Part shown: piece by piece, positions 1 through 33,304 of the stretch
Layout of the letters: each line of letters starts with the position of its first letter
Position numbering within the stretch: position 1 is the first letter of the stretch
Assembly: GCA_009937505.1 (NCBI GenBank)
Contig: JAACFJ010000011.1
Location: forward strand, 1 to 33,304
Reading direction: 5' to 3'
DNA: 33,304 bases
From: Gammaproteobacteria bacterium
GTDB lineage: Bacteria; Pseudomonadota; Gammaproteobacteria; Steroidobacterales; Woeseiaceae
Notes under the pieces: generated by a model
Seen by the model: the letters and a program-made list of their open reading frames with translations, nothing else
What the model was told of the DNA's origin: nothing
Databases searched by the model: none
Program-made: the position numbers and the translations under genes

Positions 1-142
1 CGCCAACCTCGGCAACCGCTTTCAGCGTGCTGATGAAGTCTTTCGGTTCCGGATAGCCCGCCGTCACGAACGGCACGAGCCCCGTGCGGCCCGCCTCGTT
101 TGCGGCACGAATCGCCGCTGTTACACGGTCATGCGCTTTCAT
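1..142 (-). CDS. trpA: Tryptophan synthase alpha chain, N-terminal part
   Basis: This is the alpha subunit of tryptophan synthase, which cleaves indole-3-glycerol phosphate and passes indole to TrpB. Only the first 47 codons are in the window; the gene runs off the left edge. The translation begins MKAHDRVTAAIRAANEAG and continues with LVPFVTAGYPEP, the first beta strand and loop of the TrpA barrel. The catalytic Glu49 region lies just outside the window. The ATG at 142 lies inside the end of trpB: the trpB stop (129-131) falls 14 nt downstream of the first base of trpA, so translation is probably coupled. The position as last gene of the trp operon supports the call. Confidence 0.9.
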   Translation of the reverse strand, partial: MKAHDRVTAAIRAANEAGRTGLVPFVTAGYPEPKDFISTLKAVAEVG

Positions 143-1338
143 GGCTGCGTGCCCTCACCGGGTATTTCGTCAATGTCGGCATGTCCTTGTCACCCCGGCC
201 GGAGTTGCCGATCAACAGTCGCTTGCCCGGATTCTCCTTCGCCCACTCGCGTGCCGCAACGTACGCATGCGCGGTTTCGAGCGCCGTAAGAATGCCTTCC
301 GTCTCGCACAGTTCCTCGAGCGCCGCGAGCGCCTCGTCGTCGCCTGCCGCCACGTACTTGACGCGCCCGGTCGCCTGCAGCATGGCATGCTCCGGCCCCA
401 CGCCCGAGTAGTCGAGACCCGCCGAGACCGAGTGCGTCTCCTGCACCTGGCCGTCGTCGTCCTGCAGGATCATCGTGTAGCTGCCCTGCAGCACGCCCGG
501 CGTGCCGGTCGCGAGCGTCGCGGCGTTCTGGCCGAGGCCGCTGCCCGTGCCGCCCGCCTCGACCCCGATCAGTTCCGTGTCGTCGCCGAGCATCGGGTAG
601 AACAGGCCGATCGCGTTGGAGCCGCCACCCACACAGGCGAACGCCACGTCCGGCAGGCCGCCGGCCTGCTGGATCATTTGCTCACGTGACTCGCGGCCGA
701 TCACCGACTGCAATTCACGCACAAGGTAAGGGTACGGATGTGCGCCCACCGCGGAACCCAACAGGTAATAAATGCCCGCGGGATCGGTGACCCACTTTCT
801 GAGAGCTTCGTCGATCGCGGCACGCAAGGTCTTGTCGCCCGACTCGACCGCGATCACTTCGGCCCCGAGCCGGCGCATGCGATCGACGTTCGGTGCCTGC
901 CGTTCGATGTCGACGGCGCCCATGTAAACGGCGCAGGGCAACGGCGCCGGTCTCCGCGATGACGCGCTCGACGCCCAGCCGTTTGGCAAGCAGCGCCTGC
1001 CCGATCGCGTTGTTGATTTTGTGTGCGCCCGTATGCGCGAGGTCTTCCCGCTTGAGCCACACGTCGGCGCCCCAGCGTTCACTGAGCCGCCCGGCGTAGG
1101 TCAGCGCGGTGGGCCGGCCGACCCATTCACGCAACTCGCGCTGGAACTCCGCCTGGAACTTCGGATCGTGCAGATGCTCCTTGACCCCGGCCTCGAGCCG
1201 CTCGAACGCGGGCACCAGCGTCTCCGGAACGTATCGCCCGCCGAAGGGCCCGAAGCGCCCGCGCTCGTCGGGCAGCTCGCCGTTGATCGCGGCCTGCAGG
1301 AGCGTTTCCGCTTCGCCCGCCTTTAATAAGGAAGTCAT
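129..1338 (-). pseudogene. trpB: Tryptophan synthase beta chain, frameshifted by an internal deletion
   Basis: TrpB is the PLP enzyme that joins indole and serine. The N-terminal part (1338 to about 943) reads normally through [13 protein letters not shown], the PLP-lysine motif [10 protein letters not shown] and AETGA. The C-terminal part resumes in another frame at about 935 with [18 protein letters not shown] and runs to the normal end, including the phosphate loop GGGSNA and SGRGDKD. Between A of AETGA and C of PCAVYMG, E. coli TrpB has 17 residues (51 nt), but only 7 nt are present (936-942). About 44 nt are therefore missing, which removes the GQHG loop that binds the substrate carboxylate and breaks the frame. 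It is either a true inactivating deletion or an assembly/sequencing error; everything else about the gene looks intact. The start ATG overlaps the trpF stop as ATGA. Confidence 0.88.
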
Positions 1339-1934
1339 GCCTGTTTCTCCACGGCGCGTGCCGCCTTGATGAAAAGTCTGATGAGACCCGGGTCCTTGCG
1401 TCCGGGGCGCGATTCGACGCCGCTCGAGACGTCGACGCCGTGCGGATGGACGGTCCGGATCGCCGTTGCAATATTGTCGATGCCAAGCCCGCCGGCGAGG
1501 ATCATGCGGCCCCGCTTTGCGATCTCCGCAGCCCGCTGCCAGTCGACGGCCTGCCCGGCACCGCTGCGTATGCCCTCGTACAGGAAGACGGCAGGCAGGC
1601 CCGATTCGATGACCGCCTGGCCCTCGCGGATGACCGGCCAGCGTTCCACCGAGTCCGGCACATCGAGCGACTCGAAATCGTCGATATCCGTCTGCAAGAC
1701 ATCAGGCGCAAAGGTTTCGAGTACGTCCTGCCACTCGCTCTGCGTCGGGTGGCGCATGACGGCGACGCGCCGCACGCGCTTCGGCAGGTACTGAGTCAGT
1801 TTGAGGGCTTCGCTCGGCGATACCCGCCGCACGGATTCCGCGAACACGAAACCGACGGCATCGGCGCCCGCGCTCACGGCCGCCTTTACGTCATCCGCCT
1901 TGCGCAGGCCGCAGATTTTCACCAGCAGGCTCAC
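1335..1934 (-). CDS. trpF: Phosphoribosylanthranilate isomerase
   Basis: TrpF isomerises phosphoribosylanthranilate to CdRP, the third step of tryptophan synthesis. The protein is 199 residues, normal for a stand-alone TrpF. It opens with [17 protein letters not shown], carrying the catalytic Cys of the KICG motif, followed by [18 protein letters not shown]. An Asp in the LQTDIDDFE stretch and the C-terminal [10 protein letters not shown] and [10 protein letters not shown] phosphate-binding loops are present. The reading frame is open further upstream, but the GTG at 1934 is the likely start: it overlaps the trpC stop as GTGA and places the first residues where the family begins. Unlike in enteric bacteria, trpF is not fused to trpC. 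Confidence 0.93.
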
Positions 1935-2737
1935 GCCGCCACCCTCGCGCCGCCCGCGGCGCGCATGTCCCTGACCAGGCCCGCGGGATCGTCGCTTCGC
2001 ATCAGCGCACTGCCGACCAATGCCAGGCTGTAGCCCCAGCCTGCGACGACAGCCGCGTCGCCGGCCGTCTTCAGACCGCTCTCCGCAACGCATCGCGCGT
2101 TCGGTAACAGTGGCGCCAATCGCTCGAGGCGCTTGCCGTCGACTTCCAGCGTACGCAGGTTGCGGCTGTTCACGCCGGCGAGCAACGTGCCGGCAGCCGC
2201 GCGATCATTATCGGCCGGGTTTTCGAGCAACGCGTTGCTGCGCTCCAGGTCGTTTTCGTCGAAGGCTTCGAGCAATACGAACATGCCGAGTTCGAAAACC
2301 GTATCGAGCATCGCGCGCAATTTATCGTCGGAGAGCATTGCCGTAATCAACAATACGCCGCTGGCCCCGGCCTTGCGCGCCTCGAGCACCTGCACGGGCT
2401 CGACGAGGAAATCCTTGCGCATGACGGGGGTGTCCGGCACGGCAGCGACCACTTCTTCGAGATGTTCGAGCGCCCCGTCGAAACGGCTCGGCTCCGTCAG
2501 CACGGAGATCGCCGCCGCGCCGCCGCGAGCGTAATCCCGGGCCTGCCCGACGCGATCGAGGTCCGCGCCGGCCAGCTCGCCTTCCGCGGGCGACCGGCCC
2601 TTGATCTCCGCGATGATGTCGAAGCCATCGAGCTGCAGGGAAACAACCGGTTTGTCGAGATCGCTCGCGCGGATATTCTTCACGGCGCTCGCGCGTTCCG
2701 CCGAGAGTTTCGCCATTTGCTGCAGGAAGTCGCTCAT
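1931..2737 (-). CDS. trpC: Indole-3-glycerol phosphate synthase
   Basis: TrpC closes the indole ring of CdRP to give indole-3-glycerol phosphate. The 268-residue length is typical of the monofunctional enzyme. Visible family motifs in order are FDIIAEIKGRSPAEGEL (catalytic Glu and Lys), GGAAAISVLTEPSRFDG, the MRKDFLVEP lysine loop, LLEAFDEND, AGVNSRNL and VAESGLKT. The usual KxxSPS loop reads KGRSPAEG, a mild variant. The ATG overlaps the trpD stop as ATGA and the stop overlaps the trpF GTG, so the gene is locked inside the translationally coupled trp operon. Confidence 0.95.
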   Translation of the reverse strand: MSDFLQQMAKLSAERASAVKNIRASDLDKPVVSLQLDGFDIIAEIKGRSPAEGELAGADLDRVGQARDYARGGAAAISVLTEPSRFDGALEHLEEVVAAVPDTPVMRKDFLVEPVQVLEARKAGASGVLLITAMLSDDKLRAMLDTVFELGMFVLLEAFDENDLERSNALLENPADNDRAAAGTLLAGVNSRNLRTLEVDGKRLERLAPLLPNARCVAESGLKTAGDAAVVAGWGYSLALVGSALMRSDDPAGLVRDMRAAGGARVAA

Positions 2738-3773
2738 CGGCTTTCGAAGTGTGCCCGCAGTCGGCTGAGCAGGTCCGCCGCATCGCCGGCGTCGATTGCG
2801 GCATTCGCGAGCTCGACGCCGTGCATCGCGTCACCGGCCGTTCCCTGTACCTCGAGCACCAGCGACGTGCTCATCACGAGCGCATCGCGGTGCGGGCCCG
2901 TGTCTTCGCCGGCAAATACGCGCTTCAGTTCGCTCGCATTGTGCGCAGCATCGCCGCCGGCGAGATCCTCAGGCGCACAACGAGCGAGCCCGTATTCTTC
3001 GGGCGTGCGTGTCGTGCGTGTGGCCTTGCCGTCACGCACGTCGAACAGCACGAACTCGCCGACAGGCGTCGCCTCATCCCAGCCCGGCTCGCCGTGCACG
3101 ACGAACGCCCGTTCGATATCCAGGCCTGCCAGTGCATCGGCCATGAGCTCGGCCGCCTCCAGGCTCCAGGCACCGATCAGCTGCGTCGGCGGCGTCGCCG
3201 GGTTGGTTAGCGGCCCGAGCATGTTGAAGACCGTGCGTACGCCCATCGCGCCGCGAACCGGCACGACGGCCCTCATCGCCGGGTGATACGCAGGCGCAAA
3301 CAGGAACGTGAAGTTGGTTGCCTCGAGGCAGGCGACCGCCTCCAGCGCGTGCAGCGGCAGCGGCATGCCGAGGCATTCGAGCATGTCCGCGCTGCCCGAT
3401 TTCGAGGATACCGAGCGGTTGCCGTGCTTCACGACGCGCACCCCGCAGGCCGCGGCCAGCAAACCCGCGCCCGTCGACAGGTTGAAGCTGCCGGAGCTGT
3501 CGCCGCCGGTGCCGACCGTGTCGACCGTCGGCGTGCCGTCCGGTATCTCCGGATGCACCGCAAGCTCACGCATCGCCCGCGCGAAACCACGCACCTCGCC
3601 CGCCGTTTCGCCCTTCGCTCGCAGGCCAGCGAGAAACGCACCGGCGAGTGCGGGGTCGAGTTCGCCCGCCGCGAAACGCTTCATGAGTTCGTAAGCCTCA
3701 TTCTCGGCAAGCGCCTCGCCGTTCAGCAGGCGGTCGAGGAGCGGGCTCAGGTTCGCTTTCGTATCGGCAGCGT

Positions 3774-3777
<4 letters not shown>
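2734..3777 (-). CDS. trpD: Anthranilate phosphoribosyltransferase
   Basis: TrpD transfers the phosphoribosyl group of PRPP to anthranilate. The protein is 347 residues, the usual length. The PRPP-binding glycine-rich loop appears as [18 protein letters not shown] near residue 85, followed by [19 protein letters not shown], the anthranilate/PRPP segment. The conserved [10 protein letters not shown] follows in the C-terminal domain. The loop residues after GTGGD (SSGSFNLST rather than the common GxxTFNIST) are slightly unusual but keep the key Gly, Asp and Ser/Thr positions. The start overlaps the trpG stop (ATGA, 3774-3777), and the gene is separate from trpG, in contrast to the E. coli fusion. 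Confidence 0.95.
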
Positions 3778-4369
<592 letters not shown>

Positions 4370-4370
<1 letters not shown>

Positions 4371-5755
4371 CACAAGCCCTCCCCGGCCATCTCGAGTGCA
4401 CGGCGCAGGATCGCGCTCTTCGCGAGCACCTCCTGGTACTCGCGTGCCGGCACCGAGTCGGCAACGATACCCGCGCCGGCCTGGAAACTGTACTCGTCAC
4501 CGGAAAACACCAGCGTGCGGATTGTGATCGCCTGGTCCATTTCGCCGCTGGCACCGAAATAGCCTGCCGTGCCGGCGTAGAGGCCGCGCCCGACCGACTC
4601 CATCTCCTCGATAATCTCCATGGCGCGCACCTTGGGTGCGCCGACCAGCGTGCCCGCGGGGAAGCTCGCCGCGAACAGGTCGAACTGGTCGAAGCGCTCG
4701 TCGAGTTCGCCCTGCACGCCGCTCACGATGTGCATGACGTGGCTGTAGCGCTCGATCGCCCGGTAGGGATCGACGTGCACGGTACCTGCACGCGCCACCC
4801 GGCCGAGATCGTTGCGCGCGAGGTCGACGAGCATCACGTGCTCGGCGGCTTCTTTCGGGTCGGCCAGCAGGGCCTTCTCGTTGGCCAGGTCCTCCGCCGT
4901 CGTCGCGCCTCGCGGCAGGGTACCCGCGATTGGCCGCAGCGATGCGCGACTGCCGTGCAGGCGGACCAGCGCCTCCGGCGACGAACCGACCACCGCGAGA
5001 TCGTCGAACTGGAAATAGAACATGTACGGCGACGGGTTGAGGAGGCGCATCGCGCGGTAAACCTCGAACGGCTGCACGTTCGTGCGGCCGCGGAACAGTA
5101 CCGACAGCACGATCTGGTAGATGTCGCCGGCCGCGATGTACTCCTTGCAGGCGTTCACCCGGTCTGTGTACTCCGCCTCGCTCAGGCTCGCCGTGGCCGG
5201 TGATATCTGCACGTCGGTCCTGGCCGCCGGGACCGGCCCGCGCAGGCGGTCGATGACCTCGCGGCGCAGCGCCTGGCGTTCCGCATCCGGCCCGTCGTGC
5301 AGCAGCGCGACGCGGCGCGTCAGGTGATCGAAGACGAGAAACGAGGTCGGCGCCGAGAAAGCGGCATCGGGAACGCTCGATTGCGGCTCGGTGTCGCGTG
5401 GCAATCGCTCGAACAGGCGCACGACGTCGTAACCCGACACGCCAACCAGTCCGCCGGAGAACGGCAGACCTTCGACCTCGGGTTGCGGGCGCGGCGCCCG
5501 TGCGAGTGCGTCACGCAGTGCGCCAAGGTATTCGTCGCGCGTCGCCGGTCGCGGCCGGCTTTCACCGTCGACACTGAGCCCGTTCGCGTCCATGCGCACT
5601 TCGAGCGCGTCGCCGAAGCCCAGGAACGAATAGCGCGCGAGCCGCTCACCGCCCTCGACACTCTCCAACAGGAAGCGGGGCCGCAGCGGTGCGAGCTTCA
5701 GAAACGCCGATACCGGTGTATCGAGGTCGGCGGCTATGTCGAATGGTTCCTGCAT
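4370..5755 (-). CDS. trpE: Anthranilate synthase component I
   Basis: TrpE makes anthranilate from chorismate, the first committed step of tryptophan synthesis. At 461 residues it is shorter than E. coli TrpE (520). The N-terminal [19 protein letters not shown] contains the LLES motif where tryptophan binds for feedback inhibition, which argues for TrpE rather than PabB. The chorismate-binding half shows [61 protein letters not shown] and [12 protein letters not shown]. The ATG at 5755 sits 10 nt behind the U-tract of the attenuator. The only ribosome-binding sequence is a weak GGA just after that tract, so termination and initiation signals abut. Confidence 0.95.
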
Positions 5756-5764
5756 GGTTCATCC

Positions 5765-5799
5765 AAAAAAAAACCCATCTCCACTCTGGCGGAGACGGG
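5765..5799 (-). terminator. trp attenuator (intrinsic terminator)
   Basis: On the minus strand the sequence reads a 9-bp stem CCCGTCTCC / GGAGATGGG (arms 5791-5799 and 5774-5782, one G-T wobble) with an 8-nt loop, followed at once by nine T residues (5773-5765). It lies between the Trp-rich leader peptide and trpE, so it is the classical attenuator that stops transcription when tryptophyl-tRNA is plentiful. Confidence 0.95.
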
Positions 5800-5859
5800 C
5801 TTCTGGTTTTGCTTTGCTCAGCTAATAGTCGGCCAGCTACCCCCTCCTAGGCGGGCAGC
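5791..5859 (-). promoter_or_regulatory. trp leader RNA 1:2 hairpin and antiterminator segments
   Basis: Two alternative pairings can be drawn. Segment 1 (GCTGCCC, 5859-5853, inside the Leu-Pro codons of the leader peptide) pairs with GGGTAGC (5842-5836), 7 pairs including one wobble, forming the pause/anti-antiterminator hairpin. Segment 2 (GGAGGGGG, 5847-5840, starting at the last base of the leader stop codon) can instead pair with the terminator's 5' arm (5799-5791), 7 of 8 positions with one wobble and one mismatch. A ribosome stalled on the Trp codons would disrupt 1:2 and favour 2:3. The pairing was done by eye, with no energy calculation. Confidence 0.7.
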
Positions 5860-5891
5860 CACCACCAGACATTGCTGTGCCGAGCGTTCAT
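5847..5891 (-). CDS. trpL: trp operon leader peptide, 14 residues
   Basis: A 14-codon reading frame, MNARHSNVWWWLPA followed by TAG, lies between a strong promoter and the attenuator. Three consecutive Trp codons (TGG at 5867-5859) are the tryptophan sensor of ribosome-mediated attenuation. No Shine-Dalgarno sequence precedes the ATG, and only 8 nt separate it from the promoter -10 hexamer. The mRNA therefore probably starts at or within a few bases of the AUG, and the peptide would be translated from a leaderless transcript. Sinorhizobium meliloti trpL is a known leaderless example, also with 14 codons and three adjacent Trp codons. Confidence 0.92.
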   Translation of the reverse strand: MNARHSNVWWWLPA

Positions 5892-5899
5892 AGCCCGGA

Positions 5900-5928
5900 G
5901 TATTACTGTCCCGTCGCCCTGCCGTCAA
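5900..5928 (-). promoter_or_regulatory. Sigma70-type promoter of the trp operon
   Basis: On the minus strand a near-consensus -35 TTGACG (5928-5923) is separated by exactly 17 nt from a -10 TAATAC (5905-5900). The expected transcription start falls at about 5894-5891, overlapping the trpL start codon. The promoter sits in the short gap between the SLC13 gene stop (5952) and trpL. No TrpR-like palindrome was seen, so attenuation may be the main control. Confidence 0.85.
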
Positions 5929-5951
5929 GAACAAGGAGCCACAGCGTCGTT

Positions 5952-7790
5952 TTACAGGGAATAAAGCACCGGCAGCAGCAGCGAGAAGCCGATCCACATG
6001 ATGATCGTCAGCGGGATGCCCACGCGCAGGAAGTCCGTGAACTTGTAGCCACCTGCACTCAGAATCAACAGGTTGGTCTGGTAGCCGTAAGGCGTCGCAA
6101 AACTCATGTTGGCGCCAAACAGGGTCGCCAGGATGAAGGGATCCGCCGGCACGCCGAGCTGCTGTGCGATGCCGATGGCGATAGGCGTGCCGATCGCGGC
6201 CGCCGCGTTATTGGAAACGATGTTAGTCAGCAGCGCCATCAGCAACATGAAGGCGCTGAGGATCATCCCCGGCGGCAGCGCCGAGGTCATGCTGACGAAA
6301 CCCATGGCGATGTAGTCCGCCATTCCGGTCCCCAGCAGCGCCTTGCCGAGCGCGAGGCTCGCGACGATGATCATGATAACGGGAATCGACAGGGCGCCTG
6401 CCGCATCGCGCCAGCTAAGGCAGCCCGTCGCGAGCATGAAGCCGAGTCCGACCAGGGCGCTGGCCGCAATGGGCAGGATGCCCAGTGCCGCTGCCGCGAC
6501 GACCAGGGCCATGATCGTCAGCGCGCGCTTGGCGTGGTGCGTCTGTGGCAGGTCGGTCGTGCCGTCCAGCACCAGCATCGAGCCGCTGTCCTTCAGGTGG
6601 TTGATCGCTTCCCCCGAGCCCTGCACAAGCAGCACGTCGCCCGCGCGCAGCCGGATCGTGTTCAGGTCGCCGGTAATCTGTGAACTCGGCGCACGCGCCC
6701 GGTGCAGTGCGAGCGGCATGAGCCCGTAGCTTCCCGAGAACCGCGCCGCGGCAAGCGTGCGCAGATGCAGGGGCGAGCCGCGCGTGACCACGACTTCAGC
6801 GAGTTGCTGCCCGCCGGCCTTGAGCGGAAACTCGTCGTCAACCGGGTGTTCCTCGTCCTCGGCGTTGTAAAGCGTTGCGCCGAGGATCTGCTCGTAGTGC
6901 TTGAGGTTCTCCGGCGAGTCCTTGACGAACAGGCGATCGCCCGGCTGCAGTTTCACCTGCGGCAGCTTCGCGAGGAACAGGGACTCGCTGCGCTGGATCT
7001 TGTCGACCCGCATCTGACCGTCAGCTTTCGCAAGCACCTCGGACAAGGTGCTGCCGTCGGCGAATCCGCCCTTCCTGATGTGCAGCTGCCCGCTGAAGAT
7101 ACGTGGCGTCGTATCCGCCATGAGCGGCGTGCGGTCCGGCAGCAGGCGTGGCGCGACGAGCCACAGGAACAGGATTGCCACGCCGCCGATAATCGAAACC
7201 GGCAGCACCCATTCGAACAGCGAGAACGTGTGCTGACCCATGTCCTGCGCGATACCGACGACCAGCAAGTTTGTCGATGTGCCAATGGTCGTCGACATAC
7301 CACCAATGATTGTCGCCAGACCCATCGGCATCATCACTTCCGATACCGGGAACTTGCTGCGGATCGAAGCGCCGACGAGTATCGGCATCAGCAGTACGAC
7401 GATGGGCGTATTGTTCATGAAGGCGCTGAGGATCGCGCCGGCGACCAGCGTGGCGAGCAGCGCGAGCACCGGGCTTTTCGACCACGCTCTACCGACGATA
7501 GTCGCGAGCGGCTGCAGCGCGCCCGTCGTTTCGAGGGCCTTGCCCACCATCATCAGTGCGCAAATGGCGACCAGCGCCTCGCTGCCGAAGCCCGCGAAGA
7601 AATCGATGGACCTGATAGCTACCTCGCCATCGCGCTTATAGGGGAACAGCTCGAACCCGGCGACGAGTATGACCAGGATCGTCAGTGACGATGACTCGAG
7701 CGGAATGCGGTCACGCGTGAAAAGGAACAACGCGAGTACGGTCAGGATCAGTACCGCCACTCCGTGAGCGTCAAGTGATATCGGCTGCAA
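5952..7790 (-). CDS. SLC13/DASS-type transporter with two RCK_C (TrkA-C) domains
   Basis: This is an inner-membrane transporter of the divalent-anion/Na+ symporter (SLC13, CitT/ArsB-like) fold, 612 residues. Hydrophobic helices fill residues 5-235 and 430-612. The two halves carry the re-entrant-loop motifs MNNTPIVVLLMP and IVSNNAAAAIGTP. Between them lies a soluble stretch with two RCK_C-like modules (MRVDKIQRSESLFLAKLPQV and the later HLRTLAAARFSG part), typical of the large bacterial subfamily. The substrate cannot be told from sequence; sulfate and dicarboxylates are family possibilities. An ATG at 7889 would overlap the upstream gene. The TTG at 7790 is preferred because GAGGGG sits 5 nt upstream and because the protein then begins, as the family does, just before helix 1. 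Confidence 0.85.
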   Translation of the reverse strand: MQPISLDAHGVAVLILTVLALFLFTRDRIPLESSSLTILVILVAGFELFPYKRDGEVAIRSIDFFAGFGSEALVAICALMMVGKALETTGALQPLATIVGRAWSKSPVLALLATLVAGAILSAFMNNTPIVVLLMPILVGASIRSKFPVSEVMMPMGLATIIGGMSTTIGTSTNLLVVGIAQDMGQHTFSLFEWVLPVSIIGGVAILFLWLVAPRLLPDRTPLMADTTPRIFSGQLHIRKGGFADGSTLSEVLAKADGQMRVDKIQRSESLFLAKLPQVKLQPGDRLFVKDSPENLKHYEQILGATLYNAEDEEHPVDDEFPLKAGGQQLAEVVVTRGSPLHLRTLAAARFSGSYGLMPLALHRARAPSSQITGDLNTIRLRAGDVLLVQGSGEAINHLKDSGSMLVLDGTTDLPQTHHAKRALTIMALVVAAAALGILPIAASALVGLGFMLATGCLSWRDAAGALSIPVIMIIVASLALGKALLGTGMADYIAMGFVSMTSALPPGMILSAFMLLMALLTNIVSNNAAAAIGTPIAIGIAQQLGVPADPFILATLFGANMSFATPYGYQTNLLILSAGGYKFTDFLRVGIPLTIIMWIGFSLLLPVLYSL

Positions 7791-7819
7791 TCCGTCCCCT
7801 CGATTACGCAATCGCAAAG

Positions 7820-7837
7820 CGCGCTCCGACGAGCGCG
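7820..7837. other. Short GC-rich hairpin between two genes
   Basis: A perfect 7-bp inverted repeat, CGCGCTC / GAGCGCG, with a 4-nt loop lies in the 67-nt gap between the 332-residue unknown gene and the transporter start. On the minus strand only TTT follows, so it is a poor intrinsic terminator. It could be a processing or stability element in a shared transcript. Confidence 0.4.
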
Positions 7838-7857
7838 GTCCGAAACCGTATCGTAGA

Positions 7858-8856
7858 TCATACGTGCTCCGCAAACTGCGAAGTTGCAATTCTCTGCTTT
7901 AGAACGGCCCGCGCACGCTGATGAAAGTGTTTGAATTGATTGAAATTCCAGTGCCTGATGGACACATTCCGGTTAAATGCACAGGCATCCGCATGGCGCA
8001 GCAACGGCAGCAATTCCGCGTAATCGTAGTCGGCGCGGGCGTCAGTAGGGAACAGGCTCCACGGCGAGATCACCAAAAGGTTCCTGTGGCGCACCAGCGT
8101 CGCCCGTACAGCCGCGCGCCAGCGACGACGCCAGTCTTCGCGAATACTGCCACGCGGCAGAGTATGACTCGGATCGCTCAGGGCGATCGCGGGGAGCGGC
8201 TCCGAGCGCATCGCGATCGCCCGCGATTGCGACTGCGCGCTCATGCGCAACCAGAGGAGCAGCTGGTTGAGGTAACGCAGGCTGTCGTGCTCTGACGGCG
8301 GCATCTCCCTCAGGCGCAGCAGGTCGCCAAATCCGGAGAGGACGATCGCGAGCCGCCGGTTCAGCCACGCGTCATGCTGCACGTCGGCCGTCGGCCAGGC
8401 GAGCGAGCCGTGCAGGGCCTCGCCCACACTGACGCAGGTCTCTACGCACTGCTTCAGCGCCTGTTCGTCGAGCGCACCGCCCGGATTCGTGAAGCGCACG
8501 AGGTTGACGTCCATGCAGACCCACGCGGAATCCGCAGGCGCCTGTAGACCGATCGGCGACACGATCGCACGCCCCTGCTCGGCGGACAGCAGCGGGCACT
8601 GCGGCACAATGCGATCCGCGAAGGCCGTTCGAACGCAGGGCTCCGTCCGCAGGTCCCAGAGGGTGCCCCAGAGCTGGTCGCATCGGTCGCTTTCGCCGAC
8701 AAGCACGTAGTGGCTTGCGGGTGGCGCATCGGTAAGCAGCGGTTCCGCACCCGAGAGCCGCAGTCGCCGGCACAGCCCGGCTGACTGCGAAGCGTCGGCA
8801 AACTGCGTCTCACAGCCGACAAACGACAGCTCCGCTGCTGCGGCAGTTGCTTCCAT
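7858..8856 (-). CDS. Hypothetical protein, 332 residues, no recognised family
   Basis: I do not recognise this protein. It has no signal peptide and no membrane helix, and looks like a soluble cytoplasmic protein with mixed alpha/beta character. Notable stretches are YVLVGESDRCDQLWGTLWDL, RIVPQCPLLSAEQGRAIVSP, a Trp/Arg-rich REDWRRRWRAAVRATLVRHR followed by NLLVISPWSLFP, and a basic C-terminal tail with NVSIRHWNFNQFKHFHQRAR. An ATG at 8949 would give 31 extra low-complexity residues; the ATG at 8856 has AGGGA about 8 nt upstream and begins the ordered region, so it is chosen. It precedes the SLC13 transporter on the same strand and could share its transcript. The coding statistics look genuine, with a GC-rich third position like that of its neighbours. 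Confidence 0.7.
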   Translation of the reverse strand: MEATAAAAELSFVGCETQFADASQSAGLCRRLRLSGAEPLLTDAPPASHYVLVGESDRCDQLWGTLWDLRTEPCVRTAFADRIVPQCPLLSAEQGRAIVSPIGLQAPADSAWVCMDVNLVRFTNPGGALDEQALKQCVETCVSVGEALHGSLAWPTADVQHDAWLNRRLAIVLSGFGDLLRLREMPPSEHDSLRYLNQLLLWLRMSAQSQSRAIAMRSEPLPAIALSDPSHTLPRGSIREDWRRRWRAAVRATLVRHRNLLVISPWSLFPTDARADYDYAELLPLLRHADACAFNRNVSIRHWNFNQFKHFHQRARAVLKQRIATSQFAEHV

Positions 8857-9000
8857 CACGATCCGTCCCTGGTCGCCTCGTTCACTAGATGACGATTCTG
8901 CACGCCCCTGCTTGCCGGCGTCAGTTACTGTTACTGGGCAGCCAGCCAAGATTTTGATATTGTCGCGACGCCGGACGCGGCCGCGATCGAGACCATCACG

Positions 9001-9324
9001 ATGACCTTCAAATCACTGCTCGATGCCTGGGCGGCAGAGCAAGAACCGACCAGGACTTCGGAAACCTACGATATCCACCTTGCGACCGAGGACGCCGCCA
9101 GGGTGCACGCGCTCGCGGACCTGTTTCCCGGCGTTACTCACGAGCGCGTTATCACGGACCTGCTGGCAGCCGCGCTGGAGCGCGTCGAGGCGTCGATTCC
9201 GTACGTGCCCGGGAACAAGGTGATCCGTGAAGACGAGTTCGGCGACCCGGTCTATGAGGATAAAGGCCTCACGCCGGAGTTTCTCGATCTCGTAAAGAAA
9301 TACCGCAAGCAGCTCGAGGGCTGA
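9001..9324 (+). CDS. Small conserved protein, 107 residues (resembles proteins labelled pilin assembly / type 1 pili tip component)
   Basis: A small acidic cytoplasmic protein begins MTFKSLLDAWAAEQEPTRTS, followed by a compact helical region (TEDAARVHALADLFPGVTHE, VITDLLAAALERVEASIPYV) and ends with GDPVYEDKGLTPEFLDLVKK. From memory, short gammaproteobacterial proteins with this layout are often auto-labelled pilin assembly protein or type 1 pili tip component. Nothing in the sequence supports a pilus role, and there are no pilus genes nearby. The middle helices resemble a ribbon-helix-helix-like arrangement, but this is speculative. yajQ starts 4 nt after its stop, so the two are probably co-transcribed and functionally linked. 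Confidence 0.8.
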   Translation: MTFKSLLDAWAAEQEPTRTSETYDIHLATEDAARVHALADLFPGVTHERVITDLLAAALERVEASIPYVPGNKVIREDEFGDPVYEDKGLTPEFLDLVKKYRKQLEG

Positions 9325-9328
9325 ACCG

Positions 9329-9811
9329 ATGCCATCCTTTGACGTTGTCAGCGATTTCGACGCGCACGAGGCCGCCAATGCCGTGGACCAGGCTAACCGC
9401 GAGGTCAACACGCGCTTCGACTTCAAGGGCACGGGCTCGAAGTATGAACTCGACAAGCAGGTGATCACCGTCACGTCGCAGAGCGAGTTCCAGCTGCAGC
9501 AGATGCTGGATATCCTGCGGCAGAAGCTCGCGAAGCGCGGCATCGACCTCGGCTGCCTCGACGAGCAGGAGCCGGAGACCACGGGCAGCCTGGCGCGGCA
9601 GAACGTGATCCTGCGCCGGGGTATCGACTCGGACCTCGCGCGCAAACTCGTCAAGACCGTCAAGAACAGTAAAATCAAGGTGCAGGCGGCGATACAGGGG
9701 GATAAGCTCAGGGTCAGCGGCAAGAAGCGCGACGATCTGCAGGCCACTATCCGTCTGCTCAAGGAAACCGATGTCGACCTGCCCCTCCAGTATGAGAATT
9801 TCCGGGACTAG
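9329..9811 (+). CDS. yajQ: YajQ family nucleotide-binding protein (UPF0234)
   Basis: The 160-residue protein has the full YajQ signature: MPSFDVVSDFDAHEAANAVD at the start, EVNTRFDFKGTGSKYELDK, a repeat of the same beta-alpha-beta unit in the second half, VKTVKNSKIKVQAAIQGDKL and the terminal GKKRDDLQATIRLLKETDVD and LPLQYENFRD. Two RNP-like domains are known for this family. Homologues bind nucleotides and RNA, and the Xanthomonas homologue is a cyclic-di-GMP effector. The role in this organism is inferred only from homology. It lies between a small conserved protein gene (4-nt gap) and ppc (20-nt gap), in an apparent three-gene unit. Confidence 0.95.
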   Translation: MPSFDVVSDFDAHEAANAVDQANREVNTRFDFKGTGSKYELDKQVITVTSQSEFQLQQMLDILRQKLAKRGIDLGCLDEQEPETTGSLARQNVILRRGIDSDLARKLVKTVKNSKIKVQAAIQGDKLRVSGKKRDDLQATIRLLKETDVDLPLQYENFRD

Positions 9812-9831
9812 AGACCTCCCGCGGCGAACTC

Positions 9832-12573
9832 ATGGATAAAGGCGTCCCAAAGACCCTGCGCCGCCAGGACATCACGTTCGAGGACAAGGACCAGGCGCTG
9901 CGTGATGACGTCCGCACGCTCGGCACGCTCGTCGGCGACCTGATTCGCGAACAGGGCGGTGACGAACTTTTCGAGTTCGTCGAAAATGCGCGGCTGCGTT
10001 CCATTCGCCGCCGCGAGAATAACGAGCTCGAAGGCGAGGAACTCGCCGCCCTCGTCGAAAACCTCGATCCTGACATGGCGATGCAGGTCATCCGCAGCTT
10101 TTCGACCTACTTCCAGATGGTCAACACGGCGGAGAAGGTACATCGCATCCGGCGCCGCCGGGAATACCTGCGCGATATCGAGGGCTACCAGCCGGGCGGG
10201 CCTGAAGACACCCTCGTCAGGCTCAAGGCGAACGGCATGAGCGCCGGCGAGCTGCAGGAGCTGATCAATTCACTGAACATCGAGCCCGTGTTCACGGCGC
10301 ACCCGACCGAACCGACCCGCCGGACGATCCTGCGCAAGGAGCAGGCGATCGTGCGTCACCTCGTCGACATGATCAACCCGACGATGACCCCGCAGGAAAG
10401 CAGCGCGGCGTTGCAGAACATTCGCCTGCTCGTGACGACCGGCTGGCAGACGGACGAGCACCCGTCCGAGCAGATGACCGTCGCGGACGAACTCGAGCAC
10501 GTGCTGTTCTTCATGACGGACGTGCTGTACCGCACGATGCCGCCTTTCTACGAGGACGTCGAGGCGGCGGTGCGGCGGATCTACGGCGAAGAAGGCGAGA
10601 AGATCACCATCCCCACCATCGTGAACTTTGCGTCGTGGGTCGGCGGCGACATGGACGGCAATCCGAACGTCAACGCCAAGACCATCCGCTCGACGCTTGC
10701 CCGGCAGCGCGCGCTCATTCTCAATCTTTACTTCAACGAGTGCGCGAAGCTGTCGGCCAAGCTGAGCCAGGCGGTGGGTCGGGTCGGATTCAGCGAAGAG
10801 ATGATGGAGCAGGTCCATACCTACAGCGGTGTGTTCCAGAACGCGTATCACGATGTCCCGGCGCGTCACCGCGATATGCCGTACCGCGTCTTTTTACGAC
10901 TGATACAGCAGCGCCTGCAATCGACATACGACGACGACCTGTTCCCCTACGAGAAGGTGGCGCAGTTCCGCCACGACATCCAGCTCATTCACGACAGCCT
11001 GGTGCAGAACATCGGCGAACACGCCGGCCTGTTCCCGGTAAGACGCCTGCTGCGACGAATCGATACCTTCGGCTTCCGCCTGGTCACCCTGGATGTCCGG
11101 CAGGATGCGCACGTGCACCGGGAGGTTGTCGGTGAATGCCTCGGCGAGGACGACTGGGTGGAGATGCCATCCGCCGAGCGATCAAGAAGAATCATAGAAG
11201 CGATTGAATCCCGCGAGGGTGTGCCGGAGCACCTGAGTACCCAGGCGCGCAAGACCATCGCCGTGTTCCAGGCGATCGGCTTTTGCCGGCGCAAGTATGG
11301 CAAGCGCGCCATTGGTCCGTTCATCGTTAGCATGACGCAGGGTGCCGACGACATCCTCTCCATTTTGCTGCTGGCACAGTGGAGCGAATTGCACAATCGG
11401 CGCGGCGAGGTGCCGCTGGACGTCGCGCCCTTGCTGGAGACTGTGGACGATCTGCAACGGGGTCCCGAGATTCTCAACGACCTGCTGTCGTCCGAGTTTT
11501 ATCGCGAACACCTCAAGACCCGCGGCGAACGCCAGACCGTGATGATCGGTTACTCGGACAGCAACAAAGACGGCGGACTCGCATCCGCACGCTGGGCACT
11601 GCAGGGCGCGCAGCAGACACTGGTCAATGCCGTAGAGTCCCACCACATAGAGTTGACACTGTTCCATGGGCGCGGCGGCACCATCAGTCGCGGCGGCAGC
11701 AAGACACATGTCGCGGTGCTCGGTGCACCACCCGGTACCGTTAACGGCCGACTGCGCGTGACCGAGCAGGGCGAGATCATCAACGAGAAGTACGGGCTGC
11801 GCGGCATCGCGTTGCGGACGCTCGAGCAGGTGGTGGGATCGCTGGCTCTCGCCACCGCCATGCCGCGGCATCGCGGCAACGATGATCCGGAATGGCACGC
11901 AATGATGGACGTGGTCGCCGAGGAAAGCCGCAAGGCTTACCGCAAACTCATCTATGACACACCCGATTTTTACGACTATTTCAGGCTTGCCACGCCGATA
12001 GACATCATCGAGCAGATGCGCATTGGTTCCCGGCCCTCCGCACGTCGCAAGAAGGGCGGCGTCCACGCGCTGCGGGCGATACCGTGGGTATTCGCATGGA
12101 CGCAGTCGCGCTTCGTGCTACCCGGCTGGTATGGCATCGGCACGGGTCTCGCAAAGGCCGCAGAACAATTCGAGGACGCGGCGTTCCGCAAGATGTTCAC
12201 GGAATGGTATTTCATGCGCGCACTGACGGCCGATGCCGAAATGGTGCTCGCGAAGGCCGACCTCGGCATCGCAAAACTCTACTCGGAGCTCGCCGGTGAC
12301 CTGCACGAGTCCTTCTTCCCTATCATAAGAGACGAGTTCGAGCTGACCCGGGACCTGATCCTCGAGTACTCGGACCATGACGCACTGCTGGAGGGGGACA
12401 TCACGCTGCAGCGCGCGATCATGCTGCGCAATCCTTACGTCGATCCAATGAGCCTCATGCAGGTCGACCTGCTGCAGCGCTGGCGTGCGTCCAATCGCGA
12501 AGACACCGAACTGTTCGACGCCCTCCTCGCCAGCGTCAACGGCATCGCGCAGGGAATGCAGAATACGGGTTAA
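9832..12573 (+). CDS. ppc: Phosphoenolpyruvate carboxylase
   Basis: The enzyme makes oxaloacetate from phosphoenolpyruvate and bicarbonate, replenishing the TCA cycle. The 913-residue length is normal. Diagnostic motifs are VFTAHPTEPTRRT (catalytic His near residue 157), WVGGDMDGNPNV, FRLVTLDVRQDAHVH, GYSDSNKDGG (near residue 577), the glycine loop FHGRGGTISRGG (near residue 612), RVTEQGEIINEKYGL and the invariant C-terminus GMQNTG, whose Asn contributes to the aspartate inhibitor site in E. coli. The Gly that normally precedes the second Arg of the loop is Ser here (ISRGG instead of VGRGG); I believe a Xanthomonas-like clade shares this. The ATG at 9832 follows yajQ by 20 nt. Confidence 0.97.
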   Translation: MDKGVPKTLRRQDITFEDKDQALRDDVRTLGTLVGDLIREQGGDELFEFVENARLRSIRRRENNELEGEELAALVENLDPDMAMQVIRSFSTYFQMVNTAEKVHRIRRRREYLRDIEGYQPGGPEDTLVRLKANGMSAGELQELINSLNIEPVFTAHPTEPTRRTILRKEQAIVRHLVDMINPTMTPQESSAALQNIRLLVTTGWQTDEHPSEQMTVADELEHVLFFMTDVLYRTMPPFYEDVEAAVRRIYGEEGEKITIPTIVNFASWVGGDMDGNPNVNAKTIRSTLARQRALILNLYFNECAKLSAKLSQAVGRVGFSEEMMEQVHTYSGVFQNAYHDVPARHRDMPYRVFLRLIQQRLQSTYDDDLFPYEKVAQFRHDIQLIHDSLVQNIGEHAGLFPVRRLLRRIDTFGFRLVTLDVRQDAHVHREVVGECLGEDDWVEMPSAERSRRIIEAIESREGVPEHLSTQARKTIAVFQAIGFCRRKYGKRAIGPFIVSMTQGADDILSILLLAQWSELHNRRGEVPLDVAPLLETVDDLQRGPEILNDLLSSEFYREHLKTRGERQTVMIGYSDSNKDGGLASARWALQGAQQTLVNAVESHHIELTLFHGRGGTISRGGSKTHVAVLGAPPGTVNGRLRVTEQGEIINEKYGLRGIALRTLEQVVGSLALATAMPRHRGNDDPEWHAMMDVVAEESRKAYRKLIYDTPDFYDYFRLATPIDIIEQMRIGSRPSARRKKGGVHALRAIPWVFAWTQSRFVLPGWYGIGTGLAKAAEQFEDAAFRKMFTEWYFMRALTADAEMVLAKADLGIAKLYSELAGDLHESFFPIIRDEFELTRDLILEYSDHDALLEGDITLQRAIMLRNPYVDPMSLMQVDLLQRWRASNREDTELFDALLASVNGIAQGMQNTG

Positions 12574-12579
12574 TCTTTT

Positions 12580-12624
12580 GGCCGGGAGCTAGCGACGATA
12601 CTTCGGTCGAGGAACATCCCGGCC
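12580..12624. terminator. Inverted repeat between convergent genes (weak terminator candidate)
   Basis: A perfect 8-bp inverted repeat, GGCCGGGA (12580-12587) and TCCCGGCC (12617-12624), with a smaller CGAC/GTCG stem possible inside its 29-nt loop, lies just after the ppc stop and before the end of the convergent nitroreductase gene. No T-tract follows on either strand, so terminator function is uncertain. Confidence 0.35.
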
Positions 12625-12651
12625 GGCCCGGATACGAGCCGCAGGAGCACG

Positions 12652-13332
12652 CTACGGCAGGTCGTCGACGAAGGTGGTGAACTCGGCAAGCTCCTTGCGC
12701 TCGATGTCCGGGACGCGCGCATCGTCCGCCGGGTATCCCACCACCAGCAGCAGGAACGGCCGCTCGCTCACCGGCCGGCCGAGAATCTGGTTGAGAAATT
12801 TCATCGGGCTGGGGGTGTGCGTCAGCGTCGCGAGACCCGCCCGGTGCAGCGCCGTGATCAGCATTCCGGTAGCGAGCCCCGTCGACTCCATCGGGTAGTA
12901 GTGCTTGACCTTGCGGCCATCCTCGAGCCGGCCGTACTTCTGCAGGAACACGGCTATCAGGTACGGCGCCGTCTCGAGGAAGGGCTTCGACGAGTCGGTG
13001 CCAAGGGGCTCGAGTGCAGCCAGCCACTCCGGCGACGCCCGATGTTCATAAAACTCCCGCTCTTCCGCTTCTGCGGCTCCGCGGATCTTCTGCTTGGTAT
13101 CCGCGTTACTCACGACAACGAAATGCCAGGGCTGCAGGTTGGCGCCGCTCGGCGCGGTGCCCGCGGTCTTCAGGGCCGTTTCGATGATGTCGCGGGGCAC
13201 GGGCCTGTCGGAAAACTCCCGCACGGTTCTGCGCCGCGCCATGTCCGCGTAGAAACGCTCGATGCGCTCGCGCATCTCCTCGATAGGGTACTCACGATAG
13301 GAATCGAGCGGAACCGTGGGGTGATCAGTCAC
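12652..13332 (-). CDS. Nitroreductase-fold flavoprotein, iodotyrosine deiodinase-like
   Basis: This 226-residue FMN protein belongs to the nitroreductase superfamily: [14 protein letters not shown] (FMN phosphate site), [17 protein letters not shown], and a C-terminal [15 protein letters not shown]. It is closer to the iodotyrosine deiodinase (IYD) branch than to NfsB. The residues that clamp iodotyrosine in human IYD (Glu157, Tyr161, Lys182) have counterparts at Glu91, Tyr95 and Lys116, with identical spacing of 4 and 21 residues, and the [11 protein letters not shown] segment matches the IYD lid. A reductive dehalogenase of halotyrosines is therefore plausible, though the true substrate is unknown. 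The start is GTG at 13332 with GAGGAG about 10 nt upstream. The start overlaps the 3' end of the ycgN-like gene by 8 nt, so the two are coupled. Confidence 0.87.
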
Positions 13333-13759
13333 CGCAGACGCTCCTCAGCACCGTCCATTCGTCCGCATCGTTCTCCGAGATGGCCTTGCCCTGCATCGAT
13401 ATCCCGGCTTCGTGCACCGATTCCGGCCGGCCGGTAATGAGCGGGTGCCAGCCGGGCAGCTCCTGCCCGTTGGCGAGGCGGCGATACGCACAGCTGTCCG
13501 GCAACCATTCGTAGGCTTCCTTTTCGTCCGGTGTCAACACGAGGCAGTCCGCGACTTGTTTCGCCCGGTTCGCATAGTCCGTGCAGCGGCAGGTCTCGAT
13601 GTCGAAAAGGCGGCATGCGACGTCGGTATAGAAGACGTCGCCAGTATCCTCGTCCTGGACCTTGAGCATGCAGCACAGCCCGCAGCCATCACATAAGGAC
13701 TCCCACTCGGCACCTGTCATCGCCGACAGCGATTTGCGTTTCCAGAATTGATCGTTCAT
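13325..13759 (-). CDS. ycgN: YcgN/UPF0260 family cysteine-cluster protein
   Basis: The protein has 144 residues and matches E. coli YcgN along its length: [20 protein letters not shown], the cysteine motif [57 protein letters not shown] and WHPLITG. The many conserved cysteines (CxxCGxCC, then C, CxC and C) suggest a metal or iron-sulfur cluster of the YkgJ/CxxCxxCC type; its function is not established. It is upstream of and overlaps the deiodinase-like flavoprotein gene, which hints at a shared redox role, but this is inference. It starts 35 nt from the divergent dehydrogenase gene. Confidence 0.93.
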
Positions 13760-13794
13760 CGTCTCGATTCCGACAGAGGTTACCTCAATTTTCG

Positions 13795-14748
13795 ATGAAA
13801 GCCGTATTCCTGGACTTCGGAACGATGGGCGCCGGCCTCGACCTGCGGGAACTGGAGAACCTGGTCTCCGAACTCGTCGTTCATGACGACTCGCCAGACG
13901 ATACGGTTGCTGAAAGGATTGCCGACGCCGAGATCGTCTTCACCAACAAGATCCGCCTGACGCGAGAACTCCTGGAGCACGCACCGATGCTCCGGTTCAT
14001 AGCGCTCACGGCCACCGGCACCGATAATATCGACACGGACTGTGCGAAAAGGCACGGCATCGGCGTCGCCAACATCCGCCACTACTGCACTCAGTCTGTC
14101 GTCGAACACGTCTTCGGTGTGCTGCTGTCCCTGACGCACAGCCTCGAACGATACCGCCGATCGGTGCGTGCGGGTGACTGGCAGCGCTCCACCGACTTCT
14201 GCATGTTGCACTACCCGGTGAAAGAGCTGTCCGCGATGACTCTCGGTGTCGTGGGTTACGGCGCGCTGGGCCAGGGCGTTGCGCGGATCGCACGGGAGTT
14301 CGGCATGAAAGTGCTCATCTCCGCGCGGCCCGGCGCGGCGGCGGTGCCGGACGACCGCGTCGAGTTCGGCCAATTGCTCGCCGAGGCGGACGTCATCAGC
14401 CTGCATTGCCCGCTCAACGACGACACCCGGAATTTATTCGGCGCCCGGGAATTCGAGGCGATGAGGCGCAGCGCCATACTCATCAACACGGCCCGCGGCG
14501 GGCTCGTCGACTCACAGGCGCTCGCAGATGGCCTCGCAAGCGGGGAGATTGCCGCAGCCGCGGTCGACGTATTGCCCGCGGAACCTCCCGTCGACGGAGA
14601 TCCCCTGCTCGAGTATGACGGCGACAACCTGATCGTTACGCCGCACATCGCCTGGGCGACGGATGAAGCCCGGCAGAATGCGATCGACGAACTGACCGCG
14701 AATACCAGGGCTTTTCTCGACGGCGTCGAACGCAACCGCATTGTGTAA
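13795..14748 (+). CDS. D-2-hydroxyacid dehydrogenase (NAD-dependent, hydroxypyruvate reductase-like)
   Basis: This 317-residue cytoplasmic oxidoreductase belongs to the D-isomer 2-hydroxyacid dehydrogenase family. The NAD-binding Rossmann motif GVVGYGALGQG lies at residues 151-161 (GxGxxG at 154-159). The catalytic triad is visible as Arg234 (NTARGGLVD), Glu263 (VLPAEPP) and His284 (VTPHIAWAT). The substrate-domain motif TATGTDNID is at 72-80. The arrangement and length resemble glycerate/hydroxypyruvate dehydrogenases more than phosphoglycerate or formate dehydrogenases, but substrate specificity cannot be read from these motifs. It is divergently arranged from the ycgN-like gene, with only 35 nt between the two starts, so the promoters must overlap or lie inside coding sequence. 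Confidence 0.9.
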   Translation: MKAVFLDFGTMGAGLDLRELENLVSELVVHDDSPDDTVAERIADAEIVFTNKIRLTRELLEHAPMLRFIALTATGTDNIDTDCAKRHGIGVANIRHYCTQSVVEHVFGVLLSLTHSLERYRRSVRAGDWQRSTDFCMLHYPVKELSAMTLGVVGYGALGQGVARIAREFGMKVLISARPGAAAVPDDRVEFGQLLAEADVISLHCPLNDDTRNLFGAREFEAMRRSAILINTARGGLVDSQALADGLASGEIAAAAVDVLPAEPPVDGDPLLEYDGDNLIVTPHIAWATDEARQNAIDELTANTRAFLDGVERNRIV

Positions 14749-14793
14749 CAGGATTTCCGGCAAAAGCGCGTCTCGCAGCCGAATGTGATCTGT

Positions 14794-14823
14794 TTGGCTG
14801 AAATTTTTGCGTCCGGTGATAAT
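14794..14823 (+). promoter_or_regulatory. Possible sigma70 promoter of the mepK-like gene
   Basis: TTGGCT (14794-14799) is followed after 18 nt by GATAAT (14818-14823) in a TG-preceded, AT-rich patch that stands out from the GC-rich surroundings. The position 41 nt before the mepK-like ATG fits a short 5' UTR. The match is by eye and moderate. Confidence 0.5.
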
Positions 14824-14864
14824 ATTCGGCGCTGCAGAGGCAGTCGGGTATCCCGAATCGCACC

Positions 14865-15404
14865 ATGGTGAGAAGTACGAGACGAACCGTCATAGCTTTG
14901 GCTCTTGTCGCACTTGCGGTCACGGCCTCGGTTACGCCGCCGGAGTCCGTACGTGCTGCCGATGCCCGGCAGCTATCCTTCTACCACACCCACACGCGCC
15001 TCAGTCTCGACGTCGTGTATTTCGCGAACGGTGAATACGTCGAGTCCGCCCTCAACGAGATAAATCGCTTTCTCAAAGACTTTCGTACAGGCGAAGTCAC
15101 CGAGATAAACCCGGAGCTGCTCGACCTGCTGCACGCTGTACGCAACGAACTCGGCCCGGAGGCTACGTTCGAAGTGATATCCGCGTACCGCTCGTCGCAG
15201 ACAAACGAATTGCTGCGAACAACCACTTCCGGGGTCGCGAAGAACAGCCAGCACGTCAGAGGCAACGCCATCGATGTGCGGCTGCGCGGCGTCCGCACCA
15301 AGAAGCTCAGGGACGCCGCGATGCGACTGCACGGCGGTGGCGTCGGCTTTTACGAAAAGTCCGATTTCGTGCACATGGACACGGGGCCCGTGAGGTTCTG
15401 GTAA
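14865..15404 (+). CDS. mepK: MepK/YcbK-type murein endopeptidase (DUF882, peptidase M15 fold)
   Basis: The E. coli homologue MepK cuts peptidoglycan cross-links in the periplasm. This 179-residue protein has a signal region with a twin-arginine-like start (STRRTVI at 4-10, hydrophobic to about 22, likely cleavage after the VRAAD area), as in YcbK. The mature part shows LSFYHTHTRLSLDVVYFANG, ISAYRSSQTNELLR, and the zinc ligands His130 and Asp137 in SQHVRGNAIDVRL and His170 in FVHMDTGPVRFW. These match the HxxxxxxD...H set of LAS metallopeptidases. The gene ends 10 nt before the convergent exported-protein gene. Confidence 0.9.
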   Translation: MVRSTRRTVIALALVALAVTASVTPPESVRAADARQLSFYHTHTRLSLDVVYFANGEYVESALNEINRFLKDFRTGEVTEINPELLDLLHAVRNELGPEATFEVISAYRSSQTNELLRTTTSGVAKNSQHVRGNAIDVRLRGVRTKKLRDAAMRLHGGGVGFYEKSDFVHMDTGPVRFW

Positions 15405-15414
15405 GGCCGGGAAA

Positions 15415-16353
15415 TCAGGGTGCCTCGACGACCGATATCGCAACGGCCTCGGTAACCCGCATGCGAACTTCATCGCCGACCCTGAACTCACCCAGATCGA
15501 GGTCGTCAGCCACCTTGAGCGAGGTCTGAAAGCCCGCGTCATCGCGCAAGGTCACGAGTCGCTCAGCCTGATCGATTGCATCGATCGTTGCTGCGACCAT
15601 GACCGTGTCGGCCATCATCATGCCGGGCTTTTCGCCCAGCGGCGCAACCTCGACGAGACCGACGTCGCCGAGCGCCGGAGTCCCCGCAGGCGCAATGAAC
15701 ACGGCTACGGACTCGAGGTACTCGGTCACGATGCGATCGCGCGGTTCGATCTGGTCGAAATTGGCAACCATGTCGCCGGCCGTGAATGTGTGCATCCTGC
15801 CGTCGGCGTCGAGGACCCTGATTTCCCGGGTCTCCTTGTTCACGGATTCGACGATCGCCTCGCGGCGCGCCGTGCTCGTGATTACGCGGCCCGGCAGCGA
15901 CACCGTCGAGAGTTCATCGATCGGCACGTCGATGAGGAAATCCGACTCAGTAACGAACGCGATCTCCTCGACGTCCGGTTTCGCGAACTCGCTGGCGGAG
16001 AGGTAGATGCGGATCTCGTCTTTCGGCCTCAGGTTGCGCGGACGAACCTTCCTGCCATCGATCAATACACGTAGCGAGGGATCCGGCTTGACGGTAAACG
16101 TATGATCGGTCGCCGGCAGGTGCAGCGTAACCCGGCCGCCGCGTACCCGGCGTACTTCGGCACGGAAAAGGCCGAATAACTCGCCGTCCCGCTCCACGAC
16201 ACCGTCGCAGGCTCCGGCAAGATCCGGAAATCTTTGCCGTGCCTCCTCGGTCGGGACAAAATCCTTGCAGCTCAGCTGAGTCATTTCCTGCCCGTTTGCG
16301 TTCGGGAATAGCAGGACCGCAGCGAGGGCGATGCTGAGAACGGACGCTTTCAT
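15415..16353 (-). CDS. Exported protein with repeated small beta domains, unknown function
   Basis: I do not recognise a named family. The 312-residue protein has a clear signal peptide (MKASVLSIALAAVLLFPNAN, cleavage near residue 21) and no other membrane segment, so it is periplasmic. At least two internal repeats of about 55 residues can be aligned by eye: one starting REAIVESVNKETREIRVLDA and one starting VAATIDAIDQAERLVTLRDD, each ending in a GDEV/RDRIV-turn and a VxEAVAISV-like strand. This pattern resembles small beta-barrel (OB/SH3-like) folds. The RBS is excellent (AAGGAG 7 nt before ATG). It is the last of four same-strand envelope genes, separated by 59 nt from the TAXI-type lipoprotein gene, and it faces the mepK-like gene. 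Confidence 0.78.
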   Translation of the reverse strand: MKASVLSIALAAVLLFPNANGQEMTQLSCKDFVPTEEARQRFPDLAGACDGVVERDGELFGLFRAEVRRVRGGRVTLHLPATDHTFTVKPDPSLRVLIDGRKVRPRNLRPKDEIRIYLSASEFAKPDVEEIAFVTESDFLIDVPIDELSTVSLPGRVITSTARREAIVESVNKETREIRVLDADGRMHTFTAGDMVANFDQIEPRDRIVTEYLESVAVFIAPAGTPALGDVGLVEVAPLGEKPGMMMADTVMVAATIDAIDQAERLVTLRDDAGFQTSLKVADDLDLGEFRVGDEVRMRVTEAVAISVVEAP

Positions 16354-16412
16354 TTTTTTCTCCTTGTTAGTGGCGTGCCGGCAGCAGTTGTTACCGGGCG
16401 CCGGATTGTTCG

Positions 16413-17660
16413 TTACTTAAGTTGGGCGATAATGTCGTTAGACAAGGTTACGAATATGCGAAAACTCTCGTCGGCAGCAAGTTTTTCGCGGATGAGCATG
16501 TCGAACGCCTTGTTCTGCAACCCCCTGACGCGCTCGACCGCAGCTGCCCGTTCGTTTGCCGAACTGCGATCGTTGATCGAGTCCCGGATCGCCATCACGT
16601 CCGTATAGAAGCCGTCGATGCGATTCTTGCGCCGTCGATTGTAGATCTGTACGACGGCGTATGTGCCGCTGATCAATCCGATCACCAGCGTAACCAGCAC
16701 CTCCGCCACGCCGGAGTACCGCTCGTAGAATGTTGGTGCATCGCGTTCTGTAAACGCCTGCGCCCCCGGGTGCAGTACAAATGTCGAACCTGACGCGTCG
16801 AATTCGGCGCTGAGTTCCCGAAAGAGAAATGGGCGAGTCGCGGCGAGAGCAGGCTGCAGGCGCCGGATTTCACTGATCAGGTCATAAACCACGGCGCTAT
16901 CCATGCCTGGCCTTGAAACGAGTAGCTTGTCGACCGCGAGCGTCAGCACCGGCTCTTCCGGAACATCACCGTAAGTCCCTACCGGGATGATAAAAGGTGA
17001 CAGGCGAGGGTTGAGCAATACAGCGCGGTCGATCTCCCCTCCGGTACCGACATCTTCCGCCGCGCCGAAACTCAGAAAACTGTACTCCCCGGCAACGCCC
17101 TCTCGTTGCAGCAAGCCGCGAATCCGCTCCGGAGAGATCGGGACGTAGACCACGTTTACATCGGGAAGCTCGTCGAGTTCGTCGAATTTGTCGAGGAATT
17201 TGACGTCGCTCGGCTCGATGTCCAGGGTACCGATTATCCCGGTCAGTAATCGTCTCGACGCTGAGCCGACAGGGCCGGCGTTGACAGTGGCACCCCGTAG
17301 CAGGTTCTCGACACTGTCGGCAGGGTGCCCTCGACGGTAAAGGATGTGCAGCACCGTCGGGTAAAGCGGCATCACCGTCGTAATGCCCTCGCGGAATGGC
17401 TGTGCATTCGACGTCAGGGCAAGGTCCGCGTACTCCTCCTCGAGAGCGTCAAGGGCCGTTTCGAAGCTGTCCGGTACGGGCACGAGCTCGAGGCGGTGAT
17501 GCGAATTCTGCTCAAATACCTCGGCGAGTTCCGCGGCTATTTCGCCGTCGAAGTCATGTGCAGGGACGAGCAGGCGAAAGGTGTTTCGTTGCTCCCCGCA
17601 TCCGCCCATCAAGACCAGGCCAGCCAGCATCAACGCCAAGTACGATTTTCCGAACCTCAT
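16413..17660 (-). CDS. TAXI-type TRAP solute-binding lipoprotein with C-terminal membrane helix and cytoplasmic tail
   Basis: The protein (415 residues) begins with a lipoprotein signal peptide ending LVLMGGC (Cys21). The body resembles TAXI-family solute-binding proteins of TRAP transporters: LVPAHDFDGEIAAELAEVFE, ADLALTSNAQPFREGITTVM, a LYPTVLHILYRR strand, and a NAGPVGSASRRLLTGIIG ligand-loop segment. Residues about 317-340 form a membrane helix (LVTLVIGLISGTYAVVQIYN) followed by NRRRK and a charged, helical 70-residue tail that should lie in the cytoplasm. No TRAP membrane subunits (DctQ/DctM or a fused version) are present nearby, so a role in sensing rather than uptake is possible. ATG at 17660, 10 nt after the double-barrel gene stop, has GAGG upstream and begins the signal peptide; the longer frame from 17705 overlaps the neighbour. 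Confidence 0.82.
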   Translation of the reverse strand: MRFGKSYLALMLAGLVLMGGCGEQRNTFRLLVPAHDFDGEIAAELAEVFEQNSHHRLELVPVPDSFETALDALEEEYADLALTSNAQPFREGITTVMPLYPTVLHILYRRGHPADSVENLLRGATVNAGPVGSASRRLLTGIIGTLDIEPSDVKFLDKFDELDELPDVNVVYVPISPERIRGLLQREGVAGEYSFLSFGAAEDVGTGGEIDRAVLLNPRLSPFIIPVGTYGDVPEEPVLTLAVDKLLVSRPGMDSAVVYDLISEIRRLQPALAATRPFLFRELSAEFDASGSTFVLHPGAQAFTERDAPTFYERYSGVAEVLVTLVIGLISGTYAVVQIYNRRRKNRIDGFYTDVMAIRDSINDRSSANERAAAVERVRGLQNKAFDMLIREKLAADESFRIFVTLSNDIIAQLK

Positions 17661-17670
17661 CCCGGCCTCA

Positions 17671-19209
17671 TCAGAAGTTGAAACTCGCGAACAGGATCGG
17701 CCCATGGTGCCGCATTTTGAGCGAGCCCCTGAGATCGTCGTCGGCAGAGTCCAGGTTCATCAGGTAGACGTTATACCCGATACCGGCGCCGATCGTGTCG
17801 GTAAAATAATGCGTGAATCCCAGGTAGAAGTTATTGAGCGAGCCCGAGTAATGATCGAATTCCATCCGGAACAGCTGCAGGTTCGCGCTCAGGTCGCTCC
17901 TGGGACCGAGTGCGACGCTGCCGTACGCACCGATCACGGGCAACGGTGTATTGATTGACGTCTCGACACGCTGCCCGGTGCCAGGCGCTACAACGAGAGC
18001 TTCGTAATTTGTGATATGCACTCCCGCGAGGATGCCGAGCTCCTTTTGTGCGTCGTTCATCAGCGAAAACCCGTAGGCGACCTTGGTCACGCGTAGCTCT
18101 GCAGCCACCTCGATTTGCGTACCCTCAGAAAAGATCTCGTCGCCCAGGCGGATGTCGCTCAGCAGCGTGGTATCCGAGTCGCGGCCGAGTTCGAAATGAC
18201 CGATTTCCAGCCGATGGAAATGTGCGAATCGCCACACGCCCTCGAAATGAATGATGCTTTTCCTCTTGTTGACACCGAGGACGTCCTCTACATCGATTTC
18301 CTCTGGGGGATTGCCTTCAACCGGCCGCTGAATGATCTTGCTGTCGGTCTGGTTGTTGTACATTCCGATCCGGAACTCGAAGCCTGCGGACCTGAATAAC
18401 GCGCCCTCATATTCACGTCGGCGAAAAATGTCGTTGTTGTAGGCAATACCGATATTTCCGGACCACACCGAGTCCTTGTCGACGATGGGGCTGTCGGAGA
18501 TCTCCGCCGCCAGCCACTCGTGATGCAACGATAAAGACAGCAGCCACCGGTTATTTATGGCATAGCCGGTGCTCACGCCCGCCCTGACGTTCGTCGACGA
18601 GCCGGGATCGTAGGGATCGAGTCCCGGGCGCGCCTCCGATTCAGACACGCCATAGTAATAGCGATTGAATCCGGCGCTGTTATTCACCAGCGTCACCGAG
18701 GGCACGATCCAGCCCCAGGCGTGTTCCCTCGGCAGCGACATCCTGAATTCCGTCGTGGGCCCGCCGAAGTTGCTGAATATCTCGTTGTACCACTTCAGTT
18801 CGAAATGCACGGGCCAGCGCCGCCAGCCAATCAACGGCGCCGCCTCGACCCGCCACTTGCGGACGTCGATATCGGCCAGCTCGTCGAGCAGCGTGGAATC
18901 TGTACCTTCGGTACGAATACGGGTGACCGCACCCAGCACCCAGCCGCTTTCGTTCACCCACCTTACTCCGACGTCACCGCCGGTGAGAATCAGCCAGTCA
19001 TCGGTGAACGCGTTGTGTCGAAAACTCGTGAGGTACGGATACGCGATGCCATTGCTGCTGCCGCCACGGTAGGCGCTTTCGCTGACGCTGTAGGAAATAC
19101 CCAGCGCGTAGTCGTTGAGATCGTAGTTGCGAATAAAGTCGAGGATACTATCCGCATGTGCTGACGGCGCAGCCAACGAGATCAGGAGGATTCGCGCCAG
19201 TACCTTCAT
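17671..19209 (-). CDS. Tandem outer-membrane beta-barrel protein (MipA/OmpV domain plus a second barrel domain)
   Basis: This 512-residue exported protein has a signal peptide (MKVLARILLISLAAPSAHAD). Residues about 25-262 are a MipA/OmpV-like barrel, with alternating strands and the family hallmark RYYYGVSESEA near 183-193. Residues about 276-512 form a second beta-barrel-like domain (GFEFRIGMYNNQTD, FEGVWRFAHFHRLEIGHFEL, YNVYLMNLDSADDDLRGSLK), ending in the BAM-type C-terminal aromatic FASFNF. A single chain with two barrel domains is unusual; a frameshift-free fusion of two former genes is the simplest reading. The ATG at 19209 starts the signal peptide; the frame open to 19266 overlaps the upstream gene. 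It lies 35 nt after the NEPFW lipoprotein gene and 10 nt before the TAXI-type gene, so all are probably co-transcribed. Confidence 0.85.
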   Translation of the reverse strand: MKVLARILLISLAAPSAHADSILDFIRNYDLNDYALGISYSVSESAYRGGSSNGIAYPYLTSFRHNAFTDDWLILTGGDVGVRWVNESGWVLGAVTRIRTEGTDSTLLDELADIDVRKWRVEAAPLIGWRRWPVHFELKWYNEIFSNFGGPTTEFRMSLPREHAWGWIVPSVTLVNNSAGFNRYYYGVSESEARPGLDPYDPGSSTNVRAGVSTGYAINNRWLLSLSLHHEWLAAEISDSPIVDKDSVWSGNIGIAYNNDIFRRREYEGALFRSAGFEFRIGMYNNQTDSKIIQRPVEGNPPEEIDVEDVLGVNKRKSIIHFEGVWRFAHFHRLEIGHFELGRDSDTTLLSDIRLGDEIFSEGTQIEVAAELRVTKVAYGFSLMNDAQKELGILAGVHITNYEALVVAPGTGQRVETSINTPLPVIGAYGSVALGPRSDLSANLQLFRMEFDHYSGSLNNFYLGFTHYFTDTIGAGIGYNVYLMNLDSADDDLRGSLKMRHHGPILFASFNF

Positions 19210-19244
19210 CGCTTCAGGGCTACCATCGAACGTCCAAACATGGT

Positions 19245-20390
19245 CTATAAGCCTTCGGTGGCGCAACCATTGAATTGCCGGCCGCTGGCATCAACGGTCG
19301 CCGCCCAGGCGTAGCGCGCACCGGACATCGTATCGATACAGCGGCGTTGTACAAGGGAGACCCTTATAGCTGACTCCGGAGTTTCCGCTTCGAACATGAT
19401 GCTGGGCGGTTGGTCCCGCATCCGCGGTGGCGGAAATTCGACTTCGCCAGGTGTGTCCATAGAGCGCATGGAGATCCCGTCCTCCCGGATCTGAAGATGC
19501 CAGAACGGCTCATTGCCGCTCGCAACGAACAGCACCTCATCCAGCTCCAGTCGGCACCCGAAGCCTTCGTTTTCGGCGCGGATCAGCTCAGTGACACGCA
19601 GCGCCTCCCCGAAATCGGCGCCGAAACCTTCCGTGGGCGCCGCGACCCACTCGCCGCGGACCTCGACGAACATCGGCTGGTACGGGGTCGATGTCAGCTC
19701 TCGATAAACCTCCTCCAGTTCGGCGCCGGACTCATTGATCACCCAGCCTTCCCGACCATCGTCGCAGCTCGCAAAGGTACGGCTTTCATGTCCCCACACG
19801 AGGTGCCCCCTGAACCGGCCGCCTTGCATTTGCGCCGCCTGCTCCAGTGGCACCGCAAGGCCATCCCGGAACGACCATTCCCGGCGAACCTGCCTGGTCG
19901 GGCAGCACATGGGGTCGTTCGCACCATGCTCCACGAGCTCCGCGATTATCCTGCCGTCGTTGATATCTATGGTGGACACCTTGACCCGGTCGCCGAGACT
20001 GATGGTAGCCATATTATACGGATTGCCGCGATCGTCCTGCATGATGGCGAGGTACAGGAAAACGCCGCTGCCGCCCGAATTGTGTGCAAGCACAACGACG
20101 GCTTCGTCGGTTCCGTCGCCGCTCAGGTCGCCATTGGCCATCGAATCGGGAACGAGCGTCACGACCGGCCGTGACGCCGAGTCGCTCGTGAACGGCGCGC
20201 CCTCGAAACGGCCGTCGGTCAGCGTCACCGGGGACTCCAATATGCCCGTGTAAGACACGTTCTGCAGGCGTTCGGCTGTCAGGGCCGAAGAAGCTGCCGG
20301 AGCCACCGGGAGAACCTTTCCCGATGTGGGTTCGTTGTCGCCGCAGCCGGATAGATTCGCCGCAACGAGAACGGTCAGCGCCGTATACAT
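19245..20390 (-). CDS. Lipoprotein with C-terminal NEPFW (COG3650-like) domain
   Basis: This 381-residue lipoprotein has a signal ending LVAANLSGC (Cys16). The middle holds PVVTLVPDSMANGDLSGDG, a loop of the acidic DxSGDG type that may bind calcium, and LGDRVKVSTIDINDG followed by HGANDPMCCPTRQV. The C-terminal 89 residues carry the NEPFW motif (from residue 293), then RRCIDTMSGARYAWAATVD and end FNGCATEGL, the hallmark of a COG3650-type domain of unknown function. Its membrane of residence (outer or inner) cannot be decided from the residue after Cys (Gly) with certainty. The ATG at 20390 is preferred, with GAGGGG upstream; the frame open to 20480 adds an unlikely leader. It is the first gene of the four-gene envelope cluster. 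Confidence 0.83.
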   Translation of the reverse strand: MYTALTVLVAANLSGCGDNEPTSGKVLPVAPAASSALTAERLQNVSYTGILESPVTLTDGRFEGAPFTSDSASRPVVTLVPDSMANGDLSGDGTDEAVVVLAHNSGGSGVFLYLAIMQDDRGNPYNMATISLGDRVKVSTIDINDGRIIAELVEHGANDPMCCPTRQVRREWSFRDGLAVPLEQAAQMQGGRFRGHLVWGHESRTFASCDDGREGWVINESGAELEEVYRELTSTPYQPMFVEVRGEWVAAPTEGFGADFGEALRVTELIRAENEGFGCRLELDEVLFVASGNEPFWHLQIREDGISMRSMDTPGEVEFPPPRMRDQPPSIMFEAETPESAIRVSLVQRRCIDTMSGARYAWAATVDASGRQFNGCATEGL

Positions 20391-20551
20391 CAGGTGCCGC
20401 CCCCTCGTTTCGACTTTACGGTGTTTCCTGAGCACTTCTGTGAGTATATATTGATGCACGCCGATGGGCGCGCCCGGCAACCACGCGCGTGGTACGATCC
20501 GTGCGCGATATGATAATCATGGTCCAGGGTTCAAGTTGATGGAGACGCACA

Positions 20552-21160
20552 ATGTTGATCAATGAGTTTCGCAGGCTTTTTTCCGTAGTCGGTATCCTCG
20601 CACTGGGCGCGGGAATGACGGGTTGCGCCTCCGACAATATCCGTTCGGACTACGACCCAACGGCCGATTTCAGCCAGTACTCGACGTTCAATTTCTTCAC
20701 CGATGCCGGCCCCGAGGACACGAATTATCAGAGCTTCTTTTCGAAGTACATGATCGCCGCAATCACTCGCGAAATGGAAATGCGCGGTTATACCCTGTCG
20801 AACGATCCCGACCTGCTGGTCAACTTCAACGCGATTTTGAGAGAAAAAACTGACGTCCGGACGACGCCCGCACCGATGCACGGTGGCTACTATGGGTACC
20901 GTGGCGGCTTCTATGATCCATGGATGGGTTACGGGTACGCACAGGAGACCCACGTCTCCCAGTACACCGAGGGCACCTTCAACATCGACCTCGTCGATGC
21001 GCGCAAAAAGAAACTCGTATGGGAAGCCGTGGGCACCGGGCGCCTGAGCCAGAAAGTGCTCGAGGAACTCGAAGAGCGGGTCAACATCGGCGTGGCCAAG
21101 TACTTCGCGAAATACCCGTTCACGGCGGGCAGCAACGTGCCGGTGACGCCGGTGAAATAG
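20552..21160 (+). CDS. DUF4136 family lipoprotein
   Basis: A 202-residue lipoprotein: the signal region MLINEFRRLFSVVGILALGA ends in the lipobox MTGC (Cys25). The mature part begins SDYDPTADFSQYSTFNFF, the characteristic DUF4136 opening (short, Tyr/Phe-rich Asp-x-x-Asp-phi), followed by AAITREMEMRGYTLSNDPDL, a Gly/Tyr-rich linker (GGYYGYRGGFYDPWMGYG) and GTFNIDLVDARKKKLVWEAV. DUF4136 proteins are small outer-membrane-associated lipoproteins of unknown function. It starts on the plus strand and diverges from the four-gene envelope cluster; a 161-nt gap lies between the two starts. Its stop lies 2 nt from the stop of the convergent phospholipase D-like gene, so the two transcripts may overlap. 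Confidence 0.9.
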   Translation: MLINEFRRLFSVVGILALGAGMTGCASDNIRSDYDPTADFSQYSTFNFFTDAGPEDTNYQSFFSKYMIAAITREMEMRGYTLSNDPDLLVNFNAILREKTDVRTTPAPMHGGYYGYRGGFYDPWMGYGYAQETHVSQYTEGTFNIDLVDARKKKLVWEAVGTGRLSQKVLEELEERVNIGVAKYFAKYPFTAGSNVPVTPVK

Positions 21161-21162
21161 GC

Positions 21163-22707
21163 CTAGAGCTGGCTCTTGGGTAAGATTCGCGCGAACCAGG
21201 CCCTGGTTCGCTCGCCCCAGGTCGTCTCTGGCTCCTTGTCGTAGATAATCTCCTCGCCATCCTTGAAGCCGCGCCAGCGGAGTTTGCCCTCTTCGTTCAG
21301 GAATACTTCGAAGGTCTGTCTCGGCAGGGCTTCCTTTACCAGAACGGTGAAGACATGCGCCAGTTCGGGGTCGCGAATGATGACTCCCAGCTCGGTATTG
21401 ATATTCGCCGACCTGGGGTCGAAATTGAACGATCCGATGAAGGTTTCCTTGTCATCGACGATGAATGCCTTGGTATGCAGCGTCGCCCTGGCGCCGCTCG
21501 CATTGACGAACTCCGTACCGGACACGTCCGCATCGGGACGGACCTCGTAGATCTGCACGCCTGCCTCGAGGAGTGGTTTCCGAGCGGGTGCATAGCCGCC
21601 GTGCACCGTGAACTGGTTGTTCGCTGCCAGTGAGTTCGTGATTACGATGACGTTTATGCCTTTTTTCTGCAGCGCCGACAGCCCCTCGATGCCGTTTTTC
21701 TGCGGCACGAAATACGGCGAGATGATCAGGATTTCCCGCTCGGCTGATTGAATAGATTCAATCAGCGGCGTTGTAATCGAGTCGGCCTCCTTCGCTCTCT
21801 TCTTGACACCCTTGTCCGGCGAATCGACGACCAGCTGGTACGGCGCCCATTCGAACAGTTGCTTGTCCGAGTCAATGTATTGCAGGGATCGCGCACGGAC
21901 TGCCTCGGCGTACCTGGAATCACGCGTCTCCCCGACCGCATCCGAGAGCCTGTCGCGTAACTCCTGGAGTGCCGCTTCCGGGTCTTCCAGCTCTTTCACG
22001 AATGCTGGCACCGGCAACGCCGTCTCATGATTCCAGTAGGTATCGAACATGTTCGATACGTCCTGCACGACGCTACCGACTCCGATGACGTCGAGGTCAC
22101 CGAACTTGGCGTCTTCTCTCACCCCGAAATACTCGTCGGCGATATTGCGCCCGCCGATAATCGTTATCTGGTTATCGACAGTGAACGACTTGTTGTGCAT
22201 GCGGCGGTTAATGCGCCCGAACCCGGTCAGGGCGCTCTGGGCCCTCCCGGTCGCACCGCGGTGGAAAGGATTGAATATACGGATCTCGAAGTTCGGATGA
22301 GAGTGCAGCGCGGCCATGCCAACGTCGTAGCCCGTTGTGAACATGTCGTCGAGCAGGAGTCGGACACGTACGCCGCGGTCGGCCGCCTGGAGCAGGTAAT
22401 AGATGAGCACGCGGCCGACGAGGTCGCTTTTGATGAGGTAGTACTGCACATCGATGCTCTTCTCGGCCCGTTCCGCGAGCAACAGTCGCGTCGTAAGCGC
22501 ATCGACGCCATCATTCATGGGATAGAACCCGGACTGGTCCGGCGGATGCCGTGCGACCTCGGGCTCGATCGTCATACCCAGGTCAGTATTCGAAGTATCG
22601 GGCAGGAAGTACGACTCCGATCTCGGGTAGTCGTAATCGATCGTCGCGCAACCGCCGACAAACGACATGGCGAGCGCTACGAAAGTGAGTTCAAGTAGTT
22701 TCTTCAT
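21163..22707 (-). CDS. Phospholipase D / cardiolipin synthase-like lipoprotein
   Basis: This 514-residue protein belongs to the phospholipase D superfamily (ClsC/YmdC-like). It starts with a lipoprotein signal (MKKLLELTFVALAMSFVGGC, Cys20). Two HKD catalytic motifs are complete: His171-Lys173-Asp178 in HNKSFTVDNQITIIGGRN, and His411-Lys413-Asp418 in HTKAFIVDDKETFIGSFNFD. The pair should form one active site for phosphatidyl transfer or phosphodiester cleavage. The distinctive lipid anchor places it in the envelope. The ATG at 22707 is 7 nt after the stop of the AsmA-family gene, so the two are co-transcribed, suggesting a joint role in phospholipid handling. Substrate specificity is unknown. 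Confidence 0.93.
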   Translation of the reverse strand: MKKLLELTFVALAMSFVGGCATIDYDYPRSESYFLPDTSNTDLGMTIEPEVARHPPDQSGFYPMNDGVDALTTRLLLAERAEKSIDVQYYLIKSDLVGRVLIYYLLQAADRGVRVRLLLDDMFTTGYDVGMAALHSHPNFEIRIFNPFHRGATGRAQSALTGFGRINRRMHNKSFTVDNQITIIGGRNIADEYFGVREDAKFGDLDVIGVGSVVQDVSNMFDTYWNHETALPVPAFVKELEDPEAALQELRDRLSDAVGETRDSRYAEAVRARSLQYIDSDKQLFEWAPYQLVVDSPDKGVKKRAKEADSITTPLIESIQSAEREILIISPYFVPQKNGIEGLSALQKKGINVIVITNSLAANNQFTVHGGYAPARKPLLEAGVQIYEVRPDADVSGTEFVNASGARATLHTKAFIVDDKETFIGSFNFDPRSANINTELGVIIRDPELAHVFTVLVKEALPRQTFEVFLNEEGKLRWRGFKDGEEIIYDKEPETTWGERTRAWFARILPKSQL

Positions 22708-22713
22708 TGCGAA

Positions 22714-25700
22714 TTACTCGATTCGAGAAGTACCTTCGATCTGCAGGTCCGGCATCCGGTCGCTGAGCTGGCCGAGCGCAGCATCGGTTACCTGCTTGCA
22801 CGGGTCGCCGGACTTCGACAGCCGGTCCCAGAGGCCTCTCGCCAGCAGCGACAGGCCGCCCGTGGCGACCGCCGCACCTCCGGTAATTAGCACGCCCGCC
22901 TCGTCGACGGCAAGCTGTGGCTTCGCAAGCGTCCCGATCACCTGCACGTAGGGATTTATCAGTTCGCCAGCGCTGATGCTCAGTATCTGCCTTGGCGTTG
23001 TGCGTATCCCGACACGAATTTTTTCGGTCTTCAGGTCGACGGTCGACTTGGTTACCAACCTGATCTTGTTTGTGCTGACAAACGAGTTTGGCGCCCCCGT
23101 AACGATACCATCATTGAACTCTGCTGCGACGATCGCGCACTCGAAATCCGTGTACGGCTCGGTCTGCCGGAAGGGGTTGATGGTGGTAAGAATTTCTTCC
23201 AGAAGATTGCCGTAGATTGCCGCAACGAATTCGTTTTTCTCGATTCGCCCGCCGCGCGTGTTGATGAACACAACGCCGTCAAGGTCGCCCGCCATGGTGC
23301 GAAGGTCGTTGCCCGCCGTGCGCAGCCCGATGTCCATGTCGCCCGTCATTGCAAGATCGACATTTGCCTCCGTCATGCCGAACGCAAAGTCCCGCGCAAC
23401 CAGTTCCAGAGACGCGGACACGATGTCCGTCGAGGCGTCATAAGCGGCCCTGCCCAGCAGTTCGCCCGAGCGGGCCTTGAATCGCGCCATCGAGACGTCG
23501 AGGCGGCCGTCCCGGAGGCGCGCATCCAACTCGATGTCTCGCAACTGCAGGGCTCCCCGCCGCAGGTCCGCAATATCGACATCCAGTGACCCGTTCAACT
23601 CCCTGAGTGCCTCGACCGGCATGGCAATATCCGGTATCAGCCGGCCGTCTTCGAACTCAGGTTCCGCGTCGAACTCCTGTTCGGCCTCCTCGAGCAACGG
23701 CCGAAAATAGAGCCTGTCGGAATAGACGTCGATATCGATTTCAGGAATGTCGCCCTTGCGAACGAGCACCTTGCCGACGACATCGCTGTCCCCGATACGG
23801 ATATCGAGCTTCTCGACGGCTAACAAGCCATCACCGCCGGCAACATTCGCGGTCACTGAAAACGCCTGGTCCGTGAATCTGCGACTATCGACAGTGCCGA
23901 TGGCGGCGAGAGACGGAACGTTGAGCGCAAAATCGAACTCGGTTCTCGCCTTCGCGTCGGCGAACTCGAGGTCGCCTGCAGCGACCATGCTGGCCTCACC
24001 AATGGTGGCATCGAGCTTGTCGATAGCCCAGTGCGGCCCGCGCAGCGTGCCCCGGGTCTTGACCGAGAACGGCTGCTCGAACGCCTCGAACCCCTTGATC
24101 CCGCGGAGAACGCCGCGAACATCGCGCCCGTTGGCCGCGAGGTCGAAGTCCAGGTAGTTCTGCTCCCGGTCAATGCCGACGGTCAGGTCAAGTCGAGCGT
24201 CACCTGTATCCCGATCCAGCCTGACATTGCTCAATTCGATCGCGTCGGTCCGGAATCCGATCTTGCCATCGAGCTCGAATGGTCCAGGGTGTACGGTCAG
24301 GTCGCCGGTTGACTCGATCAGCTCCTCGAGTTCGGGACCGCGCGCCACGACATCGAAATGTGATCCGGCGATCATCGCAGCGGGTACCAACAGGCCCTCG
24401 CCCGAGACGCTCGTCGTACCGAGCGAACCCGTGATGTCGGTGAGGCGAAAACCGTCCCCCGTTACGCGCAACCTGCCGTTGACGTCGTACGGCAGGGCCG
24501 GCACACCGGTTGGTTCGGCGAATAACGTGACCAGTTGCGCCAGGTCGCCGCCGCTGGCCTTGACCCTGACGTCGGTCCCCCTGATTCCGGGTTGGAGCGC
24601 TATCAGACCGTCGACCTGCGCCGAGTTGCCGTCGACGAGGACGGAGACGGGCCCAGTGGTGCGAATGCCGTCTGCCGCGTACTTCGCGGCACCGGAAATT
24701 TCGGCGGCCTGGTCGGGCATGTCTTCGATGCCGTAAGCACCGGCCAGCTCCGCAAGGCTCTCCGCTCTTACCCGGACGCTGAATTCCGTGCCCAGCAACG
24801 TATCCGGATCTCCGATGCTGCCATTCGCCTGCAGTTCACCGAGCGAGGTCTTTGTAACCAGTTCGAGTATCTCGACCCCGTCTTCGCGTACATCAATCGT
24901 AAATCCCAGTGAAAACGGGCCGCTGGCCGCACCGGGCATCCCGGTAACGTAACGAAAGCGCTCGATATCGGGCCCCTCGATCTGCAGGCTGATAACGGCA
25001 TCATCGATGCTTGGAAACCGTGGGAATCGTGCGACACCCTCGATGGTTGCATCGGCGAACACCATCGTCGCTTCCCTGACATCGAATCGGCCGTCCTCCA
25101 TCTCGGCATCGAACTTCAGCATGAAGGGCGCCTTGCGAACCTGGTGGATGCCGGCCAGGCGCAGGATCCTGCCGAGATCGGGGCCAGAGGCGTTTGCCTT
25201 CAATCGCAAATTCTGCAGGCTCTGCAGATCGGCAACCTCGCCGCCGGCATCGATCTCGGTCAGCCCGAGGTTGCCTTTGATGCTCAGTGAAAGGGGACCG
25301 TCCGCGATCGGTTTCAGGGCACCGGCGAGTTTGATGTCGCCGTCACCTTCCTCACCAAGCCCGAGCATGCGCGTCAGGTCGTCGACGTCTGGCCCGGTGG
25401 CAGTGAATTCGAACTCCGGCCTCCGCAGGTCGACGACGTCGTCGATGCGGCCGCGCGCTGACAGCTTGAATGTATCGAGCACTGCGTCGATGTCGGCTTT
25501 GAATTCTTTCCCGGCCAACAAGGCGCCCCAGGTCCCGATCTCGCCATCGATCTCGACCCTGCGCCCGTCGAGCGCGCCGCGCAGCTCGAGGTCGAGGTAG
25601 TCGTCATCACGATGCACCTGATCGAGGCGCTCGATGACGAGATGAAGTGGTCTATCACGCTCGACGCTTTCGAGATGCACCTGCAGGCGGTCGATGTCAA

Positions 25701-26157
25701 TTTGCGCGAACAGAACGTCCTGGCCTGGTTCTTCTGCGGCATCATCCTCATCGGGGGCGGTTTCGATGGGCAGTTCCCAGTTTGGGGCCTTGTCACCCGG
25801 ATTGAGCAGCAGGATGTTCGTATCATCCAGATCGATTAGCTCGATGAGTACCGGTCCGTCGAAAAACGACCAGAGATCGAAACGCACCTCGAGCCTGCTG
25901 ACGGTCACCATGTCCTCCGACTCGGCCCACGCGGCATTACCGAAGCGAAGGTCTTCGGCGACGATGGTCGTATGCCGGGAGAGATCGACGTGAAGCTCGC
26001 CGTCGATCGCGAACTCACGTCCCGTCTTTTCCGTGACGAATCGCTCGACCTGCGGCTTGAACGCGCCGAGGTCCGCTGTCCAAAGCCAGCTGAGGGCGAG
26101 CACGATTAGCGCAACCGTGCCCACCGTGATCCAGAATGCGATGCGTCGCCAGCGCAT
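22714..26157 (-). CDS. AsmA family protein (bridge-like lipid transport type)
   Basis: This 1147-residue protein has an N-terminal membrane anchor (IAFWITVGTVALIVLALSWLW, residues about 7-27) and a long periplasmic region made of repetitive beta-strand modules (for example DDAVISLQIEGPDIERFRYV). The N-terminal segment DLGAFKPQVERFVTEKTGRE is typical of the AsmA domain, and the C-terminal part carries AsmA_2-type features: LDGVVFINTRGGRIEKNEFV and NKIRLVTKSTVDLKTEKIRV. AsmA-like proteins such as YhdP, TamB and YdbH move phospholipids across the periplasm, so a lipid-bridge role is the natural inference. The gene lies immediately upstream of the phospholipase D-like gene (7-nt gap). The ATG at 26157 follows a 186-nt intergenic repeat region. 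Confidence 0.9.
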   Translation of the reverse strand: MRWRRIAFWITVGTVALIVLALSWLWTADLGAFKPQVERFVTEKTGREFAIDGELHVDLSRHTTIVAEDLRFGNAAWAESEDMVTVSRLEVRFDLWSFFDGPVLIELIDLDDTNILLLNPGDKAPNWELPIETAPDEDDAAEEPGQDVLFAQIDIDRLQVHLESVERDRPLHLVIERLDQVHRDDDYLDLELRGALDGRRVEIDGEIGTWGALLAGKEFKADIDAVLDTFKLSARGRIDDVVDLRRPEFEFTATGPDVDDLTRMLGLGEEGDGDIKLAGALKPIADGPLSLSIKGNLGLTEIDAGGEVADLQSLQNLRLKANASGPDLGRILRLAGIHQVRKAPFMLKFDAEMEDGRFDVREATMVFADATIEGVARFPRFPSIDDAVISLQIEGPDIERFRYVTGMPGAASGPFSLGFTIDVREDGVEILELVTKTSLGELQANGSIGDPDTLLGTEFSVRVRAESLAELAGAYGIEDMPDQAAEISGAAKYAADGIRTTGPVSVLVDGNSAQVDGLIALQPGIRGTDVRVKASGGDLAQLVTLFAEPTGVPALPYDVNGRLRVTGDGFRLTDITGSLGTTSVSGEGLLVPAAMIAGSHFDVVARGPELEELIESTGDLTVHPGPFELDGKIGFRTDAIELSNVRLDRDTGDARLDLTVGIDREQNYLDFDLAANGRDVRGVLRGIKGFEAFEQPFSVKTRGTLRGPHWAIDKLDATIGEASMVAAGDLEFADAKARTEFDFALNVPSLAAIGTVDSRRFTDQAFSVTANVAGGDGLLAVEKLDIRIGDSDVVGKVLVRKGDIPEIDIDVYSDRLYFRPLLEEAEQEFDAEPEFEDGRLIPDIAMPVEALRELNGSLDVDIADLRRGALQLRDIELDARLRDGRLDVSMARFKARSGELLGRAAYDASTDIVSASLELVARDFAFGMTEANVDLAMTGDMDIGLRTAGNDLRTMAGDLDGVVFINTRGGRIEKNEFVAAIYGNLLEEILTTINPFRQTEPYTDFECAIVAAEFNDGIVTGAPNSFVSTNKIRLVTKSTVDLKTEKIRVGIRTTPRQILSISAGELINPYVQVIGTLAKPQLAVDEAGVLITGGAAVATGGLSLLARGLWDRLSKSGDPCKQVTDAALGQLSDRMPDLQIEGTSRIE

Positions 26158-26201
26158 GGTTCTTATTATCCGCGCCGCAAAGACCCTATGCTATCAGGGA
26201 A

Positions 26202-26233
26202 AGCCAATATAGGGACAAGCCAATATAGGGACA
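26202..26233. repeat. Tandem duplication of a 16-nt unit
   Basis: The unit AGCCAATATAGGGACA is present twice in direct tandem (26202-26217 and 26218-26233). The GGGACA end merges with the first of the longer GGGACAGTGACTAAAAG repeats. It lies upstream of the AsmA-family gene start. Confidence 0.9.
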
Positions 26234-26344
26234 GTGACTAAAAGTGCCAGGCACTGCTTAAAAGGGGACAGTGACTAAAAGTGCCAGGGACAGTGCCTGG
26301 CACTTTTAGTCACTGTCCCCTTTTATGGTGTCCCCTTTTATGGT
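26228..26344. repeat. REP-like repeat cluster with a perfect 30-bp inverted repeat
   Basis: A 24-nt direct repeat (GGGACAGTGACTAAAAGTGC followed by CAGG) occurs at 26228-26251 and 26265-26288. The second copy, extended to 26259, faces a perfect 30-nt inverted copy at 26296-26325 across a 7-nt loop (26289-26295). TGTCCCCTTTTATGGT then repeats at 26314-26329 and 26329-26344, ending at the first base of the nudix stop codon. The result could fold into a long hairpin in RNA. Similar GGGGACAG motifs occur, from memory, as dispersed repeats in environmental gammaproteobacteria; no transposase gene is in this window. Confidence 0.9.
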
Positions 26345-26760
26345 CAGGTGCCGATGATCTGTCGGGCCCAGCGTACGACCTCACGCACGCGCGGCGAAGC
26401 CAGGTCGTAGGCCTCGTCAAAACTCACCCAGCGCCATTCGTGGTGCTCGGGCTCCCCCGTTTCCGGCGAAGGCCCCAGCACCACCGTTTCCTCGTCGGTG
26501 CGCGCCAGGTAATAGCGGGCGGTCTTGCCGCGGCTGTAAGGGCCTGTCTCCATGTGCCGCTCACCCCACTCGAACTCTGCGGTTTCAATGCCGGTCTCTT
26601 CCTGAAGCTCGCGCAGCGCCGCCTGTATGGGTTCCTCGCCCTCCTCCATGAGGCCTTTGGGGAAGTCCCAGTGATAGTAGGCGCGCAGCATCAGCGTGAG
26701 GTACCCGCCATCGGTCGCGCGCGCGAGCACAATCCCGCAGGAGAGTTTGCCGTCACTCAA
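26344..26760 (-). CDS. Nudix hydrolase (Ap4A/dinucleoside polyphosphate hydrolase-like)
   Basis: The 138-residue protein contains a complete Nudix box, GLMEEGEEPIQAALRELQEE followed by TGI, matching GX5EX7REUXEEXGU, with WDFPKG just before it. The WDFPKG lead-in and the short length resemble the bis(5'-nucleosyl)-tetraphosphatase branch, but other nucleotide substrates are possible. The start is TTG at 26760, overlapping the ABC permease stop as TTGA, so it is the third gene of the ABC unit and translationally coupled. No upstream ATG in frame is available. Its stop lies right beside the repeat cluster. Confidence 0.9.
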   Translation of the reverse strand: MSDGKLSCGIVLARATDGGYLTLMLRAYYHWDFPKGLMEEGEEPIQAALRELQEETGIETAEFEWGERHMETGPYSRGKTARYYLARTDEETVVLGPSPETGEPEHHEWRWVSFDEAYDLASPRVREVVRWARQIIGT

Positions 26761-29252
26761 CCCGGTGCCCCCCGCAGCACGTCGACGGGCGCCGAGTTAA
26801 TGGCGCTGCGTGCGGCAAAGTAGCCGCTGGCACAAACCACGAGCAGCCCGGCAGCTACGCCGGCCACCCATAGCAGCGGATCGAATGTATAGGGCAGATC
26901 GAACAGCTGTGTGGCGAGAACCGCGGCGAGGATGGATGCACCGGCCGACGCCAGGATGCCCGCGGCTGCGCCGAGCGCGGCGAATTCCGCCATCACGCCC
27001 GAGAACACGATCCGCTTCTGCGCGCCCAGAGCCCGCAGCATGGCGCTCTCGAAACGGCGTTCGTCGATCGTCGACTGCACCGCCGCAAACAGCACGGCAA
27101 TCCCCGCCGCCAGCGTGAAAAAGAACACCGCCTGTACGGCCATCGAAGCTTTCTCGATGATGCCGCGTACCTGCTGCAGGATCGCATCGAGATCGATTAC
27201 CGAGATCGTCGGGTGTTCCCGCACCAGGTCGACTAACGCGCCTTTCTCGTCGTCCTCGACGCGCATGCTGGCGATGAACGTCGCCGGGTACTCGTCGAGT
27301 GCGCCGGGCGACAGCACCAGGAAGAAGTTGGGCATGAACGAATCCCAGTTGATGCGCCGCACGCTCGCAATTCTTGCCTCCAGCTGCTGGCCCGCTATCT
27401 CGAACTCCAGCACGTCACCGATCCCGAGCCCAGTCTCGAGGGCGATCTCTTCCTCGATCGACACGAGCGGCGACCCGTCGTAACCGGGCGGCCACCACTC
27501 ACCTTCCAGCAGTTCATTGCTGGAACTCAGCTCCTCCGCCCATGAAAGATTCTGCTCACGATTCACGAACCACTGTGCGTCTTCGGCCGGATACTTGCGG
27601 TCTTTCACCGACTCGCCGTTGATCAGCGTCATCCGCGCACGCACCAGCGGCGCATAGTCCGGAACCCTCACGCCACGCGACTCGAAAATATCCGTGACGG
27701 ACTCCGTCTCGCTGCGCTGTATGTTGATGAGAAAGTGGTTCGGCGCGTCCTGGTCGAGCGTCTGCCGCCAGCCGTCGAGCAGGTCGGTGCGCACGAGCGT
27801 CAGCAAGAGGAGTACCGTGAGGCCCAGCCCGAACGCAACGACCTGCACGGCGCTCGCCCGGCCGCGCCTGGCGACGTTCGCAAGCCCGTAGCGCCACGCG
27901 ACGCCGACCCCGGAACGAAAGCGCCCCATGGCCGCAACCAGTCCGCGTCCCACGAGATACAGCGCGGCGGCGATGACGATAATCCCGCCCAGCACGATGA
28001 CAAGCATCGTGGGGTCACCAACGGATCGGTAAAGCAGCGATGCGACCGCAGCCATCGACAGGCCTCCGACGAGAATTCGCGACGGTGCGGGCGGCATCGC
28101 GTCGTGCCGCAGCACACGCAGCGGCGGCGTATTGCGCAGCTGGATGAGTGACGGCAGCGCGAAACCCACGAGCAACACCATCGCGCTTCCCGCAGCGAGG
28201 ACGATCGGCATCGGCCCGGGATCGGGCAGATCGCCCCGGATGATGTCGGCAAGAATCCACGAGAGGACCTCCTCGGCAGCAAAACCGACGACGCTGCCTG
28301 CGGCCACGCCGATGAGGCCCAGCGCGATGAGTTGCGCAATCGCGACCGATACCACGAAGCCCTGCGTGGCACCGAGACTCTTCATGAGCGCAACCGTGTC
28401 CATGCGGCGGTGCGCGAAGCGCCGCGCCGACATCGAAATGGCGACGGCACTCAGCAACAGGCTGATCACAGCCGTCAGCGACAGGAAGCGCTTCGCGCGA
28501 TCGGCCGCCGCATAGGCACGCTCGCTGCTTTCTTCCGCACTTCGCAGCCGCAACGAATCCGGCAACTGGTCCTCGATCGCATCGTTGAATGCGCTCACCG
28601 ATTCCTCCTCACCGGCAAGCAACAGTGCGTAGCGAACACGGCTGCCGACGCCGATGAGCGCCGTTGCTTGCAGGTCAGCGGAATTCATCAGCAGCGTGGG
28701 GGCCAGCGACGCGAAGCCAATCGATTGATCGGGGCGGTAGGTAACGACCGCGGCAATGCGCAGTTCAGCTTCGCCGACCGACAGGGTGTCGCCGACGTCT
28801 GCGCCGACTCTCGCGAGTAAAGCGCTGTCCGCCCACACTTCGCCCGGCGCCGGAATACCGTCCGCCTCGCGCTGCTCGCTGAACAGCGCGTCGGAGATTC
28901 GAACGGTGCCGCGCAACGGGTAACCGTCGGTCACGGCAAGCAGCGACGTCAGGACGCTATCGTCTCCTGCGAACACGACCGTCGGGAATGACACCATGTC
29001 AGCGGTGCGGAGTTCGTGCTCGGCCGCCATTTTCCGCCAGGCGTCGGGGATCGGTTCCTGGGACCGCAGGCGCAGGTCGGCAGCAAGTACCTCGTTTGCC
29101 TGCCGCTCGACGGCCTTGCCGATACGGTCCGTCAGGAAACCGACCGCGGTCAGCGCGGCAACGGCGAGGATCACCGCAGATAGCAGCACGACCACCTCGC
29201 CGGACCGCAGCTCGCGGCCGAAACTCCGTATGGCAAAGGTCAATGCCTTCAT
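26757..29252 (-). CDS. ybbP: FtsX-type ABC transporter permease (YbbP-like)
   Basis: This 831-residue inner-membrane protein has an FtsX/MacB-type arrangement: a first helix at about residues 20-42, a large extracytoplasmic domain, a central group of helices (for example RFLSLTAVISLLLSAVAISM, then SVAIAQLIALGLIGVAAGSV), a second extracytoplasmic domain and a final group (VFFFTLAAGIAVLFAAVQST and a helix near the C-terminus). The pairing with a LolD/YbbA-type ATPase and tesA next door mirrors the E. coli tesA-ybbA-ybbP region, which supports the YbbP assignment. The substrate is unknown; family relatives handle lipids or lipoproteins. The ATG overlaps the ATPase stop (ATGA) and the stop overlaps the nudix TTG. 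Confidence 0.88.
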   Translation of the reverse strand: MKALTFAIRSFGRELRSGEVVVLLSAVILAVAALTAVGFLTDRIGKAVERQANEVLAADLRLRSQEPIPDAWRKMAAEHELRTADMVSFPTVVFAGDDSVLTSLLAVTDGYPLRGTVRISDALFSEQREADGIPAPGEVWADSALLARVGADVGDTLSVGEAELRIAAVVTYRPDQSIGFASLAPTLLMNSADLQATALIGVGSRVRYALLLAGEEESVSAFNDAIEDQLPDSLRLRSAEESSERAYAAADRAKRFLSLTAVISLLLSAVAISMSARRFAHRRMDTVALMKSLGATQGFVVSVAIAQLIALGLIGVAAGSVVGFAAEEVLSWILADIIRGDLPDPGPMPIVLAAGSAMVLLVGFALPSLIQLRNTPPLRVLRHDAMPPAPSRILVGGLSMAAVASLLYRSVGDPTMLVIVLGGIIVIAAALYLVGRGLVAAMGRFRSGVGVAWRYGLANVARRGRASAVQVVAFGLGLTVLLLLTLVRTDLLDGWRQTLDQDAPNHFLINIQRSETESVTDIFESRGVRVPDYAPLVRARMTLINGESVKDRKYPAEDAQWFVNREQNLSWAEELSSSNELLEGEWWPPGYDGSPLVSIEEEIALETGLGIGDVLEFEIAGQQLEARIASVRRINWDSFMPNFFLVLSPGALDEYPATFIASMRVEDDEKGALVDLVREHPTISVIDLDAILQQVRGIIEKASMAVQAVFFFTLAAGIAVLFAAVQSTIDERRFESAMLRALGAQKRIVFSGVMAEFAALGAAAGILASAGASILAAVLATQLFDLPYTFDPLLWVAGVAAGLLVVCASGYFAARSAINSAPVDVLRGAPG

Positions 29253-29953
29253 GCGGCCGCCGGTGTATCGCCAACCAGTTTTCCGGCGTCGAGGCTGAGC
29301 ACGCGATCGCAGCGCCCGGCCAGCGAATTGTCATGCGTGACCAGCACGAGCGTCGTCGAGGACTTGCGGTTGAGCTCGAACATGAGATCCATGATCGTCT
29401 CGCCGGTGCGGGTATCGAGGTTGCCGGTAGGCTCGTCCGCGAACAGCACCGCGGGCTCGGTGGCGAAGGCGCGCGCGATCGCAACGCGCTGCTTCTCGCC
29501 GCCCGAGAGCTGCGCGGGATAATGGCTCCAGCGCTCCCCGAGCCCCACCCGTTCGATGATGGCGCGGGAGGCGTCCCGCGCGTCGTCCCTGCCCGCGAGC
29601 TCCAGCGGCAGCATCACGTTCTCGAGCGCGTTTAGCGACGGCACCAGGTGAAATGACTGGAATACGAAACCGACGCTTTCGGCGCGCACGCGTGCCCGGC
29701 CATCCTCGTCGAGCTCGCCCAGGTTCACGCCGTTCAACACGACATAACCCTCGGATGGAAGATCCAGGCCGGCAAGCAAGGCCAACAGTGTCGATTTGCC
29801 CGCCCCCGACGGCCCGACGACGGCCACGGACTCTCCGGGAGCGATCGAGAAACTAACGCCGGAAAGAATAGTCAGACTGCCCTCGGGGCTGCTAACCTTT
29901 TTGCTGATATTGTGTGCCGCTAGAACGGCGCCATCGTCTGAGTCACTCGACAT
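29249..29953 (-). CDS. ybbA: ABC transporter ATP-binding protein (YbbA/LolD-like)
   Basis: The 234-residue ATPase has Walker A GPSGAGKST (47-55), Q-loop FVFQSFHLVP, signature LSGGEKQR, Walker B AVLFADEPTGNLD and an H-loop LVLVTHDNSLAGRCD, typical of the MacB/LolD/FtsE-type family. It should power the neighbouring FtsX-type permease. The ATG at 29953 is chosen: it starts the family-like N-terminus (SDDGAVLAAHNISKK), and the longer frame to 29992 lies inside the divergent tesA. Its first ATG shares two bases with the tesA ATG (CATG at 29951-29954). In E. coli the homologous pair is also divergent. Confidence 0.93.
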   Translation of the reverse strand: MSSDSDDGAVLAAHNISKKVSSPEGSLTILSGVSFSIAPGESVAVVGPSGAGKSTLLALLAGLDLPSEGYVVLNGVNLGELDEDGRARVRAESVGFVFQSFHLVPSLNALENVMLPLELAGRDDARDASRAIIERVGLGERWSHYPAQLSGGEKQRVAIARAFATEPAVLFADEPTGNLDTRTGETIMDLMFELNRKSSTTLVLVTHDNSLAGRCDRVLSLDAGKLVGDTPAAA

Positions 29954-30569
29954 GCGTAGATTTCTGATCCTTGTTGCTCTGCTGACGATCACCGGCAGTC
30001 ATGCCGCCGACGTACCGACCGTGCTGATATTCGGTGACAGCCTGAGCGCGGGTTACGGTATTGAAGCTGATCAATCGTGGGCCACTTTGTTGCAGTCGCG
30101 GCTCCGGGAGCAAGGGTACGAACATCGGGTCGTCAACGCCAGTATCAGCGGCGAAACAACGGAAGGCGGGGCCGAACGGATCGGGCCGGCGCTCGACAAT
30201 TTCTCGCCCGAGCTGATCATTCTCGAGCTTGGCGGCAACGACGGCCTGAGGGGATTCCCGCCGGCGCGCATGCGTCAGAACCTCGAGAAGATCATCACGA
30301 CGAGTAAGGCCTCGGGGGCCGGGGTCGTGCTACTTGGAATCCGCATCCCCAGTAATTACGGGTCGCGTTACACGCAGGCATTCGAAAGCGTATTCCGCGA
30401 GACAGCCGAATCGCTCGATATCCCCTGGATCGAGTTCTTCATGGATGGCATAGCACTCAACGAGGAGCTCATGCAGGCCGACGGCATTCACCCCAATGCC
30501 AATGCACAGCCGATACTGCTCGACAATGCATGGCCAATTATCAGGGAGGCGCTGGGACCGGCAAAATGA
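29952..30569 (+). CDS. tesA: TesA-like lysophospholipase/acyl-esterase (GDSL family)
   Basis: This 205-residue exported esterase has a signal peptide (MRRFLILVALLTITGSHAAD) and the GDSL block FGDSLSAGYG with the nucleophile Ser30. Block III reads GGNDGLRGFPP, and the C-terminal DGIHPNANAQP carries the Asp177/His180 pair. It matches the periplasmic multifunctional E. coli TesA (thioesterase I, protease I, lysophospholipase L1). The gene is divergent from ybbA and followed by fadD 80 nt downstream, which fits a shared lipid-degradation theme. The ATG at 29952 is preferred because it begins the signal peptide; the frame is open back to 29796, but that stretch is antisense to the ATPase. Confidence 0.93.
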   Translation: MRRFLILVALLTITGSHAADVPTVLIFGDSLSAGYGIEADQSWATLLQSRLREQGYEHRVVNASISGETTEGGAERIGPALDNFSPELIILELGGNDGLRGFPPARMRQNLEKIITTSKASGAGVVLLGIRIPSNYGSRYTQAFESVFRETAESLDIPWIEFFMDGIALNEELMQADGIHPNANAQPILLDNAWPIIREALGPAK

Positions 30570-30649
30570 GCATCACTACAATCGATACGCTATCCTGATT
30601 GCCTGGCCGAGCACAACGAAATCAACGGTCTCACGAGGAAAATCCACGC

Positions 30650-32311
30650 GTGGAAAAAATCTGGCTGAAGTCCTACCCGCACGGCGTGCCCGAACAGGTG
30701 CCGACGCCGGAATTTCGATCGATTCGGGAATTGATCGAACACAGTTTCCAGGAGTATCCGGAAAACCCGGCATACACCAACATGGGGACGACGATCACTT
30801 ACCGGGATCTCGACGAACTGTCCATGCAGTTCGCCTGTTACCTGCAGAAGAACCTCGGAATGACGCGCGGCGAGAGAGTCGCGATCATGCTGCCGAATAT
30901 TATCCAGTACCCGGTAGCGATGTGCGGCGCGTTTCGTGCCGGGCTGGTCGTGGTGAACGTCAACCCTCTCTATACCGCTCGCGAACTCAAACACCAGCTC
31001 TCGGATTCCGGCGCAAAGTGCATCGTCATACTCGAAAACTTTGCACACATCCTCGAGGAAGTCATCGACGACACCGAAGTCGAGCACGTCATCACGACCG
31101 GCGTCGGAGACCTGCTCAGCTTTCCAAAGAACCTGCTGGTCAATTTCGTGCTGCGCCACGTCAAACGCGAAGTGCCACGCTACAAGTTTGGGAACAGCGT
31201 GACGTTCAGGCACGCGCTGCGTGACGGCGCGAACGAGCAGCTCAGCCACGTCGAGATCGGGCTAGCCGATATTGCGTACCTGCAGTACACGGGCGGCACT
31301 ACCGGCGTATCCAAGGGCGCCATGCTCAGCCACCGCAACATGGTCTACAACGTTGAGCAATCCATACGCTGGCAGGGCGAAGCCTACGACGGCGTGGAAC
31401 CTTTGGTCGCCATCACGGCGCTGCCGCTCTACCACATCTTTTCGCTACAGGGTAACTGCCTGCTGGTCATGGCGCAGGGCGGCCTGAACGTCCTTATCAC
31501 TAACCCCCGCGATATGCCCGGCTTCGTCAAGGAAATATCGAAATTCAGGTTCAATCTGCTCACCGGCGTGAACACGATGTTCGCGGGGCTCCTGAACACC
31601 CCGGGATTCAGCGACATCGAATTCAGTCCGTTGCGTGTCGTCGTGGGCGGCGGCATGGCGGTTCAGCCTGCGGTCGCGCGGGAATGGCACAAGGTCACCG
31701 GTAAGCCGATCTTGCAGGGTTACGGCCTCACTGAGACCTCACCCGCGGCCGTTTGCAACACGATCGACAGCGAGTTCACGGGCTCTATCGGCCTGCCGAT
31801 TCCGTCCACGGAAGCGATGATCGCCGGGGACGACGGCAACGAGCTGCACGTCGGAGAGATCGGCGAGATCTGCCTCAAGGGCCCGCAGGTCATGGAGGGC
31901 TACTGGCAACGACCCGCCGAGACCGCGGAGGTCATGCTGCCCGGTGGCTGGCTGCGCACGGGCGACATCGGGCGCATGGACGAGGATGGCTTCATTTATA
32001 TAGAAGACCGCAAGAAAGACATGATCCTCGTCTCGGGTTTCAACGTTTACCCCAACGAAATCGAGAACGTGGTCGTGGAAATGGACGGCATACTCGAGGC
32101 TGCGGCGATCGGGGTTGCCGACGAGAAATCGGGCGAGGTCGTGAAGGTGTTCGCGGTCCGCACCAACCAGAACACCACCGAGCGGGACGTTATCGAACAT
32201 TGCCGGGAGAACCTGACCGGCTACAAGCGGCCGAAAATCGTCGAGTTTCGCGACGAACTGCCGAAAACCAACGTCGGCAAGATCTTGCGCCGTGCGCTGC
32301 GCGATGAATAG
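30650..32311 (+). CDS. fadD: Long-chain fatty-acid-CoA ligase
   Basis: This 553-residue AMP-binding enzyme activates fatty acids to acyl-CoA in two steps. It aligns closely with E. coli FadD: EKIWLKSYPHGVP, NMGTTITYRDLDELS, the P-loop YTGGTTGVSKGAML (from about residue 213), TALPLYHIFSLQGN, GVNTMFAGLLN, GYGLTETSPAAVCN, DGFIYIEDRKKDMILVSGFN and VYPNEIENVVVE (fatty-acid signature), with the final catalytic Lys in KTNVGKILRRALRDE. The start is a GTG at 30650 with AGGA about 10 nt upstream, giving the E. coli-like N-terminus VEKIWLKSYP. An upstream ATG at 30599 adds an unrelated leader. It follows tesA by 80 nt. Confidence 0.95.
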   Translation: MEKIWLKSYPHGVPEQVPTPEFRSIRELIEHSFQEYPENPAYTNMGTTITYRDLDELSMQFACYLQKNLGMTRGERVAIMLPNIIQYPVAMCGAFRAGLVVVNVNPLYTARELKHQLSDSGAKCIVILENFAHILEEVIDDTEVEHVITTGVGDLLSFPKNLLVNFVLRHVKREVPRYKFGNSVTFRHALRDGANEQLSHVEIGLADIAYLQYTGGTTGVSKGAMLSHRNMVYNVEQSIRWQGEAYDGVEPLVAITALPLYHIFSLQGNCLLVMAQGGLNVLITNPRDMPGFVKEISKFRFNLLTGVNTMFAGLLNTPGFSDIEFSPLRVVVGGGMAVQPAVAREWHKVTGKPILQGYGLTETSPAAVCNTIDSEFTGSIGLPIPSTEAMIAGDDGNELHVGEIGEICLKGPQVMEGYWQRPAETAEVMLPGGWLRTGDIGRMDEDGFIYIEDRKKDMILVSGFNVYPNEIENVVVEMDGILEAAAIGVADEKSGEVVKVFAVRTNQNTTERDVIEHCRENLTGYKRPKIVEFRDELPKTNVGKILRRALRDE

Positions 32312-32660
32312 GAAGGCGCTGCTCGTCGCCGCACCTTTGCTCCTCGCAGCGGTCCCGGCCGCGCTCGACCCTGTGCGCGTTGCGCCGCACATCTACGAGC
32401 TTGCATTCGAGAACGAGCGCGTGCGCGTGCTGAAGAAGATCATTCGCAACGGCGAGACCCCGCCCCTGCATGCGCACCCCGACAGCGTCGTCGTATACCT
32501 TAACCCCTGCGCATGGATGGAGGACGACGGCCAGGGGGGGCAGCGTATGCAGTCGTTCAAGTTCGGCGAGCCCACCTGGGCGCCTGCCGAAACCCGCGGC
32601 GGCGAGACCGCCAACGTCGTTCAGGAGTGCCACGTCATTCTCGTGGAATTGAAGGAATAG
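32304..32660 (+). CDS. Small exported cupin-like protein
   Basis: This protein of about 118 residues starts with a signal-like hydrophobic stretch (MNRKALLVAAPLLLAAVPAA). The rest looks like a compact cupin: FENERVRVLKKIIRNGETPP followed by LHAHPDSVVVYLN, where the two His and the Glu could form part of a metal site, then TWAPAETRGGETANVVQECH and VILVELKE. It is short for a double-stranded beta-helix but includes both half-motifs. The ATG at 32304 overlaps the fadD stop by 8 nt, so translation is coupled. The role is unknown; periplasmic location is inferred. Confidence 0.8.
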   Translation: MNRKALLVAAPLLLAAVPAALDPVRVAPHIYELAFENERVRVLKKIIRNGETPPLHAHPDSVVVYLNPCAWMEDDGQGGQRMQSFKFGEPTWAPAETRGGETANVVQECHVILVELKE

Positions 32661-32811
32661 CCGTGGAGGGGCGTTAGCTAATTCGGCTTGCTGCGTGCTG
32701 CCCAGGATTCACAGCCTTGAACGCGGTGGCGCAGACAAACGCGATAGAAAGTCTGGCGCAAACAGCACCGCGGTAGCTCCGCAGCATAAATTTTCCCACT
32801 GTTATTTCTTG
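32661..32811. other. Intergenic region with no recognised feature
   Basis: Between the cupin-like gene and the barrel fragment I see no convincing reading frame, promoter, hairpin with T-tract or RNA gene. Together with the pseudogene and its upstream remainder (32959-33040), this makes a 380-nt stretch without an intact gene. Confidence 0.6.
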
Positions 32812-32958
32812 TCAGAACGTCGCTTGTACGTAGAGAGTGGGCCCGAAATAATCGAATGTAAACGCGCCATTGAGCTCGGAGCCGCTGGACTCGACGTCCG
32901 CCCTAAAGAACCTCAGGCCCAGGCCGAAGCCGACGTTGCGCCATGGCTGCCAGGCGAC
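32812..32958 (-). pseudogene. C-terminal remnant of an outer-membrane beta-barrel protein
   Basis: The minus strand reads a 48-codon stretch that ends in TGA at 32812: it includes WRNVGFGLGLRFFRADVESS and closes with FDYFGPTLYVQATF, an alternating pattern with a terminal Phe typical of the last strands of outer-membrane barrels. Its last 41 residues align position for position with the last 41 residues of the double-barrel protein at 17671-19209 (TIGAGIGYNVYLMN to FASFNF), without a gap. A further 15 codons upstream do not look like barrel sequence, a TAA stops the frame at 33004-33006, and no start codon is visible. I read it as the decayed end of a paralogous gene. Confidence 0.75.
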
Positions 32959-33040
32959 GTGCCTCGAAACATTCTTGAAACAATGCGTTTCATGCGATTC
33001 TTGTTATTGCTTATCGCCAGACGATACGAGAATTCATCCA

Positions 33041-33304
33041 CTAGGCACTGCGTATAGACCGGACCCGAATGACTTCTTCCTGGTCGCCCAGGTCCAGGTG
33101 CTCCTCCATCACGGCAAGATCCTGGTGAATTTCCGGCAGCACGACATTCTCGAGCGCCCTGACGCGCCGCTCCGTACGCCGGTATTCACGTATCAGCCGC
33201 CTGAGATTCGCCGTTATCGCGGCGAGCGGTGCGGCGGCCTCCAGCACGTCGCGGAACGCGGCCGCGAGACGGCGCACTTCCCCCGACGGCCTGACGGGTT
33301 CGCG
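33041..33304 (-). CDS. V/A-type ATPase subunit D, C-terminal part
   Basis: The last 87 codons of a gene that continues beyond the right edge. The sequence is a long amphipathic helix: ITANLRRLIREYRRTERRVR followed by ALENVVLPEIHQDLAVMEEH and ending RVRSIRSA. The RRVRALENVVLP-type motif is the hallmark of subunit D (AtpD/NtpD), the central stalk of V/A-type ATPases, whose C-terminal helix packs with the rotor. The reading frame is open to the window end, so the GTG at 33277 is not a real start. Other A/V-type subunits should lie just outside the window. Such ATPases in gammaproteobacteria are usually accessory to the F-type enzyme. Confidence 0.85.
   Translation of the reverse strand, partial: REPVRPSGEVRRLAAAFRDVLEAAAPLAAITANLRRLIREYRRTERRVRALENVVLPEIHQDLAVMEEHLDLGDQEEVIRVRSIRSA

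Follow-up and report, generated by a model that had tools for sequence, protein, structure and literature searches.

The trp cluster and the region upstream of trpE

The window, that is, the whole 33,304-nt stretch of DNA from a Woeseiaceae bacterium analysed in this study (the whole of contig JAACFJ010000011.1), carries on its minus strand a single trp gene cluster in the order trpE-G-D-C-F-B, which lies downstream of an attenuator and reaches the contig end. The genes of the region, with the protein models that identify them, are as follows:

5952-7889, minus strand, DASS-type transporter gene (TIGR00785, below cut-off)
4370..5755, minus strand, trpE, the first gene controlled (best match TIGR00564, 487.1 bits, below the 517.7 cut-off)
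3774..4373, minus strand, trpG (TIGR00566, above cut-off)
2734..3777, minus strand, trpD (TIGR01245, above cut-off)
1931..2737, minus strand, trpC (IGPS models, all under cut-off)
1335..2093, minus strand, trpF, ORF as listed (PRAI models, all under cut-off)
129..1338, minus strand, trpB, two overlapping ORFs whose frames differ (each matching TIGR00263 below cut-off)

The true trpF start is probably further in than that of the listed ORF. The two trpB ORFs each match a different part of the trpB model, and the split reading frame may reflect either an assembly error or a real break. No trpA was seen on the contig up to its end after trpB. The trpE genes in Woeseiaceae records of the same genus are 82-95% identical to that of the window, and among 299 genomes of the phylum, searched for a closer trpE beyond the order, no genome other than the window's own matched at E <= 1e-118.

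The leader region between the transporter gene and trpE comprises the following features:

5923..5928, minus strand, -35 box TTGACG (TTGAC invariant in the 30-row alignment A1)
5899..5904, minus strand, -10 box AATACT (conserved hexamer NATACT)
5847..5891, minus strand, trpL leader ORF including stop, encoding MNARHSNVWWWLPA, whose start codon lies no more than a few nt from the inferred start of transcription
5853..5859, minus strand, strand 1, GCUGCCC, pairing with 5836-5842 in helix 1:2
5836..5842, minus strand, 3' arm of the 1:2 hairpin, GGGUAGC, pairing with strand 1
5839..5847, minus strand, strand 2, GGAGGGGGU, the antiterminator when paired with strand 3
5791..5800, minus strand, strand 3, GCCCGUCUCC, common to antiterminator and terminator
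5772..5782, minus strand, strand 4, GGAGAUGGGUU, 3' arm of the terminator
5804-5769, minus strand, terminator stem, a strong hairpin followed by nine T
5765..5773, minus strand, nine-T run, the expected 3' end of the attenuated RNA

The first-pass annotation of this DNA had proposed a trp attenuator here, and its parts do lie on the minus strand as placed, with a short ORF containing Trp codons directly upstream of the trp genes. This ORF, trpL, has 14 codons, with Trp at codons 9-11. Reading upstream from the ATG at 5891, the leader frame meets a TGA inside the -35 box before any other start codon, so trpL should begin at 5891. The -10 box had been given as TAATAC, 17 nt after the -35 box and 8 nt before the ATG. 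This hexamer is present, but comparison with relatives, some of which show GATACT or CATACT at this place, puts the conserved hexamer one base downstream, at AATACT, with a spacer of 18 to the -35 box and 7 nt to the ATG. Across the 30 aligned rows, two positions of ATACT are invariant and three are at least 90% conserved.

A scan of positions 5700-6050 returned one promoter-like site (shuffle mean 0.1) and two terminator-like sites (shuffle mean 0.4), one of which is the trpL terminator. In addition, folding of the 137-nt leader gave a z of -4.55 against 200 shuffles. The window's attenuator matched none of the Rfam leader families at gathering score, and a permissive scan gave three sub-threshold matches, including Thr_leader at 14.4 bits of 55. 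Short repeats of the form (G)TAGGAGCG...CGCGA, similar to REP-type elements, are present between the trpL terminator and trpE in four loci (L002, L006, L013 and L027).

A fixed promoter-to-start distance across the order

The order was sampled as 110 regions upstream of trpE, consisting of the 30 first loci and 80 loci picked manually for coverage of genera and families. Sixteen families of the order appear in the genome set, and the 110 regions sample 14 of them; the family of the window is Woeseiaceae (f1; NCBI order Woeseiales). The genus alignment (A3) holds 29 of the 30 first loci, L030 being omitted because it is from another family. As a control from other orders of the class, 60 regions were fetched out of 112 genomes with a trpE match, one of them (L261) shortened by a contig end. 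The promoter was scored without regard to ORFs, and the next ATG was then accepted if it opened a short Trp-rich ORF.

The gap between the -10 box and the ATG was found to be 6 or 7 nt in all 29 genus loci, 6-9 nt in all 18 further loci of the family, and 6-10 nt in 54 of the 63 loci from other families of the order. None of the 60 loci from other orders had a gap of 6-10 nt; five combined a promoter with a Trp ORF, at 4, 5, 40, 47 and 55 nt. When GTG starts, single-Trp leaders and gaps of 4-12 nt were allowed, 106 of the 110 order loci passed, representing 13 of the 14 sampled families, all with gaps of 6-10 nt (102 ATG and 4 GTG starts), and two of the 60 loci from other orders did so, with poor promoters that both have a TTGGC -35 box, at 4, 5 and 8 nt. 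The order loci failing this relaxed test were L057, L075, L105 and L106, the last two belonging to family f12, whose trpE match reaches only 47-48% identity. Among the control regions from other orders of the class, 28 promoter-like sites scored at least 9, none of them followed by an ATG at 6-10 nt. The distance between -10 box and ATG, whose comparison among relatives had been proposed as a check, is thus kept at 6-10 nt.

The pattern TTGAC-N17-20-ATACT-N5-8-ATG occurs once in the genome of the window's bacterium (3.09 Mb, 88% complete), at trpL, and 13 congeneric genomes contain 23 matches, 11 of them at trpL, compared with 4 for the pattern written backwards. A looser pattern scan of genome contigs gave at least 118 stretches; 15 of the 118 listed hold a trpE of the window type at E <= 1e-20, and the remaining stretches are taken as chance. 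In Povalibacter uvarum DSM 26723 (Steroidobacteraceae in NCBI; L214), the leader MYTRMTTMSHRWWWRLS follows TAATACT-CAGCCC. The GTG-start leaders, which include all three loci of family f16 (L102, L103 and L104) as well as L093 of family f15, begin 6-7 nt past the -10 box. They are unusual as leaderless leaders, since leaderless mRNAs are thought to favour AUG. A pyrimidine (C or T) stands directly before the start codon in 28 of the 29 genus leaders, 15 of the 18 from the rest of the family and 38 of the 54 from other families. Initiators prefer pyrimidine-purine, and a C or T at this position is in keeping with a +1 at the A of AUG.

The trpL mRNA is probably leaderless in the window's bacterium, as the first-pass annotation had suggested: the gap of a few nt between the -10 box and the start codon is kept in relatives, and the 20 nt upstream of the window's ATG contain no 4-base Shine-Dalgarno-like run. 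No convincing ribosome-binding site before trpL, named there as an observation that would speak against a leaderless start, was found in the relatives either. Four-base Shine-Dalgarno-like runs within 20 nt of the leader ATG are present in 4 of 30 loci (L004, L011, L012 and L014); three of these runs overlap the -10 box, and that of L011 lies 1 nt from the ATG. Anti-Shine-Dalgarno energies of -5 or lower were obtained for 6 of 29 leaders of the genus, 4 of 18 of the family and 8 of 54 others, compared with 13 of 30 trpE starts, which is a modest contrast. For that reason, more weight is put on the promoter-start spacing. For the families with a gap of 9-10 nt, a 5' UTR of 1-3 nt and a complete lack of one are equally likely.

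The transporter gene needs to be considered as a second source of trpL transcripts. Its stop codon lies 23 nt upstream of the -35 box, and the one terminator-like site in its vicinity is weak, so longer mRNAs may also carry trpL. It could be argued from this close ORF end (5952) that the -35 and -10 boxes are not the sole promoter and that trpL has an ordinary 5' UTR, being mainly translated from a longer mRNA begun in or before the transporter gene, and some Trp-rich leaders of other orders do seem, by eye, to lie near an upstream gene without such a promoter. We consider this very unlikely for the window. TTGAC is invariant and ATACT strongly conserved over the 30 rows, the window's ATG is preceded by no Shine-Dalgarno-like run, and the promoter-start distance is held in 13 of the 14 sampled families, for which a leadered mRNA would offer no reason.

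Leader variation, competing helices and the predicted ribosome switch

A short Trp-rich ORF (WW or W-x-W) precedes trpE in all 30 first loci and, with only ATG starts counted, in 73 of the other 80. Across these trpL leaders the peptide varies and the Trp block is kept. The leader has 20 aa in 21 of the 29 genus loci, and its final codons supply the strand-2 bases, often reading E-G/R-A-A-G-stop. Leaders of 14 codons are found in the window and its near relatives L002 and L041, where the stop lies 6 codons upstream, and L026 also has 14 aa. Of the first three, the two that were aligned (L001 and L002) now have CGA in place of the former in-frame stop and keep strand 2. That the stop moved upstream yet strand 2 stayed suggests that the leader tail is conserved as RNA rather than as peptide.

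In other orders, some short Trp-rich ORF was found in 23 of 60 upstream regions with looser starts allowed, many of them of the WRW type. Several WRW-type leaders (L230, L252, L264, L279 and L284) lie, by eye, close after an upstream gene without such a promoter, and may be read from upstream transcripts. Among 101 order loci already selected for two Trp close together, 84 carried the terminator motif, 83 a loose strand-2 motif and 74 the two together, and the terminator motif was found in 0 of 60 loci from other orders. With the motifs so widespread in the order and the terminator motif lacking in the control loci, the attenuator looks inherited within the order. In L019 (1360-1489) the terminator stem is kept and the T run is broken, so termination may be weak in that species.

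The competing helices are conserved over the 29 genus leaders. For helices 1:2 and 3:4 together, 94.2% of the alignment cells are paired, and 7 pairs show changes in both partners. For helix 2:3 the figure is 96.0%, and 3 pairs show such changes, the first pair changing from G-C to A-U in 7 rows. Slid helices used as controls were 40-59% paired. In none of 500 shuffles was the paired percentage or the covariation score as high as in the real alignment, a control that is inflated by the relatedness of the leaders; the pair types of helix 2:3 were equalled by 104 of the 500.

To model the switch, nascent RNA was folded to the end of strand 3 with the ribosome footprint masked, the front edge of the ribosome being assumed to lie 11 nt past the codon. 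For the window without a ribosome, P(1:2) was 0.97 and P(2:3) 0.03; with a ribosome stalled at any of the three Trp codons P(2:3) was 0.98, and at the stop codon it was 0. Over the 29 leaders, P(2:3) exceeded 0.5 in 29, 27 and 28 at the three stall positions and in 0 at the stop codon. Without a ribosome, 9 of the 29 still favoured 2:3, and the median P(1:2) was 0.38. In the folding model, the region has the mutually exclusive antiterminator and terminator helices, together with the U run, of a ribosome-mediated trp attenuator.

A test of synonymous against non-synonymous changes was made on the 28 leaders of exactly 20 aa. For codons 2-8 the observed value was 0.311 and the expected value 0.189, and for codons 12-20 they were 0.292 and 0.279. 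In the shifted frames, the observed and expected values were 0.176 and 0.270 (+1) and 0.356 and 0.202 (+2). As one shifted frame scores no lower than the true frame, the test is not counted as evidence for translation.

The lack of a clear coding signal in this test would suit an account in which the promoter and terminator are genuine, the Trp ORF accompanies them by chance, and a protein, TrpR or another factor, controls termination, and Trp_repressor family proteins occur in 20 of the 20 congeneric genomes searched. Such a protein (PF01371) is encoded at G000:C65:26232-26480 in the window's genome and is also found in 19 congeneric genomes. PF01371 matches in Bacillus subtilis as well, so a match is not always TrpR. 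Protein control of this kind is hardly credible at trpL. A Trp-rich ORF is present in 30 of 30 and, counting ATG starts alone, in 73 of 80 order loci against 23 of 60 in other orders even with looser starts, the Trp block stays where the rest of the peptide varies, and the competing strands sit where a stalling ribosome requires them. Moreover, the trpL promoter shows no conspicuous palindrome resembling a TrpR operator; the best matches equal those of one shuffled set, and CTAG occurs in 7 of 47.

Very probably, the locus is a trp attenuator of the ribosome-mediated type, with transcription from its promoter starting on the trpL AUG or no more than a few bases away and with leaderless translation of the peptide. 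For the start of transcription, stalling and termination in the cell, we infer the following sequence of events. Transcription would begin at the trpL AUG or a few bases from it, so that trpL would be translated as a leaderless mRNA. With charged tRNA-Trp plentiful, the ribosome would clear the three Trp codons, reach the stop codon and cover strand 2, upon which the 3:4 terminator would form and an RNA of about 127 nt would be released. With charged tRNA-Trp scarce, the ribosome would stall on codons 9-11 and cover strand 1, strands 2 and 3 would pair, no terminator would form, and trpEGDCFB would be transcribed. Without any ribosome, 1:2 pairing would leave the terminator on in the window.

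Comparison with known leader peptides

The attenuator logic is of the ordinary, textbook kind. A leaderless trpL is itself of a known kind and here probably characterises most of an order. It is this spread of the probable leaderless start that lifts the finding above a one-genome curiosity. The first-pass annotation had regarded a leaderless trpL as notable in a gammaproteobacterium. The arrangement itself stands, but it is less notable than supposed, since leaderless genes have already been predicted in Gammaproteobacteria: a computational survey reports them in 15 of 239 gammaproteobacterial genomes, mostly from Xanthomonadales and Legionellales (PMC3160421). No paper describing a leaderless trpL in Gammaproteobacteria was found among the matches listed, which offered titles and abstract openings and included few subscription papers. 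Vitreschak and colleagues reportedly surveyed proteobacterial attenuators in 2004.

The fixed spacing in 13 of the 14 sampled families suggests that the leaderless start of the trp attenuator is old and selected, and not a rhizobial oddity. The order offers many natural variants, including the GTG-start leaders, for studies of transcription-translation coupling without a ribosome-binding site, and also a gammaproteobacterial system for asking whether attenuator RNAs or leader peptides act in trans. Selection across the order might hold the trp start on the trpL start codon, leaderless initiation being part of the device. Either the RNA of about 127 nt would be a free, translatable leaderless mRNA, with the RNA, the peptide or both acting in trans as in Sinorhizobium, or the attenuator would also sense how plentiful 70S ribosomes and initiation factors are, linking tryptophan synthesis to stress. 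We put this forward as a tentative and rather unlikely extension.

In Escherichia coli, trpL is preceded by a 5' UTR containing a ribosome-binding site, its promoter includes a TrpR operator, and its attenuator forms 1:2, 2:3 and 3:4 helices, with the Trp codons before strand 2 and a 14-codon peptide. The attenuator of the window follows identical logic and the same strand plan, and its peptide also has 14 codons. Unlike that of E. coli, the window's trpL is apparently without a UTR and without a recognisable operator.

Leader peptides transcribed without a 5' UTR are described for leuL, thrL and metL of Streptomyces lividans (PMC8079986) and for the ilvB leader of Corynebacterium diphtheriae (PMC5784534), and leaderless genes are said to be common in actinobacterial lineages (PMC3160421). 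These leaders belong to another phylum and to other genes, and what they share with the window is the probable lack of a 5' UTR there.

In Sinorhizobium meliloti the Trp codons of trpL are adjacent, and trpE(G) is a fused gene. A paper on that system states that the RNA starts at the trpL ATG, that the peptide has 14 aa and that attenuation gives a small RNA; that the rnTrpL RNA and the peTrpL peptide act in trans; and that trpDC is a second operon, regulated in trans by rnTrpL (PMC7298713). It also prints adjacent trpL Trp codons for two relatives of S. meliloti (PMC7298713). The first-pass annotation had drawn a parallel to this system, which holds for the probably leaderless trpL and fails for trpDC. 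The comparison is imperfect because trpDC lies there in a second operon, whereas trpE-G-D-C-F-B are consecutive in one cluster of the window; a separate trpDC operon as a target in trans is absent here, trpD and trpC being placed beside trpE in its own cluster. In its leader, the window resembles S. meliloti, with a -10 box a few nt before the trpL start codon, no ribosome-binding site and a 14-codon peptide.
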